NCBI GenBank assembly: GCA_017475035.1
Contig: JAFVGK010000087.1
Span: 30,630-94,629 of the forward strand
Reading direction: 5' to 3'
Source: Blautia sp.
GTDB taxonomy: Bacteria > Bacillota > Clostridia > Lachnospirales > Lachnospiraceae
Length of the DNA stretch: 64,000 bases
Below are positions 1-64,000 of this stretch, piece by piece. The position numbers and the translations under genes are program-made. How positions within the stretch are numbered: position 1 is the first letter of the stretch; each line of letters begins with the position of its first letter. The notes beneath the pieces are model-generated. The model was not told the origin of the DNA, ran no database searches, and saw only the letters and a program-made list of their open reading frames with translations.

Positions 1-1365
1 TTCTTTCATACAATTTCCAAGCACCACATAAGCGGCCAGGCTTGTAATCTTCCCGCCTCTCCTGCGCGGAACAACTGCCGCAGACGAAACAAAGGGCAGC
101 TTTATGATATTTCTCTCTATATCACCCAGCTCAATCCGGTACCCATGGAGCTTGATCTGATCATCCATCCTTCCGCAAAAATACAGAAGCCCATCCATCA
201 TATAGCCCTTATCACCGGTCTGATATCCTCTGGGTTCTCCATCCAGAAAAGCGCTGCGTATCGGCTGCGTCTGCCCGTAATATCCCGGGCTGACCGTATC
301 GCCAAAAATGATAATCTCCCCTTCTTTTCCGTCCGGCAGAACCGATCCCGTTTCATCCCGAATCTCAATCCTGGTGCCGGGCTTTGGAGCTCCTACAGGA
401 AGAGGCGCGTCCGCCGCCGCAAGCTCAGCGGTTACCTGAACAGAAGTGACTGCAACGGTCGACTCCGTCGGCCCATAGGTATTATATACCACAGCCTTCG
501 GAAAATTCTTCAAAAGCTTTCTGGCGGTTTTATTGCCAAGTGTCTCTCCGCAAAACCAGAAGGTGTCCAGCTTCGGCATCAGCTCTTCACGAAAAGCAGG
601 ATCTGCCAGACACATTTCCGCGAAGGAAGGCGTCGAAACCCAGACGTTCACATTTGAAGAAGACAAAGACTCCATCAGCTTTCTGTAATCCGCCTGCACA
701 GTTCTGTCAAGGCAAAAGAGCGTACCGCCGCAGGCAAGGCTGGTATACAGATCCATAACGGAAAGATCAAAAGAAAATGGTGCCTGATTTAAGAACACAC
801 GAGGCTCTTCGGAGCCTTCCGCGCCGGCAAACCCCGTCGACCAGTCAAGGAAATGCTCCAGGTTGGAACGCGTAATCTGTACGCCCTTCGGCACACCGGT
901 ACTGCCCGAAGTAAAAATCATGTAATAGTTGTCTTCTTTTCTGACCCACTGTCCTTCTTCATCAGCCGTACTTCGGGGAGGAAGCGCATTTAAGAAATCG
1001 TCGGTTATCGTAATCACCCGCATTTTTTCTTCCACGGGACAATCCTCCGTTTCCAGCAGCCATGTCCGGGGAAGCGCTGACAGGATCGCTTCAATCCGGT
1101 TAGCCGGAAGTGAAGAATCAATCGGACAATAAGCATGTCCGGACCGTGCACAAGCCAAAAAACAGATCAGCATTCCGGGACTCTTATGCCCGTAAACGGC
1201 AATCGGAGGTTTGGATAAATCATCTTCATGCTCCAGGATCCATCCCGCCAAAGCGCCGGAAAGCTCCCACAGCTTCCCGTAAGTCATCAATTGATCTCCA
1301 CAGCGGAAAGCATTCCTGTCGGGAAAACGTTCCGCTGTATTCTTTATTACTTTTAGTATCTCCAT
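1..1365 (-). CDS. dltA: D-alanine--D-alanyl carrier protein ligase-like adenylating enzyme (DltA type), 3' end cut by window
   Basis: An adenylate-forming enzyme that, if it is DltA, activates D-alanine with ATP and loads it on the carrier DltC for D-alanylation of teichoic acids. The reading frame stays open to base 1, giving about 455 residues of an expected ~500, so only the C-terminal end is missing. Visible motifs are the P-loop-like FTSGSTGVPKG, YGPTEST, and the hinge region YQTGDKGY...GRMDDQIKLHGYRIEL, followed by RGGKITSLAAY, which resembles DltA more than a generic NRPS module. The ATG at 1365 has AGGA about 8 bases upstream. dltB, dltC and dltD would lie outside the window to the left, so the choice between DltA and a stand-alone amino-acid adenylating enzyme cannot be settled here. 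I favour DltA from length and the single-domain layout. Confidence 0.8.
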   Translation of the reverse strand, partial: MEILKVIKNTAERFPDRNAFRCGDQLMTYGKLWELSGALAGWILEHEDDLSKPPIAVYGHKSPGMLICFLACARSGHAYCPIDSSLPANRIEAILSALPRTWLLETEDCPVEEKMRVITITDDFLNALPPRSTADEEGQWVRKEDNYYMIFTSGSTGVPKGVQITRSNLEHFLDWSTGFAGAEGSEEPRVFLNQAPFSFDLSVMDLYTSLACGGTLFCLDRTVQADYRKLMESLSSSNVNVWVSTPSFAEMCLADPAFREELMPKLDTFWFCGETLGNKTARKLLKNFPKAVVYNTYGPTESTVAVTSVQVTAELAAADAPLPVGAPKPGTRIEIRDETGSVLPDGKEGEIIIFGDTVSPGYYGQTQPIRSAFLDGEPRGYQTGDKGYMMDGLLYFCGRMDDQIKLHGYRIELGDIERNIIKLPFVSSAAVVPRRRGGKITSLAAYVVLGNCMKE

Positions 1366-1390
1366 TATAATTCCTGTCTTTCCAAATATT

Positions 1391-1613
1391 ATGATGATTC
1401 AGGCGACAAAAGGTCATGCAAAAATGAGCTCGCTCATTTTTGCATGAGATTGGGTCGCCCACAGACACGAGGAAGTAGCCATTTTGCACTATTTATACTT
1501 GACTTTGCAAATCTTTCTGTGCAAAATGAGTGGATTCCGAGTGGCTGTAGGATCGCGAGAGCAGCTCCGCTGCGAAGCGATCCGTAGAATCAGGCTTTTG
1601 TCGATGCAATCAT
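1391..1613. repeat. Dispersed repeat family A, full-length copy A1
   Basis: A roughly 220-bp element. Its left end reads TGATGATTCAGGCGACAAAA and its right end, reverse-complemented, reads TGATTGCATCGACAAAAGCC, so the termini form imperfect inverted repeats. Inside are a near-perfect palindrome around 1414-1445 (ATGCAAAAATGAGC and its complement) and a second stem with CATTTTGCAC/GTGCAAAATG. A further right-end-like segment in opposite orientation follows at about 1615-1650. Related copies occur at 10,955, 15,318, 17,912, 23,087, 24,432, 33,222, 36,061, 51,489 and 59,726. It codes for nothing obvious and fills most of the 300-base gap between the two flanking genes. Confidence 0.75.
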
Positions 1614-1666
1614 TATGATTACATCCGCAAAACCCTGATTCAACGAATCACTTCACAGCAAGTGAA

Positions 1667-2473
1667 TTAATCCGCAAACCAGAAGGTTAAAAAAGGCTGC
1701 CAGAAGGTTACCGTGACGTGCAGCCAGTCTTCATTACAGGTATACATAAAAAAACCGCCCTCATTCATGTAGAAGCAGTTTTTTCCCTGGTCTGTATAAA
1801 TGTAATTTCCATCGTTGGCACCAAGGCAGATTCCCACACAGCGAAAAGTATCAATCCGGTCCGCATGTTTCCAAAAAGCGACCGTACCTTCCCTGCAATA
1901 TTTGATTCCCTCAAACCCCTGAGACCAATGATCCGCGATATAAGGTTCTCCGTCTTCATGCGGCGTATAAACCGCCGTATCATATGCGTCGCACAATGCC
2001 TGAGCATATTTCTGATCATATTCAAAAGCATACCAGACACTTACATTAATACCGACATCCGGGATAAACAGCCGTCCGGAGTCTCCCAGCGCCTGAGTGT
2101 TCCCGGACACTTCTCCCAGAATAACAGGATCAATGACCAGATCCAGCCAGTAACCATAATAATCTTTGTTTTCATTCCGGATAAAAGGACGACCGTCATC
2201 CGTTACCGGAATCGGTGTCGGAGTAGGCGTCGGAAGCGGAGTAACCGTCGGCGCAGGGGTAGGCGTAGGTGTAAGACGCTTTTTTTTACGGGATTTTTTC
2301 TTTTTCTGACCTGCCGTCTTCTTTGTTCCTGATGCACTATTCTTCTCTTCAGGAGTCGGAGTCGGCGAGATATTTGCCACATCCATTCTCACTTCTACCA
2401 CAGCCATGACAGGTATACAAAAAAAGAAGGCGCACAAGATGAACAAAGCTAATGTCATCAGATTTTTACGCAA
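1667..2473 (-). CDS. Secreted proline-rich protein with sortase-like C-terminal domain
   Basis: A 268-residue exported protein. Residues 1-25 form a signal peptide, 48-67 are strongly basic (KKKKSRKKKR), and 67-90 are a PTPTP-type linker, typical of wall-spanning spacers. Residues ~130-262 resemble the sortase fold: GRLFIPDVGINV near the start, a histidine in IADHWSQGF (His182) and a late YTC motif (Cys246), the order expected for the sortase His and Cys. The conserved Arg that follows the Cys strand is not evident (TCNEDWLHVTVTFW), so catalysis is uncertain. I recognise this as the sortase-like protein type of clostridial genomes rather than a housekeeping SrtA. It stands alone, with family A repeats downstream and the tRNA promoter upstream. 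No LPXTG substrate is visible nearby. Confidence 0.6.
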   Translation of the reverse strand: MRKNLMTLALFILCAFFFCIPVMAVVEVRMDVANISPTPTPEEKNSASGTKKTAGQKKKKSRKKKRLTPTPTPAPTVTPLPTPTPTPIPVTDDGRPFIRNENKDYYGYWLDLVIDPVILGEVSGNTQALGDSGRLFIPDVGINVSVWYAFEYDQKYAQALCDAYDTAVYTPHEDGEPYIADHWSQGFEGIKYCREGTVAFWKHADRIDTFRCVGICLGANDGNYIYTDQGKNCFYMNEGGFFMYTCNEDWLHVTVTFWQPFLTFWFAD

Positions 2474-2567
2474 TCTCTCACCCCCATGGTATTATTCTCA
2501 ATTTGACGGCTTTATTATACACTTGAGGCAAAGACCTGTAAACAATGAAAAAAAGGAAAAAAAGGTG

Positions 2568-2596
2568 TTGACAAACCCCCTCCCCTCTGTTAGAAT
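2568..2596 (+). promoter_or_regulatory. Sigma-A-type promoter of tRNA-Thr
   Basis: TTGACA at 2568-2573, a 17-base spacer and TAGAAT at 2591-2596. The expected start lies about 35 bases before the tRNA. Confidence 0.8.
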
Positions 2597-2637
2597 AGTC
2601 AACTGTGAGCGAGAGAGGAATTCTCCTCGGTTCATAA

Positions 2638-2710
2638 GCTGCTGTGGCTCAGTCGGTAGAGCGTCGCCTTGGTAAGGCGGAGGTCACGGGTCCGATTCCC
2701 GTCAGCAGCT
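2638..2710 (+). tRNA. tRNA-Thr (anticodon GGT)
   Basis: The cloverleaf folds cleanly. The acceptor stem is GCTGCTG paired with CAGCAGC and the D arm is GCTC/GAGC. The anticodon stem TCGCC/GGCGG carries the loop TTGGTAA, which gives anticodon GGT for threonine. The T arm is ACGGG/CCCGT. The discriminator is T and CCA is not encoded. A run of T immediately follows and probably ends transcription. It is the only tRNA in the window. Confidence 0.95.
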
Positions 2711-2783
2711 TTTTTTGTTGCCTTTTTATATCAAAACCCATCGCCATCATCCAAAAGAAAATAATCACACTCACAACATACAA

Positions 2784-2828
2784 CAACAGGCAGGAGACAG
2801 GGAATATCGCCCCGTCTCCTGCCTGTTG
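2784..2828 (-). terminator. Long hairpin after the obg-rsfS operon
   Basis: CAACAGGCAGGAGAC pairs perfectly with GTCTCCTGCCTGTTG around a short loop. It sits just downstream of the last gene of the minus-strand operon, so it probably marks its 3' end. There is no strong T run, so it may act as a stabilising or Rho-assisted hairpin. Confidence 0.6.
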
Positions 2829-2851
2829 CCATATACATATAAGCCCGCCGC

Positions 2852-3208
2852 TTACTCCAGAAACTCCTTGGCATCCAGAACCTTTCCATCCCTCCAGATC
2901 ATCTCCAGATCATAGAAAAGCCGGTTCTCCTCATCAAAAACATGCACGATCACATCTTCATAATCCATCAACACCCAGCTGGAATTACCGGTACCTTCAA
3001 TCTGCTTCGGTTCATAGCCGGCCCTGCCCAGGGTTTCCTTCACACTGTCTACCATGGCTTCAAGCTGATTAGCGTTAGCCGCGCTGGCTATCACAAAATA
3101 ATCCGCGATCACAGATACCTCATGGATATCGATTACCTTAATATCCTTACCCTTTTTGTCATCCAACGCCTGGCAGGCAAGCTTTGCCATCTGTGCTTCT
3201 CTGGTCAT
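2852..3208 (-). CDS. rsfS: Ribosomal silencing factor RsfS
   Basis: A 118-residue protein of the RsfS/YbeB/Iojap family, which binds ribosomal protein L14 on the 50S subunit and blocks joining with 30S when nutrients are scarce. The whole protein is the family domain: KGKDIKVIDIHEVSVIADYF near the N-terminus and SSWVLMDYEDVIVHVFDEENR near the C-terminus are its hallmarks, and the length is typical. It is the last gene of the run obg, yhbY, nadD, yqeK, rsfS, 15 bases after yqeK. The same nadD-yqeK-rsfS order is standard in Firmicutes. Confidence 0.95.
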   Translation of the reverse strand: MTREAQMAKLACQALDDKKGKDIKVIDIHEVSVIADYFVIASAANANQLEAMVDSVKETLGRAGYEPKQIEGTGNSSWVLMDYEDVIVHVFDEENRLFYDLEMIWRDGKVLDAKEFLE

Positions 3209-3223
3209 TTTTTTCCTCCTATT

Positions 3224-3814
3224 TCACCTCTTCGCCGCATAATGCAGGGAACGATAATAATTATAAGCTTTCAGAGACGTCAGGTCAACCTTTGACGGAT
3301 CATCGCCCAAATATTCCATTGTCGATTTCAGGATTTCATACATACATTCATCCAGGTCCTGAAACGCAATCTTCCGTATTCTGTCGAGATCAGGGGCTTT
3401 ATCCCGCATGGGCTCTATATAATCAGCGATATAGACAATCTTTTCCAATACTGTCATCTTTTCCTTGCCGGTGGTATGACTCGCGATCGCTGACAGAATC
3501 TTCTCATCCGTGATACCGTATTTTTCTTTTGCAATATATGAGCCAAGCTTCGCATGCAGAAGAAAGGGGTGATCTTTTTCAAAATCCGTTACCTGAATTC
3601 CCTCTCTCGCACAGATTTTCAGTTTTTTTGGATTGGGAATACACTTTGCGCAGTCATGAAGAAGTCCCGCGCACTGCGCATCCTGAAGATCATACCCGTG
3701 AACCATGGCAAGACAGGCACAGGTATACATTACTCCCATCGTATGCTCATATCTGTCTTCATCCAGATACTTTGCCAGCTTCTTTTTCATTTTCGGAAAA
3801 TCATACTCAGCCAA
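3224..3814 (-). CDS. yqeK: Bis(5'-nucleosyl)-tetraphosphatase (symmetrical) YqeK, HD domain
   Basis: A 196-residue HD-domain hydrolase that cleaves diadenosine tetraphosphate to two ADP with an Fe-dependent HD site. Visible metal-site motifs are RYEHTMGV, LLHDCAK, HPFLLHAKLG, ASHTTG and VYIADYIEP, in the family order. It sits 43 bases after nadD and 15 bases before rsfS, which is the usual clostridial and bacillar context, so I am confident in the assignment. The length is normal and nothing is unusual. Confidence 0.93.
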   Translation of the reverse strand: MAEYDFPKMKKKLAKYLDEDRYEHTMGVMYTCACLAMVHGYDLQDAQCAGLLHDCAKCIPNPKKLKICAREGIQVTDFEKDHPFLLHAKLGSYIAKEKYGITDEKILSAIASHTTGKEKMTVLEKIVYIADYIEPMRDKAPDLDRIRKIAFQDLDECMYEILKSTMEYLGDDPSKVDLTSLKAYNYYRSLHYAAKR

Positions 3815-3857
3815 AGGCGCTCACTCCTTTCCTGTCACAGATCTTATCCTGGTTTTT

Positions 3858-4481
3858 TCACGGCAGATCCTGATACAGCCTGTTCTCACGGATATACCGC
3901 ACCACTGCGTCCGGGGTATAATATCTCAGGCTGTTTCCCCGGGCAGTCCACTCCCGCAGCATATGGCTGGATACATCGATATTCATCGTATCCAGCAGAA
4001 CCATCCTGCCGCCGTATTTTTCAGTCAGACGATCCATTTCCCGCGTCAGCTGCGGACTCGGCAGATGATCTCTCGTCGCCACAACGACAATCGCGGCCCC
4101 CAGAATCCGTCCCGGTTTCATCCAGCTGTCAAATGAGAGAAGAGAATCCGCCCCGATGATAAAATAAAATTCTGTGTCCGGATATCTCTCCCGCAGTTTT
4201 TCCAACGTGCGGTAAGTATAGGTGAAACCATCTTCATTCATTTCCATCAGTGAGAGACGAAAATGCGGATTATCGCAGATAGCAAGTCTTACCATCTCGA
4301 CTCTTTGTTCGTCCGCTGCCCCTCCTCCGCGCAATTGTTTATGAGGCGGGTTTCCCGCAGGCATATACCATACCTCGTCCAGGGAAAGCTGTTCATAGCT
4401 CTTTTCCCCAAGGATCAGATGACCCAGATGGATCGGATCAAACGTCCCTCCCATAATCCCGATTTTCTTTTTTTGCTCCAT
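3858..4481 (-). CDS. nadD: Nicotinate-nucleotide adenylyltransferase NadD
   Basis: A 207-residue nucleotidyltransferase that converts nicotinate mononucleotide and ATP to nicotinic acid adenine dinucleotide in NAD synthesis. GGTFDPIHLGH at residues 11-21 is the (H/T)xGH nucleotide-binding signature. IIGADSLLSFDSW and the late SSHMLRE (ISSTxxR-like) match NadD of Gram-positives. It starts 20 bases after yhbY and is followed by yqeK, the canonical operon position. Confidence 0.95.
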   Translation of the reverse strand: MEQKKKIGIMGGTFDPIHLGHLILGEKSYEQLSLDEVWYMPAGNPPHKQLRGGGAADEQRVEMVRLAICDNPHFRLSLMEMNEDGFTYTYRTLEKLRERYPDTEFYFIIGADSLLSFDSWMKPGRILGAAIVVVATRDHLPSPQLTREMDRLTEKYGGRMVLLDTMNIDVSSHMLREWTARGNSLRYYTPDAVVRYIRENRLYQDLP

Positions 4482-4501
4482 ATGGCATGACCTCTGAATC
4501 C

Positions 4502-4813
4502 TTAATTCTTTTTCGGACGCGGCAATACTATTTTTTTCTTGTCATCCTTTCCTTCACGGTACAGGACGATTTTCTTTCCGATCACATGAACGACTGTCGA
4601 ATGTGTCCGTTCGGCAATCATATCCGCAATACTTCCGGGATCTTCTTCGCAGTTCTTAAGCACGCCCAGCTTGATCAGCTCATTTGCTGTCAGCGCTTCT
4701 TCGGCGTTCCGGGTAACCTCAGGGGTCAGCCCATCCTTGCCGATCATCACGCATGGCTTCAGCTTCATGCCAAGGCTGATTAAATATGCTCTCTGTTTGC
4801 TAGTCAACGTCAT
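4502..4813 (-). CDS. yhbY: CRM-domain RNA-binding protein YhbY
   Basis: A 103-residue protein consisting of a single CRM domain, which binds pre-50S ribosomal RNA. It begins MTLTSKQRAYLISLGM, contains the GKDGLTPEV loop (GxxG-like RNA contact) and ends in a lysine-rich tail. It lies 103 bases downstream of obg and 20 bases upstream of nadD, consistent with a ribosome-assembly operon. The exact molecular role of the family is still only partly known. Confidence 0.9.
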   Translation of the reverse strand: MTLTSKQRAYLISLGMKLKPCVMIGKDGLTPEVTRNAEEALTANELIKLGVLKNCEEDPGSIADMIAERTHSTVVHVIGKKIVLYREGKDDKKKIVLPRPKKN

Positions 4814-4916
4814 AATCTGTCACCCATTCATCTATCTTTATCCGTTTACACGAAAACGGTTTTATGCTTTTTACACCATTCAAACGATCTGCAGAACCAG
4901 TCTCCCGGCGATGCAA

Positions 4917-6251
<1,335 letters not shown>

Positions 6252-6412
6252 TTAGGATAGCCGCGAAAATAAAAGGAACAAGTCTCACAGGATAAATTAC
6301 TGCAGGCGAGGCGGAGGAGGAAGTCGATGCGGGCATCGACGACCGACGACAACGAAGCATACAGTGATTCAGACGCGAGAATTGATCCATTTATTTACGT
6401 GGCAATCCTTAT
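6252..6412. mobile_element. MITE-like element (family D), 161 bp, with 26-bp inverted ends
   Basis: The left end TTAGGATAGCCGCGAAAATA is mirrored at 6387-6412 by TCCATTTATTTACGTGGCAA, read as the complement with about 22 of 26 positions matching. The first 37 bases recur at 58,863-58,899 with a single difference. The centre holds a smaller palindrome, GTCGATGC/GCATCGAC, at about 6331-6350. There is no coding capacity, so any transposase would have to act in trans. It separates rpmA from obg. Confidence 0.65.
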
Positions 6413-6483
6413 GTACCGTCAGGAAGAAAAATCGAGCCGTCCGCAGCCGACACGGCAATTTTCCCGGGGCGGCTCAGCGATAA

Positions 6484-6527
6484 AAGAGAGAAAGGGCTTC
6501 AAACCACGAAGATGATTTGCAGCCCTT
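6484..6527 (-). terminator. Terminator after rpmA
   Basis: On the minus strand AAGGGCTGCAAATCA pairs with TGGTTTGAAGCCCTT around a short loop, followed by TCTCTCTTTT. It would end the rplU-prp-rpmA transcript before obg. Confidence 0.7.
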
Positions 6528-6553
6528 GCGTTAAACAAAATATCTCAGAAGCA

Positions 6554-6850
6554 TTATGCCTCTGCAGCAGTCTCAACCGGAACGACAGAAACCTGCTTCT
6601 TGTCACGTCCCTTGCGAGTATAGCGGACAATCCCGTCTGTCAATGCAAACAAAGTATAATCCTTGCCGCAGCCAACGTTTGTGCCCGGATGAATCCTGGT
6701 TCCGCGCTGTCTGTAAATGATATTTCCTGCCTTGGCAAACTGTCCGTCTGCTCTCTTGGCGCCAAGTCTCTTAGACTCGGAGTCACGTCCGTTCTTTGTA
6801 GAGCCAACGCCCTTTTTATGAGCGAAAAGCTGAAGGTTCATTCTTAACAT
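6554..6850 (-). CDS. rpmA: 50S ribosomal protein L27 with cleavable N-terminal extension
   Basis: The L27 protein of the large subunit, near the peptidyl-transferase centre. It has the Firmicute-type extension [10 protein letters not shown] before [14 protein letters not shown]. In these bacteria the extension is removed by the protease Prp so that the new N-terminus can reach the active site. Here the cut is expected after LQLFA (the usual form is LQFFA), and prp is the gene immediately upstream, four bases away. The C-terminal tail is slightly long (VPVETAAEA). It is third in the rplU-prp-rpmA operon. Confidence 0.97.
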
Positions 6851-6854
6851 GTCA

Positions 6855-7175
6855 TCATACCTCCCTGACTTTTACCTTAATATATTTGCTTCCATACTCC
6901 TGCTCGATCGAGGACAGCCCAAGCATCAGAGAATCCAGCAAAAGGCACGCCTCCCTCGATAAAGGATCGGGAAAGGACAGGCGTACATATCCGTCCCGGC
7001 ACTCGGTCTCGAAGGAGTCATCCGTAAATGCCTCAAGACTGTTCGCCGTCGTAATCACGAGAGCGGAAACCGCCGCGCATACGATGTCAAAACCACCGGG
7101 CCCGCTCCCCGCATGTCCGCTGGAGCAAAAGGAACAATAACCGCCGTCCTTTTTTTCAGCCACGACCGTGATCAT
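6855..7175 (-). CDS. prp: Ribosomal-processing cysteine protease Prp
   Basis: A 106-residue cysteine protease that trims the N-terminal extension of L27. The catalytic pair is visible: His21 in SSGHAGSG and Cys33 in [10 protein letters not shown], both at the family's normal positions. It lies between rplU (23 bases) and rpmA (4 bases), the diagnostic location. The extended L27 encoded next door is its substrate. Confidence 0.95.
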
Positions 7176-7198
7176 ATCATCACCTGGCCGGTATCCGG

Positions 7199-7504
7199 TC
7201 AGCCGTTGATCTTCTCGATATTAACCTTGGTATACAGCTGTCTGTGACCGTTTTTCTTGTGGTAGCCAGTCTTTCTCTTGTACTTGTAGACAATAACCTT
7301 CCTGCCTTTGCCGTTCTCTACGACAGTAGCGGTAACGGATGCTCCGGAAACAGCGTCGCCGACTTTCAGCTCATCGCCCTTGACTGCGAGTACTTCATCA
7401 AACGTGACGGTCTCACCGGCCTCTGCGCCGAGCTTCTCGACATAAATAACATCTCCCTCAGCTACTCTATACTGTTTCCCACCTGTTGCAATAATGGCGT
7501 ACAT
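7199..7504 (-). CDS. rplU: 50S ribosomal protein L21
   Basis: A 101-residue ribosomal protein that binds 23S r[21 protein letters not shown] is the L21 signature start and [19 protein letters not shown] is its basic C-terminal signature. It is the first gene of the rplU-prp-rpmA operon, with a good GGAGG site and a structured leader upstream. Confidence 0.97.
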
Positions 7505-7583
7505 CTATGGTACCTCCTAAAACATTACTCGCCGGATGCGGTGGCCTGCTGACCAGGTTCTTTTACCTCTCCGAGCGGCATAC
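7505..7583 (-). promoter_or_regulatory. Probable L21 leader (5' UTR of rplU)
   Basis: About 80 bases lie between the predicted transcription start and rplU. They contain short complementary stretches, such as GGCC and CCGG runs around 7530-7560, before the AGGAGG site. Firmicutes often carry an autoregulatory L21 leader here. I call it from position and apparent structure only, without a covariance search. Confidence 0.5.
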
Positions 7584-7589
7584 TGATAT

Positions 7590-7618
7590 ATATTAACAGG
7601 TTCCTCTGATTCCGTCAA
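7590..7618 (-). promoter_or_regulatory. Promoter of the rplU-prp-rpmA operon
   Basis: On the minus strand TTGACG (7613-7618), a 17-base spacer and TAATAT (7590-7595) make a near-consensus sigma-A promoter just upstream of the L21 leader. Confidence 0.85.
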
Positions 7619-7634
7619 GCTTTTTTTCGATTTT

Positions 7635-7742
7635 TCAGATTGCGTTCCATTCTGCCGCACTCAGGATCTGTGCATAGATTACCTTTACATCCGGCGTGTC
7701 TGAATCCGCCCGGGCTGCGTTATTGTCAGCCGCCGCAGTCAT
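7635..7742 (-). CDS. Small ORF (35 codons) overlapping the sigH stop
   Basis: Its ATG overlaps the TGA of sigH in an ATGA arrangement, which favours translational coupling. The 35-residue product starts MTAAADNNAARADSD and continues TPDVKVIYAQIL. A second copy of codons 2-27 is found at 28,151-28,228 on the plus strand. Most of the differences between the copies are synonymous third-base or Leu-codon changes, which points to past selection on the peptide rather than on the DNA. No family is recognised and there is no signal peptide. It could be a real small protein that tracks SigH, or a coding-like part of a dispersed repeat. Confidence 0.45.
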   Translation of the reverse strand: MTAAADNNAARADSDTPDVKVIYAQILSAAEWNAI

Positions 7743-8335
7743 TCTTCCATCGATTCTTTGATTTTTTTGCGGATCCTCTGCAGGGCATTATCAATCGCTT
7801 TGGGTGGCTTGTTCAGGATTGCTCCGATTCTGACATAGCTTTCTCCCTTCAGGTAAAGCTCCAGAACACGGATCTCCATTTTGCTCAGACGCTGATTGAT
7901 CGATTCGCGCAGCTGCCTTTCATTTTCCTGTGAAATCACGATCGATTCCGGATTATCCATGATAAATTCCGGTACCTTCATCAGATCTTCCGGGGCATCC
8001 GTTTCATCGCTGAGTGAAACATAGGAATTCAGGGGCATGTTTTTCTGCCGGTTGGAAGAATGGATTGCCGTGTAAATCTGCCTCTCGACACACATACGGG
8101 CAAAAGTCAGAAAGGAAGCCTCCCTGTCAGGCTGATAATCACGCACTGCCTTAAAAAGTCCGATCATTCCCTCCTGAATCAGATCATCCGTATCTCCTCC
8201 GATCAAAAACACAGCTCTTGCCTTTTGCCTGACCATCCCCTTATATTTTTCCATCAGGTAATCAGATACACCTTGATCTCCGTTTCTGAGCGAGCGAATC
8301 AGGTCTTCATCGCTCATTTTATCATATTCAGACAC
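7739..8335 (-). CDS. sigH: RNA polymerase sigma factor SigH (Spo0H-type)
   Basis: A 198-residue sigma-70 family factor with region 2 (DDLIQEGMIGLFKAVRDYQ, the core-binding and -10 melting segment) and region 4 (LSKMEIRVLELYLKGESYVRIG, helix-turn-helix). SigH drives post-exponential and early sporulation genes in Firmicutes. The neighbourhood cysS-mrnC-rlmB-sigH is the classic one, and sigH overlaps the end of rlmB by eight bases. The length matches Spo0H. No sporulation gene is in the window, so whether the organism sporulates cannot be judged here. Confidence 0.92.
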   Translation of the reverse strand: MSEYDKMSDEDLIRSLRNGDQGVSDYLMEKYKGMVRQKARAVFLIGGDTDDLIQEGMIGLFKAVRDYQPDREASFLTFARMCVERQIYTAIHSSNRQKNMPLNSYVSLSDETDAPEDLMKVPEFIMDNPESIVISQENERQLRESINQRLSKMEIRVLELYLKGESYVRIGAILNKPPKAIDNALQRIRKKIKESMEE

Positions 8336-9086
8336 GGTTCACTCCCCCTAACGCGCGAAGCCTCTGCCGCACAATTTCATATGCCAGGACACCTGCCGCT
8401 ACAGAAGCATTGAGGGATTCAATTTCCCCGCGCACCGGTATGCCGGCGCACAGATCACAGCTTTCCCGTACCAGACGGCTGACCCCGCTTCCCTCATTTC
8501 CGATCACCAGACCGATCGGGCCGGTCAGGGAAAGCTCATACATACTGGTTCCGCCCATATCCGCACAGACAAACCACAGACCCTGCTCCTTCAGCTCCTC
8601 AATCGTGCGGGACAGATTCGTCACCTTTGCCACTGGAGTATAGTTCACGGCGCCGGCGGACGTCTTGGCAACCACGCCGGTAAGCCCTGCGCTCCGCTGT
8701 TTCGGAATAATCACTCCATGAGCTCCCGCAACATTGGCCGTCCGCAAAATCGCTCCGAAGTTATGGGGATCCTCGATTCCGTCCAAAAGAATCAGGAAAG
8801 GATCCTCTCCCTTTTCTCTCGCCCTTGAGAGGATATCCTCCACCTCCGCATAATTATAAGCGGCAGCCTGGGCGATGACTCCCTGATGGCTCTTCGTCTC
8901 GCTCATCTGGTCCAGGCGTTCCTTCGGCACGAATTTCACGATGGTATCCTGCTTTTTTGCTTCCCTGAGGATTGTCTGTACAGGACCGTCCTGGCATCCT
9001 TTCTGGACATACAGCTTATCTACCGTTTTTCCGGAACGAAATGCTTCCAGAATCGCATTTCTCCCTTCCATCTGCTCTGCGCTCAT
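8328..9086 (-). CDS. rlmB: 23S rRNA (guanosine-2'-O-)-methyltransferase RlmB (SpoU family)
   Basis: A 252-residue SpoU/TrmH-type methyltransferase that uses SAM to 2'-O-methylate guanosine of 23S rRNA. The N-terminal substrate-binding part (MEGRNAILEAFRSG) is followed by the knotted SPOUT domain with DGIEDPHNFGAILRTANVAG (motif 1), IGNEGSGVSRL (motif 2) and ESLNASVAAGVLAYE (motif 3). It overlaps mrnC by four bases and sigH by eight, so the four genes are probably co-transcribed. Confidence 0.93.
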   Translation of the reverse strand: MSAEQMEGRNAILEAFRSGKTVDKLYVQKGCQDGPVQTILREAKKQDTIVKFVPKERLDQMSETKSHQGVIAQAAAYNYAEVEDILSRAREKGEDPFLILLDGIEDPHNFGAILRTANVAGAHGVIIPKQRSAGLTGVVAKTSAGAVNYTPVAKVTNLSRTIEELKEQGLWFVCADMGGTSMYELSLTGPIGLVIGNEGSGVSRLVRESCDLCAGIPVRGEIESLNASVAAGVLAYEIVRQRLRALGGVNRV

Positions 9087-9511
9087 TTTCCTTCTATTCC
9101 TTCCGCCACAAGTGTCATAATCCTGTCCGACTGTCCCTTCAGATACAGATATCCGATCAAAGCCTCCCAGCCTGTCGCGCTCCGGTAATCCGCAAGAGTC
9201 GCATGCTTCGCCCCGTTATTGACACCGGCGTTTTTCCCCCTCCGGTAAATATCCTGCTCCTCCTCGGTAAGCAATGGTCCGATGCGGTCCACAAGCCTTG
9301 CCTGTGCCCCGGCGCTTACATAACTGATCGCCATATGATGCAGCCGGTTAACCGGGCAGTTTCCCTTTGCGACGAGATAAGCCCGTATAATCTGTTCGTA
9401 TACCGCGTCCCCAAGAAAGGCAAGGGTCAGAGGCGAGTAGGTCCTCAGATCCTGATCCTTCAGTCCAAAGCATTCCCGGATCTGGTCAATCCCGGTCAAG
9501 CCCTCTGCCAT
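9083..9511 (-). CDS. mrnC: Mini-ribonuclease 3 (MrnC)
   Basis: A 142-residue RNase III-like protein lacking the dsRNA-binding domain. It matures the ends of 23S rRNA. The catalytic-domain motif YSPLTLAFLGDAVYEQIIRA carries the acidic residue of the RNase III signature, and KHATLADYRSATGWEALIGYL is the second active-site segment. It overlaps the 3' end of cysS by 16 bases and the start of rlmB by four. Confidence 0.92.
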   Translation of the reverse strand: MAEGLTGIDQIRECFGLKDQDLRTYSPLTLAFLGDAVYEQIIRAYLVAKGNCPVNRLHHMAISYVSAGAQARLVDRIGPLLTEEEQDIYRRGKNAGVNNGAKHATLADYRSATGWEALIGYLYLKGQSDRIMTLVAEGIEGK

Positions 9512-10905
9512 TTCACGCCCTCACGTGTATCCTTCAGAACGATGCCCATGCCAAGCAGCTGGTCTCTGATTTCATCAGCCCTTGCAAAATTCTTTGCCTT
9601 ACGTGCCGCCTGGCGTTCTTCTATCAAAGCCTCCACGGTGTCATCCAGACTCTCTTCTTTTTTGTCGGTCACAAGCCCCAGCACATCGCAAAGCTTTTCA
9701 AGGCGGGACAGCAGTTCCTTCGCGAATGCCGCGCCGGTTCCTTCGCCTGCGTTGGTATTGGCAAACTTCACAAGCTCAAACACAGCCGCTACCGCATCTG
9801 CCGTATTAAAGTCATCATCCATGGCTTCTTCAAATTTCCTGACAAACTCATCCGCCTGGGAAAGAAGTTCTTCCTGTTCCGGCGTCAAAGGTCCGTCCTC
9901 TCCCGCGGCGATGCGGTCACGAAGCCGGGACGCGGCTTCCACGATGCGCTCAAGGGCATTCCGGGATGCTTCCATCAGATCCGCGCTGAAATTCAGCGGG
10001 CTCCGGTAATGCGCGCTCAGCATGAAGAAGCGAAGCACCTGCAGATCGTATTTCTCTGAAATTTCCCTTACGGTGCGGAAGTTTCCGAGAGACTTTGACA
10101 TCTTATGATTATCGATATTCAAAAACGCATTATGCATCCAATATTTCGCAAAGGTTTTCCCGTTGCAGCACTCGCTCTGGGCAATCTCATTCTCATGATG
10201 CGGGAAGATCAGGTCTTCACCGCCTGCATGGATATCGATCTGCTCTCCGAGGTATTTTCTGGACATCACAGAGCATTCGATGTGCCAGCCCGGACGTCCC
10301 TGGCACCAGGGAGACTCCCAGTACGGCTCTCCTTCCTTTTTCGGCTTCCAGAGAACGAAATCCAGCGGATCTTCCTTCTGATCCTCGCCGGAAACCTTGA
10401 TTTCACGAAAACCGGACTGAAGATCATCCAGATTCTTGTGGGAAAGCTTGCCGTATTCCTTATCCATCTTCACACGGAAATATACCGTCCCGTCCGCGGC
10501 AACATAAGCGAATCCCTTATCAATCAGCTGCGTAATCATTTCGATCATGCCGTCGATCTCCTGAGTCGCCTGCGGATGTACGGTGGCCGGCATCACATTC
10601 ATCCCCGCCATATCCTTTTTGCATTCTTCAATATAGCGTTGGGATATTTCCTCACTTGTCACGCCCTCCAGCTGGGCCTGTCTGATAATCTTGTCATCCA
10701 CATCCGTAAAGTTTGATACATAATTCACCTTGTAGCCCTTATACATCAGGTACCGGCGCACCGTATCAAAAATAATCATCGGTCTGGCATTGCCGATGTG
10801 GATCAGGTTATAAACGGTCGGTCCGCAGACATAGATGCTTACCTCCCCTTCCCTGAGGGGAATAAACTCTTCCTTCTGCTTCGACATCGTATTGAAAATT
10901 TTCAT
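9496..10905 (-). CDS. cysS: Cysteinyl-tRNA synthetase
   Basis: A 469-residue class I synthetase that charges tRNA-Cys. Signatures are YNLIHIGNARP (HIGH motif), KMSKSLGNF (KMSKS loop), and zinc ligands including CGPTVYN and the CSVMSRKYLG/HHENEIAQSE region. The start chosen at 10,905 (MKIFNTMSKQKEE) has AGGAG eight bases upstream. An in-frame upstream start at 10,947 would add 14 residues without a ribosome site. No T-box is visible, since family A repeat A2 begins only about 50 bases upstream. Confidence 0.96.
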   Translation of the reverse strand: MKIFNTMSKQKEEFIPLREGEVSIYVCGPTVYNLIHIGNARPMIIFDTVRRYLMYKGYKVNYVSNFTDVDDKIIRQAQLEGVTSEEISQRYIEECKKDMAGMNVMPATVHPQATQEIDGMIEMITQLIDKGFAYVAADGTVYFRVKMDKEYGKLSHKNLDDLQSGFREIKVSGEDQKEDPLDFVLWKPKKEGEPYWESPWCQGRPGWHIECSVMSRKYLGEQIDIHAGGEDLIFPHHENEIAQSECCNGKTFAKYWMHNAFLNIDNHKMSKSLGNFRTVREISEKYDLQVLRFFMLSAHYRSPLNFSADLMEASRNALERIVEAASRLRDRIAAGEDGPLTPEQEELLSQADEFVRKFEEAMDDDFNTADAVAAVFELVKFANTNAGEGTGAAFAKELLSRLEKLCDVLGLVTDKKEESLDDTVEALIEERQAARKAKNFARADEIRDQLLGMGIVLKDTREGVKWQRA

Positions 10906-10954
10906 GGTTTCTCTCCTATAAAAAGACAGTACATCATCTGTCGTCACGATATTT

Positions 10955-11058
10955 ATGATGATTCAGGTGTCCCAATCTCATACAAAAAGGGACTCTTTTC
11001 TTTTTGCATGAGATTGGGGCGCCAGCAGCTCCGCCGCAAAGCGATCCGCCGAATCCGG
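10955..11058. repeat. Dispersed repeat family A, copy A2
   Basis: It begins ATGATGATTCAGGTG and ends with AGCTCCGCCGCAAAGCGATCC, which match the ends of A1. The centre is a hairpin, CCAATCTCAT...ATGAGATTGG. The copy ends two bases from the stop codon of ispF and fills the ispF-cysS gap. Confidence 0.7.
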
Positions 11059-11059
11059 C

Positions 11060-11527
11060 TTACAGCAGCAGGCAGACCGCCTGTGCGGCAATTCCTTCGC
11101 CGCTTCCGGTAAAGCCCAGCCCTTCTTCGGTAGTCGCCTTCACGCTGACGCAGTCTGTCCCGATTTCCAGGGCAGCCGCAATATTTTCCCTCATCTGGGG
11201 CAGATAGGAAGCCAGCTTAGGTTTCTGGGCGATGATCGTCGTATCCACATTTCCTACCTGATATCCCTTTTCCCGAAGCAGCAATACCGTCTGCCGCAGA
11301 AGACTGATACTGGAGATCCCCTCATAGGCAGGGTCGCTGTCGGGAAAATGGCTTCCGATATCGCCCAGGGCTGCTGCGCCCAGCATGGCGTCCATTAAAG
11401 CGTGCAGCAGCACGTCCGCGTCCGAATGTCCCAAAAGCCCTTTTTCATATGGTATCTTCACGCCGCCAAGGATCAGATCCCGGTCTTTTGTCAGGCGGTG
11501 TACGTCATAGCCCGTTCCTATTCTCAT
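11060..11527 (-). CDS. ispF: 2-C-methyl-D-erythritol 2,4-cyclodiphosphate synthase
   Basis: A 155-residue enzyme of the non-mevalonate isoprenoid pathway that cyclises CDP-ME 2-phosphate. GTGYDVHRL carries the Asp and His zinc ligands, [20 protein letters not shown] is the core signature, and the C-terminal [17 protein letters not shown] closes the trimeric site. The start at 11,527 ([10 protein letters not shown]) is chosen because of GGAG upstream; a longer in-frame start would add 21 charged residues. Its ATG overlaps the stop of the upstream helicase gene (ATGA), so the two are translationally coupled. Confidence 0.96.
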
Positions 11528-13956
11528 TTTTCTTCGCTCCATTTTCCCCAGAAATCTTCTATTTTCCGCTTCACGTTCCCGCTGGTACAAAATACCCTGT
11601 CACTCCACTCCGCGGGGAAAAGCCCGGCATACTCAGGATAGCCGAATCTCTCATCCAGCAGCAGGATCACTCCTGCATCCTCTTTCGTGCGGATCACCCT
11701 CCCTGCCGCCTGGAGAACCTTATTCATGCCGGGAGAACGGTAGGCACCTCCAAAACCATCCTCGCCCACATCCTCATACCAGCTCCGCAGGACCTCCCGG
11801 GACGCACCGATCAAAGGCAGCCCGGTTCCGACGATCACCGCTCCGATCAGCCTTTCCCCGATCAGATCGATCCCTTCGGAAAAGATGCCCCCCATCACGG
11901 CAAAGCCCACTAAAGTCCCATGGCTCTGCCCGAACCGGCCAAGGTATTCTTCCCTCTTCTCCTCCGTCATATGCCGCTCCTGTACCAGAAGCTCTTCCGT
12001 TTCCTCCCGGAACGTTTCCTGATAGATCTGAAGGACCTCCTCCAGCAGCTGATAAGAAGGAAAGAAAGCCAGATAATTGCCTTTTCTGGATTTTGCCAGA
12101 GTGGAAATATAAGCGGCAATCCGCTGATACAGCTGCGGGCCGCGCATCGCATAGCGGGTGCTGACATCCCTTCCTACAAGGACCAGCCTTTTCTCAGAAG
12201 AAAACGGAGAGGGTACATAGAGACCATAGGCGTCCGTACGGGTACTTAAAAGACGCCGATAATAGGGGAGCGGGAAAAAGGTTGCGGAAAAAAACACCGC
12301 GCTCCGGCCCTTTTCGAGTCTCGCGGACAATCGGCGGGAAGGATCGACACAATAGATGTGAAAGAAAAAACGCCCGTCCGAAGTAAGGCTTACATATACC
12401 CGATCCTGTTCCGGTGATATTTCTTCCAGGGCATTCTGCAATGCGCGTACCTGGAAATAAAAATCAAGCAGCGCTTCCGCCAGATCTCGTTTCTCAGCAT
12501 CTTCAAACAGCATGGAAAGCTCACCGAAAACAGTCGGAAGCAGGACGGGAAGCATTCCCATGGTTTCAAGAATCAGATACCTGCCTTCCGGCGTATCCGT
12601 TCCCTTCTCCTTCAGCTCCTTTTTTTGGGCAAGAAGAAAGCGGTCCAGTGAATGAAGGGCTCTCGCAAGGGACGGAACCTGATCCTTTACTGTTCTGTAA
12701 GCCAGCCGGACGTCCTCCTTACACAGACAGGCGCTGTACATTTCCCTCGCCCGTTCCGGAAGGTTATGAGCCTCATCGATCAGGAAAATATATTCCCCGT
12801 TCCCGCTTCCCTCTCCGAAGAAGCGTTTCAGGCTCACGTCCGGATCAAATACATAATTGTAATCGCAGATCAGGGCGTCGACCCATATGGCAAGGTCAAG
12901 ACTCAGCTCATAGGGACAGACACGATGTTTTTCCGCCGTTTCCAGAATCAGCTCTCTTCCATATCTGTTCCCGGTCGTCCAGAGTTCAAACACGGTTTCG
13001 TTGATTCTGTCAAAGTGGCCGTCGGCATAAGGGCAGGCCTCGGGATAACAGTTCTGTTCCTCTGACGGACAAAGCTTTTCCTTCGCAGTCAGTGTCAGCA
13101 CCTTCATCGAGAGCCCCTGATCTGCCAGGATCGCAAAGGCTTCCTCCGCCACCGTGCGGGTGATCGTCTTGGCGGTAAGGTAGAACAGCATATCCCCTTT
13201 TCCCTCGCCGATCGAACGAACGGCAGGGAAGATCGTAGACATGGTCTTACCCACGCCGGTAGGCGCCTGAATAAAAATCTGTTTCCGATCCTGTATCGCA
13301 TGATAGGCGCTGCCCACCATCCGGCGCTGTCCTTCCCTGTATGGAAAGGGAAAATCCAGGTTCCCGGCTGAGGCATCTCTTTGTTTCCGCCATTTCAGCC
13401 GGAACGACAGCCACCGGTGATACTCCTTAGTCAGATCTGTGTACCAGGCAGCCAGACTGTCCTTTGTCATCGTCTCGGCAAATCGCCGCACCTTCTCTGT
13501 TTCCAGATGGACATAGGTCAGCTGTACGCCGATCTGATCCAGGCTTTCCTTTTCCGAAAGAAAAAAAGCATAGCAAAGAGCCTGTGCCCGGTGTACGCCG
13601 ACAGGCTCTTCCATTTTCTCAAGATCGGCGTACACGCCTTTGATCTCATCAATCCATCTTTCGCCGTCTCTGGTAAAAACGCCGTCTGCCCTTCCCTCCA
13701 CCGTCAGGGACAGATCGTCGAAATCCGTGGTATGGCGGAAGCTGACCTCTGCCGCATAGCCGCTTCCCATAGCCGCCTGCAGTTTTCGATGAAGCTGCGC
13801 GCCTTTCTGCATCGCATCCAGGTCGAAGGATCTGCCCCTCGCGTCAATGCTTCCGCTCCGCCTGATAAACTCTGCCAGGCTGCGGACCGAGATCCTGTAA
13901 TTCGGCTCTTTAACAGCCTTTTTCTCTGCTTTCTTTCCCTTTTTTTGCTCTCCCAC
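11524..13956 (-). CDS. DinG/XPD-type DNA helicase with N-terminal PD-(D/E)XK nuclease-like domain
   Basis: An 810-residue superfamily 2 helicase. Residues ~20-180 resemble a Cas4/RecB-type nuclease: GRADGVF (Asp91), DEIKG (Glu104/Lys106) and [11 protein letters not shown] (Gln125). The helicase core follows, with Walker A APTGVGKT at ~231-238, four cysteines (296, 303, 308, 347) that fit the XPD-type 4Fe-4S cluster, DEAH at 394-397, and a C-terminal half with [16 protein letters not shown] and [12 protein letters not shown]. Proteins of this layout are thought to act in DNA repair by unwinding and trimming; this one has no experimental anchor. It is coupled to ispF by a four-base overlap and lies 20 bases after lysC. 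Confidence 0.85.
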
Positions 13957-13976
13957 AGTCCTTTGGTCTCACTGTA

Positions 13977-15296
13977 TCACAGCTTTGTCAGAACAAAAAT
14001 GTTATAGATTGCCCGAACAGCCGTCTCAAAATCACGGTTTTCCACGCCGATGATTATGTTCAATTCACTGGAGCCCTGATCGATCATGCGTACATTGACA
14101 TTCGCGTGGGCAAGAGCGGAAAAGATCCTGCCGGCGGTACCCCTGGTAGACTTCATGCCTCTGCCTACCACGGCGATCAGGGCAAGATCGGATTCCATCT
14201 CCACCACGTCCGGGTGTACCAGACGATGAAGGCCGGCTATAACCTGCTGTTCCTTTTCCTCAAATTCAGACTGATGAACATAGACCGTAAAGGTATCGAT
14301 TCCGGAAGGCGTATGCTCAAAGCTGATCCCCTGATCCTCAAATACCTGAAGAACACGGCGGCCGAAACCGATCTCGGAGTTCATCATGGATTTTTCAATA
14401 TTGATGGAACAGAAGCCTTTCTTTCCCGCGATGCCGGTAATCACAAAAGGAGACTTTTTGCAGGTACTTTCCACAATGAAGGTGCCCCGGTCCTGAGGAC
14501 GGTTGGTGTTTCGGATATTAATCGGGATTCCCTCCTGACGGACAGGGAAAATGGCGTCTTCATGAAGCACCGTGGCTCCCATATAGGAAAGCTCACGCAG
14601 TTCACGGTAAGTCACCGTATCGATGACTTCCGGATTCTCCACAATCCTGGGATCCGTCACCATCACGCCGGAAACGTCCGTCCAGTTCTCATAGACGTCA
14701 GCGCGGATCGCCCTCGCGACAATCGAACCGGTAATGTCGGATCCGCCTCTGGAAAAGGTTTTGATCGCTCCGTTTTCCATACTTCCGTAAAAGCCGGGGA
14801 TGACCGCCCGGTCACAGTCTTTGAGTCTTTCTCTCAGAAGACTGTCTGTCTGTGCCTGATCAAATGTGCCGTCCTGCGTAAAGCGGATGACATCCGCGGC
14901 GTCAATGAATGGGATGTCCATATATACAGCCATGATTTTTCCGTTCAGATACTCTCCCCGGGAAGCAGCATAATCTACGCCAATCCCGGCGGCAAAATTC
15001 TTGCGGATCTCTTCAAATTCCTCCTTCAGGGAAATGGAAAGGCCAAGGCCGTCGACAATCAGCTGGTACCTGTCCCGGATCGCAATCAGCTTCTCCTCAA
15101 AGAGGCCGCTGCCCTTAGCGCTGCGATAGCAGTCATACAGCATGTCCGTTACCTTGGTGTCCCCGTCAAAACGCTTTCCCGGAGCTGAAGGAATAATATA
15201 TCTCCTGTCGGGATCACTTTTGATAATCCCGGCAACCTTTTGAAACTGCGCAGCATCCGCCAATGAGCTGCCGCCGAACTTGACTACTTTCTTCAT
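13977..15296 (-). CDS. lysC: Aspartate kinase
   Basis: A 439-residue kinase that phosphorylates L-aspartate, the entry step to lysine, threonine, methionine and diaminopimelate. VVKFGGSSLADA is the ATP-binding N-terminal signature. GSDITGSIVARAIRAD and ENWTDVSGVMVTDPR are catalytic-domain motifs. Two ACT-like regulatory segments follow from about residue 300 (KKGFCSINIEKSMMN and LALIAVVGRGM), so feedback inhibition is expected. No lysine riboswitch is visible: only about 20 bases separate the gene from the next repeat. Confidence 0.93.
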   Translation of the reverse strand: MKKVVKFGGSSLADAAQFQKVAGIIKSDPDRRYIIPSAPGKRFDGDTKVTDMLYDCYRSAKGSGLFEEKLIAIRDRYQLIVDGLGLSISLKEEFEEIRKNFAAGIGVDYAASRGEYLNGKIMAVYMDIPFIDAADVIRFTQDGTFDQAQTDSLLRERLKDCDRAVIPGFYGSMENGAIKTFSRGGSDITGSIVARAIRADVYENWTDVSGVMVTDPRIVENPEVIDTVTYRELRELSYMGATVLHEDAIFPVRQEGIPINIRNTNRPQDRGTFIVESTCKKSPFVITGIAGKKGFCSINIEKSMMNSEIGFGRRVLQVFEDQGISFEHTPSGIDTFTVYVHQSEFEEKEQQVIAGLHRLVHPDVVEMESDLALIAVVGRGMKSTRGTAGRIFSALAHANVNVRMIDQGSSELNIIIGVENRDFETAVRAIYNIFVLTKL

Positions 15297-15317
15297 TCAA
15301 TTATGTCTCCTTGTTGG

Positions 15318-15390
15318 TGATTATATATTGCATTGCCAAAAGCCTGATTCCCTTTTTACATGACCTTCTGCCGCCTGAAGCATTGTATGA
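15318..15390. repeat. Dispersed repeat family A, short copy A3
   Basis: The left side reads TGATTATATATTGCATTGCC followed by AAAAGCCTGATT, and the right side contains CATGACCTTCTGCCGCCTGAA, the family A ends in reverse orientation. It directly abuts the stop codon of trmO. Confidence 0.6.
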
Positions 15391-16056
15391 TTATGAGATT
15401 TCCAGTACGGTAAGCTTTCCTTCGCTGACCCGAAACCGCACATTCTTTCCTGCAAAGCTCATCCCGTATATTCTGTCAGGATCCTCCTGATATCCGGGCC
15501 TCGGATCCTGGGCCAGAACATCAAAGAGCGCTTTTTGCGAAGAAGGAGGGAGTTTTTCCAGTTCCTTCACAGGAATCTCCACTTCCAGCAGCCGGTCATC
15601 CAGACGAGCGGTAAAGCCCGCTTTCGCATCCGGATAAGCATCCGCATAAGGGAGATACGGCTTGATGTCGTACACAGGAGTCCCGTTCATCAGATCCGCG
15701 CCTCCCACGATCAGGTAAGGCGCTTCCTTTCCCTCCGTCACGATCTCCTCAAGCGTCACGCAGGTAAGTCCCAGAGGATTCGGCCGAAAAGGCGAGCGGG
15801 TGGCAAAGACGCCAATGCGCTCATTGCCACCCAGCTTTGGCGGCCGGACAGTAGGCGACCATGTCTCCCTTTGTGCAAGGGAAAATTCCCACAACAGCCA
15901 GATATGGCTGTAGCCTTCCAATCCACGAAAGGCTTCTTTTACACGGTACTCCGGGAGAAAGATGAGCCTCGACTTTACCGAAGACACTCTTCCTCCCTGC
16001 CTGGGCACGCCGAATTTCTCTGTATAATCATTCTGAATGTGGGCGATCACCTTCAT
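15391..16056 (-). CDS. trmO: tRNA (N6-threonylcarbamoyladenosine(37)-N6)-methyltransferase TrmO-like
   Basis: A 221-residue protein of the TrmO/TsaA (VirR, UPF0066) family, which methylates t6A37 of tRNA-Thr with SAM. GVPRQGG, FRGLEGYSHIWLLWEF and the diagnostic ATRSPFRPNPLGLTCV are present, then GADLMNGTPVYDIKPYLPYAD. The C-terminal ~60 residues form the usual extension (DRIYGMSFAGKNVRFRV). It lies nine bases after a YkvA-family gene in the same direction. Confidence 0.92.
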   Translation of the reverse strand: MKVIAHIQNDYTEKFGVPRQGGRVSSVKSRLIFLPEYRVKEAFRGLEGYSHIWLLWEFSLAQRETWSPTVRPPKLGGNERIGVFATRSPFRPNPLGLTCVTLEEIVTEGKEAPYLIVGGADLMNGTPVYDIKPYLPYADAYPDAKAGFTARLDDRLLEVEIPVKELEKLPPSSQKALFDVLAQDPRPGYQEDPDRIYGMSFAGKNVRFRVSEGKLTVLEIS

Positions 16057-16065
16057 GGCCGGCCA

Positions 16066-16479
16066 TCAGCATTGATTTTCCTGCTTTGTTCTGCGAAACT
16101 CTGCGTAAGCCTTCAGCTCCGGCTCACATAGCTTCACAGCCAGAGCCAGCACGCCGATATCATCCAGATGTCCTACGATCGGGACGTCATCCGAAATCAG
16201 GTCCTTGCCCTTAATAAAATACACAAAAGCACTGATGATGGTAGCGATCACCTTCGGGGAGATCTCTGTATATTCTTTTGAGATATACCCTTTTACCATA
16301 GAGATCATCAGCGGAATATCGGCAAGTGTATCACCGACATTCGGGATCCCGCGCAGTTTATCCTCAATCTGTTTCAACAGTTCATCTACCTGCGGCGTAT
16401 TCGCCAGCATCTGCTGTGCGGAAGCAATACCGCTCTCAAGCACGTTCTTAGCCTGATCCAAACTGATAGCCTTATCCAT
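16066..16479 (-). CDS. YkvA family (DUF1232) protein
   Basis: A 137-residue protein. The DUF1232 core lies at residues ~73-115: SPKVIATIISAFVYFIKGKD, then LISDDVPIVGHLDDIGVL. This family is annotated as a small membrane-associated protein of unknown function. The N-terminal half is helical and charged, with no signal peptide. It sits nine bases ahead of trmO, so the two are probably co-transcribed, though no functional link is known. Confidence 0.8.
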   Translation of the reverse strand: MDKAISLDQAKNVLESGIASAQQMLANTPQVDELLKQIEDKLRGIPNVGDTLADIPLMISMVKGYISKEYTEISPKVIATIISAFVYFIKGKDLISDDVPIVGHLDDIGVLALAVKLCEPELKAYAEFRRTKQENQC

Positions 16480-16628
16480 TGTAACTCCTCCTTAATTTCA
16501 TCTCCCGCTGATTATGCGGCTTTTTTTGTCACCATATTTTACTTTATCATGGTAGTAAATGCAAGGAAAAATGATTGCTTCCTTAATAAACCTGAATAAA
16601 TCCCGCTGCTCAGGTAAACCTTCAGAGT

Positions 16629-17882
16629 TCAGACAGTATGATCCGAATCTCTGAGCTGTTGCGGCTGCAGACAAAATTCTTTTACGATTTCACATAAGAC
16701 ATCGGTGCACTGATCCATCTGCTGAACGCTTGCGTGTTCATACGGGCCGTGAAAAGCAAAGCCGCCGGTCGGCAGATTGGGGCAGGGAAGGCCTCTGAAG
16801 GACAACTGCGCGCCGTCCGTGCCTCCGCGGATCGGAACGGCTTTTGGCTCTATCCCGCATTTCTGCATGGCGTCCATGGCTTTCTGAACGACCTCATAGT
16901 GCTGGTCTATGATTTCCCTCATGTTTCGATATTGTTCTTTCATGCTGACCGCAACCGTTCCTTCCCCATACCTGGCATTCAGGAGCTTTTCGATATGAAG
17001 CAGACACAGCTTCCTTGCCTCAAACGTTGCGGCGTCATGATCCCGGATAATATATTTCAGGGATGCTTTTTCCACGTCTCCTTTCATCTCCATCAGATGG
17101 AAAAACCCTTCATACTCCTCGGTATCCCTGGGCGTATCTCCCGCAGGCAGCATGCTGTTAAACTCCATCGCAACGAGAGACGCGTTGATCATCGTGTCCT
17201 TGGCCGAGCCCGGATGAACGTTAAAACCCCGGAACCGGACGCTGGCGGAAGCGGCGTTAAAGTTTTCATATTCGATTTCGCCTGCCTCCCCGCCGTCAGC
17301 AGTATAGGCCATGACCGCACCCAGGCGTTTCAGATCCAGCAAAGCCGCCCCGTGACCGATTTCTTCATCCGGTGTAAAACATATGGCGACAGGACCGTGA
17401 GGAATATCCTCCGTCAGCAAGCGTTCCGCCATCGTAACGACCTCCGCAACTCCCGCCTTGTCATCTGCTCCCAGGACAGTCGTTCCGTCCGTCACAATCA
17501 GATCGTCCCCGACAAGCCGGGTCAGATGCGGGAAATTCTCAGGGCTCAAGGTACGCCCGCTCTCCCCTAAAACAATATCCCCTCCGTCATACTTTTCGAT
17601 CAGCCTTGGCTGAACATTTTCTCCCGAAAAATCAGGAATCGTATCCAGGTGGGCAATAAAACCGATGCAGGGAACCGTTTCATATCCTTCGGCAGCAGGA
17701 ATCCTCCCATATACGTAACAGTTTTCATCCACATACACTTCCTGTACTCCCAGCTCCTTCAATTCCTTTTCCAGATACCTGGCCAGATCAAACTGTCTCT
17801 GTGTAGAAGGAACCGTTTCGCTGGAATCATCGCTTGCCGTGTGTATTTTTACGTATGTCATTAATCTTTCATATGCCCGCAT
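16629..17882 (-). CDS. pepT: Peptidase T (tripeptide aminopeptidase)
   Basis: A 417-residue M20 zinc metallopeptidase that removes the N-terminal residue from tripeptides in the cytoplasm. Metal and catalytic motifs are GFIAHLDTIPDFSG (His/Asp), DGTTVLGADDKAGVAE, CFTPDEEIGHGA (catalytic Glu and Glu ligand), YTADGGEAGEIEYE and GGTDGAQLSFRGLPCPNL, in PepT order. The length is typical. It is monocistronic, with family A repeat A4 just upstream. Confidence 0.95.
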   Translation of the reverse strand: MRAYERLMTYVKIHTASDDSSETVPSTQRQFDLARYLEKELKELGVQEVYVDENCYVYGRIPAAEGYETVPCIGFIAHLDTIPDFSGENVQPRLIEKYDGGDIVLGESGRTLSPENFPHLTRLVGDDLIVTDGTTVLGADDKAGVAEVVTMAERLLTEDIPHGPVAICFTPDEEIGHGAALLDLKRLGAVMAYTADGGEAGEIEYENFNAASASVRFRGFNVHPGSAKDTMINASLVAMEFNSMLPAGDTPRDTEEYEGFFHLMEMKGDVEKASLKYIIRDHDAATFEARKLCLLHIEKLLNARYGEGTVAVSMKEQYRNMREIIDQHYEVVQKAMDAMQKCGIEPKAVPIRGGTDGAQLSFRGLPCPNLPTGGFAFHGPYEHASVQQMDQCTDVLCEIVKEFCLQPQQLRDSDHTV

Positions 17883-17911
17883 GTATCATTCCACCTCTTT
17901 TCTCTATTCTT

Positions 17912-18118
17912 TGATTGCATCGACAAAAGCCTGATTCTACGGAACGCTTTGAAGCGGAGCTGCTCTCGCCTCCTGTCTTCCGGGTCTCGCCTTCCGACCC
18001 GGCCGCTGCTAAACGCACATCACCTGCATGGCAGCAGCCTAAAGCCACTCGAAATCCGCTCGTTTTGCAGAAGGATCTGCAATATATAGTTTAAACAGTG
18101 CAAAATGGCTCCTTCCTC
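17912..18118. repeat. Dispersed repeat family A, long copy A4
   Basis: TGATTGCATCGACAAAAGCC at 17,912 matches the right end of A1. The stretch 18,030-18,118, reverse-complemented, parallels the internal part of A1, including GAGCCATTTTGCACT and CGAGTGGCT. The far left end is not clearly preserved. It fills the pepT to SMP-30 gap. Confidence 0.65.
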
Positions 18119-18152
18119 ACAACCGTTCGCAGCCAGAGGCTTTTTTTCATTA

Positions 18153-19010
18153 TCAGGCATGAATATCCGCGTAATCCATCGGAACTCCGCAGGTTTCTGC
18201 CTTACAATGATACAATCTGCCATCCCCTTCTCCGGTAAGCTGATCTCCGGATGTGGTGATGAACAGTTCATCCAGCTTTTCTCCATAGAAACAGCAGGAC
18301 GTAACATGTTTCGCCGGCACATGAATCACAGCCTCCAGCTCTCCCGTCTCTGAGTTTCTGCATTCTACACGGTTTCCTCCCCAGATGGCTGTCCAGAGTC
18401 TGTCACGGCTGTCTATGCACATGCCGTCGGAAACGCCGTCTTCCACCGCAAAAAGCATTCTTCTGTCTGAAATATCCCCGGTTTCGGAGTCGTAATCATA
18501 CACAAAAATGCCATGGCACAGAGAATCGGAAAAGAAAAACTTTGTTCTGTCACGATTCCATGCCATTCCGTTGGAAATCTTCGTATCCTTCTGCACACAG
18601 GTCACAGTTCCGCCGGCAAACCGAAAGAGATTTCCTCCGTCCTCATGTTCTTCAACGCATTTGGAAGAGCCAAAGAAAATCCGTCCGAAGGGATCCGCTT
18701 TCGCATCGTTGGAACGCTGCCACGGCTCATACAGGGAAGTAAGGTCGCAGACCATTTCCTTTTTGCCTTCCTCAAACTTCCAGAGACAGCTTTTCCCGGC
18801 AACCAGAAAACCGGATGAATCCTTCAGGGGAATCGCCGCCCCGATCGGTTCCTCAAAATCATAACAGTTCTGCTTTCCATCCATCAGCTCATACAGTCTT
18901 CCGGATGAAATATCCACCCACGAAAGCCTGCGATACCGTGGATCATAAAAGGGTGATTCACCCAGCCCGTACCGCTCTTGGGCAAAAGGGAGCGCTTCGT
19001 ATTCTCTCAT
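18153..19010 (-). CDS. SMP-30/gluconolactonase-type beta-propeller hydrolase
   Basis: A 285-residue cytoplasmic protein of the SMP-30/gluconolaconase/LRE family, whose members hydrolyse sugar lactones with a single divalent metal. GLGESPFYDPRYRRLSWVDI carries the first metal Glu. ISNGMAWNRDRTKFFFSDS (Asn and Asp ligands) and DGVSDGMCIDSRDRLWTAIWGG complete the site. The start at 19,010 (MREYEALPFAQ) has GAGGT seven bases upstream and is preferred to an in-frame ATG nine codons earlier. It stands alone; substrate unknown. Confidence 0.85.
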   Translation of the reverse strand: MREYEALPFAQERYGLGESPFYDPRYRRLSWVDISSGRLYELMDGKQNCYDFEEPIGAAIPLKDSSGFLVAGKSCLWKFEEGKKEMVCDLTSLYEPWQRSNDAKADPFGRIFFGSSKCVEEHEDGGNLFRFAGGTVTCVQKDTKISNGMAWNRDRTKFFFSDSLCHGIFVYDYDSETGDISDRRMLFAVEDGVSDGMCIDSRDRLWTAIWGGNRVECRNSETGELEAVIHVPAKHVTSCCFYGEKLDELFITTSGDQLTGEGDGRLYHCKAETCGVPMDYADIHA

Positions 19011-19093
19011 GGCATTTACCTCAATCTCAGGACTCATTCCCAGAATAATGGAATCCTTTTACGTTCTTCTGATCCGACTGTTTTCTTAAAAAA

Positions 19094-19196
19094 TATGGTA
19101 TGCGCACGAATTTACTGTGAAATCATGCCGCTTGCAGCGGCGTAAATTCGACGCAGTAAACGAATCAAAACGCAGGCTTTCTATTCGTTTACCATA
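19094..19196. repeat. Dispersed palindromic repeat family B, copy B1
   Basis: A 103-bp element running from TATGGTATGCGCACGAAT to ATTCGTTTACCATA. The outer ends pair as TATGGTA/TACCATA. Internally GTAAACGAAT pairs with ATTCGTTTAC, and GCCGCTTGCAGCGGC is a hairpin. Copies B2 (29,096) and B3 (47,636) are about 90% alike by eye. A fragment lies at 23,067, and TGGTAAACGAATGCCGCAGG recurs at about 37,727. Confidence 0.75.
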
Positions 19197-19343
19197 CGTA
19201 CACAATGGTTCATTTTCAAAGATTATACTCCGTTGCCTCTCAGGTTTCAAGATTTCATCATTTCTTCCGGTTCTTTTAAGTAAATTTTAGGTCATGCCCG
19301 TATACTCTCTGAAGCAGATCAGAATACCTGATGAACACAGACG

Positions 19344-19435
19344 GATTTTGCTGCTTTGGCAGCCTAACTGCCGAAGCGGCAAAATCATCATCCGAAGACA
19401 TTGCGTCAACGTACAAAACTTCGTTTCAGGAGGAT
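19344..19435 (+). promoter_or_regulatory. Leader repeat family C, copy C1 (hairpin plus ribosome-binding site)
   Basis: GATTTTGCTGCTTTGGCAG pairs with CTGCCGAAGCGGCAAAATC to form a strong hairpin. It is followed by a conserved single-stranded stretch with CATCCGAAGACATTG, ACAAAACTTCGTT and then AGGAGG for the gene at 19,441. Similar blocks precede the genes at 24,587, 46,272 (minus) and 57,461. CGAAG and CTTCG could form an alternative stem close to the ribosome site. Confidence 0.65.
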
Positions 19436-19440
19436 GTGTG

Positions 19441-19974
19441 ATGATTAGAAAAAAAGTAATCTATTGCCTGGCATGCGGGACATGCTGCGTCTTTCTTGCT
19501 TATGGGCTTCTGGTGCAGGCGCTCCGCGGAAGCGAGTCGGCTCAGGCAGCCGGTATCGACTGGGTGCTGGAAGCGCCTGCTTCCGCAGATGCTTCCATGG
19601 AACAGCAGGCTGCAGATGGGCAGACCGGTAAACTGCTCCCCGAAAGCAATTCGGATGAAACGGTTCCGGAAAGCATAGCGGATCAGACGATTCCGAAAGG
19701 CAGCGTGGATCAGGCGGTTCAAGAAAACACAGCGGATCAGACGATTCCGGAAAGCAACGTGGATCAGACGCTTCCGGAAAACACAGCAGATCAGATGATT
19801 CCGGAAGACAATGCGGATGAGACAATCTCTGAAAATGGCCTCAATGACCGGACACCAGACAGCGAAGCAGGAGCGCCGGATTCTTTCTATGCAGACGATG
19901 CGGGATACAGCCGACACGGAAAACAGCACGGCAGAAATGAAGGAAACGGCGGAAAGCATGGAAGGGGGTTTTAA
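19441..19974 (+). CDS. Membrane-anchored or secreted 9-residue-repeat protein, first gene of the reductase cluster
   Basis: A 177-residue protein without a recognised family. Residues ~5-27 form one hydrophobic segment (VIYCLACGTCCVFLAYGLLV) that could be a signal anchor and contains four cysteines. Residues ~75-145 hold about eight imperfect 9-residue repeats of the type ENTADQTIP/ESNVDQTLP, very acidic, probably a spacer. The C-terminus is rich in His and Gly (SRHGKQHGRNEGNGGKHGRGF), which may bind metal. The start at 19,441 has AGGAGG upstream within leader C1. The stop lies one base before the next ATG, so it is the head of the operon and probably works with the dehydratase-like proteins at the membrane. 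The role is inferred from position only. Confidence 0.6.
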   Translation: MIRKKVIYCLACGTCCVFLAYGLLVQALRGSESAQAAGIDWVLEAPASADASMEQQAADGQTGKLLPESNSDETVPESIADQTIPKGSVDQAVQENTADQTIPESNVDQTLPENTADQMIPEDNADETISENGLNDRTPDSEAGAPDSFYADDAGYSRHGKQHGRNEGNGGKHGRGF

Positions 19975-19975
19975 C

Positions 19976-21256
19976 ATGAAAAAACTGGAAGAGGAAATCC
20001 GTTCCGTCCTGGAAAAAGCCCTTGGGGAAAACTGCAGATTCCCTGAAGCCGAATGGTTTCTCTATGAGCTTGCATGGTTTTTCAGTGAAGAACATTTAAA
20101 AACCGCCAGACCACGCCTGATTGTTCTCGGAGAAGATTTTCCCCAGGAGCTCGCTCTCGCGTTCTGTCCGGATTGCTGGTTTATCCTGGGAGGGAGCACA
20201 CAGACAACGCACTGGTCAGACTCTCTGCTGCCAAGGGACACAGACCCTGTCAGCCGCTCTGCCTGTGGATGGCTTTTGAATCAGGAATTTCACTTAGCCG
20301 AAAAAGCGCTGGTTGTCATGATGCTCTCCTCCGACAACCGCAAAAAGCTTGCCGGCTTATTCAGGCGCAAGGGAATCAAAGTTGCGGCAGCGGATATGCC
20401 CCCTCAGTTTCAGTCAGCGGCGTCTCAAAAAGCCTGGACAGAGGAAATTCTGCGCATCGCCGGCCAGATACAGGACCATACCGGGATGAAGCTCACCACA
20501 CAGCGCTTAAAAGCGGCCATCAAAGAAAAAGCTGTCATACGTGAGGCTGTTTCAGATTTCAAAACAGCTGTCTGGGAAAACCCCTCGTGTATGTCTCCTG
20601 CCCTGCGCGATATCATATTGGAAAGTGTATGGTATACAGAGGATAAAAAGGCCTGGGTTTCCCACCTGCGGGAACTGACACGGCAAATCAGATCTTCATC
20701 ATCCCTCCCTATGGAAGAAGCCCGTTGTCCCTGGATCCTGCTGGCAGGTTCCCCTGTTATTTTTCCCAACGAAAAGCTGCCCCTTCTTCTTGAAGCTTCG
20801 GGTTTATTCCTGGCGGACAGGGCGGACGCCGTCATGCTGCAGTTCTATACCTCCGGCAGTGCCATGGCGGACAGGGTCGAGGACCTTGTCAGTGAAACAG
20901 CGGCGAAACGCCTGCCCTGGGAGGTTTCGGGAGCCTGGACGAATAACAACGGGCTGTTAAAAGCAATAGAAAACAGGCTGGAGCGGCTTCCCATCGACGG
21001 AATTGTGTACCATGTTTTAAAAGGACAGATCGAATATGATTTTGAACTGCCGAAAATCGAACGGCTGGCATCATTGTATCACATTCCTCTCATCCGCCTG
21101 GAAACCGACTATCAGCAGCAGGATGTGGAACAGCTTCGGATCCGTCTGGAAGCGTTTTCGGAAATGCTCCGACAGGCAAAACAGGGAAGCACGCCGAGGA
21201 AGGAACCGGAAATACTCCCAAAGCCGGTTCCGGAAAGGAAAAGGTTTGAACAATGA
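19976..21256 (+). CDS. 2-hydroxyacyl-CoA dehydratase subunit-like (HgdB/YjiM) paralogue lacking cluster cysteines
   Basis: A 426-residue protein homologous to the product at 23,141: shared segments are LAGSPVIFPNEKLPLLLEASG, IDGIVYHVLKGQIEYDFELP and IPLIRLETDYQQQDVEQLRIR. These belong to the HgdB family of Fe-S dehydratases and reductases. However, the cysteines that bind the cluster in the other copy are all replaced: HVLKGQ instead of HVLRGC, LADRADAV instead of GADETCM, and RDTDP instead of RDACP. It therefore probably carries no Fe-S cluster and may act as a structural or substrate-binding partner. The start has AAGGGGG upstream; its stop overlaps the next start (ATGA). Confidence 0.75.
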   Translation: MKKLEEEIRSVLEKALGENCRFPEAEWFLYELAWFFSEEHLKTARPRLIVLGEDFPQELALAFCPDCWFILGGSTQTTHWSDSLLPRDTDPVSRSACGWLLNQEFHLAEKALVVMMLSSDNRKKLAGLFRRKGIKVAAADMPPQFQSAASQKAWTEEILRIAGQIQDHTGMKLTTQRLKAAIKEKAVIREAVSDFKTAVWENPSCMSPALRDIILESVWYTEDKKAWVSHLRELTRQIRSSSSLPMEEARCPWILLAGSPVIFPNEKLPLLLEASGLFLADRADAVMLQFYTSGSAMADRVEDLVSETAAKRLPWEVSGAWTNNNGLLKAIENRLERLPIDGIVYHVLKGQIEYDFELPKIERLASLYHIPLIRLETDYQQQDVEQLRIRLEAFSEMLRQAKQGSTPRKEPEILPKPVPERKRFEQ

Positions 21257-22968
21257 AAAAAATACCCGGAACATTATGGATCACCGCGCTGGTTTTGTTC
21301 GTCCTGGCGTTTTTTGCGGCGGATATTCCTTTTTATGTATTCCAGGCTCCATTGGAACGGGCTTCCCTTCATTCGTCCTATGACGGACTGCCTCTGACTT
21401 TCTCTTATGAAGGAGATAACCTGACTCTGCATGGTGCCTCTTCAGATGTGACGGTCTACGGCCTGACCTCAGAAGGAATCGCCCGGATTCCAGACGGGGA
21501 ATCCTCCTCTTTCCCCGAAAGCAGCCTTGGCACTCTGGCTGCCGTCCGCGCCGGATACAGTCAGGATACGGATGGGGACGGAATAGAAGAAATCATCACG
21601 GAGGCGGCAAAAACAGACATGGAATTTACACAGGAGCATGTATCCGGAGGAAACGCCTTTCTGGATGAAAGAATTCCATTTGAAGTCTCGATGACGGATC
21701 GCAGCACGTTTCATTTCACCCTTCACTGCCTTCCCCTTGCAGACACCTCGATCACGGCAATCCTGCCGGATCAGAGGGAAATCAGCCTGACGACAGATAA
21801 AAACGGCAGTTCCGGTCTGCTGAAATTAAATGAATTCCGTCAGGGCGTAACCTTCGTGTACCGGCCGGATACGAGCCACACCTTCCGCTTTTTCTATCTC
21901 TGGGAGGACAACACCGTTTTCTCCCTGCGGTGGATGCAGGCCATGATGCCGTTTACCATGATCCTCTGCATCACGCTCCTTGCCATCCTTCTGGATGTTT
22001 TTCTTCGGAAACGTCTTTATGTCAGAAACAGCTATCCCGAAGCACAGGTGAAGGTATCTCATTTCGGCGAATCAAAGCCTCATCTGCATTTTGGCTTTGA
22101 AATGATCCGATGGATCGTGATGCTTGCAAGCTTTATCCTGCTGATCTGGGGAGGAAGGATCCTGGGCAGCACGTTTTCCTCCTTTCGCCTGCCCATCCTG
22201 GCATGTCCCTATAACATGGACCAGGGTGCCGGCGCGGGCTGTTATCTTTTCAGCCATGTCGAGGAACTGTTCGCCTCGGATGTGAAAGAAATCCTGTGGT
22301 TTGCAGGAAGCTTTGCCGTGTGCGCTTTCTTATTCGGCCGTCTGCTGTGCGGCTTCGTGTGTCCGCTCGGTTTCGTCCAGGATGTCATGCATGAGCTTCG
22401 GCAGCAATTCCACACGGAAGGAGTCGCCTTAAACGAAAAGCTCTATGCCTCCCTTCGTTTCATCAAATGGATCATGCTGCTGCTTTTCCTGGGCATCGGA
22501 CTGATCGGCGGAAATTTCTGCGATTTCTGTCCTGCCATCACGCTATCCCCGGCGCTTGCCGGTTTCAAAACCAGCGTTTATTTCAGCGGATTCATGATGA
22601 CAGCGGTACTCGTCAGCGGATTTTTTAAGCGAAGGTGCTTCTGCAATATCTGTCCCATGGGTTATCTCCTTGGTCTTCCTCATAAAATCTCTCTGGTCAG
22701 GCTGAAAAAAGACGCCATTGCCTGCACGGAATGCGGAGCCTGTTACGAGGTCTGCCCTATGGGGATCAAATCAATTTTTACAATCCGGGAAGGGAAAAAC
22801 GAACAGGCAATCGATGTCACCACTGCCGACTGCATACTCTGCGGAGCCTGCATCCGCTGCTGTCCGGAAGATCACGCCTTATACATGACGGTATGCGGCA
22901 AGGAAATCTATACCGCGTCACGTATGCGGTTTCTCGAGAATAACACGGCTGCTTCGTCCAAAGCCTGA
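21253..22968 (+). CDS. NapH/NosR-type membrane polyferredoxin with extracytoplasmic domain
   Basis: A 571-residue integral membrane iron-sulfur protein. A first transmembrane helix (~8-28) leads to an extracytoplasmic domain (~30-225) with a Ca-binding-like DTDGDGIEEI. More helices follow at about 228-250 and 284-303. Typical NapH/NosR cysteine motifs come next: CGFVCPLGFVQD, NFCDFCPA and CFCNICPMGYLLG. Two cytoplasmic 4Fe-4S ferredoxin motifs end the protein (CTECGACYEVCP and CILCGACIRCCP). Such proteins pass electrons between the membrane and soluble redox enzymes. Overlap with the preceding gene and the cluster context suggest that it feeds electrons to the activator at 24,587. Confidence 0.8.
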   Translation: MKKIPGTLWITALVLFVLAFFAADIPFYVFQAPLERASLHSSYDGLPLTFSYEGDNLTLHGASSDVTVYGLTSEGIARIPDGESSSFPESSLGTLAAVRAGYSQDTDGDGIEEIITEAAKTDMEFTQEHVSGGNAFLDERIPFEVSMTDRSTFHFTLHCLPLADTSITAILPDQREISLTTDKNGSSGLLKLNEFRQGVTFVYRPDTSHTFRFFYLWEDNTVFSLRWMQAMMPFTMILCITLLAILLDVFLRKRLYVRNSYPEAQVKVSHFGESKPHLHFGFEMIRWIVMLASFILLIWGGRILGSTFSSFRLPILACPYNMDQGAGAGCYLFSHVEELFASDVKEILWFAGSFAVCAFLFGRLLCGFVCPLGFVQDVMHELRQQFHTEGVALNEKLYASLRFIKWIMLLLFLGIGLIGGNFCDFCPAITLSPALAGFKTSVYFSGFMMTAVLVSGFFKRRCFCNICPMGYLLGLPHKISLVRLKKDAIACTECGACYEVCPMGIKSIFTIREGKNEQAIDVTTADCILCGACIRCCPEDHALYMTVCGKEIYTASRMRFLENNTAASSKA

Positions 22969-23066
22969 TCTGGGGGATCGGAGCGCTTCAAAACGTAACC
23001 GCTCCCGCGGTTGACATCATGCGGTCTGACATAATGTGGTCAGACATAATGTTGTCAGACTTACAG

Positions 23067-23112
23067 TATGCGCACGAATGAACTGCATCAGGCTTTTGTC
23101 GATGCAATCATG
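23067..23112. repeat. Fused fragments of repeat families B and A
   Basis: TATGCGCACGAATGAACTGC (left end of B) runs into CATCAGGCTTTTGTCGATGC (right end of A). The join shows that copies of the two families have recombined or inserted into each other, inside the operon. A short TCAGACATAATG-type direct repeat precedes it at 23,025-23,060. Confidence 0.6.
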
Positions 23113-23140
23113 AAATAAATATCAAGTAAGTAAGGAAGGA

Positions 23141-24430
23141 ATGAAGGAACGAAATATGACGGAATATGACCAGAACAGAATCCTGTCCCGGCAGCAGGAA
23201 CGCTTTGACAGAAAAGGAATTTCCCTGACCGCAAAAATGCTGCGGCAGATCAGGGAGCTGACCCATATGCCCGCTTCACTGGAACCTTTTTTGAATACCC
23301 TGGAACAGATCTTCGCTCTTCGCCGGGACGTACAGCGTCCCCGGGGCGTTCCCACGATAGGAACCTATTGTGTCATGGTTCCGCCGGAAATTATTTACGC
23401 CCAGGGAGCCATGCCGGTAAAGCTGTGCAGCGGCAGCTATACTGCCTTCGGCATCGGTGACGACAAGGCGCCCAGAGATGCCTGCCCACTGGTTAAGGCA
23501 GTTATGGGGTTTGAAGAAATAGATATTATGCCGGTATATCAGAACTGTGCCTTAATGGCCATCCCGGTCACCTGTGACTGTAAAAAGAAATTAGCCGGCT
23601 GGCTGCTGGAACGACGCCCCACCTCGATCCTTCACGTTCCATCAAACAGGGAATCTGACGCCGATATGGAACAGTTCACGGAAGAGCTTTACAGCTTCAG
23701 CCGCCAGCTGTCCCGAATCACCGGTATAGAGCTTACCTATTCGAATCTGGTCAAAGCCTGCCGTATGACCTCCGACGCACAGGTCCAGCTTTCCCGATTC
23801 ATTTCGCTCCGCAGAAAGCATCCCCTGATCATCAAAGGCACTTTTTCCATGGCTGTCATGAACGCCATAAGCTATACCTGGCTGCCGGACTGGACCAGAC
23901 AGCTCTCGGATTTAAATGATGAACTGGAAGTTCTCATTCAGAAAAAAGAAATGGCGGTAAAGGAAAACCAGCCCAGGATTCTGCTGACCGGTTCTCCTGT
24001 AGTATTTCCGAATTTCAAGCTTCCCTTGTTGATCGAAAGCATGGGCGGTCTGTTAGGCGCGGATGAAACCTGTATGGGTGAACGCGGCTTCTATGATCCT
24101 CCTGCGGTGGTTGATCAGACGATCGATGGAATGATGAGAGCCTTCTCCAACCGTTCCACCCGGCCCTGTACCTGCCCGACCTTTACGGACAATGACCGCC
24201 GCATCTACAGGATCCGGCAGCTGATCCGGGACTATCGGATCCAGGGCGTCGTTTACCATGTGCTGAGGGGCTGCCTTGTATATGATTATGAGTATGCCGC
24301 TCTGGAAGAGGAAATGGGAAAGCTGGGCATTCCGATCATCCGGGTGGAGACAGATTATAACGAAGAAGATGTAGAACAATTACGGATCCGGATTGAAGCT
24401 TTTATAGAGCTGATCAAGTATAAAATATGA
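23141..24430 (+). CDS. HgdB/YjiM-type Fe-S reductase subunit with intact cysteines (2-hydroxyacyl-CoA dehydratase family)
   Basis: A 429-residue member of the 2-hydroxyacyl-CoA dehydratase/benzoyl-CoA reductase/double-cubane-cluster family. Cysteines in family positions are Cys77 (GTYCVMVPPE), Cys96 (VKLCSGSY), Cys115 (DACPLVK), Cys136, Cys145 and Cys147 (TCDCKKK), then one in GADETCMGERG and one in HVLRGCLVYDYEY, plus RPCTCPTF. The single-subunit layout resembles YjiM or double-cubane proteins more than the fermentative dehydratases, and no CoA-transferase or acyl-CoA dehydrogenase accompanies it. The start at 23,141 has AAGG nearby; MTEYDQ at 23,156 is an alternative. The activator is the next gene. 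Confidence 0.82.
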   Translation: MKERNMTEYDQNRILSRQQERFDRKGISLTAKMLRQIRELTHMPASLEPFLNTLEQIFALRRDVQRPRGVPTIGTYCVMVPPEIIYAQGAMPVKLCSGSYTAFGIGDDKAPRDACPLVKAVMGFEEIDIMPVYQNCALMAIPVTCDCKKKLAGWLLERRPTSILHVPSNRESDADMEQFTEELYSFSRQLSRITGIELTYSNLVKACRMTSDAQVQLSRFISLRRKHPLIIKGTFSMAVMNAISYTWLPDWTRQLSDLNDELEVLIQKKEMAVKENQPRILLTGSPVVFPNFKLPLLIESMGGLLGADETCMGERGFYDPPAVVDQTIDGMMRAFSNRSTRPCTCPTFTDNDRRIYRIRQLIRDYRIQGVVYHVLRGCLVYDYEYAALEEEMGKLGIPIIRVETDYNEEDVEQLRIRIEAFIELIKYKI

Positions 24431-24479
24431 AACGGGCTTTTGTCGATGCAGACATGATACAGAAAAAGAGATTGATTTT

Positions 24480-24577
24480 ATTGCTGCGGAAGCTCAACTG
24501 CCGAAGCGGCAAAATCTTCATATGAAGACATCATATGAAGATTTTGAGGCAACGCACAAAACTTCGTTCCCAGGAGG
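24480..24577 (+). promoter_or_regulatory. Leader repeat family C, copy C2
   Basis: TTGCTGCGGAAGCTCAACTG and CCGAAGCGGCAAAATC form the C hairpin, followed by an internal palindrome CTTCATATGAAG repeated twice, then ACGCACAAAACTTCGTT and AGGAGG for the activator. A family A right end lies just before it at 24,432-24,459. Confidence 0.65.
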
Positions 24578-24586
24578 ATAATCATT

Positions 24587-25375
24587 ATGAGCATATATGC
24601 AGGATTAGACGGCGGCTCTACATATCTGAAGGCTGCCTTGATCGACCATACAGGACATGTTGTGGATACCGGCGTCAGGGCTACGGGAATCAATAACAAC
24701 GAGACGGCCAGGGTACTTCTGGAACAGCTCTGCCAAAGAAACGGCGTGAGCCATATCGATTATATCATGGCGACCGGTTACAGCAGGAAAATACTGGAAG
24801 CGGCGGATGACGATGTGAGTGAAATCACAGCCCACGCATACGGTGTGCGCATCACAGCGCCCGGTGACTTTCATCCCGGACTGATCGTGGATATCGGAGG
24901 CCAGGACAGCAAAGTCATTTACCTGGACAGCCAGTATCATGTCAGAAATTTCACCATGAATGATAAATGCGCCGCTGGAACCGGAAAGTTTATGGAGGTC
25001 ATCGCTCAGATCCTGGAGACAACCATCGACCAGGTCGGTCCCATCTCTCTCACAAGCAAGGCGCCCTGTGACATAAACAGTACCTGTGTCGTTTTTGCCC
25101 AATCCGAGGTGATTTCCCTTGTCGCCAGAAAATATGACCGGCGGGATATCCTGGCCGGCATGCATGCGTCCATGGCCAGGAGAATTGTAAAAATGATCCG
25201 GAAAAGCGAGATGAACGGAGATATTCTGATGACCGGAGGCGGCGCGCTGAACATCGGCCTTCGCCAGGCTTTTGAAGACGAGTTGATGCGGGATGTTTTT
25301 GTCGCCTCTCACCCTCAGTTCAACGGGGCGATCGGTGCGGCATTCATCGCAAGCGAAAGGAGACGGGCCGCATGA
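24587..25375 (+). CDS. ATP-dependent activator (HgdC/YjiL type, BcrAD/BadFG family)
   Basis: A 262-residue ASKHA-fold ATPase that donates low-potential electrons to its partner by ATP-driven conformational change. GLDGGSTYLKA (phosphate 1), DIGGQDSK (phosphate 2) and MTGGGALN (adenosine) are present. The cysteines that bind the single bridging 4Fe-4S cluster of the homodimer are Cys128 in NDKCAAGTGKF and Cys167 in NSTCVVFAQSEV. The length is typical of HgdC and YjiL. Partner candidates are the cysteine-bearing product of 23,141 and the cysteine-less paralogue of 19,976. It overlaps the next gene by four bases. Confidence 0.93.
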   Translation: MSIYAGLDGGSTYLKAALIDHTGHVVDTGVRATGINNNETARVLLEQLCQRNGVSHIDYIMATGYSRKILEAADDDVSEITAHAYGVRITAPGDFHPGLIVDIGGQDSKVIYLDSQYHVRNFTMNDKCAAGTGKFMEVIAQILETTIDQVGPISLTSKAPCDINSTCVVFAQSEVISLVARKYDRRDILAGMHASMARRIVKMIRKSEMNGDILMTGGGALNIGLRQAFEDELMRDVFVASHPQFNGAIGAAFIASERRRAA

Positions 25376-26019
25376 TGTTATCTCAGGCATTATTATCTGC
25401 CGCAGCAGCAGGAGTCGGCTGCGGTTCCGGCTGCGGTTCCGCGGCTTCCGCTTTTCTGGCAACCTATATTTTATCCGAAGGCAGGAGACTCCGGGATTCT
25501 TTCCTGCAGGTCGCCGTGTTTTATTTCGGCAAGATGCTGGCCATACTGTCTGTATGTATCAGCGGAGCAGCCATCGGCAAGGTTCTTGTCAATGACAGCG
25601 GCATTTTTTCCGGCATTCCATTGGGAAAGCTGGTAAGCGCCGTCATCCTCCTGGCCGGCCTCTGGCTGCTCCTGGACTGGGTCAAAGAGCGCAGAGGATG
25701 TTCCGGCTGTCATCACTGTCCATCCACGTCCAGGATTATGCCCACATTTTCCGTAGGACTGGCCTATGGCTTCTCTCCCTGCGCGCCTCTGATGATGGTG
25801 CTGGGATATTCCGTTCTTCTTTCGGTTCCGGAAGCACTGATCCTTGGAATCGTATTTTCCCTGGCTTCCTCCCTGATTCCCGCGCTTCTCACTCTGACGA
25901 TCGCAGGCGTCCTGTCCGCCAATATCTCTGCTCAGCTGGGAAAATATCTTCCCTGGTTCCGGCTGGCAGTCTATATTTTTTATCTCATTGCCGGAATTAC
26001 AGGAGTGCTATTTCTCTGA
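25372..26019 (+). CDS. DsbD/CcdA-like (UreH/SafE-type) membrane protein
   Basis: A 215-residue membrane protein with about six hydrophobic helices. Cysteines lie in the first helix (GVGCGSGCGSAAS) and in the fourth (YGFSPCAPLMM), the pattern of DsbD/CcdA thiol-electron carriers. A cysteine and histidine patch (CSGCHHC) in the loop at about residue 115-122 could bind metal or a cluster. The family moves reducing equivalents or sulfur/metal species across the membrane. It overlaps the activator gene by four bases, so a role in maintaining the redox system is likely; whether it carries electrons or a substrate is unknown. Confidence 0.7.
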   Translation: MMLSQALLSAAAAGVGCGSGCGSAASAFLATYILSEGRRLRDSFLQVAVFYFGKMLAILSVCISGAAIGKVLVNDSGIFSGIPLGKLVSAVILLAGLWLLLDWVKERRGCSGCHHCPSTSRIMPTFSVGLAYGFSPCAPLMMVLGYSVLLSVPEALILGIVFSLASSLIPALLTLTIAGVLSANISAQLGKYLPWFRLAVYIFYLIAGITGVLFL

Positions 26020-26085
26020 TCTTCTGGTATACTGTTATGGGAGATTTCAATACGAAACAGCCTGTGAAAAAGGAATTTGTGAATT

Positions 26086-26766
26086 ATGAAAATATTGTTT
26101 GCCGAAGACGATCGTGATTTAAGCAATGCAGTCAAAACGCTGCTGGAACGGAACGGATATCAGGTAGATGCGATCTGCGACGGGGAAGAAGCCCTCTCTT
26201 ATGCCTTAGCCGACGCCTATGACGGCATCATTCTTGACTGGATGATGCCGGAAAAAGACGGCGTGACGGTATTAAAGCTGCTTCGTAAAAAGGGTCTTTC
26301 GATCCCCTGTCTGCTTCTCACTGCCCGGGATGCCGTAGAAGACAGGGTAACAGGTCTGGATGCAGGGGCGGATGATTATCTGCCAAAACCCTTCAATGCC
26401 AATGAGCTTCTCGCCAGGATTCGGGCGATGCTGCGCCGACGGGAATCATACGTCCCGGATATTGCCTCGTTTGAAGACCTTTCTTTAGACAAAGGGAAAA
26501 ATGAACTCCGCTGCAAAGACAAACTGGTCCGCCTCACAGGAAAAAGCTACCTGCTCATGGAACTGTTCATCGAAAACCCGCGGATCATTTTTTCCGTGCA
26601 GCAGCTGATGGATAAGGTCTGGGGCTGGGACGCCGATGCGGAAAGCAGCGTTGTATGGGTAAATATCTCCACGCTGAGAAAAAAACTGACGGAACTGGAT
26701 TCCGACACCGAAATCCGGATGCACCGAGGGACAGGATACTCCCTGGAAAAAAGAGATAGAATATGA
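26086..26766 (+). CDS. OmpR-family response regulator
   Basis: A 226-residue two-domain regulator. The receiver domain shows the acidic pocket (FAEDDRD), the phospho-Asp in IILDWMMPEKDG, and the Lys in DDYLPKPFNANEL. The C-terminal winged helix has LTGKSYLLMELF and HRGTGYSL. It follows the DsbD-like gene by about 66 bases and overlaps the kinase start by four bases. The likely role is control of its own operon in answer to the kinase. Confidence 0.92.
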   Translation: MKILFAEDDRDLSNAVKTLLERNGYQVDAICDGEEALSYALADAYDGIILDWMMPEKDGVTVLKLLRKKGLSIPCLLLTARDAVEDRVTGLDAGADDYLPKPFNANELLARIRAMLRRRESYVPDIASFEDLSLDKGKNELRCKDKLVRLTGKSYLLMELFIENPRIIFSVQQLMDKVWGWDADAESSVVWVNISTLRKKLTELDSDTEIRMHRGTGYSLEKRDRI

Positions 26767-28115
26767 TCAAAAAACTTCAAAGGCGATTTATCTGCATCAC
26801 CCTCATCGCCCTGACCGCCGCCATGGTTCTGGTCGTAAGCATCGTGAATATTATTAACTGGATCAGTGTGCGGCAGGAACTATACCGGACTCTGGATTTC
26901 ATCGTGGAAAACAGCACATCCGAAAACTTCGCTGACGGCTCCGGAGCTTTTCCGCAGAACGATGATCGGCAGGGACGCGGCGGTGTTCAGAAAATTTATG
27001 ATATCCGGGACGATACATATTTATCCGAAAATTTCCCGGAAATAAGTGAAAGCCAGGGATTCCGCTTTTCGGGAAAGAATAAGCACATGCGGAATCTTGT
27101 CAGTGAATCGAACTGGTTTTCCGCATTCTATGACAGCAGCGGTACCTGCCGGATGATCCGGCACAGCCAGATGACGGACTTTAATGAACAGACAGCAAGG
27201 GAGCTTGCAGAAAAAGCGCTCTCCGGCAAAAAAAATGTTTCTTTTTTACAGGATTATCTGTATAAGATCGTTATTCAGGACAGCGGAGAAACGGATGTGT
27301 TCTTTCTGAATTGTGAAACAAAAATTGCATCCGTGAGAACCCTCGCCCTTCTCTCGGCGTTATCCTGTCTGGGAGGAATCATCCTGGCCTGGATCTTTGT
27401 ATCGCTCAGCAGCCGCAAAGCGGTAGAACCTACGATCCGGAATATGGAACAGCAGAAGCAGTTCATCACAAACGCCAGCCACGAATTAAAAACGCCTCTG
27501 ACGGTAATCTCCACCAATATGGAGCTGCTGCAGATGGATCTGCCTGATAACCCCTGGATCCGTTCTACACAGAAGCAGACCGCGCAGATGCGGCATCTCG
27601 TAGATGAACTGGTTTATCTGTCCCGCATGGAGGAAGAATCCGCCCCCTTAGTGATGGAACGTCTGAATCTGTCAGAAATTCTTACAGAAACTGCCGAACC
27701 CTTTATCGCCATGGCGGAATACCAGGGTAAAGAAATGAAGCTGGATATTGACAATCCGCTGTCTGTAACAGGGGACCGGGCGTCGATACAAAGACTGATT
27801 TCAACGCTTTGCGATAACGCTGTCAAATATGCCGCGGGCAGTGAACCCATCTTACTCGCCGCAAAGGCTGAGGGGCGCCATACCGTCATAACCATTTCGA
27901 ATGAAATAACCGAGCCCTTAACAAAAATGCAATGTGATCAATTGTTTCACCGCTTCTACAGAACCGATACATCACGCAGCAAGGAAAAACAGAAAGGCTT
28001 CGGGATTGGCCTCGCGATTGCGGCCGCCATTGTGGAAAAGCATGGGGGAAGCATCAACGCATCCATGCAGGATGGCAGCAGGATTGTGTTTACCTGTTTG
28101 CTCCCAATAAAATAG
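26763..28115 (+). CDS. Membrane sensor histidine kinase
   Basis: A 450-residue class I kinase. Two transmembrane helices (~11-35 and ~190-214) flank an extracytoplasmic sensor of about 155 residues that matches nothing I recognise. The H-box is NASHELKTPLTV, the N-box DNAVKYAAG, and the G2 box GFGIGLAIAAAI. The DxGxG box is replaced by SNEITEP, as in several clostridial kinases. It is translationally coupled to the response regulator and ends the cluster; a bidirectional terminator follows. Its signal may be the state of the substrate of the reductase. Confidence 0.9.
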   Translation: MIKKLQRRFICITLIALTAAMVLVVSIVNIINWISVRQELYRTLDFIVENSTSENFADGSGAFPQNDDRQGRGGVQKIYDIRDDTYLSENFPEISESQGFRFSGKNKHMRNLVSESNWFSAFYDSSGTCRMIRHSQMTDFNEQTARELAEKALSGKKNVSFLQDYLYKIVIQDSGETDVFFLNCETKIASVRTLALLSALSCLGGIILAWIFVSLSSRKAVEPTIRNMEQQKQFITNASHELKTPLTVISTNMELLQMDLPDNPWIRSTQKQTAQMRHLVDELVYLSRMEEESAPLVMERLNLSEILTETAEPFIAMAEYQGKEMKLDIDNPLSVTGDRASIQRLISTLCDNAVKYAAGSEPILLAAKAEGRHTVITISNEITEPLTKMQCDQLFHRFYRTDTSRSKEKQKGFGIGLAIAAAIVEKHGGSINASMQDGSRIVFTCLLPIK

Positions 28116-28150
28116 TCCCTGGCGCGTCTCTTGGTGTTTCTCTTACTGCT

Positions 28151-28228
28151 GCGACTTACAACAATGCAGCCCGGGCGGATTCAGACGCGCCAGATGTAAA
28201 GGTTATTTATGCACAGATCTTAAAGACG
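28151..28228 (+). other. Second copy of the sigH-linked small coding-like segment
   Basis: In one frame this reads TAATYNNAARADSD followed by APDVKVIYAQIL, matching codons 2-27 of the small ORF at 7,635-7,742. There is no start codon at the matching position (CTT in place of ATG), so this copy is probably not translated on its own. It lies just after the kinase stop and overlaps the terminator. Confidence 0.5.
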
Positions 28229-28278
28229 GGAACGCAAAAAAGGCAGTTCCATAACCGCCTCTTTTGTATTCCCGTCTT
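28222..28278. terminator. Bidirectional terminator between convergent genes
   Basis: AAAGACGGGAA and TTCCCGTCTTT close a long stem whose inner part pairs AAAAAGGC with GCCTCTTTT. It lies between the kinase (plus) and the DUF554 gene (minus). Confidence 0.8.
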
Positions 28279-28328
28279 TCACTTATTTCTTGCCTTAGTC
28301 CCGCCGGCTGAAAACAACACGGTGATTC

Positions 28329-29042
28329 TTAAAACCGGATCGGAAGAAATGCGCATGCCACAGCCAGAAAAACCGCGGGCAGCATATTTGCTACTCTGAT
28401 CTTTTTTCCCCATATCAGATTTATTCCCACGCAGAAAATCAGCACATTTCCAACCAGAGACAGATAGCCCATCGCCATATCCGTCATCAGCGGTTTCACA
28501 GCCACAGCAAGAAGTGTCAATGTTCCTTCCCATAAAAACACCGGAATCGCTGAAAAAATACAGCCTTTGCCAAGAGAACAGGTCATGACCATCACGATGA
28601 TCAGATCCAGGATCGCTTTCGCTCCCAGAATCGTCCAATCTCCCGTAATCCCGTCCTGGATGGCTCCGATGATCGCCATTGCCCCGATACACACTGTCAA
28701 AGACGCCGTCAGAAAACCGTTGACAAAACCTGCTTCTTTTGTGTTGCCGGTCTTTACCTTTAACCACTCCCCAAACCGTTCAAATCCGGCTTCTATGTTA
28801 AGGATTTCCCCGATCAGTCCGCCCAGAGCCAGACAGGCCACCACAAGCATGGAACCTCCGTCCGGAAACAACTCATTATGAAGCATGTAATTCATCGCGC
28901 CGGAAATCCCGATAAACAACGTTCCCACACCGCAGGCCATTGTCAGGGTTTCCTGATGTCTCTCCTTCAGGAGCCTTCCAAAAAAGTGTCCGCACAGTCC
29001 TCCGGCCACGATTGCTCCTGTATTGATCACTGTTCCAATCAT
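28329..29042 (-). CDS. DUF554 membrane protein (YdfK-like)
   Basis: A 237-residue protein with about seven hydrophobic helices. MIGTVINTGAIVAGGLCG at the N-terminus, FGEWLKVKTGNTKEAGFVNGF in the cytoplasmic loop and the IGAMAIIGAIQDGI repeat are DUF554 hallmarks. The function of the family is unknown; it is described as a putative transporter-like membrane protein. GAGGT lies upstream, and family B repeat B2 lies in its promoter region. Confidence 0.85.
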   Translation of the reverse strand: MIGTVINTGAIVAGGLCGHFFGRLLKERHQETLTMACGVGTLFIGISGAMNYMLHNELFPDGGSMLVVACLALGGLIGEILNIEAGFERFGEWLKVKTGNTKEAGFVNGFLTASLTVCIGAMAIIGAIQDGITGDWTILGAKAILDLIIVMVMTCSLGKGCIFSAIPVFLWEGTLTLLAVAVKPLMTDMAMGYLSLVGNVLIFCVGINLIWGKKIRVANMLPAVFLAVACAFLPIRF

Positions 29043-29095
29043 ATTTCAGCAGATTACCTCTCTCTCCTCCCAAAATAAAATTCTGCAGACTGACT

Positions 29096-29199
29096 TATAG
29101 TATGCGCACGAATTTACTGCGGAATCATACCGCTTGCAGCAGAGTAAATCCGGCGCAGTAAACGAATCAGAATGCAGGCATTCTATTCGTTTACTATAA
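29096..29199. repeat. Dispersed palindromic repeat family B, copy B2
   Basis: The ends TATAGTA and TACTATA pair with each other. It differs from B1 at the same two paired positions (AG/CT in place of GG/CC), a compensatory change. GTAAACGAAT/ATTCGTTTAC pair internally. It is followed by a partial family C hairpin at 29,219-29,255 (TGCTGCTTCGGCAGTTGGAC). Confidence 0.75.
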
Positions 29200-29326
29200 T
29201 ATCTTCGGAAGACAACTTATGCTGCTTCGGCAGTTGGACTGCCAAAGACAGAATCAGTCTCATATGCTTTTTCAGCATTTTGGCATGCTGACAATTATAG
29301 CAAAGACAAGACAAAATGTTAAGCTC

Positions 29327-29355
29327 TTGAAAACAAGTTTTTTCTTTGCTAAAAT
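29327..29355 (+). promoter_or_regulatory. Promoter of the Ig-like secreted protein gene
   Basis: TTGAAA at 29,327, a 17-base spacer and TAAAAT at 29,350-29,355. It implies a 5' UTR of about 150 bases, AT-rich and without an obvious riboswitch. Confidence 0.75.
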
Positions 29356-29514
29356 ACAATTGTAAAATATTTCATCTGCAGCAGATACGGATTCCGGAAA
29401 TTCAAACGTGAAATCGTTGGACGAACAGAATGATTATTTCGTTGTTTAGCAGATGAACAGGTTTCTATAATATGTTTGATGTTTAAAGGAAAGGATGTTT
29501 AAAGGGAAAGGGTA

Positions 29515-30369
29515 ATGAATGCTATGAAAAAGGGATGGAATAAACGGATCATCTTGTGTATCCTGGCTTTTATCTTGTGTGTGCAGCCTGTACTCGCCAT
29601 TACTTTGGATGACACAAAGCCTGTGGAGGCTCAGCTTTCCAAAGAAATGCTCAAGGCTCTCCGACAGAAAAGGGTCGAGCTTGTTGCAGGACGGACAGTC
29701 GCCGCCAGTATCATCAAGGATGTACAGACTCTGCAGTTCAATATCAAGGGAACGTCCTACAAATGGAACAGCTCCAACAAGAAAGTTGCTGTCGTGTCAA
29801 AGAAGGGAGTTGTCCGTCCCTTACAGAAAGGCACCACGAAGATTACCGCAAAAAAAGGCGGCAAAACCTACGCCTGCAAGCTTACGATTGAAGAACCGCA
29901 GCTGAACAAGACAAGAATCAGAATTCCCGTCGGCACAGTCACCAGCATACGTCTGACAGGGACAAACAAGGTCGTTCGCTACAGCTCGTCAAATCCCGAT
30001 GTGGTGTATGTTTATTCTAACGGTTATATCCGAGCCAGGAAAAACGGCATCGCATATGTTTACGCTACCGTCGGAACGATGAAAACCTACACCTGCAAAG
30101 TCACCGTCGCGCCGGATCCGACGCCGATCCCGACGGTAACTCCGACACCGGTACCGGGAACTATTATTATCGTGGAGCCGGAGGTTATTCCCACTCAGGA
30201 CAAATATACTTATGTATTAAATTCGAAGACCAAGAAGGTTCATATGCCAGACTGCAGGTATATAAGAACAGGAAGTCATTGGAAATATGTCAACTGGACT
30301 TTAGATTACATTATTTATCACGAAAACTACTCTTACTGCGGGCATTGTCATCCAGAAAAATACAGGTGA
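29515..30369 (+). CDS. Secreted protein with bacterial Ig-like (Big_2) domains and a Cys-rich C-terminus
   Basis: A 284-residue exported protein. Residues ~1-30 are the signal peptide. Two Big_2-type modules follow: residues ~50-126, with SSNKKVAVVSKKGVVRPLQK and ITAKKGGKTYACKL, and ~127-200, with SSSNPDVVYVYSNGYIRA. A proline-threonine linker (DPTPIPTVTPTPVPG) leads to a C-terminal module with YVLNSKTKKVHMPDC and YCGHCHPEK, an Ada-like zinc-binding pattern often found at the end of clostridial surface proteins. No LPXTG motif is visible. MKKGW at 29,524 is an alternative start. The gene ends at a strong bidirectional terminator. Confidence 0.75.
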   Translation: MNAMKKGWNKRIILCILAFILCVQPVLAITLDDTKPVEAQLSKEMLKALRQKRVELVAGRTVAASIIKDVQTLQFNIKGTSYKWNSSNKKVAVVSKKGVVRPLQKGTTKITAKKGGKTYACKLTIEEPQLNKTRIRIPVGTVTSIRLTGTNKVVRYSSSNPDVVYVYSNGYIRARKNGIAYVYATVGTMKTYTCKVTVAPDPTPIPTVTPTPVPGTIIIVEPEVIPTQDKYTYVLNSKTKKVHMPDCRYIRTGSHWKYVNWTLDYIIYHENYSYCGHCHPEKYR

Positions 30370-30502
30370 AGCATGACTGACCACATGCAATCTTTCTGTG
30401 TCCCAAATGGTTTCCTCATAGCTGCAGGCTGACAGATGCCGGAAGCAGATGGTTTGCAGCAGCCCGGGGTTACAATTTTCCGGACGGCGCTCCTGCCATT
30501 AT

Positions 30503-30547
30503 AAACAAAGAGGCTGACGCATCACATGCGTCAGCCTCTTTGTTTTT
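30503..30547. terminator. Strong bidirectional terminator
   Basis: AAAGAGGCTGACGCAT and ATGCGTCAGCCTCTTT pair perfectly around CAC, with A and T runs on both sides. It separates two convergent genes. Confidence 0.92.
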
Positions 30548-30595
30548 TATTTGGAAAAAGGAACTATGCTCTGCCTTTGAGCATGCTTACAAAAA

Positions 30596-32626
30596 TCAGC
30601 CGACTGCCTTTGACAAAGCATCATTTACGGCTTCTTTATAGCCATCCATGGTGACGGTAGCGCCGGTGATGACATCGATATCCAGACCCTGTTTCTCGAT
30701 CGTCTGGGCGACATATTCCGGAAGAGCTACACCGCCGATACCCTCGGTCTCGGATTGGTTGACAATCTCAACATTCTCGATCTTGCCGTCCTTGATGGTG
30801 ACCTTGACATCGATCTTGCCTCCGATGCCGTTGCCGGAGCCTTCATATTCGCCATCGATAAATGTGCCGGAGACATTCTCAGCGGCAGCATCCTCACCGC
30901 TTGCGGGGCGGGTGGTGCCTGCGGCATAAATCTCGCCTACGAAAGTGGTGACAGGCGTCTCTTCACTCTGGAACTCACCCTTTGCGCGTTTTGCGGCGTT
31001 GGTGCCGGAAATACGGCCATAGACCATGGTCTCGCCAAGGTTGCCGGAGCCGTTGTACATATCGCAGAAAATGGATCCCATCTCACCGGCTTCAAACAGG
31101 CCTTCGATCGGCATGCCATCCGTGTTGATAACCTGACCGAATTTATTCTTACGCGGACCGCCCTGCGTGTTGAAGTAGGTCGGGCCGATCTTGGTCGCAT
31201 AGAACGGGCCGGTCCTTACCGGTACCATCGTATCGAAAGGACGTCCGTAATCGGCATCCTCGCCGGCATCATAGCGCTTGTTATATGCTTCCACAGCAGC
31301 AACGAAACGCTCGGTGCTGAAGTCCGGAGCATCCGTGCCGCCCTCGGACTGGCGAATTGCCTCAGCCAGATCCTCCAGAGTCTCGCCCATCAGGACTTCA
31401 CCGGTAGCCAGCTCATCGACATATCCGTCGGAGAAAGCGCTGACCAGCTTATTTCCCGCTGCAAGCTGCTCGGAATCCTGTACAATGTAAGCCGGCAGAG
31501 GCATCGGAGTGGAGATCCAGCGGCCGCCGATATAGATACGGCCATGACGTGTAGCGCCGGACTCATCCATGAAACGATCGCCGCCGAGACCTACATAGAT
31601 GCCGCTCTTCGCATTCGGGCCGCCAAACAGGCTGACGGTGTCAAGATGAGGACGCTTATGTGTCCAGGTGAAACCAGCGGAGTTGGACATATGCCAAAGA
31701 TCAGCGCCAGCGCCTAAAGCCATCTTAATGCCGTCGCCATCGTTATACAGGCCGCCCTGCTGATGGACATAAGGCATCTGCAGATAGCTGCAGATCATTT
31801 CCTGATTATGTTCGAAGCCACCGCAGGCAAGGACAACGCCGCCGTTGGCTTTTACTCTGTGCTCGGTGCCTTCTTTATTGATGATAACACCGATGACACA
31901 GCCATCTGCGTCTGTGATCAGCTTCTTGCCAGGTGAAGCAAACCATACGTCGATGTCGCGTGCTTTCACAGCCTCCTGGCACAGATTATAATAACCGCGG
32001 TCGAAGCGGGTACCGGTAGCTGTCAGGCACAGGCAGTGCTTACTGGAAGGAATCTCCGGGAACTCTGCCCAGTTGTAATACCAGTAGTCCGTCTTTCCGA
32101 TCTTATATGGGTCTGTCAGATTGCCGTCACTGCCGTCAGCCAGCTTCCAGTCTGTGTTGTTTGCTTCAAAGCCTGCTGAAGGATGCTCTGTCGGGGAAAT
32201 GATCTCCGGATCGCCGCCCATAGGACCGGTCATCCAGTTATAGTTCTCCGCGCAGCCTTCGCAATATGCGCGGACGGCTTCCGGATCCCAGTTCTGGAAC
32301 TTGCCCATCAGTGTGGTCAGATAATCATACAATCCGTCCGCGTCATCGGTCGCCATAACGAACTGACCGGAAACTGCCGTATTGCCGCCCTCAGCGCCCT
32401 CGGGAGCCTTCTCGGCAAGCAGAACCTTTACGCCCTGCTCATATGCAGCCACAGCAGCATTGGCGCCGGCGCCGCCATAGCCAAGGACTACAACGTCATA
32501 TTCGTCATCCCATGCCGGTTCGGCTTCTTCTGCCCGGACAGCGACACGCGGCAGGTTCGCCAGCGCAACAGCACCGACTCCGGCAGCTGTGCCTTTCAGA
32601 AAGTCTTTTCTGGAAATATTTTTCAT
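30596..32626 (-). CDS. Extracytoplasmic flavin reductase: FAD-binding fumarate-reductase-like domain with FMN-binding domain
   Basis: A 676-residue exported flavoenzyme. The N-terminus NISRKDFLKGTAAGVGAVAL has an SRKDFLKG Tat-like signal, then comes the FAD domain with VVVLGYGGAGANAAVAA. The substrate domain shows TGTRFDRGYY, GIYVGLGGDRFMDESG, GPFYATKIGPTYFNTQGG and the FAD-closing GNLGETMVYGRISG. The C-terminal FMN-binding domain carries DVITGAT, the DxxTGAT motif on whose Thr ApbE attaches FMN covalently. Such reductases serve anaerobic respiration of fumarate, urocanate or related enoates at the outer face. The start at 32,626 gives the Tat signal at once; an in-frame start 18 codons earlier is less likely. 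No apbE is in the window. The substrate cannot be read from the sequence. Confidence 0.88.
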   Translation of the reverse strand: MKNISRKDFLKGTAAGVGAVALANLPRVAVRAEEAEPAWDDEYDVVVLGYGGAGANAAVAAYEQGVKVLLAEKAPEGAEGGNTAVSGQFVMATDDADGLYDYLTTLMGKFQNWDPEAVRAYCEGCAENYNWMTGPMGGDPEIISPTEHPSAGFEANNTDWKLADGSDGNLTDPYKIGKTDYWYYNWAEFPEIPSSKHCLCLTATGTRFDRGYYNLCQEAVKARDIDVWFASPGKKLITDADGCVIGVIINKEGTEHRVKANGGVVLACGGFEHNQEMICSYLQMPYVHQQGGLYNDGDGIKMALGAGADLWHMSNSAGFTWTHKRPHLDTVSLFGGPNAKSGIYVGLGGDRFMDESGATRHGRIYIGGRWISTPMPLPAYIVQDSEQLAAGNKLVSAFSDGYVDELATGEVLMGETLEDLAEAIRQSEGGTDAPDFSTERFVAAVEAYNKRYDAGEDADYGRPFDTMVPVRTGPFYATKIGPTYFNTQGGPRKNKFGQVINTDGMPIEGLFEAGEMGSIFCDMYNGSGNLGETMVYGRISGTNAAKRAKGEFQSEETPVTTFVGEIYAAGTTRPASGEDAAAENVSGTFIDGEYEGSGNGIGGKIDVKVTIKDGKIENVEIVNQSETEGIGGVALPEYVAQTIEKQGLDIDVITGATVTMDGYKEAVNDALSKAVG

Positions 32627-32686
32627 TTCAACCACCAATCCTTTCATATTATTTTTGTACATAATCGTCCATAGAATCATAATTCT

Positions 32687-32715
32687 ATCATAGCACTTGC
32701 TATTCAGAATGTCAA
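32687..32715 (-). promoter_or_regulatory. Promoter of the flavin reductase gene
   Basis: On the minus strand TTGACA (32,710-32,715), a 17-base spacer and TATGAT (32,687-32,692) give a near-perfect sigma-A promoter about 55 bases before the gene. Confidence 0.85.
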
Positions 32716-32759
32716 ATATTATTCATGATCCCATTAATTTTTAGTATATTTCAACAATT

Positions 32760-32794
32760 ATTTACATATGCAATTTGTTTATGCATTTGTAAAT
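32760..32794. promoter_or_regulatory. Operator-like inverted repeat upstream of the flavin reductase
   Basis: ATTTACATATGCA and TGCATTTGTAAAT are 12/13 complementary around a 9-base centre, about 45 bases upstream of the -35 box. The position suits an activator site. Confidence 0.6.
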
Positions 32795-33032
32795 AGATCT
32801 TTAATTCTTTGACAGTGACTACTTTACAAACGGCGCCACGGCCAATAAGGCAAAAGGAGACATATTTTGCCCACGGCTGCGTTTTTTTGCAGGCGTGGCT
32901 GCAGAATAGTCATCCGTGATCATTGAGTCAACCCGCAAAACTTCGTTTGGGGAAGAGGTGAAGCCTCCGCTCTACCCTCCCCGAACAGACCGTCGCCGAC
33001 AGGTGACATCTTCCTTTGGACGGCTCTGGTAT

Positions 33033-33082
33033 AAAAAAACTCCCCGGCGATTCCGGGGGTATACCCGAACCCGTCAGGGAGT
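33033..33082 (-). terminator. Terminator after the PADF-repeat protein gene
   Basis: On the minus strand ACTCCCTGACGGG pairs imperfectly with CCGGGGAGT and is followed by TTTTTTT. It lies about 210 bases after the stop. The stretch 32,800-33,030 holds the 3' half of a family C leader (TTGAGTCAACCCGCAAAACT at about 32,923) but no gene. Confidence 0.7.
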
Positions 33083-33221
33083 CTCAAGTCTATTCTGTCT
33101 GATCCCGGTCTTAAAGGCACGGTTTCCTCCGTATCCAAACATCCGGGAAAAACAAGCTTTTTTCAGACTCGAAAAAGTCTCATGATCAGTACATCATGGT
33201 TTCTTCCGGGAATAAATCAGA

Positions 33222-33294
33222 GGATTATATCAGCAAAAGCCTGATTCCCGGAATCCGCTCATTTTTGCATGATCTTCTGCCGCCCGGATCATCA
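33222..33294. repeat. Dispersed repeat family A, copy A7, supplying a stop codon
   Basis: Read on the minus strand it starts TGATGATCCGGGCGGCAGAA and ends CAGGCTTTTGCTGATATAAT. Its first TGA is the stop codon of the repeat-protein gene at 33,292. Confidence 0.65.
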
Positions 33295-34038
33295 GATTCC
33301 GCCGCCGGAAGCGAGCTGCTGATAGGTAGCGAGATTATTCTCACCGAAGGCATTACCAAACTCAGCCTGCGGATCCAAAGAAGGAGGATCAACCAGGGAT
33401 CCTGCTCCCTGTGTACCTGCAAAATCAGCCGGAAGTCCGTCCGAAGGAGCCGGGCCTGCATCGCTCACTGTGGAAAGAATGAAACCTGCAGGCGTGGACA
33501 TATCAGGATCTGCCAGCGCGGCCTGTGCCTGAACAGTGGCAAACCCGGCAGGGATCGTCTCTGTCGGAGCCGGACCAGGATTATCCACTACGGAAAGAAC
33601 GAAGTCTGCGGGCAAGGACGTATCCGGATCCGCCAGCGGAGCCTGCGTCTGTACAAATGCGAAATCCGCGGGGACTGTCTCTGACGGAGCAGGGCCTGGA
33701 TTATTCATATTCGCTGCGGGAAGGATGAAGTCAGCCGGCATGGACATATCCGGTGCCACGAGCGTCTGAATCCGCGTGATAATAAAATCAGCCGGCATCG
33801 CCAGATTCGGGCTTGTCAGCGGCAAACGCGGGAATGCGATCGTTGCGGCTTCCTTCTCACCAATATATACCGCCTGTAAAGGCAGGGCAAAAGGGGTCGT
33901 ATAAAGAGCCCCGGCCTGTGCCGTACGGATCACAGGTGAAAACAGTCCCACCATCAGAGCAAGACTCCCAGTAAGAGCAGCCTTCGCCAGGCGGCTTTTC
34001 CAGCAATTTCTTTTTTCTGTCATTTTCATTTCCATCAT
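33292..34038 (-). CDS. Secreted protein with 40-residue PADF repeats
   Basis: A 248-residue protein of no recognised family. An N-terminal signal peptide ends near AQAGA (~residue 43). From about residue 75, some 3.5 repeats of ~40 residues follow; each holds the pair (V/L)PADF...(T/S)LPADF spaced ~20 residues apart, with PGPAP(S/T)ET and LADPD(T/M)S between. Cysteine is nearly absent and no wall-sorting signal is seen. GGAGG lies upstream of several closely spaced starts (34,038; 34,035; 34,029). The stop codon lies in a family A repeat, so the protein may once have been longer. It could be a surface protein or a precursor of repeated peptides; both are guesses. Confidence 0.6.
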   Translation of the reverse strand: MMEMKMTEKRNCWKSRLAKAALTGSLALMVGLFSPVIRTAQAGALYTTPFALPLQAVYIGEKEAATIAFPRLPLTSPNLAMPADFIITRIQTLVAPDMSMPADFILPAANMNNPGPAPSETVPADFAFVQTQAPLADPDTSLPADFVLSVVDNPGPAPTETIPAGFATVQAQAALADPDMSTPAGFILSTVSDAGPAPSDGLPADFAGTQGAGSLVDPPSLDPQAEFGNAFGENNLATYQQLASGGGI

Positions 34039-34201
34039 CCCTCCATTTTTTTAAGTTTTTGTCTGAATGCTTTTCTGTTTTCCGTGCTATCTGTCGAATA
34101 CAGAAAAGACAATGCACGTGAAAACTGTTCAAAAAACCTTGCTGCAGCTTGTTTACACGAAAAAACTTAGTTTTTTATCACAAGTTAATCATAACATAGT
34201 C

Positions 34202-34215
34202 TTACAAATTTGTAA
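34202..34215. promoter_or_regulatory. 14-bp perfect palindrome TTACAAATTTGTAA
   Basis: It lies in the 550-base AT-rich divergent region between the PADF-repeat gene and the leader-peptide gene, and could serve either as an operator. No convincing promoter was found around it. Confidence 0.4.
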
Positions 34216-34587
34216 ACAATAACTTGCGTTTCTGAAACGGTAAATGAAAACAAGCTTAAGAAATAAATAAATTATTGTTTTCTATGGAGAGAAAAAATAT
34301 TTTCTGACGAATGAGATGCATTTCAGGATCTATCGAAATTATGCATGTTGGAAGAAACGCATCTGCCTGTATTTCAGGCCATCTCATACATAAAAGAACA
34401 ACAGTCATCCGGGTTTTCCCGGAACACTTAGAAGAGGCACTGAGATGGGGCGCTGAGATGGGACACTGGAATTTATTATTTCCTGTTGAATAACACGCGT
34501 AATCACGTATATACAGATGTGAACAAACAAGAGTTCAAAAACAAAATCAGAAAATTTCAAAATTCAGATATAAAGGAGACAATAAAA

Positions 34588-34860
34588 ATGAAGAATTTGA
34601 CTGAACAGGAACTTTCAAACGTAGCAGGCGGAAATGATGGTCTTAATGTCAAATGGGTATCCGTAAAAGCAAATGTCGCGCCGGGCACTTATCTTGCATT
34701 AAGGACAGCCGCCGTTTATGATGACAGCAACATTATCTGCCGGATCCAGCCGGGTGAGATTTTCAGCATTGACGAGAACAGACGAAGCGGAAGTTATATC
34801 TGGGCTGCCGCTCATGGTCTGGAAGGATGGGCAAACGGCGATTTTATGAAATATTGCTGA
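34588..34860 (+). CDS. Double-glycine leader peptide with SH3-like mature domain
   Basis: A 90-residue peptide. MKNLTEQELSNVAGG is a bacteriocin-type leader that peptidase-containing ABC transporters cut after GG. The mature part (~75 residues) resembles a bacterial SH3 domain: VAPGTYLALRTAAV, IQPGEIFSI, and AAHGLEGWANGDF near the end. This is a fold for binding peptidoglycan or peptides, not a typical bacteriocin. The ATG at 34,588 follows AAGGAG; an in-frame upstream start at 34,486 has no ribosome site. No exporter or immunity gene is adjacent. A second leader peptide is at 56,671. Confidence 0.7.
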   Translation: MKNLTEQELSNVAGGNDGLNVKWVSVKANVAPGTYLALRTAAVYDDSNIICRIQPGEIFSIDENRRSGSYIWAAAHGLEGWANGDFMKYC

Positions 34861-34914
34861 TCCCGCTGCCGAAAAACCGAAAACCATCCTTGAATTGTTT
34901 TACAAAAGTGGAGA

Positions 34915-34958
34915 AAAAGCTTCCTGTCTCATCGGGGGACAGGAAGCTTCTTTCTTTT
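34915..34958 (+). terminator. Terminator of the leader-peptide gene
   Basis: AAGCTTCCTGTC pairs with GACAGGAAGCTT and is followed by CTTTCTTTT. Confidence 0.88.
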
Positions 34959-35010
34959 AACTATTCTCTCATTCTACAGCAAAGCATCATGCCTGCAGGT
35001 CGTTATTTTA

Positions 35011-35325
35011 TCAATTTTCATCCATTGTGCCGAGAACTTCTTCGATCGCGCTCTGAAGAATCTCATCGCCATTATCTTCTTCGTCATCCTCAACCTGTTT
35101 CTTAAAAAGGAAATCCCAGCCGCCGCGATAGAAAGAAAATGCTCCATCCTCCTGCAAAGCAGGATTAAACTGAACCGTACGATTCACCAGTTCCCAGCCA
35201 TCATCGTAAAAAGCCGCCACGATCGCTTCAAGACGGGGATAAGACTCTATACAGAACCATTTCCCATTATAATGGTCGATGCTGTTGCCGTCATGCAGAT
35301 TCACAAGTTTTACCAGTGTCTTCAT
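35011..35325 (-). CDS. Small acidic hypothetical protein
   Basis: A 104-residue protein, unrecognised. The N-terminal two thirds look folded (KLVNLHDGNSIDHYNGKWF, RLEAIVAAFYDDGWELVNRT), with aromatic residues throughout, and the C-terminus is very acidic (EDDEEDNGDEI). There is no signal peptide or membrane segment. The ATG at 35,325 has GGAGG eight bases upstream; an in-frame ATG at 35,331 lies only two bases from GGAGG and is less likely. It stands alone, convergent with the leader-peptide gene. Confidence 0.6.
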   Translation of the reverse strand: MKTLVKLVNLHDGNSIDHYNGKWFCIESYPRLEAIVAAFYDDGWELVNRTVQFNPALQEDGAFSFYRGGWDFLFKKQVEDDEEDNGDEILQSAIEEVLGTMDEN

Positions 35326-35408
35326 ACACATCACCTCCGGGAAGTCCGAATCAGATTCTGATCTCTTGCCAACGATGACAGTATACTCCCTTTGGCTTTT
35401 TCATGTCT

Positions 35409-36017
35409 TTAAACCGACAGTTTAACTGACCGCATCTTCTGTTGCTCTTGTTTTGCCAGCAGCCAGGCCATAACGTGTACAGACTGTTGAAATTTCCCTT
35501 GATGGATCAAAGCCTCAATCTCTTCTCCGGTAAGCAGCTTTACGTCCAGATACTCTGTCTCATCCAGATGCTGGCCGCTGATTTTCCTGCAGTTCTGTGC
35601 AAGATAAACATATGCATAATTGTCCGCGATGGTGGCGTTAGAGGGAATCGTAAGCAAGTGAGTCCATTCATCGGACGTATAACCTGTCTCCTCCTGAAGC
35701 TCACGTCTGGCGCAGGCAAGAGCGGTTTCCGCTTCTTCCCGGCTGCCATATTCCTTTCCGTCGTTCCTTTCAATTCCTCCTGCAGGAAATTCCGTCGTGA
35801 CCTCCTTGATTCCCTGCCGGAACTGACGGACACAAAGATATTTCCCGTCTTCATCTGATGCAACGATTACCGTGTAGTCTCTCCTGCTGTAACTGTAGTA
35901 CGGCTCAAAAACACGCCCGTCCGGGTAGCGATAGGCGGATCGCCTGAAATCGATCCACTCATCCTGAACGATGTGTTCTCTGCTTATTTCCTCCCATATC
36001 AGATCTTTATCTTCCAT
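35409..36017 (-). CDS. NUDIX hydrolase (ADP-ribose pyrophosphatase-like)
   Basis: A 202-residue NUDIX enzyme that cleaves nucleoside diphosphates linked to another moiety. The Nudix box G-x5-E-x7-REUxEExGU is complete (GSREEAE then RRELQEETGY). EFPAGGIERNDG precedes it, as in ADP-ribose pyrophosphatases, and AYVYLAQNC lies downstream. The start at 36,017 (MEDKDLIW) has GGAG six bases upstream. A family A repeat (A8) lies between it and the HD-kinase gene. Confidence 0.9.
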   Translation of the reverse strand: MEDKDLIWEEISREHIVQDEWIDFRRSAYRYPDGRVFEPYYSYSRRDYTVIVASDEDGKYLCVRQFRQGIKEVTTEFPAGGIERNDGKEYGSREEAETALACARRELQEETGYTSDEWTHLLTIPSNATIADNYAYVYLAQNCRKISGQHLDETEYLDVKLLTGEEIEALIHQGKFQQSVHVMAWLLAKQEQQKMRSVKLSV

Positions 36018-36060
36018 AAGGTTCTCCAACCAGTTCTTAATTTTTTTCAATAACAATCAC

Positions 36061-36154
36061 ATGATTACATCGACAAAAGCCTGATTCTACGGATTGCTTC
36101 GCAGCGGAGCTGTTGACACGATCCTGTATGCATGACCTTTTGTCCTCTGAATCA
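36061..36154. repeat. Dispersed repeat family A, copy A8
   Basis: On the minus strand TGATGATTCAGAGGACAAAA begins within two bases of the stop codon of the HD-kinase gene, and the element ends CTTTTGTCGATGTAATCAT. The inner part includes CAGCTCCGCTGCGAAGCAAT, almost identical to A1. Confidence 0.75.
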
Positions 36155-37645
36155 TCACTTATCAAATACCAGGGTATCCAGTTTCTCAGCCAGTTTTGCC
36201 GTTTCTTCCAGATAGTGATGGATCCTTGCCTGATCCTCCGCTGTGATCATCCCTTTCCTGCGAAGCTTGCGGATCTTTCGAATATAGCACAGAATGGAGG
36301 CCTTTTCCTTCACTTCCCTGAGTTTGTCCTCATCGTCCGTATCCAGATAGTGTTTCAGAAAAAAAACGAAAAACTGACAGGCCGTTTCATAGGAAAAGCC
36401 CATAAACTTTTCGACTGCAGCCGGATCATCTTCTCCCAGTACCACATAAAAATAATAGATATCACTGATTTCTGCGATCGGATGCCCTGAGGCAATCCTG
36501 CCCATATCTATGAGAAGAGGCTCTCCTTTCTGCAAAAATACATTTCCTGTATGGAAATCACCGTGAACCAGCGTGTCTGCAGCCGAAATGGCGTCAATAT
36601 ATTTCCGGCATCTTTCGGCAAGCGCTTCATCTTCAAATCCAATTCCTTCATTGATATAGCAAAGCAATCTTTCCGAAACAGACGAAAACCCGTCTTCTTT
36701 CGAAACCGAAATGCTATGAATTTTAAGAGCCAGTTCGGCCATGATGGCGGCATACGCTTCCACCTGCTTCGGTCTTTTTGCAATGTGGTCAGAAACCGTT
36801 ACGGAATCCAGCAATTCATACATGGCTCCATACTGATCTCCGACAGATACGATTCCAAACGAAATCGATGTGGGAATACCCAGAATAAAAGCCTTCCTGC
36901 TGAGATTAACTTCCTCCTCCACATCGCGATAGGTGTTATTTTGGTTGAATACCTTCACGACCAGTTCATCATCATAACGGTACACACAGCCCTTAGCTCC
37001 CCGTCCAAGGAGCTTGCAGCCATCCATGGAAACCTCTTTGTACTTCTTGTATCGGGCTTTGCTCGAATCAAAGGTCCCTGGCCAGATAAAATTAATATGC
37101 TTGATAAACTCCTTAAACGCCCCTGTTTTATTCAGCCGGAGCTCCACTATTTCCGCGACACTCTTGTAATACCAGCATTGGAAAACAGGATTTTTCTGGT
37201 TAAGTTTCTCCCACAGCTCTTCTCCGTATTCAGCATAAGCCCCTGCCAGGGATCGGATATTGGAAAGCTTATCCGCCAGCCACAGCATCTGAACGCCGAT
37301 ATCCTTGCTGTTCTTTAAAACCTGCAGGGATTCTGCTTTGCGCTGATTCCAGGAAGAAGCTCTGTCTTTCTCGGGATATTTATTTTCCGATTCAGAGTCA
37401 ACCAGTTCCGCCACCCTTTTTCCGAAGCGTTTCTCAATCTCCTCCAAAGTACCGTCTGTATCTTCCACAACATCGTGCAGGATGCCGGCTGTTATGATCT
37501 CCTCATCGCTGGTCATCATGGACAGGATCTGCGCCACTTCAATCGGATGCAGAATATAGGGAGTTTCTGTAAATTTACGGATTTTTCCCTGGTGCAAGAT
37601 CGTTGCCGTGATAATGGCTTCTTCCAACATCTTCATCATATCCAC
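36155..37645 (-). CDS. Fusion of an HD (RelA/SpoT-like) hydrolase domain and an aminoglycoside phosphotransferase-like kinase domain
   Basis: A 496-residue protein. Residues ~1-150 are an HD domain of the SpoT/MESH1 hydrolase type: PYILHPIEVAQIL, AGILHDVVEDTDGTLEEIE and LADKLSNIRSLA are its metal and substrate motifs. Residues ~205-430 are a phosphotransferase fold: glycine-rich LGRGAKGCVYRYDDE, a Lys in LVVKVF, the catalytic loop VHGDFHTGNVF and the metal LIDMGRIASGHPIAEISD. A helical C-terminal tail follows. Neither domain shows loss of key residues. It may hydrolyse an alarmone-like nucleotide and phosphorylate a small molecule or sugar. I know of no assigned role for the combination. Confidence 0.8.
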   Translation of the reverse strand: MDMMKMLEEAIITATILHQGKIRKFTETPYILHPIEVAQILSMMTSDEEIITAGILHDVVEDTDGTLEEIEKRFGKRVAELVDSESENKYPEKDRASSWNQRKAESLQVLKNSKDIGVQMLWLADKLSNIRSLAGAYAEYGEELWEKLNQKNPVFQCWYYKSVAEIVELRLNKTGAFKEFIKHINFIWPGTFDSSKARYKKYKEVSMDGCKLLGRGAKGCVYRYDDELVVKVFNQNNTYRDVEEEVNLSRKAFILGIPTSISFGIVSVGDQYGAMYELLDSVTVSDHIAKRPKQVEAYAAIMAELALKIHSISVSKEDGFSSVSERLLCYINEGIGFEDEALAERCRKYIDAISAADTLVHGDFHTGNVFLQKGEPLLIDMGRIASGHPIAEISDIYYFYVVLGEDDPAAVEKFMGFSYETACQFFVFFLKHYLDTDDEDKLREVKEKASILCYIRKIRKLRRKGMITAEDQARIHHYLEETAKLAEKLDTLVFDK

Positions 37646-37854
37646 AATCCTCTATTGTTCAAAATCGATCCTGGGTAGATTTCGTTTGTGCCCACCGCTT
37701 ATTTCGGATTGCCGCATAAGAAAATGGTAAACGAATGCCGCAGGCACTCAGCACCGTCGGTCATCGATGCTGCGGATGGCACCTTACAATGGAATAAGTA
37801 TAACATGGCGTTTCAAGGATTTCTACCGAAAACTAAAAAAGTACGGCCGTAACC

Positions 37855-38289
37855 TTAGCATTTTTTCGTTCCTTCAAGCTTTCTTACCGCATCCGCAAGT
37901 GCCAGAAAATGCCCGGATTTGATGATTGCCAGACCCTGGGTTTCATCTCCGAGAACCACCAGCTGATCTCCGGCGGAAATATCAAACATTTTTCTCGCTT
38001 TTGCCGGAATGACAATCTGTCCTTTATCACCAACCGTCACCATTCCGAATAAATGCTTTCCTTTTGGGGGTAAGCCCAACCCCATGTTTTCTTCCGTCTC
38101 ATAATTAGCAAGATCATCAAGCGAAACCCCGAACATTTCCGCCAGAAGCCGGCATTTGTCCAGGTCAGGAACCGTATCTCCTGCTTCCCACTTTGCGACG
38201 GCCTGCCTGGTTACGCCGATCTTTTCCGCTATATCCTCCTGTGTCATCTGTTTCATCTTGCGCAGCTGCACCAGGTTATCCTTAAACAT
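37855..38289 (-). CDS. XRE-type regulator with SpoVT/AbrB-like C-terminal domain
   Basis: A 144-residue predicted DNA-binding protein with two binding modules. An N-terminal XRE helix-turn-helix lies at residues ~5-60 (LRKMKQMTQEDIAEKIGVTR, then QAVAKWEAGDTVPD). A swapped-hairpin AbrB-type domain lies at ~82-125 (VTVGDKGQIVIPAKARKMFD, ISAGDQLVVLGDE). Such fusions occur in clostridia as growth-phase or stress regulators. It overlaps the end of the upstream acyltransferase gene by eight bases, so it may control that membrane gene. The start has GAAGGAG about ten bases upstream. Confidence 0.85.
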   Translation of the reverse strand: MFKDNLVQLRKMKQMTQEDIAEKIGVTRQAVAKWEAGDTVPDLDKCRLLAEMFGVSLDDLANYETEENMGLGLPPKGKHLFGMVTVGDKGQIVIPAKARKMFDISAGDQLVVLGDETQGLAIIKSGHFLALADAVRKLEGTKKC

Positions 38290-39445
38290 TTCTTTTTTTC
38301 TCCTTCTTTATTCCAAGCACAGCCCATCTGAAGAACGGGATTCTGGAAATCATCTCATACAAACCGTAACCAAATGCAAAGCCTGCAGCCAGGCTCAATA
38401 CATAACAGGCCGGCGCGGGCAGAAGACCCGGCTTTGCGAAAATCAAGGCGACAGAAGAGATCCCGAGATAATGGAAGACATACAGGCCGAAGCTTTTCCT
38501 GCTCATCCATTTTGTAAAGCCGTTGCTGAAATCGCCGAATCTTGCCATGCCGGAAAGCACGGCAAGAGAACCGAAATACGAGCATGCCGCAAATAAGGGA
38601 TTTCTGTTGATTGGTTTGTCAGCATAGTTCAAGCCGCCGCAGACAATAAAATAATACACGGAAAAGATGACACACAGCGCAGCGCCTGTCAGGATCAGCG
38701 GGACCGCAAGCTTCTTCAATTTTTCCATCACTTCGTCATTAGAAAAAACATAGTATCCGAGGATGAAGAAAACAAAATAAAAGGCAAACCGATACACAGA
38801 AACGATCGGCGTGTTCAGGATCTGCCCCGCCCCCCAGGCCGGAAAGTAAAACAACGCGATCATCCAGACCGGAGTTTTGGCACCCAGCTTCAGAAGACTT
38901 CCTTTTTCGATTTTCCGGAGCAAAACAAGAATCATGCTGTACAGCCAGAGCAGATGGATAAACCACAGAACGCCGCTGCCCGACGCCACCATAATCAGAA
39001 AAATCACCGGTTTCGGAACGCCTGCCGCCGCAAGATCCGAAAAAGCCGTTCCCAGAGACATGGACACATAACCCTGGATGAACTGGAAGGCAAAAAGTCC
39101 TATCGTGGAAGGGACCAGCAGTTTCCGTGTCCTGCTCCGAATGAACTCCTTCTCCGAATGCCTGTCCAGGTATAATCCGGAGCTGATTCCGGCAACAAGA
39201 AACAATACCGGCATAAACCAGGGATAGACGAAATACTGATAGATATCCCAAGGCTGAACCTTTAAATCCGTAATCTTCCCGAGGCCTCCCAGTACCCCCT
39301 CGGCATTATACATATAGAAAACGTGATAGACCACCACAAGCACCACCGTGATCCATCTGATATTATCCAGATAGGAAAGTCTCCGTCTGTCCGTTTTGGC
39401 TCCGACCCCATCGTGTCCTGATTCATACATGTATAATTTTCTCAT
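38282..39445 (-). CDS. Membrane acyltransferase (acyltransferase 3 family)
   Basis: A 387-residue multi-pass membrane protein of the acyltransferase 3 family, which moves acyl groups to sugars of the wall, exopolysaccharide or lipids. RRRLSYLDNIRWITVVLVVVYHVFY is the family start with the catalytic His, PWFMPVLFLVAGISSG the second motif, and SRKSFGLYVFHYLG the late one; about ten helices are seen. The start at 39,445 has GGAGG seven bases upstream; an in-frame start 22 codons earlier does not. The acceptor is unknown. Confidence 0.87.
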   Translation of the reverse strand: MRKLYMYESGHDGVGAKTDRRRLSYLDNIRWITVVLVVVYHVFYMYNAEGVLGGLGKITDLKVQPWDIYQYFVYPWFMPVLFLVAGISSGLYLDRHSEKEFIRSRTRKLLVPSTIGLFAFQFIQGYVSMSLGTAFSDLAAAGVPKPVIFLIMVASGSGVLWFIHLLWLYSMILVLLRKIEKGSLLKLGAKTPVWMIALFYFPAWGAGQILNTPIVSVYRFAFYFVFFILGYYVFSNDEVMEKLKKLAVPLILTGAALCVIFSVYYFIVCGGLNYADKPINRNPLFAACSYFGSLAVLSGMARFGDFSNGFTKWMSRKSFGLYVFHYLGISSVALIFAKPGLLPAPACYVLSLAAGFAFGYGLYEMISRIPFFRWAVLGIKKEKKRNV

Positions 39446-39637
39446 AAAATTCCCTCCTTTGCAATTATTTTTAACATCATTATAAATTTCGGATAGCTGG
39501 CTGTCCACCAACTAAACCTGACAATTTACGTTGAATCATGTTCGTTTTTGTTGCTTTCTTTCCTTGTTGCTTTTCGTGGGAATAATGTTAAAATAATGAG
39601 AAGAGAGTTCTGATCATGAAGATGCGGGAGGTTTTTT

Positions 39638-41236
39638 ATGAAAACACTGATTAAAAATGCAAAAATCTATGATGGCAGCGGCGGCGAAGCTTTCATGGGT
39701 GATATCCTGATCTGCGGCGACCGGATCCAAAAAACAGCTCCTTCCATCGATGTTCCGGCAGATCAGGTCATTGATCTGCAGGGGAAGTCCGTCTCTTCCG
39801 GATTTATTGATGGGCACTCCCACAACGACTGGTTTGCCATCAAAAAGGATCCGCTGCCCTGCTTCGAGCCTTTTATCCGCCAGGGCATTACAACCTTTGT
39901 TGCCGGAAACTGCGGCGTGTCTGCCATCGGCTTTGAAAAAGACTGCCCGCACATCGACAAGCTCGGCGGTGGTCTGTTCAATTTTCAGGACACCACGGGC
40001 TGCTATGGAACGATTGACGAATTCTTTGCCGCTGTCGATGGGAATATGCCCTGCAACCTGCTGGAATTAGTCGGACACTGCTCTGCCCGCGCTGCCGCCG
40101 GAGGGAATGAAAACCGCAGGCTGACTGCCGACGAAGAAAAAGCCATGCTGGATATCATGGAGAAAGCCTTACAGCAGGGAGCGGCTGGTCTGTCTCTCGG
40201 TCTGATGTATGAACCGGGGCTTTACGCCGATGTGGAAGAACTCAGAAAAGTCGCCGCGCTCTGTGTGAAGTACAACAAACCCCTGACCGTACACCCCCGC
40301 GCAGAGTCCAAAGTCTCCATGGCTTATCCCCAGCTTTTCGGCCGCTCGCATCTTTTGCGGGCTTTTGACGAGCTGGTGGAGATTTCCCGGGGAACGCCGC
40401 TGAAGCTGCAATATTCCCATGCCATTTTTGTCGGCCGCAGCTCTTTTAAGGATAAGGACGAGCTTCTGAAACTCATGGATGAACTTCGCGCCTCCGGCAC
40501 GGATGTCATGTTCGATATCTATAACGAATGCCTGGGCGTATCGGTCATCACCGTCATCCTTCCCGGCTGGTATCAGGGCATGAGCATCGAAGAACGAAAA
40601 AAACCTCTGAACAGGATCAAACTGGCCGCTCTGGTCAAGGCCAGCAGCACGCTGCTCGGTTTCGGCTTTAAGGACATCGTAATCGCCTACATCGGGCCCG
40701 GATATGAGCGTTACGAGGGCAAATCCGTTCACCAGATCGCCAAAGAGGAAGGCATCAGCGATCTGAACGCCTACCTGAAGCTCTGTGAGCTCAGCGGCTT
40801 CCGCGGGCGCGTCAACATGGGGCCGTATTCCACGCAGGAAATCATTCACGATTTCGAGCGCAATGAGCATTGTATCTATATGACCGACGCATGGCTGGAA
40901 CCCCACGGTGTGCAGAACCCGGCGCTTTATGACTGCTATCCCAAGTTCCTGCGGGATTCCCTTCTCGGGACAGGAGATACCATGCCCAATACCATCCGCC
41001 GTATGACGGGAGCCATTGCTGACCGCTTTATGATTCCCGAGCGCGGATATCTTCGGGACGGTTACTACGCTGATCTGACCGTATTCGATGAGGAAGCCCT
41101 TCGGAACGGTACGCCGGACCGGGAAAAGCCCTTCGGCATCGATAAGGTATTCATAAACGGAACACTCGTTCTGGACGTGGATAGACTGGATCCGGATGCC
41201 CTCAAGACTGCAGGCAGGGCGATCAGGGTGCTCTGA
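39638..41236 (+). CDS. N-acyl-D-amino-acid deacylase (D-aminoacylase) family amidohydrolase
   Basis: A 532-residue metal-dependent amidohydrolase of the D-aminoacylase type. KTLIKNAKIYDGSGGEAFMG and GFIDGHSHNDW (metal HxH-type site) open it; GNCGVSAIGF, SLGLMYEPGLYADVEEL and QYSHAIFVG follow, and the C-terminal beta-sandwich ends ADLTVFDEEALRNG. It releases free D-amino acids, or acts on similar N-acyl compounds, in the cytoplasm; there is no signal peptide. It stands alone, upstream of GH43. The substrate is inferred from family. Confidence 0.82.
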   Translation: MKTLIKNAKIYDGSGGEAFMGDILICGDRIQKTAPSIDVPADQVIDLQGKSVSSGFIDGHSHNDWFAIKKDPLPCFEPFIRQGITTFVAGNCGVSAIGFEKDCPHIDKLGGGLFNFQDTTGCYGTIDEFFAAVDGNMPCNLLELVGHCSARAAAGGNENRRLTADEEKAMLDIMEKALQQGAAGLSLGLMYEPGLYADVEELRKVAALCVKYNKPLTVHPRAESKVSMAYPQLFGRSHLLRAFDELVEISRGTPLKLQYSHAIFVGRSSFKDKDELLKLMDELRASGTDVMFDIYNECLGVSVITVILPGWYQGMSIEERKKPLNRIKLAALVKASSTLLGFGFKDIVIAYIGPGYERYEGKSVHQIAKEEGISDLNAYLKLCELSGFRGRVNMGPYSTQEIIHDFERNEHCIYMTDAWLEPHGVQNPALYDCYPKFLRDSLLGTGDTMPNTIRRMTGAIADRFMIPERGYLRDGYYADLTVFDEEALRNGTPDREKPFGIDKVFINGTLVLDVDRLDPDALKTAGRAIRVL

Positions 41237-41423
41237 AAAAGCAATTCCAAAACAGATTTCCTGTAATTCTTCTAAGAACTGTAAGAAGATCCCTCTCGCA
41301 GCATACCGGTCTGATTTTCCTCATTCGGCCTTGTTGTCAATTTCAATTGTAGATCCAAGGGTCACGGTCACACAGAGCATGGTATCTGAAGAAACAACAC
41401 TACATTATCCGGGGAATGGTTTT

Positions 41424-42821
41424 ATGAAAATGTATCATTTTATATATCTGCTGATTCTGGTTCTGGCAGTATGCGGCATCGTTCCGGGCAGGACGGCTGC
41501 CGCAGGCGGGCTTCTATTTACAACATCCGTCAGCCCGGTCATAGACCCGGACGGAGCCGACCCGTTTGTCCTGAAAACGGAGGATGGTTATCTGTATACA
41601 AAGACAACCGGATCTGACATCTGTCTTGGTATGACGGACTCCATATTAAAACTCGGCGCCTGCAGCGAACAGACCGTATACCGGCCTGAAGGAAAGCTGA
41701 AGGATCTCTGGGCGCCTGAAATCTGGAAGCTGGACGGCTGCTGGTATATCTATTTCGCGGCTGTGATCCCGGGAGAAGAAATGCATCACATGTATGTGCT
41801 GAAAAATACTTCGGAAATCCCGCTGGAGGGCGAATGGAGCTGCCTGCCCGTAACAGGCATGGACGATAAGTTTGCCATTGACGGAACCATTCTGGAGCTG
41901 GGAGAGAAAAGGTATTTTCTCTGGTCAGGCTGGGAGGGGTACGAGAACGTCCGTCAGGATCTGTATCTGGCCGAGATGGTTTCTCCGACCCAGGTGAAGG
42001 AAGAGAAGATCTGTCTGTCCGTTCCGGAATATCCGTGGGAAAAAATCGGGGAGCCGCTGGTGAATGAAGGCCCTGAGATCCTGGTCAAAGGAAATACTGT
42101 CAACCTTGTCTATTCTGCCAGCGGCAGCTGGACGGATGACTACTGTCTTGGGCTTCTGACGATGAAGGCAGATGATGATCCTAAATCTCCCGAGAGCTGG
42201 AGCAAACACGAAAACCCGATAATGGAAAAAACCGGAGATGTCTACGGACCCGGCCACAATTGTTTTACCGTCTCTCCTGACGGAACACAGGATCTGATCG
42301 TATATCACGCGGCAAGGTGGAAAGGCGCAGGCTGGACCCGAAACATACGTTTCGGATATGTGGCGTTTGATGATTCCGGCTCGATTGCGGAAATGCAGCC
42401 GGTTTCCGGGGAAGAGAAGCTGCCGGTGCCATCAGGAAGCGGCAGGATTCTGTCTGTTCCACTGGAAGAGGCCGTAATCTCCGATGACCTGACCTACGTT
42501 CCCTCCGACGGCCGCACAGACCCCGTCATAAAGGGCAAATGGAAGGGAAAAACGGATATGGAGCTCTGCATAAAAGCAGAGGAAGAAGCGGAGACTGTTC
42601 TTACCCTTTCCGTCCGCACCTTTAAAACGCGGGACAGGGATCTGTGTACCCTTGGCGCAAAAACTGATTCCGGAACCAGCGCCGCTTCTGTTTATGCAGC
42701 CCAATGCCCGCAGCCGGTTTCCTTTCCGGTCAGTCTGCATCCCGGAGACAATTCTATCCGGATTTATGACATCGCAGGACGGGCAGATCTGGAAATACTG
42801 CGCATGGAGCTGATGTACTGA
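41424..42821 (+). CDS. Secreted glycoside hydrolase family 43 protein
   Basis: A 465-residue exported enzyme with a five-bladed propeller. The signal peptide is at residues ~1-27 (YLLILVLAVCGIVPG). GH43 acidic residues lie in DPDGADPFVL (base), DLWAPEIWKL and NEGPEIL (general acid). Members act on arabinan, xylan or other plant glycans as arabinofuranosidases or xylosidases. A C-terminal beta-rich region of ~130 residues may bind carbohydrate. The ATG at 41,424 is preceded by GGGGAA; in-frame codons further upstream lack a ribosome site and would hide the signal peptide. Confidence 0.82.
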   Translation: MKMYHFIYLLILVLAVCGIVPGRTAAAGGLLFTTSVSPVIDPDGADPFVLKTEDGYLYTKTTGSDICLGMTDSILKLGACSEQTVYRPEGKLKDLWAPEIWKLDGCWYIYFAAVIPGEEMHHMYVLKNTSEIPLEGEWSCLPVTGMDDKFAIDGTILELGEKRYFLWSGWEGYENVRQDLYLAEMVSPTQVKEEKICLSVPEYPWEKIGEPLVNEGPEILVKGNTVNLVYSASGSWTDDYCLGLLTMKADDDPKSPESWSKHENPIMEKTGDVYGPGHNCFTVSPDGTQDLIVYHAARWKGAGWTRNIRFGYVAFDDSGSIAEMQPVSGEEKLPVPSGSGRILSVPLEEAVISDDLTYVPSDGRTDPVIKGKWKGKTDMELCIKAEEEAETVLTLSVRTFKTRDRDLCTLGAKTDSGTSAASVYAAQCPQPVSFPVSLHPGDNSIRIYDIAGRADLEILRMELMY

Positions 42822-42828
42822 TCCGGAA

Positions 42829-42877
42829 AAAAAAACCTGAGCAAGCATCTACTGCTTCTCAGGTTTTCTTTTTTCAG
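42829..42877 (+). terminator. Terminator after the GH43 gene
   Basis: AAAACCTGAG and CTCAGGTTTT close a stem with inner AAGCA/TGCTT, followed by CTTTTTTC. It works for both strands. Confidence 0.88.
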
Positions 42878-42953
42878 TTCATCCCGTGTTCGGTTCATGG
42901 AGTCAGCAGACATCACACTGACCGCGCTGTGCGCTTTCATTCATGCTTCTGCT

Positions 42954-43466
42954 TCATAGATACGTTACAGTTTCGCTCAGTTCTTTTCTGCTGTCATGAT
43001 TCGGAAGCGGTCCGGCGCCCTCGGCAGCGTAGCCCAGATCCATCAGCATCAGAACTTCCTCGTTCTCCGGCAGCCCAAGAGCCTCTGCCGTCTTCTCCGG
43101 ATCAAGGAAATTGATCCAGCAGCTGTCCACGCCTTCATCTGCTGCAGCCAGAATCATGTGCGTCGCTACGATCGTTGCGTCCTCCACGCCGGAATCCCGC
43201 TTACCGCCCGGATAGGTGAACACGTTGTTTTTATCAAAGGCGACTGCCACAACTGTGGGAGCTCCGTAACGGCAGGGAGTAACCGTATCGATTTTTGCAA
43301 GTCCTTCCGCGGTCTGCACCACATACACATGCTGCTCCTGCAGATTCTTTGCCGTAGGCGCCAGACGCCCCGCACGAAGGATCGCTTCCAGTTTTTCTTT
43401 CTCCACCTGCCGGTCACAGTATTTCTTACAGGAATAACGTTTTTGAATGACTTCTTTGAATTCCAT
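42954..43466 (-). CDS. Nitroreductase family protein
   Basis: A 170-residue FMN-dependent NAD(P)H oxidoreductase of the nitroreductase fold. VIQKRYSCKKYCDRQVEKE is the conserved N-terminal flavin-binding segment. LAPTAKNLQEQHVYVV and DEGVDSCWINFLDPE follow, and the C-terminal LMDLGYAAEGAGPLPNHDSR is typical of the short form. It is transcribed four bases after the flavodoxin gene, which suggests that flavodoxin is its electron donor. GAGGT lies upstream. Confidence 0.9.
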   Translation of the reverse strand: MEFKEVIQKRYSCKKYCDRQVEKEKLEAILRAGRLAPTAKNLQEQHVYVVQTAEGLAKIDTVTPCRYGAPTVVAVAFDKNNVFTYPGGKRDSGVEDATIVATHMILAAADEGVDSCWINFLDPEKTAEALGLPENEEVLMLMDLGYAAEGAGPLPNHDSRKELSETVTYL

Positions 43467-43470
43467 ATGC

Positions 43471-43881
43471 TTACCTCACAATCTTTCCGGCAAACTCTGC
43501 CGCTGCTTTCAAATCTTCTTCATTTGGCCGTCCTTTATGAATACCTTTGAATTCGCCTTTGCAGTGAAACTCGCGCTCATCCATAGGAATGCCAACCTTA
43601 TCTGCCTCTGCCTTGACCTTCTTGTAGGTGGAATTCAACATGCAGGCAGAACCAAAATTGACGATCTTTCCCACCATGTTTTTGTCCAGAGACCGGACGA
43701 AATCGCGAACCTCCGGATCAATGCTGAAAGCATAGTAGGAATTGCCCAGGAACAGAATGTCCACCGGTTCCGTAACCGGAGAACTGATGGGAAGCGCTTC
43801 TGTCCCGACAGCTTTGGCAACAGCCTCCGCAAGGCGCTTTGTATTCCCTGTTTTTGTATAGTACCTGACTGCCACTTTCAT
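43471..43881 (-). CDS. Flavodoxin-like protein
   Basis: A 136-residue short-chain flavodoxin. VAVRYYTKTGNTKRLAEAVA is the phosphate-binding FMN loop (TxTGNT), and LFLGNSYYAFSIDPEVRDFV is the second loop. The start at 43,881 (MKVAVRYYTK) places the loop at the correct distance; an earlier in-frame start adds a charged tail that flavodoxins lack. It is paired with the nitroreductase gene. Confidence 0.88.
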   Translation of the reverse strand: MKVAVRYYTKTGNTKRLAEAVAKAVGTEALPISSPVTEPVDILFLGNSYYAFSIDPEVRDFVRSLDKNMVGKIVNFGSACMLNSTYKKVKAEADKVGIPMDEREFHCKGEFKGIHKGRPNEEDLKAAAEFAGKIVR

Positions 43882-44264
43882 AATGTCTGTCCTCTCAATA
43901 CTTTTTGAACTGAGTAACTCTTCCTTTTTCACATCCCACCCTGTTTCAATGATTTACCCATAAGGGTGGAACGCAAGACAGTATACAACAAAAAGCAGAG
44001 TTTTGCAATTACCGCATCGATGTTGGCTGGGTTGTTTCATCGTCCTCTATTTTCTGAATGTTCCTTCACTTCTTCTTTTTTCCGTTTTTGGCTGTGAAAC
44101 AGGATCTTGCGAAAATCATCGGCAAGTTATAGGCAAGTAAAAATCATCCCCATATGGGCAAATATTTCATTGGATGGCGATTTTGTTGCTTCGGCTGTTG
44201 GAGTGCCGCAGCAACAAAACCGGCTGCTACATCTGTAAATTCTCCGGTAATTTCGTGACTCAGA

Positions 44265-44774
44265 TTATGTATTTGCCGAAGAACATGGTATCTTCTCAAA
44301 CAGTTCCCTGACCGCATACCAACCCGGCTCCTGTCTGGGATTTGTGGCGTAGAGATCTCTGACATAATGGATTCCGTTTTCTTTCAGTCTTGCCAGCGCA
44401 TAATCCGACAGATGAAACACTTCTATTTCCGTATCCCACCATTTTCTTGCCGGTTTTATGATAATCTTTCTCTCCGGCTGTGTCGTTCCGGCAGTGCCTC
44501 CGCTTTTTTCGAATTCTTCTTTAAAACACTGAACACATTCCAATATTTCCTTTTCGCTCCGGCTTCCAAGATTTCTGATTTTCCGAAGGCCGTTTTCATC
44601 CTGTGCAATCAATGCCAGGATATCGCCGACGGTATCGCACCCGGCTCTCTTCAGGCAGTTGTAGGAACGCACGGAAAGATTCAGATCCGATATGGATACA
44701 TTCATAAGTTCATGCCCCGCTCCCCTTGTTTCCTGTTCCTTCTTCCAGATGTTCATATTCCTGATGTCGTACAT
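44265..44774 (-). CDS. RNA polymerase alpha C-terminal-domain-like helix-hairpin-helix protein
   Basis: A 169-residue protein. Residues ~25-95 match the alpha-CTD of RNA polymerase: ISDLNLSVRSYNCLKRAGCD, TVGDILALIAQDENGLRKIRNLGSRSEKEI. A second, weaker helix-hairpin-helix is at ~125-150 (HLSDYALARLKENGIHYVRD). No polymerase-assembly domain is present. It may bind DNA or contact polymerase as an accessory regulator. The start at 44,774 has GGAGG eight bases upstream and lies inside the end of the Lrp gene (65-base overlap). Confidence 0.75.
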   Translation of the reverse strand: MYDIRNMNIWKKEQETRGAGHELMNVSISDLNLSVRSYNCLKRAGCDTVGDILALIAQDENGLRKIRNLGSRSEKEILECVQCFKEEFEKSGGTAGTTQPERKIIIKPARKWWDTEIEVFHLSDYALARLKENGIHYVRDLYATNPRQEPGWYAVRELFEKIPCSSANT

Positions 44775-45231
44775 ACTCGACGCCTCCATCCACATCCATC
44801 AGAGTAGACAATACCGTATGGCAGCCCAAACGGCGGACTCCGCGCTGACTCCGAAAGATCGTGTTTGCAAAATGTTCCAGACTTCTTGCGTTTGGGGAAA
44901 AACCGACTGCATGAATCCTGCATTCACCGGACACTCCATAGATCTGCCGGATCATCCTGCTTGATGCAAGGCATGCAACCATCTCTTCGTAATACTCCGG
45001 TACACATTCGATATCCAGGAAAAAGCGTGTTCCCTCCGGAACTTTGGTTGGATCGATCAATGTCTGAAATCCTTTAATAATGCCTTTCTCCTGCAATACG
45101 TCCATGCGGGTTTTGACAGAAACCCGTGAGATGCCTGCCCTGTCGCCAATCTCTTTGTACGTGAGCCTGGCGTTGTCCTTAATGATCTCAAGTATTTTGT
45201 TGTCGATCTCATCAATTCCTTCGATCTGCAT
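44710..45231 (-). CDS. Lrp/AsnC family transcriptional regulator
   Basis: A 173-residue regulator. The N-terminal winged helix IDEIDNKILEIIKDNARLTY, then KEIGDRAGISRVSVKTRMD, is the AsnC-type DNA-binding domain. The C-terminal RAM-like domain runs from about residue 65 (GTRFFLDIECVPEYYEEMV). It probably answers amino acids. GGGGAGG precedes the ATG. Its 3' end overlaps the alpha-CTD-like gene, implying joint expression. Confidence 0.85.
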   Translation of the reverse strand: MQIEGIDEIDNKILEIIKDNARLTYKEIGDRAGISRVSVKTRMDVLQEKGIIKGFQTLIDPTKVPEGTRFFLDIECVPEYYEEMVACLASSRMIRQIYGVSGECRIHAVGFSPNARSLEHFANTIFRSQRGVRRLGCHTVLSTLMDVDGGVEYVRHQEYEHLEEGTGNKGSGA

Positions 45232-45470
45232 AGGTTCCTCCCCTTATTAATTTTATGGCGTCGACTCCATGGAAACATTATAAAACAGAACCGGTCTGAA
45301 ATACAATACCTCTGTTTTCATACCGCAATTTATATTTTACTATCTGTTGTTCATATAGAGTAAATCCTTCCTATTGTCCTGAATCATTTACATTTTGATA
45401 TTATTATTCTGATTAATGTTTGTTTTCCTGTTCACCTGGCTTTTCTTCTGTAACTGCCCGGCGGCAGCCA

Positions 45471-45534
45471 TCGGAAAAAGCTCCTCGCCGCCGGCATATT
45501 ACCGCCAGGGAAGAGCTTCTTCGTTAAACACATA
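45471..45534 (+). repeat. Direct repeat F1 flanking the toxin-antitoxin pair
   Basis: GCCGGCATATTACCGCCAGG, AAGAGCTTCTTCGTT and AACACATA recur in the same order at 46,451-46,521. The 460-base gap before the toxin gene otherwise holds no gene. Confidence 0.7.
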
Positions 45535-45695
45535 CTTGTTGACGGATCCAGGACTAAAGGAGCGATCTGCGAGACTTTTTTCTCACAAATCTGTCAAACC
45601 CGAGGTTCAATCACAGTCTCTGGCTAAGAATAATCATAGACTGTTCCCGTTAATTTTTGATTTAAATATGACGATTGTGTCCTTGGAGACCGAAA

Positions 45696-46025
45696 TCAGA
45701 CTGATTTCAGGATTTCATCCTGGTTACGCCGGTTATAAACAACACGGAGAACGACAATCTTAGCTTCTGTTTCATCGATCAGGTAGTAAGCAATATAGTT
45801 CTTTACCAGAACACGCCGGATACCATCTCTTTTCAGATATGGATTATGGACTGGACGACCTGATTTCGGTGTCCTGCATATCTCTTCCAGTTTTTCGTCC
45901 AGTTCATCTGCAAAAGAGGAGGCTGCCTCGGGATTATGCAGTTCATTTGTGATATAGTCAAAAGCTTCTTCGACATCTTCTTCTGCGATTTCTGTCAGAG
46001 CATAGGAAAACCGTTCAGATGTCAT
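45696..46025 (-). CDS. RelE/ParE-family toxin
   Basis: A 109-residue toxin of the RelE/ParE superfamily. YALTEIAEEDVEEAFDYI is the N-terminal helix pattern, then GRPVHNPYLKRDGIRRVLVK and YIAYYLIDETEAKIVVLRVVYNRR, the core strands with the basic residues of the family. Whether it cleaves mRNA (RelE) or poisons gyrase (ParE) cannot be told; the lack of a clear catalytic triad leans to ParE-like. It is preceded, with an 11-base overlap, by its antitoxin gene. Confidence 0.9.
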   Translation of the reverse strand: MTSERFSYALTEIAEEDVEEAFDYITNELHNPEAASSFADELDEKLEEICRTPKSGRPVHNPYLKRDGIRRVLVKNYIAYYLIDETEAKIVVLRVVYNRRNQDEILKSV

Positions 46026-46272
46026 ACTTTTCCCTCAACTTCTTCAGTGATGATTTTCCATCGGTTACGTGCCCCTGTTCATAATCATCAATCCCACGAT
46101 TGATTATGCGGGCTTCCTCCATAGACTGCATTGTCCTTTGGTAATAATCAATATCCATGACCACAAGACGACCATATCCGTTTTTGGTTACAAAAACAGG
46201 TCCGTTTTCTTCAGCACATTTCCGTTCTATCTCAACTGTATTCTTTAAATCTCTCATGGGAACAATCAGCAT
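46015..46272 (-). CDS. Phd/YefM-family antitoxin
   Basis: An 85-residue antitoxin. MRDLKNTVEIERKCAEENGP begins the Phd/YefM DNA-binding fold, VFVTKNGYGRLVVMDIDYY is the central strand pair, and the charged C-terminal tail (GKSSLKKLREKYDI) would wrap the toxin. The ATG at 46,272 has GGAGG eight bases upstream inside leader C4; a GTG two codons earlier is less likely. It represses its own promoter in related systems. Confidence 0.88.
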   Translation of the reverse strand: MLIVPMRDLKNTVEIERKCAEENGPVFVTKNGYGRLVVMDIDYYQRTMQSMEEARIINRGIDDYEQGHVTDGKSSLKKLREKYDI

Positions 46273-46278
46273 AATCAC

Positions 46279-46380
46279 ATCCTCCCAAAACGAAGTTCTG
46301 TATGTCGATTCAATGTCTTCGGATGAAAATTCAGTCGCTTCGGCAGTTGGGCTGCCGAAGCGACTAAACCAGCTACCAGT
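46279..46380 (-). promoter_or_regulatory. Leader repeat family C, copy C4
   Basis: On the minus strand AGTCGCTTCGGCAG pairs with CTGCCGAAGCGACT, then CATCCGAAGACATTG, AGAACTTCGTTTTGGGAGG. It supplies the ribosome site of the antitoxin gene and is arranged exactly like C1. Confidence 0.7.
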
Positions 46381-46450
46381 CGTGGCTAAATTATATATCA
46401 GATTCAGTACTTTTTCAAGACACAGGAAACACTATTTTCGGTTTTACTAA

Positions 46451-46521
46451 TCGGAAGAGCTCTTATGACACCGCCGGCATATTATCGGCAGGAAAGAGTT
46501 TTTTTCGTTTTAACACATATT
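46451..46521 (+). repeat. Direct repeat F2 flanking the toxin-antitoxin pair
   Basis: It matches F1 in order and spacing: TCGGAAGAGCTC, GCCGGCATATTATCGGCAGG, TTTCGTT, AACACATA. Together F1 and F2 bracket about 0.9 kb with the toxin-antitoxin genes. Confidence 0.7.
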
Positions 46522-46564
46522 CGTCAGAGCATACTGTTTTCAAGTCGTTCTTCACCAATCCATG

Positions 46565-47539
46565 TCAGACAGCTTTCCATCTCCCATCCGGAACCTGCTC
46601 CCAGTCATGTGCTTTCATGCGCATATATTCCTCCTCGCTGATCTGCAGAATTGTCCCGTGTTTGAATCCGTATGGAAAACAAAACTCTGCGTCGCTTCGG
46701 ACAAACTCTCCGCTTTTCAGGCTCGGCGCAAGGAAGGGGACATATCCCTGTCCTGCTCCGGCAACGCCATAATAGTCGAGGAACAGGCACCAACGCCCGT
46801 CCTCCAGACGGACAGCGGTCGGCGCTTCATACTTTCCCTCTTCGATCTGAAGCATGGACTCATCAAACCGGTGAATCCGGTGAAACGGTCCATGGACATG
46901 CTCTGCTTCCAAAAGCATAATCCGCCTAGGGTTCTCTTCCCCCTTTATGAACAGATAATATCTTCCGTCTTCCTCATACATGGCCGAGTCAATGATCGGT
47001 CCTTCCTCCATCTCATACAGAAGCTCCGGCGCGGAAAAATGCCTGAAATCCTTTGTCCTGCTGCAGTATATTCCCATATGAGGCTTACCGCAATAAGGCG
47101 AAGACCAATGAAGCACATACTCATCCGTCTCCCTGTCATAGATTACATCAGGAGCCCAGACGCACCCGAATCTTTCATCCGCTATCTGAATCAGTTCCTC
47201 TTCCCCCCAGTTAACCAGGTCTTCAGACTGCCAGTGTGCCAGAGCTTTGCTTCCATGTTCACGGATATTGTCCCAACTATGATTATATTTCCCGCGCATA
47301 CCATAGGAAAGGGAAAGATCCGTCGCAAAGATGTGACAGATTCCCGTTTTCGGATCACGAAAGATTGTCATGTCCCGTACACCAAAGTCCCCATAATAAG
47401 CCCATAGAATCGGTCTTCCGTCATTCAGCGCTTCCCAGTGAAATCCGTCCCGGCTTACTGCAAAATAAACCTGCTCTCCTTCCGGAGATGTCGTTTCGCG
47501 GAAATGTACAAACAAGTAATTCTTATGAATGGAATCCAT
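46565..47539 (-). CDS. Cytoplasmic GH43-like beta-propeller glycosidase
   Basis: A 324-residue protein with a five-bladed propeller pattern of the GH43/GH32-like clan. FVHFRETTSPEGEQVYFAVS opens it; FGVRDMTIFRDPKTG (acidic base site), CVWAPDVIYDRETDEYVLHW and YEAPTAVRLEDGRWCLFLD follow. There is no signal peptide, so it acts on oligosaccharides inside the cell. The general-acid position suggests arabinosidase-type activity but is not decisive. It is alone, with a family B repeat (B3) upstream. Confidence 0.75.
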   Translation of the reverse strand: MDSIHKNYLFVHFRETTSPEGEQVYFAVSRDGFHWEALNDGRPILWAYYGDFGVRDMTIFRDPKTGICHIFATDLSLSYGMRGKYNHSWDNIREHGSKALAHWQSEDLVNWGEEELIQIADERFGCVWAPDVIYDRETDEYVLHWSSPYCGKPHMGIYCSRTKDFRHFSAPELLYEMEEGPIIDSAMYEEDGRYYLFIKGEENPRRIMLLEAEHVHGPFHRIHRFDESMLQIEEGKYEAPTAVRLEDGRWCLFLDYYGVAGAGQGYVPFLAPSLKSGEFVRSDAEFCFPYGFKHGTILQISEEEYMRMKAHDWEQVPDGRWKAV

Positions 47540-47635
47540 TTATTTCCTCCTTAACAATGATCATTGTGAACCGACATACCGTCCGGATGACGGTTTTGCT
47601 GCCTATCGCGCTTCGTGCCTCTATCATGTTTTTTG

Positions 47636-47738
47636 TATAGTATGCGCACGAACTTACTGCGGAATTATGCCGCTTTCAGCGGCGTAAATTCGGCACAGTA
47701 AACGAATCAAAATGCAAGCGTTTTATTCGTTTACTATA
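47636..47738. repeat. Dispersed palindromic repeat family B, copy B3
   Basis: It runs from TATAGTATGCGCACGAAC to ATTCGTTTACTATA and is close to B2. It ends six bases before the stop codon of a decayed nuclease gene. Confidence 0.75.
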
Positions 47739-47743
47739 TCTAC

Positions 47744-47932
47744 TCAGGCCATTCTGATCAGGCATGTCTCTCCTTCAAAAGCAAAACCATATTTCAGGAT
47801 CCGTTCTTCGGGGATTCCTCTTTGGATCAGGTCCACGGCATATTTCTTATCTTCAATCTGGCGCAGGGCATTTTTCGCTGTATCCTCCAGACTGTATTCC
47901 TCATGCTTTCCTTTAAGAACGAAAAGCCTTCT
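47744..47932 (-). pseudogene. C-terminal remnant of an AAA-ATPase/PD-(D/E)XK nuclease-type protein
   Basis: The minus strand reads LFVLKGKHEEYSLEDTAKNA, LRQIEDKKYAVDLIQRGIPE, then ERILKYGFAFEGETCLIRMA and a stop. This is the characteristic C-terminus of the AAA-ATPase plus PD-(D/E)XK nuclease family common in gut bacteria. The rest of the ~500-residue protein is absent upstream, so this is a remnant without a start codon. Confidence 0.65.
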
Positions 47933-48125
47933 CCGAAATGGGGTGATTGAGTAAATATAACACTATTTCCTGCTGTTTTCTATTCTCGCAATTTTACTTT
48001 TTTAACAGATAACTGATCCGACAGAAGCTCAGTATGAGTTCTTGATTTTCACTCTGTTTTCACTTATAATCCACTTATTTTGAAGGTATGAATAGTAAAA
48101 AGAAAGCACACCCGCTGGAAGGAAG

Positions 48126-49385
48126 ATGACTTTGTATCCACCAATCCATGAAAAACCGCCAGCTGTTTTTTCCTATGAACGGCTGAACATGCTGTGGGAA
48201 CGATACCCGCAGTACCGTGAAATGTCCCCCTTCTCCAATCTTGATGCCCTTCTGGAAGAACACGAATCCTGGAAGAAGGATTTTGACGGACCCGGACTCA
48301 GAGAAGAATATATTTCCAATGATTATGACCGCTTCCTGGTTCAGCTCGCCTGGTCGGATCTGCCTTATCGATACGCTGCCAAAGAATTGATCGAGGCGTC
48401 TGAAAATATTTCCGAAAACCGGTATGTCGCGGCATTTATGGAGCAGTTCGCAGAATACGATACCGAAAGGAAAGCATGTTTTCTGTTTCCGGAAAGCTTT
48501 ATCTCCCAGTTTTTCGTCATCACGGAGGTCTGTAAGAAAGCTGAATCCTTCCATCCGATCCGGAACCTTTTTCCGGATGAAGAGAAGGTTCATTATCTGG
48601 CTGTCTTTGACAAACAGGATATGGATACCGTTCTCCTGATGTACCACCTGCTCTACACGAATGCCTCAGAGGATCTCTACGGCGGATATTCTCTGTATGA
48701 TTATTCCCTGCCATGGTATCAGCTTCACCTGCAGGAAAACGGGATCGTACTCCGATCCCCATACCTTCCGGACCGGATCGCCAGGTTCCAGGGAGCCCTG
48801 CCCTGGCATTTCAATCCATCCAAGACCGTTTATGTCCGCAGAAATATCAGACACATCCTCGAATGCGAATACTTTCCTTCTGAGCTGGATTTCTTCCTGA
48901 ACCTTACCAGGATTATCATGCCTTTTTTTCAGTGGTGGTACACGGATCTTTCGCTGTATGAGGAAAAGGACGGATTCAGGACAGACTGGCGCCTGGAACG
49001 TACAAAAATCCGGACGAAGCTCACCGCGGAAGGAATCATCAAGCCCAAATGGAAACACGAGCTGAGTCTCTTCCATGCCGTCCGGAATCACTATCCCGAT
49101 ACGCTGTATCAGTACCGGCCGGACTGGCTGGGCAGACAAAGCCTGGATCTTTACATCCCGGGGATCCGAACCGCCATAGAGTATCAGGGCATCCAGCACT
49201 ACCTGCCCGTTGGCTTCTTTGGCGGAGAAGAGGCCCTGTCGCAAAGACAGGAGCTGGACAGACAGAAAAAACAGCTCTGTGATGAAAACCAGGTACACCT
49301 CATTGAATGGCCTTATGATCTGGAACCCACAGACAGGAATGTGAGGGAAGTTCTCCAGAATATCAACGCATTAGTGGCATTCTGA
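48126..49385 (+). CDS. Large hypothetical protein with C-terminal VSR/PD-(D/E)XK-like nuclease domain
   Basis: A 419-residue cytoplasmic protein. The N-terminal ~310 residues are not recognised and are rich in aromatic residues (PWYQLHLQENGIVLRS, FFQWWYTDLSLYEEKDG). The C-terminal ~100 residues resemble the restriction-endonuclease fold of VSR-like proteins: QSLDLYIPGIRTAIEYQGIQ, followed by HY, an ExQGxQHY-type active site, and QVHLIEWPYDL at the end. A role in DNA repair or defence is possible, without support from neighbours. The 3' end overlaps the convergent kinase gene by 15 bases. Confidence 0.6.
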   Translation: MTLYPPIHEKPPAVFSYERLNMLWERYPQYREMSPFSNLDALLEEHESWKKDFDGPGLREEYISNDYDRFLVQLAWSDLPYRYAAKELIEASENISENRYVAAFMEQFAEYDTERKACFLFPESFISQFFVITEVCKKAESFHPIRNLFPDEEKVHYLAVFDKQDMDTVLLMYHLLYTNASEDLYGGYSLYDYSLPWYQLHLQENGIVLRSPYLPDRIARFQGALPWHFNPSKTVYVRRNIRHILECEYFPSELDFFLNLTRIIMPFFQWWYTDLSLYEEKDGFRTDWRLERTKIRTKLTAEGIIKPKWKHELSLFHAVRNHYPDTLYQYRPDWLGRQSLDLYIPGIRTAIEYQGIQHYLPVGFFGGEEALSQRQELDRQKKQLCDENQVHLIEWPYDLEPTDRNVREVLQNINALVAF

Positions 49386-50684
49386 CAGATCCAGCATTAT
49401 GCTTGTTATAAAAATATCGTTTTCCACCTTGTTTGTCTGAATACCGTTATATTTTGCAACAATACTGTTAACAATCTGAGTTCCCAGTCCGTGCATATGG
49501 GGATCTTTTTTTGTTGTTTTCTTCGAGATGGCACTTTCTTTCTGCCATTCTTCTATCCGGTTTTTTATGGTAACAGACAGGTAGGCCTTGACCATTTTCA
49601 TCTCTACAATGATCTGTGGATTTCTGATCTGTTCGCTGGCTTCCAGCGCATTGTCCAGCAGATTGGAAAGCAGAGAACAGATCAGGTGATCCGGAACAGG
49701 CAGCGAATGCGGTACCTGAATATGGAACGTGATCGGGATATTTGCCCGTTGGGCCGCCGCATACTTTATGTTGATAACCTCATTCAGAATCTCATTACCC
49801 GTTTCAATCTGATTATCCAGTTCATATACAGATTGGTTAACGCTGTAAAAATATTGTCTCAGATCATCATACCGTTCCTGGCTCAGAAGATGATCCATGA
49901 CAGCGATATGATTTTTCATGTCATGCCGGATCTGATGATACCCGGATACAATATCTGAAAGCTGCGTCATATATCGGTTCTGGTAATCCTGCTGATGGGC
50001 AATCAGTTCCAGACGCGTACGGCGTTGATATTCCCTGCTGCTTTGTGAAATCATATAGAAGATCAACAGTTGGAATATCAGGGAAAGAGAACCTGCAGCA
50101 GCGCTGATGCGCATATTTGTGCCTTTTGCCGAATAGAGCAGCATGGAATTAGCCATACTGACGACAGGGGCAAAAAACAGCACGGTGTAATATGAAACAG
50201 GGTAATCCGTTTCCGGATCGATTTTTGTAAACAGTAAAAAAATTATGATAAGTGCCAGAATACACAGAAAACATGCCTGTAAAGGAAGCTGAGCCAGTTT
50301 TTCAGGAAAAAAGCGTTCAAAGCTTCCGGAGATCAGACTCGCCGGTGATCTTGAAAGAATCAGGAAAGACACCAGATTCAGAGGAAGAACCAGCCGAAGT
50401 CGTATATCACCGTCACAGAACAAAACAGCATATCCGACCATAAAAAGAACGTGGATGGCTAAATAGATCCAGTAGGTTTCGATTAAACGGCCGCTCAGAC
50501 AGAATTCCTGAAAGGCCATGGCGGAAAGATATCCCGTAAGGAACACGGCAGGAGCCAGATGGCGAAGCAGTTCGGGAATCAGGCTGTTAAGACGGCGTTT
50601 TAACATGATCCTTATGGTTAAAACGCACAATATGATTTCTCCGAGAATGCTGGCAAAATTTATCCAGTGATTGATTACTGTCAT
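49371..50684 (-). CDS. GHKL-type sensor histidine kinase (AgrC-like)
   Basis: A 437-residue membrane kinase. Six to seven hydrophobic helices fill residues ~1-215, like AgrC-type peptide sensors. The H-box is QIRHDMKNHIAVMDHLL, and the GHKL ATPase domain follows with LLSNLLDNALEAS and HGLGTQIVNSIVAKYNG. It is transcribed 42 bases after the LytTR regulator. No AgrB/AgrD-type peptide gene is adjacent, so the signal is unknown; the divergent GH3 gene is a candidate target. Confidence 0.88.
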   Translation of the reverse strand: MTVINHWINFASILGEIILCVLTIRIMLKRRLNSLIPELLRHLAPAVFLTGYLSAMAFQEFCLSGRLIETYWIYLAIHVLFMVGYAVLFCDGDIRLRLVLPLNLVSFLILSRSPASLISGSFERFFPEKLAQLPLQACFLCILALIIIFLLFTKIDPETDYPVSYYTVLFFAPVVSMANSMLLYSAKGTNMRISAAAGSLSLIFQLLIFYMISQSSREYQRRTRLELIAHQQDYQNRYMTQLSDIVSGYHQIRHDMKNHIAVMDHLLSQERYDDLRQYFYSVNQSVYELDNQIETGNEILNEVINIKYAAAQRANIPITFHIQVPHSLPVPDHLICSLLSNLLDNALEASEQIRNPQIIVEMKMVKAYLSVTIKNRIEEWQKESAISKKTTKKDPHMHGLGTQIVNSIVAKYNGIQTNKVENDIFITSIMLDLSECH

Positions 50685-50726
50685 TGTGTCACCTTTATCG
50701 TCAGGAAAATAGTCTTTAGCTGTTTT

Positions 50727-51443
50727 CTACATAGTCAGGGCTCGGAATGTCTGGCGGATTGCTTCGGCACGGTAACGGCTGATCGGGATGACTGTTCCGT
50801 CATCCATCACGATCTGAGCAGGCCGTATGGACCGGATATATTTGTAATTGACCAGGTAGCTGCGGTGCACCCGAATGAATCCGGCAGCATTTAGCTGTTC
50901 TTCCAGATCTGTAATCTTATATCGGATCGCCTCACTGGTGGTCCCGTCCTGCAGCGTAATCTCCACATATTTATCCGTGCTTTTGATGTATTGTATCACA
51001 TCGATTCCGTAGCGATAAAGCTTCCCGCCGGAATCCAATGTGAGCATCTGAACCTGGTCTTCCCGCTTCATATCTTTTAAAAGGCTTTCCACGCACTCCT
51101 CAATCCGGGAATGAAATTCGTCTTTTGGTAAAAAACGGAAAGCCCTGTTTTCAAATGTATCAAAAACCAGTTCTCGATGTATGGACAGGTAAATCAGATA
51201 AGCATCGGGGTTCACTTCCCGGATCTTTTTTCCAAGATTCAAACCGTTAACCATAGGCATATCGATATCGAGAAAATAAACATCCCAGGTATAGCCTGTA
51301 TACAGCAAAGACAGCAGTTTTCCGCTGTCTGTGAAGCTATCGGCTGTATAAGATACTCCCCGCTGCTTCAGCAGATCTGCCAGATAATTTTCATAATATT
51401 TTACCGTATTAGGTTCATCGTCGCAAAACACGATTCGCAGCAT
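50727..51443 (-). CDS. LytTR-type response regulator (AgrA-like)
   Basis: A 238-residue regulator. The receiver domain has VFCDDEP, the phospho-Asp in VYFLDIDMPMVNGL and the Lys in FLPKDEF. The C-terminal LytTR DNA-binding domain has KYVEITLQDG, AAGFIRVHRSYLVNYKYI and DDGTVIPISRYRAE. The start at 51,443 has GGAGG five bases upstream. It is the first gene of a pair with the GHKL kinase. Confidence 0.93.
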   Translation of the reverse strand: MLRIVFCDDEPNTVKYYENYLADLLKQRGVSYTADSFTDSGKLLSLLYTGYTWDVYFLDIDMPMVNGLNLGKKIREVNPDAYLIYLSIHRELVFDTFENRAFRFLPKDEFHSRIEECVESLLKDMKREDQVQMLTLDSGGKLYRYGIDVIQYIKSTDKYVEITLQDGTTSEAIRYKITDLEEQLNAAGFIRVHRSYLVNYKYIRSIRPAQIVMDDGTVIPISRYRAEAIRQTFRALTM

Positions 51444-51488
51444 GTATACCTCCAACAAAATCAGCGATGCCGGACAATGTTTTCATTT

Positions 51489-51568
51489 TTTGATTCCGTC
51501 GGCAAAAGCCTGATTCCGGGAATCACACATTATACAGGACCTTTTGCCTCCTTAATCATCATTATATC
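51489..51568. repeat. Dispersed repeat family A, short copy A9
   Basis: TTGATTCCGTCGGCAAAAGC with CTGATTCCGGGAATC, then CCTTTTGCCTCCTTAATCAT. It lies in the divergent promoter region between the two-component system and the GH3 gene. Confidence 0.6.
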
Positions 51569-51727
51569 ATAAAATGCAGGTCTCTGGTTCATGTAATTCA
51601 CGACATGATTATGCCATTTACGTCGTCAGATTGCTGTTTACACCATGGTTGTTGAAGAGAGAAAAAGAGCATGGTATGGTTATCCCATCAGAGAAAACGA
51701 CACGCTTTTTAGATCGGAGGAAACAAA

Positions 51728-54658
51728 ATGAAGAGCAGAACCAGGCAAATAGGCGCAGCGGCCATATCAGTGGTTATGTCGGTTACAGGAATTCTCCCTC
51801 ATATGACAGCCGTTGCTTCCGCAGAAGAAGCAGTTTCATTTCCGGCTGCATATACGGCTGATCTGGTAATCCCGGAAGATGATGAAGATGTTGTTAACGA
51901 AAAAGTAGAAGCCCTGGTAAAGACCATGACTGCGGAAGAGAAATTCTCTTTCCTTGGCGGTTCCGGAACCGGAATGGAAGGAAATGCCGGAGCGCTTCCC
52001 GGAGTTCCCAGACTGGGAGTTCCGGAAGTAAAAATGTATGACGGCCCTGCCGGACTTCTCTATACAGAAGATACAACCAATCCTCCCCAGGAGCAGATGC
52101 TTGCGGCAACCTGGGACGAAGAAATGGCAAGGCTTTACGGCGAGGTGGTCAGCGAGGAGAATAAGGAGATCGGCGGCGGAATGATGCTGAGCGCGCAGCT
52201 GGATATCCAGAGGGTTCCGCAGTTCGGCAGAACAAAAGACCAGATGGGCGAAGATCCGTATCTGCTCTCCTCCCTGGCGGATGACCTTACAGAAGGAATG
52301 CAGTCTCAAGGTGGGATTGCGGTACTGAAGCACTTCGCTGCTTTTGCCCAGAATGCAAACCCCGGTTCCAATACAAATGTCGAGGTTTCTGAACAGGCGC
52401 TCCACGAAATCTATCTGCCCGGTTTTGAGTCTGCCGTCAAAGACGGCAATGCACTGGGCATCATGTCATCTTACAATAAACTGCACGGCACATTTGCCTC
52501 TGCTAATACATATCTCCTGCAGGATGTGCTGCGTGATATGTGGAAATATAGGTACTACACCATTACCGACTGGGGCGGAAATGACGGATATACTCTCAAT
52601 AAAGGAACCGAAATTGAGATGCCCATGCTTTCCAACAACAGCCAGGAGAGTATTGCACAGCTGGTAACTGACGGTTCTCTGACACAGGAAGAGGCTGATG
52701 CCCAGGTCGACGAAGCCCTTACAAGAATATTGAGAGCTTATGGCCATGCCGGGTATCTCACGCTGGTAGAAGTTGATGAGAATGGTATGGCAAAAGAGGA
52801 AGCCGGCCGTACAGATGTGATCAAAGTAGCGTCAGACCCGGATGCCTTGAAAGCACAGCACGCCAAAAGCGATGCCGCCGTACAGAAAATCGCCGAGGAA
52901 GGCGCCGTCCTGTTAAAAAATGAAAACGAAACACTGCCGTTGGATACAAAAGAAGGAAAAAAGGTTGCGGTGATTGGCATTACAGGCCTGAATCTGGCAT
53001 CCGGAATTGGCGGAGAGCGCTCCTATGGTACGATTGCAAGCATGACAAGCCCATATGAAGCCTTGACTGATCTTCTCGGAAACGAAACGGTACAAGGCGC
53101 GGTCTATGAGGATATCATCGGGGAAGTGATCCCCGCCGAGAGTCTTTTCACATCAGCTGACGGGGATGAGAACGGCGTCCTCAGGACTTATGGTACCGCA
53201 GGTTCAGAAGGAACTCCGATCGTGATGCAGGGCCAGACCTTTTACATGGGTGCAGTTGATCCGGTCGAGATGGAAGGCCATGAGATGGGTGAAGCTGCCG
53301 CAACGGATGAATTAATTTCCTTTACAACCGGAACCATTGATGGCAAGCCTAATAAAACCTATGTAAACAGCGACGATGGTACAGCTTTCCCGGCAGGCGA
53401 GCATTGTGCCTATACCTGGGAAACCTATCTTGAGGCCGGCGAGGACGGCGAATACGCCCTGATTTATGAGAGCATGGGTGGTTCAGGAAACATGAAGGTA
53501 TATGATACTGATGGAGAGACGGAACTCGGCAAGGTATCCGGTCCGACAGCCAATCAGGGAACCATGTATTATTCGAGCATCGTTCCAACCGAAACAGGCA
53601 TGAACGTAGCTGCCGTCCAGGTATCTTTAAAAGCAGGGGAACGCTACCGCATAGTAATCACCAGTGCACAGAACGTCAGCAATAAAGATATGCAGGTGCA
53701 GCTTGCATGGATTACTCCGTCCATGAAAGAAGAGAACAAGGCAAATGCACTGAAAGCAGCACAGGAATGTGATACCGTTGTGGTTTTCGCTTATGCAAAG
53801 GTTTCTGATCCCGGGATGGAGCAGAGTCAGACAAGTCTGAAGCTGGACGAGTCTCAGGAAAAGATGATCCTTTCTGTTGCCGAAGCAGCGCACGAAGCAG
53901 GAAACAAAGTGGCAGTGGTTCTGAATAATGACTCCGCAGTCGTCATGGAAAACTGGATCGAAGAAGCAGACGCAATTCTGGAAATGTACTACCCCGGACA
54001 GCGCGGAGGCGCAGCAACAGCAAATCTTCTGACGGGTAAGGTTAATCCCAGCGGCAAACTGGCATTCACAATTCCGAAAAGGGACGAAGAAACCATTCTG
54101 ACCTGTTCCGAGCAGGCGTGGACTGACTGGCTGACTGAAGACGAAGGCGGAAATACCACTACCTTCAGCGAAGGGATTATGACCGGCTATCGCTGGTATG
54201 ATGAAAATGGAATTGAACCGGAATTTGACTTTGGTTACGGTCTTTCCTACACGACATTTGAATACTCGGATCTGGAAGTGAAAGCAGCTGCGTCGGATGG
54301 AGAACAGGTCGGATATGATGTGACCTTTACGGTAACAAATACAGGTGAAGTGACAGGCAGTGAAGTGGCACAGGTTTATCTTGGCGAAGCACAGGTTCCT
54401 GAAGGCATCCAGTCCGCTAAAGTACAGCTCGCAGGCTTTGAGAAAATAAAAGATCTTGAACCCGGTTCCAGCAGGGAAGTTACGATTCATGTAAATGAAC
54501 GCTCGCTTTCCTATTGGAATGCAAATCAGGATGACCTTACAGAAAGGGAAGACGGAACAAAAGATAAATGGACTCTGGCACAGGGAAGCCGGACCATTTA
54601 TGTCGGATCGGCGTCAGATCAGCTGATGCTCAGCGCAGAGGCAGATGTTCAGCCATAA
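51728..54658 (+). CDS. Secreted glycoside hydrolase family 3 beta-glycosidase
   Basis: A 976-residue exported enzyme. The signal peptide ends near residue 31 (AVASA). The GH3 barrel contains GVPRLGVPEVKMYDGPAGL, IQRVPQFGRTKDQMGEDPYL, VLKHFAAFAQN and the nucleophile Asp in ITDWGGNDGY. The second (alpha/beta sandwich) domain has an insertion of ~150 residues around 450-650, which may be a PA14-like carbohydrate-binding module. GYRWYDENGIEPEFDFGYGLSYTTF and the fibronectin-like C-terminal domain follow. The target is probably beta-glucosides or xylosides. GGAGG precedes the ATG, and a terminator follows the gene. Confidence 0.9.
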   Translation: MKSRTRQIGAAAISVVMSVTGILPHMTAVASAEEAVSFPAAYTADLVIPEDDEDVVNEKVEALVKTMTAEEKFSFLGGSGTGMEGNAGALPGVPRLGVPEVKMYDGPAGLLYTEDTTNPPQEQMLAATWDEEMARLYGEVVSEENKEIGGGMMLSAQLDIQRVPQFGRTKDQMGEDPYLLSSLADDLTEGMQSQGGIAVLKHFAAFAQNANPGSNTNVEVSEQALHEIYLPGFESAVKDGNALGIMSSYNKLHGTFASANTYLLQDVLRDMWKYRYYTITDWGGNDGYTLNKGTEIEMPMLSNNSQESIAQLVTDGSLTQEEADAQVDEALTRILRAYGHAGYLTLVEVDENGMAKEEAGRTDVIKVASDPDALKAQHAKSDAAVQKIAEEGAVLLKNENETLPLDTKEGKKVAVIGITGLNLASGIGGERSYGTIASMTSPYEALTDLLGNETVQGAVYEDIIGEVIPAESLFTSADGDENGVLRTYGTAGSEGTPIVMQGQTFYMGAVDPVEMEGHEMGEAAATDELISFTTGTIDGKPNKTYVNSDDGTAFPAGEHCAYTWETYLEAGEDGEYALIYESMGGSGNMKVYDTDGETELGKVSGPTANQGTMYYSSIVPTETGMNVAAVQVSLKAGERYRIVITSAQNVSNKDMQVQLAWITPSMKEENKANALKAAQECDTVVVFAYAKVSDPGMEQSQTSLKLDESQEKMILSVAEAAHEAGNKVAVVLNNDSAVVMENWIEEADAILEMYYPGQRGGAATANLLTGKVNPSGKLAFTIPKRDEETILTCSEQAWTDWLTEDEGGNTTTFSEGIMTGYRWYDENGIEPEFDFGYGLSYTTFEYSDLEVKAAASDGEQVGYDVTFTVTNTGEVTGSEVAQVYLGEAQVPEGIQSAKVQLAGFEKIKDLEPGSSREVTIHVNERSLSYWNANQDDLTEREDGTKDKWTLAQGSRTIYVGSASDQLMLSAEADVQP

Positions 54659-54734
54659 CCGGACGAAAAACCAGTTCCGATCATAAGATATTTCCCGAAA
54701 GCAAAACCCGCATCACAGGAAAACGAAGGATAAC

Positions 54735-54770
54735 AGAAAGAAACCCGGCTTTTGAGCCGGGTTTCTTTCT
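54735..54770 (+). terminator. Terminator after the GH3 gene
   Basis: AGAAAGAAACCCGGCT and AGCCGGGTTTCTTTCT pair perfectly around TTTG; there is a T-rich run on both strands. Confidence 0.92.
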
Positions 54771-54909
54771 ATTCATTATGTTATCTGTCATCTGACAGTG
54801 ATTGCACTTCGCTGAGGAAAGAGGACACAGCTCCACTTTCCTCTCCTCTGACAGGATCAAAAAAACATATTCGTCGGAAACGCTGTAATGGCTGATGTTA
54901 AAATTTCAA

Positions 54910-56382
54910 TCACAGATTGATTCGGAACACGACCGGGTATTCCCCGTCTGTGTCTGTGACGCAGCAGATCCTGAGCCCATCCTGCCGATGGTCAAATACG
55001 GCTTTTTTCCTTTCTGACAGATATGTGATATCTTTGATTTCCGCGTTCAGGTTCCCCTGTTTTTTCGCAAAGCTTCTGATGAGATAGGTTCCGTCCGCAG
55101 ATGGGCGTAAAGCGATCGCGTAGATACAGCCATTTCCTGCAAAGAATCGATAATCCGACGCCGTGAACGCTTTAACCTTCGCGTCCTGGAATCCGCCTTC
55201 CACAATGTCCGTGGGGCCCTCGCCGAAAATCCGATAAGGCTTTGTATCGAAAAGAGCCTCCCCGTTCTTCTCCAGCCACATTCCGATCTCCGATAAGATG
55301 TGCATCTCCTCTTCTGTAAATGTGCCGTCTTCTTTCGGGCCGATATTTAAGAGCATGGTACCGTTTTTGGAATTGATGTCAATCAGGTCGCAAAGAATAT
55401 CTTTCGCTTCTTTATAGCGGTTATCAACCGTATGGCACCAGGAATTAAAGCACATTGCGGTATCGCTCTGCCATCGATAAGGCTTCTGCGACGCAAGCTG
55501 TCCTCTCTCAATATCCGGAACGGCAATTCCAAACGGGAAGGCATCATGCTTATAGTTGATTACAACCTGCCTTCCCCACTGCGCAGCCCTGTTGTAATAA
55601 TATGCCGCAAGTTTTTTCAGATACGGACGCAGCTCCACACGCTGAATCCACCAGTCAAAATACAGGATTGCCGGCCGGAGACGGTCTATGATCTCACAGG
55701 TGCGGACGAGCCAGTCCTGCATGAATTCCTCTGATGGAGAACACGGTCCGTCAATCGCGTCAAAATCTTCCGGTCCTCTTTCAGATGGCCAGTAAAGATC
55801 CCCTCTCTTAAACGTGCCTTTGATATCGCTGTCAAAATCCCTTCCCCCTCCCAGGAAAAAATAATGTTCAATCCTGTGAGAAGATACCCCAAAGATCATT
55901 CCCTTCGCTTCCGCGCTTTTTTTCAGAAGACCGACAATATCTTTTCCCGGTCCCATATCCTTCGCATTGTAGGAAGACAATTCGCTTTCATACATCTGAA
56001 AACCGTCATGATGCTCTGCCACGGGAATCACATACTGTGCGCCGGACTTCTGAAAGATCTCCATCCATCTGTCGGCATCAAAATTTTCAGCATGAAACAT
56101 CGGAATAAAATTTTTCAGTCCGAACTCTGAATGAGCTCCATATGTTTCAAGATGATGCTGATAAGCCCTGCTTCCCTTTATGTACATCATACGAGGGTAC
56201 CATTCGCTGTCGAAAGCCGGAACAGAAAACAGACCGTAGTGAATAAAGATTCCGAATCTCAGTTTCCTGTACCACTCCGGTACTTCATATGCGGATAAAG
56301 ACTTCCAATCATCCTGAAACGGGCCAAGGTCGATGACCTGTTGGATCCTGTCCAGCTTTTCTGTCAGATCATAGTTTTTCAT
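54910..56382 (-). CDS. Glycoside hydrolase family 29 alpha-L-fucosidase
   Basis: A 490-residue GH29 enzyme that releases L-fucose, for example from mucin or milk glycans. WYRKLRFGIFIHYGLFSVPA and AEHHDGFQMYESELSSYNA are family signatures. The nucleophile is the Asp in PAILYFDWWI; NGTMLLNIGPKEDGTF closes the barrel and a small C-terminal sandwich follows. There is no signal peptide, so it may work on imported fucosylated oligosaccharides. It is monocistronic; no fucose catabolic genes are in the window. Confidence 0.92.
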   Translation of the reverse strand: MKNYDLTEKLDRIQQVIDLGPFQDDWKSLSAYEVPEWYRKLRFGIFIHYGLFSVPAFDSEWYPRMMYIKGSRAYQHHLETYGAHSEFGLKNFIPMFHAENFDADRWMEIFQKSGAQYVIPVAEHHDGFQMYESELSSYNAKDMGPGKDIVGLLKKSAEAKGMIFGVSSHRIEHYFFLGGGRDFDSDIKGTFKRGDLYWPSERGPEDFDAIDGPCSPSEEFMQDWLVRTCEIIDRLRPAILYFDWWIQRVELRPYLKKLAAYYYNRAAQWGRQVVINYKHDAFPFGIAVPDIERGQLASQKPYRWQSDTAMCFNSWCHTVDNRYKEAKDILCDLIDINSKNGTMLLNIGPKEDGTFTEEEMHILSEIGMWLEKNGEALFDTKPYRIFGEGPTDIVEGGFQDAKVKAFTASDYRFFAGNGCIYAIALRPSADGTYLIRSFAKKQGNLNAEIKDITYLSERKKAVFDHRQDGLRICCVTDTDGEYPVVFRINL

Positions 56383-56568
56383 AATACTTTCTTTCTCCTG
56401 TAATGCTCATTGCCGCTTCTTCACGCAGTATCCTGTCTCCGGCCTGATATCCTTTTACTGTTTTCACTGTTTTACCCGGCAGCTTAACGTCTGCCGATCC
56501 GCTCAACGTATGGTTTTTAATCATATCACATATCTATGGACATTTCTACTCTCCGCTCTGCAGATATT

Positions 56569-56592
56569 AAAAAGCGCTCCCGAAGGAGCGCC
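56569..56592 (-). terminator. UUCG-loop terminator of the second leader-peptide gene
   Basis: On the minus strand GGCGCTCC, TTCG, GGAGCGC and TTTTT form a tight, textbook hairpin. A GGGCCTGAGGCCC TTTTT hairpin at about 56,620 faces the other way. Confidence 0.88.
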
Positions 56593-56670
56593 TGGCAATT
56601 GGTTTTGTATAGATCCGGGCCTGAGGCCCTTTTTCATTTTATCACGTCAGCAAAAGCTTCAACCGTTTCA

Positions 56671-56910
56671 TCAGCTATACGGATTAAAGTTTACGTCAAG
56701 CTTGCGGCCGAATCTACTCTCATATTCCGCCTCAGAAATGACTTCTTTGCTTTGTTTGGTCATATGCGCGCCGTAAAGCGCTCCTCCCTCTGACTGTGCA
56801 ATTACATGGATGCAGCCCAGCTCGTCTACCGTATAGTATTGTCCATCGTTGCCGGCTACCACAATACCACCAGAAATTTTTTCAACTTCTTCATTACTGA
56901 TTTTTTCCAT
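56671..56910 (-). CDS. Double-glycine leader peptide, second copy type
   Basis: A 79-residue peptide. MEKISNEEVEKISGG is a leader of the GG type, followed by IVVAGNDGQYYTVDELGC. The mature part holds one Cys and ends GRKLDVNFNPYS. It resembles neither lantibiotic nor class II bacteriocin cores that I know. GGAG lies upstream, a strong terminator downstream. No transporter is adjacent; the leader resembles that of the 34,588 peptide in the ExVxxISGG/ELSNVAGG pattern, so both may use one exporter elsewhere. Confidence 0.65.
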   Translation of the reverse strand: MEKISNEEVEKISGGIVVAGNDGQYYTVDELGCIHVIAQSEGGALYGAHMTKQSKEVISEAEYESRFGRKLDVNFNPYS

Positions 56911-57056
56911 TTTTATACTCCTTTATTGAACCATAATGGTTTTTGTTTTTTGTTCTTTCATGATAATATACGCAGAAAGAAATAATTATCCACACAAAAA
57001 TTTACAGAAGTACGGGCCAAATCACAGATCCATCGGATCGCGGATTATCTCCCGAT

Positions 57057-57187
57057 TATGGTTTATCTTATTTTAATGGATTTTCTTAGAATAATAGTTT
57101 TTCCCATCATAATGGTTTTTTCTATTATAATGGTTTTATCTCATAATAATGCTTTTTCTGATTCCAATAGCTTTTCTCATGATAATG
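57057..57187 (+). repeat. Degenerate 18-19-bp tandem repeat, about seven units
   Basis: Units like ATGGTTTTTTCTATTATA, ATAGTTTTTCCCATCATA and ATGGTTTTATCTCATAAT follow one another without a gap. The array is AT-rich and would read MVFSIIMVLSHNN in one frame; I take it as non-coding. Together with C3 it fills the 550-base gap between the second leader peptide and the kinase. Confidence 0.75.
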
Positions 57188-57364
57188 GATCATATGGAGA
57201 TCACGGATCACCAATTGGAGCATCTGCAGAATACAATGAATATTCAGGTTTTTCACGATATGTCCCGGAAATAACAAATACAAATTATTCACATAGATGC
57301 AGTTTAGATCCTGATGTGTTATAATCATCTAAGCAGACTTAAATAACGTCTTCATGTGGAGATG

Positions 57365-57458
57365 GATTTTTTTCTTCGACAGCCCGATTGCCGAAGCAGC
57401 AAAATCGTCATCCGAAGACATTGAGTCAACACACAAAACTGCGTTATGGGAGGAGCAG
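57365..57458 (+). promoter_or_regulatory. Leader repeat family C, copy C3
   Basis: The hairpin from GATTTTTTTCTTCGACAG and ATTGCCGAAGCAGCAAAATC is weaker than in C1. CATCCGAAGACATTGAGTCA, CACACAAAACTGCGTT and GGGAGG follow, giving the ribosome site of the 57,461 gene. Confidence 0.65.
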
Positions 57459-57460
57459 TT

Positions 57461-58867
57461 ATGAAGGAAGGAAAAGAGTCCCGGCTCAGAAGCGTAATCA
57501 AATTTATAGGAGCAAAAAGCGCGGATGCCGCGCTGCTCGTGTTTTTACTGACGATCGCGGCGACATGCGCAGGAGGATACAGGCTCTATGATGCCACAAA
57601 ACAGAATATCAGACTCCAGGGAAAGGTGAATGCCGTTAAGGCTGCGAAGGAGTTTGACGGGTATCTTCTTGTGCGCAAAAGTACCGTGATCCTTTCGGGA
57701 AATGTCGTGGACGAAATGATCAGGCAGGGCAGGCCGAACAGCGAGATCCTGGAATACATGTCCTCCGAGTCCCTCAGCATAAAAAAATCCATCGACAAGG
57801 ATTACACCGGCCTGTATGGCTGGATTAACGGTGAATATCTGGACGGAGACGGATGGGTGCCGGATGAAGATTATGTTCCCACAGAACGTCCATGGTACCT
57901 TGAAACCATCGGAGACGACAGCGCTATTACCTTCGTCAAGCCCTACCTTGACGCACAGACCAATACGATTCTGACTACAGTGGCAAGGAAGCTTTCCGAC
58001 GGAAAGAGTGTCATCGCGCTTGACATCACGCTCGCGCGCATTCAGGAAATCACAGAAGAGATCGCGGAGCATACCGCGGGAAGCTATGGACTTGTATTGG
58101 ACGACAAAGGTCAGGTCATTGCGCATTCCGATCCTCCCGGCGTAATCACCTTTACCATCGAAGAGACGAAGCAGAACGAAGGCAAAGCCACCCTTCGCTT
58201 TTCGATGAAGGATACCGGAATCGGCATGGACAGGGAATTCATCCCGAAGCTGTTTGAGGCTTTTTCCCAGGAAGACACTGACAATACCTCCCGATACGGC
58301 GGCAGCGGGCTCGGCATGGCGATCTCCAAACGCTTCATTGAGATGATGGGTGGTGACATCAAAGTTGAGAGCGAAAAGGGCGTTGGGTCCACCTTCCTTG
58401 TGACCGTCACGCTGGGACTGGTTTCCGCCTCGGATCTGCCGGCAAAGGATGCAGAAGTTCAGGAGGAGGACGTTTCCGATCTTGTCGGCCTGCATCTTCT
58501 GATCGCAGAGGATCAGGAATTGAATGCGGAGATTCTGGCTGATCTGGTTGAAATGGAGGGTATGTCCTCCGAATGGGCCGGAAACGGGCAGCAGGCGGTC
58601 GAAATGTTCAGGCAAAATGAGCCCGGGCACTTTGACATGATCCTGATGGATATGCGCATGCCCGTCATGGACGGGCTGACCGCGACGAGACAGATTCGCT
58701 CTCTCAGACGCCCGGACGCCGCTTCAATTCCAATCATCGCCTTTTCCGCTAACGCATTTGAAGAAGATGTGAACCAATGTCTCCGTGCAGGTATGAACGC
58801 ACATTTCTCCAAGCCCGTGGATATCGGACTGCTTAAGAAATGTCTCATGAAATACAGGGAAATTTAG
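57461..58867 (+). pseudogene. Hybrid histidine kinase with an in-frame deletion of the dimerisation/H-box and N-box regions
   Basis: A 468-residue reading frame made from parts of a membrane hybrid kinase. The N-terminal helix (~20-40) and a Cache-like sensor (WVPDEDYVPTERPWYLETIG, LDITLARIQEITEEI) run to GQVIAHSDPP. The sequence then jumps into the ATPase domain at GVITFTIEETKQ, so the second membrane helix, the H-box and the N-box are missing. The G1 and G2 boxes (KDTGIGM, GGSGLGMAISKRF) and a complete receiver with phospho-Asp in ILMDMRMPVMDG follow. It cannot autophosphorylate. The junction is near 58,131-58,150. It may still be expressed from leader C3 as an inactive or dominant protein. 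Confidence 0.75.
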
Positions 58868-58899
58868 GATAGCCGCGAAAATAAATGGAACAAGTCTCA
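58863..58899 (+). repeat. Partial copy of MITE-like family D
   Basis: TTTAGGATAGCCGCGAAAAT and the next 17 bases match the left end of the 6,252 element with one difference. It overlaps the stop codon of the truncated kinase. Confidence 0.75.
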
Positions 58900-58903
58900 A
58901 AAG

Positions 58904-58956
58904 AAGGGTTTCCGTCACCAGGAGCGCAGCGCCTCCGGGGACGGAAACCCTTTGAT
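58904..58956 (+). terminator. Terminator after the truncated kinase
   Basis: AAGGGTTTCCGTC and GACGGAAACCCTT pair, with an inner GGAG/CTCC stem, followed by TGATTT. Confidence 0.8.
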
Positions 58957-59026
58957 TTCAGATTCTGCGGGATCTTCATCCTGCTCTCCGGATCAGGATA
59001 TAGGGGACTCCCAGGAGACTCTCCTG

Positions 59027-59698
59027 TCAGCCCGGGATGATTTTAGCATTCACACATCGCTCGGTAATAAAGGTCCAGACAAAGTCATACGTTCCATCCG
59101 GAACATAAACCATCAGATATTGCAGGAAAGTATTCACCCATATCAGATTCTCTTTTCTTTTTCCTTTGACCGATCTTACTTTCAGGAACTCTGCATTATA
59201 AGAATTCGGTCTCATCGCCATACCGGTTCCCGAAATTACTCCCCCGGCATTTCCTCCCGCGGCACTCACTGCCGCTGAAGCAGCTGCTATCGTACTTGTA
59301 ATCTGAGCCTGGTCTGTTGTCTGGGAAAATGTGAGTCCCTTATCGTTCATTTCATAAATCAGCATATAGCTGCCGTGAAAAAGCTTATTGATCAGCCAGA
59401 ACGAAAACAGAACAATCACGATCACAGTGGCAAAGACAAGGCCCAAAATCCCAAGCAGCCAGAGAATATCACCCGATCCTCTCGTCAATACGAGCATGGT
59501 AATAACAATCAGCGCATAGATAAGCGCAATGATTTTCATCACAAATTTCATGATGGATAGATTTTGAAGCATTTTCATACAGTAAATCCAGTCATAAGTG
59601 CCATCCTCTTCCCGAAACACGACATTAAGTCCCAGTGCTCTTGCCTCTTCAGATGTCAATGACCCAAAATCGAGGCTATCGATGTTTTTGACTTCCAT
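59027..59698 (-). CDS. Hypothetical membrane protein with two helices
   Basis: A 223-residue protein without a recognised family. Two transmembrane helices lie at ~53-74 and ~80-104. A Ser/Ala/Gly-rich stretch (~130-160: TSTIAAASAAVSAAGGNAGG) divides two folded soluble parts, the last with KVRSVKGKRKENLIWVNTFL. Such layouts occur in PH-like or YcxB-like membrane proteins, but the evidence is thin. It is monocistronic between the truncated kinase and a family A repeat. Confidence 0.6.
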   Translation of the reverse strand: MEVKNIDSLDFGSLTSEEARALGLNVVFREEDGTYDWIYCMKMLQNLSIMKFVMKIIALIYALIVITMLVLTRGSGDILWLLGILGLVFATVIVIVLFSFWLINKLFHGSYMLIYEMNDKGLTFSQTTDQAQITSTIAAASAAVSAAGGNAGGVISGTGMAMRPNSYNAEFLKVRSVKGKRKENLIWVNTFLQYLMVYVPDGTYDFVWTFITERCVNAKIIPG

Positions 59699-59725
59699 AT
59701 CAGCTTATCCTCCGTTGTCTCATTT

Positions 59726-59785
59726 TATGTTTGCATCGGCAAAAGCCCGATTTTGCGAGTCGCTTCGAAGCAAAGCTTCCCCGCC
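59726..59785. repeat. Dispersed repeat family A, partial copy A10
   Basis: TTGCATCGGCAAAAGCCCGA and GAGTCGCTTCGAAGCAAAGCT match the right part of A1. The flanking ~200 bases hold no gene. Confidence 0.55.
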
Positions 59786-59908
59786 CTTTACAAATCCCCG
59801 ATTCAACCCGCTTTCACAAAATAAAGCGCCTGTCGAGTATGCCCGGCTCTATCAGAAGACTGTCTCTGCCGCTGCTTTTAACCAGGATGTTTTCAGCACT
59901 CACGCCGG

Positions 59909-61105
59909 CTATTGAAGAAATCCGGAAAGGTCGATCTGTGTCCACCCTGAACCGCCGATCACACGCAGCCAGAGCATATTTGTTTCCGGAACCATTGCCA
60001 TCTGGAAAACAGTCAGTTCGTTCATCGCTCCGCCGTCCTTCACCGCAGTTTCAACGATCTCAAGCATTTTCCTGTCATCGATTTTTCCCCTGGCGGCTTC
60101 ACACAGCGCAATCAGATTGCTGCGACGTGTCAGGCTTTCCCATGACGAAGCGTCAGAAGGCGTCGCAAAAAGCCATTCCGGGTTTACAAAATGATTGGTT
60201 GAAACCAGCAAGCCGTCCGGCAGATCAGATCCGCCGCGCTTTACGCCGACCGGGCACCATTCGTAAGAACGAGCTTCCTGCCTGTCCGCCACATTGATAA
60301 TATAGGAAGAGCTGCAGTTTACTGTATTGAAAAACAGTTCCCAGTCTTCCAGATCATCTATCTCAAACAGCGCAGAGAACAGCATGGTGGTACCGGTAAT
60401 CCTGCTGTCCGGCGACTTGATATTTGCAGATGGCTTTCCATTGTTCAGTTCCATGAAAATGCCTTTTTCGTTGAATCCATTCACCGCATAGATTTCCCCT
60501 GCGTATCCGATGGTCGCAGCCGCCAATGAGCCATCTGACGGGTGATAGACCGTGACAGCCACATCATCCTTCAGAAGTGCAAAGGCTTCGGAATAATCAT
60601 AATTCCTGCCAAGAATCAGCGGTCCTTCTGCATATTCGCCCCAACAGAACACCGCGCTGCATTTCGGGAGACCGCCGATGCGTTCCACCGCATTCACAGC
60701 CTGAAGCTGTTCTACAGTCAGCCCGGAGGTTTCTGAAGCGCCTCTCATGAACTCACTGATCCGATAGGGGGTTTGCGCGGTCTGAACCGAGACGATACTC
60801 TCCGTTTTTTTCGCATTCCCCAGGCTGTACTCAATAATGGTTTCCACAAACAGGTAAAGCTCGGACAGTTCATCTTTCATCAGAAAACCATACTGGCGCC
60901 CCATCTCATACCAGGTGCCATACAGGCTGACGACACTGATTCCGTTCAGGCTCGTTTTTGAACCCTGTTCAAAAACCAGATCCGGATTGCCCGCAGCGAG
61001 AACCTGCCCGGAGTCTATGGCGCTCTCTTCCGCAGCTGAAATACAGGTCAGCGGCATCATGGCGCACATCAACAGACAGATTATGATGGTTCTCCAGTGT
61101 TTCAT
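59909..61105 (-). CDS. Exported C45-type Ntn hydrolase (acyl-transferase/amidohydrolase-like)
   Basis: A 398-residue exported protein. The signal peptide is at residues ~1-24. A leading region (LYGTWYEMGRQYGFLMKDEL) is followed by KCSAVFCWGEYAEGPLILGRNYDYSE, the pattern of the peptidase C45/linear-amide hydrolase fold in which an internal Cys is exposed as nucleophile by self-cleavage (the candidate is the Cys of PKCSAV). GFNEKGIFMELNNGKP is the second motif. Related enzymes cut penicillin-like or N-acyl amides; the substrate here is unknown. It is monocistronic. Confidence 0.78.
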   Translation of the reverse strand: MKHWRTIIICLLMCAMMPLTCISAAEESAIDSGQVLAAGNPDLVFEQGSKTSLNGISVVSLYGTWYEMGRQYGFLMKDELSELYLFVETIIEYSLGNAKKTESIVSVQTAQTPYRISEFMRGASETSGLTVEQLQAVNAVERIGGLPKCSAVFCWGEYAEGPLILGRNYDYSEAFALLKDDVAVTVYHPSDGSLAAATIGYAGEIYAVNGFNEKGIFMELNNGKPSANIKSPDSRITGTTMLFSALFEIDDLEDWELFFNTVNCSSSYIINVADRQEARSYEWCPVGVKRGGSDLPDGLLVSTNHFVNPEWLFATPSDASSWESLTRRSNLIALCEAARGKIDDRKMLEIVETAVKDGGAMNELTVFQMAMVPETNMLWLRVIGGSGWTQIDLSGFLQ

Positions 61106-61403
61106 AACAAATCATCCCCTTAAACTTATTAGCCATCTCACGGTTTTCGGTCAGCATCCGCTTTCCATTCCCGATGAGCCTATGGTATCATCACAATACC
61201 ATATTCCTGCCCGTTTTTCCACTACCGGAACACAAAATATATTTTCTGAAAAACCCTTTTGCCTATGGACTTCTGCCTCTCTTTCTTGTATTCTGTTTTT
61301 ATAAACCTTCCAATACCATTCAGGTCTTCGGATAATTCTTTTCAGGATTATTTCGGTTACAGCAGCTTTGTTGCTCATCCCAGAAAAGGAGGACTTCCAT
61401 ATT

Positions 61404-63398
61404 ATGGCAGAAAAGCGTCCGTTCCGTGCTTATGCCGGCTCAAATCCTTATATATTTATCAGCTACTCCCACAAGGATGCCGCCCTGGTTTATCCTCTCA
61501 TTGAAGAGTTGTTCCTAAACGGTTACAATATCTGGTACGATCAGGGAATACCCAATAACGCGCTGCTGGACCTGGAGATCTCTCAGAAAATCAGGGACTG
61601 CGATTTGTTCCTGCTCTTTCTGTCTCCAAATTCCGTTCGTTCGGAATACGTCATCGGAAAGGAATTGCCGGCCGCCCAAAAGCGAGACAAATCCATCCTT
61701 TTCGTACGTCTTGACGAAGGGAATTACAGGAATGTCTGCGGGAATACCCCGGTTCTGTCCTGGGAAAATCTTTTGCCGAAGCTTCCTGCCGCCTGCCGGG
61801 AATGTGAGAAAAGAGACCCGGCTCCGATCGAGGTCGACCTTTCAGCGGGTATCGAACTGGTAAATGATGAGCTTACCGGTTTTTCCTACTTTATCAATAA
61901 CGGAAAGATGCTGCTCACCGGCTTTTTCCTTACGGAAGAAATGGAAGAAGATTATGAGGAAACCGGTGAGCTGGATCTTATCGTTCCGGATCGTCATGCG
62001 GGGTTTCCTTTGTACGGGATTGCTCCCGGTGCCTTTGATAAAGATGAAGAAGATGCCGGCGTCATCACGTCGATTACGCTTCCGGACTATATGGAATCCC
62101 TGGGAGACGCGGCCTTTAACCAATCCAGCATCCGGCAGATCCATCTTCCTGCCATGCTGCAGTATATAGACATGGATTGTTTCGGTGAATGCTACGAGCT
62201 GAACAGAATCGATCTGCCATACGGGTTAAAGGATATCGCACGGGATGCTTTCTGGAACTGCGATTCCCTGGAAGAGCTCATCGTCCCGGAAACTGTGAAG
62301 CATATCGGCTCGGGAGCTTTTGACGGCTGCACCGGTCTCCGGTTTGCTGCCATTGCTCCGGGAACAACTGAACTCGATACGGATATTTTCGGAGACTTGG
62401 GATATTATGAAGAGGAGGACGACCCGGAACCGGATGAAGATACTTTCCGTATTCTTTGCGTCAAAGATTCCGCCGCGCACCGCTATGCGGTTGAAAACAG
62501 CTACTATTTCCAGCTGATCTCAGAAAAAGAGATGGAAACGCGTTTCCAGGCACCTCTGCGCCAAAAACACGAGGCGGCTATGGAGAGGATCCGAAAGCAA
62601 AACCAGGAGGCTGTCCTGAATGAAATGTTCTCTTCCGAGGGACCTTACGCCTGCCTGCTTGTGTCTGACAAGGACAGGGAAAAGCTGGACGAATTGCTCC
62701 TCCAGCTGGCAGAGGACGGATACCGCATTCGATTGTCGGAAGGCGTAAACACCGCGATCGCTGAAAACAGCAGCACGATGCTAATCATGCTTTCATCCGG
62801 CAATACAGAGGATGCGTCTTTGATCCAGGCGATCGCAAACGGCAGCAAGCCGGTTTTCCCGCTGATGCTGGATGATTCCCCCGTTCCTTCTGCCCTCGGC
62901 AGCCGTTTTATCCTGCATGTATCCGATCGCAGCAAGGAGGATCTTTTAAACGAGATAAGGGAACACCTGATCCTTCACGGCTGTAAAGGCAATCCCCGCA
63001 ATGCGCAGTCCCAGACTTCCCTTTTTACCGACCCGCGTTTTGATTACCAAATTGATAACGATGGAGACCTTACTCTGACGGCCTGCAAAATCCGGGAGAG
63101 CGATATTGTCCTTCCCGACGAGCTCTTCGGGAAGCCCGTGACAAAGCTGGGTAATCGTCTTTTCACAAACCGGACCGATCTCGTCCGCATAAAAGCGGGC
63201 TCTCACGTCGAAAGCATCGGTGCCCTGGCTTTTGCAGGATGTACCTCGCTGAAGGAAGTTGTTCTTCCTCCCTCGGTAAAACGCATCCTGAGCGATGCAT
63301 TTTCCCGCTGCCCTGCCGACCTGGTCATACGAACCGAGCCGGATACCTACGCAGCTGAATTCGCCGCTAAAGCAGGATTTACGGTAAAAAGAGAATGA
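61404..63398 (+). CDS. TIR-LRR protein with a second TIR-like segment
   Basis: A 664-residue cytoplasmic protein. Residues ~12-135 form a TIR domain: YIFISYSHKDAALVYPLIEE, NIWYDQGIPNNALLDLEISQ (with the Glu at the usual catalytic position of NADase TIRs) and LFLSPNSVRSEYVIGKEL. BspA-type LRR_5 repeats fill ~215-340 (LPDYMESLGDAAFNQSSIRQ, VPETVKHIGSGAFDGCTGL). A coiled linker leads to a second TIR-like stretch (~420-520: YACLLVSDKDREKLDELLLQ), apparently without the Glu, and more LRR_5 repeats end the protein. The start at 61,404 has AAAGGAGG 11 bases upstream. There is no signal peptide. No defence partner gene is next to it. Confidence 0.85.
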   Translation: MAEKRPFRAYAGSNPYIFISYSHKDAALVYPLIEELFLNGYNIWYDQGIPNNALLDLEISQKIRDCDLFLLFLSPNSVRSEYVIGKELPAAQKRDKSILFVRLDEGNYRNVCGNTPVLSWENLLPKLPAACRECEKRDPAPIEVDLSAGIELVNDELTGFSYFINNGKMLLTGFFLTEEMEEDYEETGELDLIVPDRHAGFPLYGIAPGAFDKDEEDAGVITSITLPDYMESLGDAAFNQSSIRQIHLPAMLQYIDMDCFGECYELNRIDLPYGLKDIARDAFWNCDSLEELIVPETVKHIGSGAFDGCTGLRFAAIAPGTTELDTDIFGDLGYYEEEDDPEPDEDTFRILCVKDSAAHRYAVENSYYFQLISEKEMETRFQAPLRQKHEAAMERIRKQNQEAVLNEMFSSEGPYACLLVSDKDREKLDELLLQLAEDGYRIRLSEGVNTAIAENSSTMLIMLSSGNTEDASLIQAIANGSKPVFPLMLDDSPVPSALGSRFILHVSDRSKEDLLNEIREHLILHGCKGNPRNAQSQTSLFTDPRFDYQIDNDGDLTLTACKIRESDIVLPDELFGKPVTKLGNRLFTNRTDLVRIKAGSHVESIGALAFAGCTSLKEVVLPPSVKRILSDAFSRCPADLVIRTEPDTYAAEFAAKAGFTVKRE

Positions 63399-63476
63399 TT
63401 TTTCTGACGAGAGATCGAAATCAGCGAAGAACAGTGACCCATTCAATATCTGCCCAAAGAAAGAGGAGCATTTGCT

Positions 63477-63899
63477 ATGGAGAAAATGAACAGCGAAACT
63501 TCCCGGCGGATCATCCCGGTAACCACAGGAGACATCATGCACATAATGGGTGGCTTTGGATTACAGATGGATTATACTGTCCGAATGTGCCTGCGCCTGA
63601 TTGACAAGGTTGACGGGGACATTCTTCTCGAGGCGGTGGCGAAGACCCAGAAGCGGTTCCCGTTTCTTTCCCTTCGGCTGCGCAAAAATGACCAGACCTT
63701 CTGGTATGAAGATAACCAATCATCTGTGTCACGCTTCACACAAACCGCCGGATCAGTCTGAACAGTGAACAAACCAACTTTCATATCTGGGCGGTATGCT
63801 GGTGGGAAGATTTCCTTTATCTGGACATCTTCCATGGTATTACCGACGGCACAGGCATGTATATGGTTATAAATTATATTGAATATATTAAATTATAGC
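63477..63899 (+). pseudogene. Frameshifted and truncated condensation-domain/alcohol-acetyltransferase-like gene
   Basis: The first frame encodes MEKMNSETSRRIIPVTTGDI, then LQMDYTVRMCLRLIDKVDGD and ends after NDQTFWYEDNQSS. The expected continuation, SLNSEQTNFHIWAVCWWEDF followed by DIFHGITDGTG with its HGxxDGxG signature, is in the +2 frame, so a frameshift lies near 63,720-63,740. The reading then ends at an abrupt AT-rich sequence (YIEYIKL, stop at 63,899). The family links acyl groups in NRPS-like or acetyltransferase reactions. It is broken at both ends; the right edge was probably cut by the IS607-type element. Confidence 0.7.
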
Positions 63900-63951
63900 T
63901 GTTAATATGACTAAATATATGGTATAATAACCTCGTCAGGAGGTATCTGCC

Positions 63952-64000
63952 ATGCGTTCCAAAGAGGTACTTAATCTTTTACGTGTTACCCGGCCTACGC
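63952..64000 (+). mobile_element. Start of an IS607-type element (serine recombinase gene), cut by window
   Basis: MRSKEVLNLLRVTRPT after AGGAGG is the N-terminal MerR-like helix of IS607-family TnpA serine recombinases, which read like KASEVLKLLGVTRPTLYKYV. A TATAAT at 63,923 may be its promoter. Only 16 residues are visible, so the call rests on a short but distinctive motif. Confidence 0.6.

Follow-up and report, generated by a model that had tools for sequence, protein, structure and literature searches.

A membrane-linked, activase-driven reductase module around a predicted double-cubane-type protein in Blautia sp.

The window, the whole 64,000-nucleotide stretch of Blautia sp. DNA analyzed here, carries eight genes (A to H) at positions 19441..28115, all on the + strand, as the first-pass annotation had placed them. 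Gene A (19441-19974) has acidic 27-nt tandem repeats and encodes a protein with a hydrophobic N-terminus. It is followed by gene B (19976-21256), a PF06050 (HGD-D) paralogue without double-cubane ligands; gene C (21253-22968), a membrane polyferredoxin resembling NapH, with an extracytoplasmic domain at its N-terminus; gene D (23141-24430), a predicted double-cubane-type HGD-D protein; gene E (24587-25375), an HgdC/BadF-type ATPase (activase); and gene F (25372-26019), a multi-spanning DsbD_2-like membrane protein. An OmpR-type response regulator, G (26086-26766), and a sensor histidine kinase, H (26763-28115), lie last. ATGA-type overlaps, reported earlier at several joins, were found at B/C, E/F and G/H, and the A/B gap is 1 nt. 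The C/D (172 nt) and D/E (156 nt) gaps both contain repeats and are wide when compared to other loci, in which the C/D gap was ≤91 nt (34 loci) and the D/E gap ≤99 nt (30 of 31 loci, with 245 nt in L067).

Conservation of the gene order elsewhere had been set beforehand as the main refuting test. When the window was compared with 34 other loci, the order was kept across families; the claim of a cluster was thus not refuted, and the arrangement is beyond chance. The identification of the module as a membrane-linked, activase-driven reductase is supported. The search samples overlapped in part (cut-offs E 1e-30 or 1e-40); L012-L017, L041-L044 and L051-L061 coincide with later loci of greater length, each place being counted once, and L040 is the window itself. 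L018 and L029 are near-identical. In the sample of its own phylum the module was present in 1 of 398 genomes, that of the window, and other phyla were sampled through a plasmid collection only. A Sulfurovum version of the module has no B, and it has the outer cysteines of C and a DsbD_2 protein.

D matched PF06050 (E 7.9e-79) and scored 302.5 bits with the double-cubane model (NF040772), when compared to 98.6 bits with HadC and 52.4 bits with BzdN. The double-cubane score lies below the NF040772 equivalog cut-off (350 bits), as does that of the Sulfurovum D (321.9 bits), and the HadC score lies below the HadBC family cut-off (NF052456, 98.6 vs. 700 bits). The six [8Fe-9S] ligand cysteines (Cys77, 115, 145, 311, 345 and 378) were present in 33/33 module D rows and in the Sulfurovum copy. 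By these features D is a predicted double-cubane-type HGD-D protein. Cys136 and Cys343 were also found in 33/33 rows, and Cys147 in 30/33, being absent in a deep branch (L047, L048 and L070) and in Sulfurovum.

The activase partner E matched PF01869 (6.5e-52) and scored above the TIGR00241 cut-off (219.2 vs. 125.4 bits), bearing out the HgdC-type activator named in the first-pass annotation. Its Cys128 and Cys167, conserved in 16/17 rows, are presumably the two conserved cysteines for the bridging cluster of HgdC/BadF activases. D and E resemble DCCP with its ATPase, and E. coli YjiM/YjiL, in the six ligand positions, the HGD-D family and the HgdC-type ATPase partner. DCCP (Carboxydothermus hydrogenoformans; PDB 6eno and 7yyl) and YjiM, however, do not have Cys136, Cys343 or Cys147, and the module adds a ligand-less relative, B, together with membrane and secreted partners.

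B is likewise a PF06050 protein (E 7e-42) and scored 143.9 bits with the double-cubane model, again below its equivalog cut-off, vs. 48.9 bits with HadC. At five of the six ligand positions it has no cysteine, the sixth being kept in 14/31 rows, and the positions are taken by near-fixed non-ligand residues. In the HGD tree, from which proteins of <380 aa (including those of L028) were left out, B and D both grouped apart from the HadC reference. The 13 comparison rows of the HGD set represent ten distinct proteins (G431a/G431b are one protein; G431c/d and G540a/b are one ORF each, taken twice). Two HgdB/YjiM-like subunits had been proposed; they share the family but are not equivalent, and B is a distinct, ligand-less clade, the cluster ligands being kept only in D. 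BzdNO (class I benzoyl-CoA reductase) and HadBC are, in the available part of the source, also paralogous pairs with ligands lost on one side (PMC11971306). Their second subunit, in contrast, keeps a [4Fe-4S] cluster, whereas B keeps at most one of six ligand cysteines.

A fermentative 2-hydroxyacyl-CoA dehydratase would have the HGD-D and activase families in common with the module. The six double-cubane ligands of D, the presence of none or one in B, the profile scores of D (302.5 vs. 98.6 bits with HadC) and the tree position of both proteins led us to reject it. We agree here with the first-pass annotation and regard this function as extremely improbable.

The earlier description of C as a NapH/NosR-type polyferredoxin with an extracytoplasmic domain stood in part: Fer4_5 and dicluster ferredoxin motifs and an outer domain were found, but the TIGR02163 score was 81 bits, below the NapH family cut-off of 213. 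In an alignment with one NapH and one NosR, C agrees with both in its two inner Cys-pair motifs and in a C-terminal 2[4Fe-4S] ferredoxin domain (22723..22863, + strand; Cys491-537; probably cytoplasmic), features known from NapH/NosR and from the flavinylated NapH-like systems described in the available part of PMC8238504. It differs from all of these by four extra cysteines and by a DUF4198-like outer domain without an FMN-binding match. The extra cysteines (22204..22530, + strand; Cys318, Cys330, Cys423 and Cys426, plus His335) have no counterpart in the NapH and NosR references, and hydropathy would place them on the outer face. The topology of C rests on hydropathy, its model having pLDDT <50 at residues 1-45, 219-571 and three stretches within 46-220. 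The cysteine count left out the two C pieces of L024, the L035 fragment, the detached domains of L033/L034 and the 722-aa Sulfurovum protein.

The outer domain (21388..21912, + strand; residues 46-220) has a DUF4198 fold and a DxDxDG-type loop in 19/21 rows. No histidine was conserved at 85% across the 21 domain rows. In a Pfam scan for PF10670 (DUF4198) the window domain had no match, and one of five domains matched at 0.0077 (16.8 bits vs. a cut-off of 34). C had no FMN_bind match, and [ST]GA[ST] was present in only 2/39 C-family rows. A plain NapH or NosR identity was ruled out by the score, the extra cysteines and the absence of an FMN domain. That the outer part acts as a Ni/Zn carrier was likewise rejected, since the fold agrees but the histidines do not.

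The deep branch L047/L048/L070 keeps B, C, D and E, but F is absent and so are most of C's outer cysteines, two of the three rows retaining Cys330. Because the association between F and the extra cysteines rests on this single branch, it counts as one contrast, not three. The same branch argues that C can have an inner-membrane role without those parts, as would be expected if C collected electrons at the membrane and fed the activase E, D reduced a cytosolic small molecule and F moved thiol equivalents or substrate. HgdC-type activases take electrons from ferredoxin-like donors, and C has a 2[4Fe-4S] domain. DCCP reduces small molecules in vitro, according to the available part of PMC11971306. 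Inward flow, however, offers no explanation for F, for A, or for the DUF4198-like domain and outer cysteines of C, and has no evident outside donor with sufficient reducing power; we consider it somewhat unlikely.

F has seven cysteines (17, 21, 62, 110, 113, 116 and 137) that do not vary across 10 rows. Its DsbD-like nature proved weaker than claimed: 3/10 relatives matched Pfam DsbD_2 (PF13386; best 6.3e-8) and the Sulfurovum copy did so at 9.8e-20, but the window copy gave no match above the cut-off, and a fold search with its low-confidence model (mean pLDDT 65.5) returned none at <E 1e-3. In that model F would share with the DsbD/CcdA family the conserved cysteines of the first and fourth helices. 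F differs from that family by an additional CxxCxxC, located between helices three and four, and the secreted protein linked to F carries a Cys4 motif but did not match thioredoxin.

That protein is A, described earlier as repeat-rich and anchored. The repeats are there, and the hydrophobic N-terminus is a possible anchor or signal, but the window copy is a form without the cysteine region: in 18/34 other loci the protein has four cysteines (C-x2-C-x3-C-x6-C) at its C-terminus. These cysteines are invariant in 9 aligned rows, and the Cys4 protein is linked to F across loci. The motif was not found in 16/34 other loci, several of them cut; it gave one weak Pfam match (DUF3079, in 1/9 rows) and, even at E values up to 10, none in the PDB. 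In the window's own genome a similar motif occurs at the end of a histidine-phosphatase-like protein. HgdC-type ATPases are reductive activators, and D/E might reductively activate a metal centre, e.g., in the Cys4 protein A or at the site on the outer face of C. The invariant cysteines of A and its link to F would fit such maturation or repair, but the motif was not seen in those 16 loci, nor does the window copy have it, and we think this role quite unlikely.

The regulator and kinase were present as annotated, but similar pairs adjoin only 4/34 other loci (L021, L026, L032 and L071), and a weaker, divergent pair adjoins L024. The two-component system is therefore an optional neighbour outside the module core rather than the module's own. 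Among the neighbours of the Clostridia loci (mostly ORF lists read by eye, some scanned) there was no steady functional or metal-uptake theme, L071 alone having an adjoining Zn/Mn-type ABC transporter with scores below cut-off. The hydroxylamine reductase Hcp lies near L047, CRP/FNR-type regulators are divergent from B in L047, L048 and L070, and in L027 F is followed by genes for a CRP-type regulator and a ferredoxin. These genes, together with the reduction of azide and hydrazine by DCCP (available part of PMC11971306), would suit a role of D in detoxifying a nitrogen compound such as an N-oxide, azide or hydrazine. The signs, however, come mainly from the deep branch, in which F and A are absent, and no such genes or regulators were noticed in the ORF lists, read by eye, beside the window or the f56 loci. 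We judge this function very unlikely.

The joining of an ATP-powered strong donor to metal-cluster and cysteine proteins at the membrane suggests that ATP is spent on driving electrons towards the outside. We tentatively favor, with slightly less than even confidence, a source of electrons that is energised by ATP and connected through the membrane to a final target beyond it. In this scheme, (i) E would take an electron from a ferredoxin or flavodoxin of the cytosol and use ATP to drive it into the double-cubane cluster of D, by analogy with the DCCP and HgdC families; (ii) B would most likely be the second half of the enzyme and give a docking face for C instead of a second cluster site, as its ligand loss, common ancestry with D and overlap with C suggest; (iii) D would hand electrons on to C at its ferredoxin domain, and they would cross the membrane over two four-cysteine sites; and (iv) they would go outwards from C to its DUF4198-like domain and, via F, to the four-cysteine protein A, finally reducing a species outside the membrane. 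The most attractive candidate would be a target of very low potential, for instance a metal held in a tight chelate. The proposal of a YjiM/double-cubane-type small-molecule reductase held for the double-cubane type; a small-molecule reductase in the cytosol is less probable, since the co-occurring parts point to the outside of the membrane. Against outward export stand the single F/cysteine contrast, the Cys330 retained in two rows of its branch, the loss of D Cys147 in that branch and in Sulfurovum alike, the unconserved histidines of outer C, the weak DUF4198 Pfam support, the low-confidence model of C with a topology drawn from hydropathy, the Cys4 of A that was not found in 16/34 other loci and is missing in the window, the Sulfurovum version without B, and the lack of steady metal-uptake neighbours, with Hcp near L047 instead.

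Ferric siderophores have potentials given as -350 to -750 mV in the available part of PMC9727729. It is unlikely, in our estimate, that the module, as a double-cubane enzyme with one emptied subunit, performs trans-membrane, ATP-powered export of electrons below the reach of ordinary donors, stripping metals from very stable extracellular chelates such as these or reducing another outside target; if true, this would provide a physiological role for DCCP-type double-cubane proteins. Were electrons to exit the cell in this way, their export would be paid for in ATP.

Searches of an open-access library for an HGD-type enzyme with a membrane ferredoxin, DUF4198 or the activase listed no title or abstract opening that described this module. 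The biological function of archetypal DCCPs is stated as unknown, and a family state like that of B, with cluster ligands replaced by near-fixed non-ligand residues, is absent from those named, in the available part of PMC11971306. Double-cubane proteins are members of a family that attains extremely low potentials. The conserved module links one of them with a membrane Fe-S protein, a DsbD-like partner and a secreted cysteine protein, and offers a concrete context in which DCCP-type function can be tested. The gene set occurs in some anaerobic bacteria, several of which are animal-gut bacteria.

Eight genes, A to H, occupy positions 19441–28115, all on the + strand. B (19976–21256) and D (23141–24430) encode HGD-D proteins (PF06050), E (24587–25375) an HgdC-type ATPase, C (21253–22968) a NapH-like membrane polyferredoxin, F (25372–26019) a small, cysteine-rich, multi-spanning protein, A (19441–19974) an acidic-repeat protein with a hydrophobic N-terminus, and G/H (26086–26766 and 26763–28115) a two-component pair. 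Coordinates and family matches bear out the first-pass annotation, which had described eight same-strand genes of these families with ATGA-type overlaps at several joins; three such overlaps are present, at B/C, E/F and G/H.

When genome contigs (one genome per species) were scanned with B as the query, 12 loci were recovered, and in all 12 C adjoins B and D adjoins C. Searches with C were positive in 7 of 250 genomes of the family, 5 of 391 of the class, 1 of 398 of the phylum and 3 of 60 of the genus, each count including the window's own genome, and in 11/40 genomes of one sampled bacterial family (f56). After longer stretches were fetched and duplicates removed, the comparison set comprised 34 other loci, 33 from Clostridia, the class of the window, and one from a Sulfurovum plasmid. 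The cross-genome search for gene order that the first-pass annotation had proposed found D adjoining C in 34/34 other loci and E directly after D in 31/31 loci not cut at that point. B was found in 31/34 loci (two misses are at contig ends and one, Sulfurovum, is real), and 26 of these 31 have a start codon for C placed such that the two genes would overlap by 4 nt. F was found in 26/34 loci; four further loci are cut, the Sulfurovum locus carries a DsbD_2 protein, and F was not found in L047, L048 and L070, the deep branch, though these three loci extend beyond E. The order is A-B-C-D-E-F in relatives of the window, B-C-D-E-F-A in f56 loci, C-D-E-F-B plus a detached outer domain in L033 and L034, and B-x-C-D-E in the deep branch. 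The gene set is a conserved module; the whole module was not found in the open-access literature searched, a scope outside which most subscription papers lie. In L024 (11239–12420) the C gene reads as two ORFs, a broken or misassembled copy.

In Phmmer searches D matched the double-cubane cluster protein (DCCP, 6eno/7yyl) with an E-value of about 1e-60, far better than dehydratases or the benzoyl-CoA reductase subunit BzdN. The available part of PMC11971306 gives six cluster ligands for BzdN (Cys36/73/100/263/293/327), which we mapped by spacing and DCCP alignment to Cys77, 115, 145, 311, 345 and 378 of D. Every one of the 33 module D rows keeps all six, as does the Sulfurovum copy. In contrast to DCCP (A, V, G) and E. 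coli YjiM (S, I, G), D has extra cysteines at positions 136 (33/33 rows), 343 (33/33) and 147 (30/33); the rows without Cys147 are L047, L048 and L070, and it is also absent from the Sulfurovum copy. Judged by sequence, the catalytic core belongs to the double-cubane type, and D probably works like the double-cubane equivalog; its score (302.5 bits) is under the NCBIfam cut-off of 350, and D is therefore not assigned to that equivalog despite its ligand positions.

At five of the six ligand positions of B, Cys was found in 0/31 rows (position 345 falls in a gap in three of them), and the replacements are nearly fixed (Gly 30/31, Asp 30/31, Ser 28/31, Gln 30/31); the sixth position (145) is Cys in 14/31 rows. 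The first-pass annotation had called for an HgdB tree with YjiM and double-cubane proteins. In a maximum-likelihood HGD-D tree of 78 rows, every B falls in one clade (100/100) nested within a B+D group (99/97), which is separate from DCCP, YjiM, the dehydratase subunit HadC and the paralogues of three genomes. The Sulfurovum D is a neighbour of this group with weak support (91/20). Within the group the tree gives no firm fork order for B, L047-type D and other D, and the tree tool flags long branches meeting; B as sister to all D is therefore not claimed. In our reading, B has an emptied cluster pocket and serves as a structural partner for D, with which it would dimerise. The window's own genome holds two more HGD-D/activase loci of a different type (L036 and L037, contigs C121 and C3), one preceded by an ArsA/ParA-like ATPase gene and the other with a 652-aa protein carrying HGD-D and BadF/HgdC domains.

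Cys17, 21, 62, 110, 113, 116 and 137 of F are invariant in 10 rows, with Cys21 absent from some more distant rows; 3/10 rows match DsbD_2. Relatives of A share the C-terminal consensus PTLxQFLSxLRCGGCRHNCxLLSPRCMKGRSKAQNAT-YQQTYG, with four Cys invariant in 9 rows. This Cys4 motif occurs in 18/34 other loci, and in 9 of the 18 its gene immediately follows F. The window's A has the N-terminus of its relatives and ends ahead of the Cys4 region. A histidine-phosphatase-like protein elsewhere in the genome (contig C159, L038 588–1238, − strand) has a C-terminal Cys4 motif, CGNCAHNCLLENPGCDIG, resembling that of A relatives, and CGGCTNNCLL in a large L048 protein (1–2616) resembles the part of the A motif with its first three Cys.

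Going by its family, E presumably spends ATP to force electrons into D at a potential beyond ordinary donors. Electrons would leave D via the ferredoxin domain of C, traverse the membrane over its two four-cysteine sites and arrive at its outer domain and, via F, at A. The outer fold of C and its extra cysteines (Cys318, 330, 423 and 426) are among the features observed here, and F and most of these cysteines are jointly absent in one branch. Outward electron flow is a tentative reading that we place a little short of even, rated slightly lower because 2/3 F-less rows retain Cys330 and because Cys147 of D does not track the outer cysteines in Sulfurovum.

Chelated metal is an attractive candidate for the outside target, because the Sulfurovum locus has two TonB-dependent receptor genes upstream (perhaps one split receptor) and one downstream, and because the available part of PMC8238504 ties NapH-like, DsbD and DUF4198 proteins to extracytosolic electron transfer and iron assimilation. 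Ferric siderophore couples span −350 to −750 mV, as given in the accessible portion of PMC9727729. A steady metal theme was not seen among neighbours in the Clostridia loci, and of the three deep-branch loci one carries Hcp and each has CRP-type regulators; chelated metal therefore stays one candidate. Near the module, 30596–32680 (− strand) encodes a putative secreted flavoprotein with FAD_binding_2 and C-terminal FMN_bind domains, likely a flavinylated extracytoplasmic reductase.

The window's gaps on both sides of D are wide and contain repeats; in other loci the C/D gap is ≤91 nt and the D/E gap ≤99 nt, except 245 in L067. The C/D gap carries one copy of the 20-nt motif GTATGCGCACGAATNNACTG, a dispersed repeat with 79 genome copies at ≤2 mismatches (reversed control, 0) and four window copies at ≤3 mismatches (19098–19117, 23066–23085, 29100–29119 and 47640–47659). 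The D/E gap contains a long imperfect copy (24464–24568, upstream of E) of the stretch preceding A (19334–19425). Elsewhere the window has a Clostridiales-1 RNA (RF01699, 98.3 bits) at 1395–1592 (+ strand) and a tRNA-Thr at 2637–2711.
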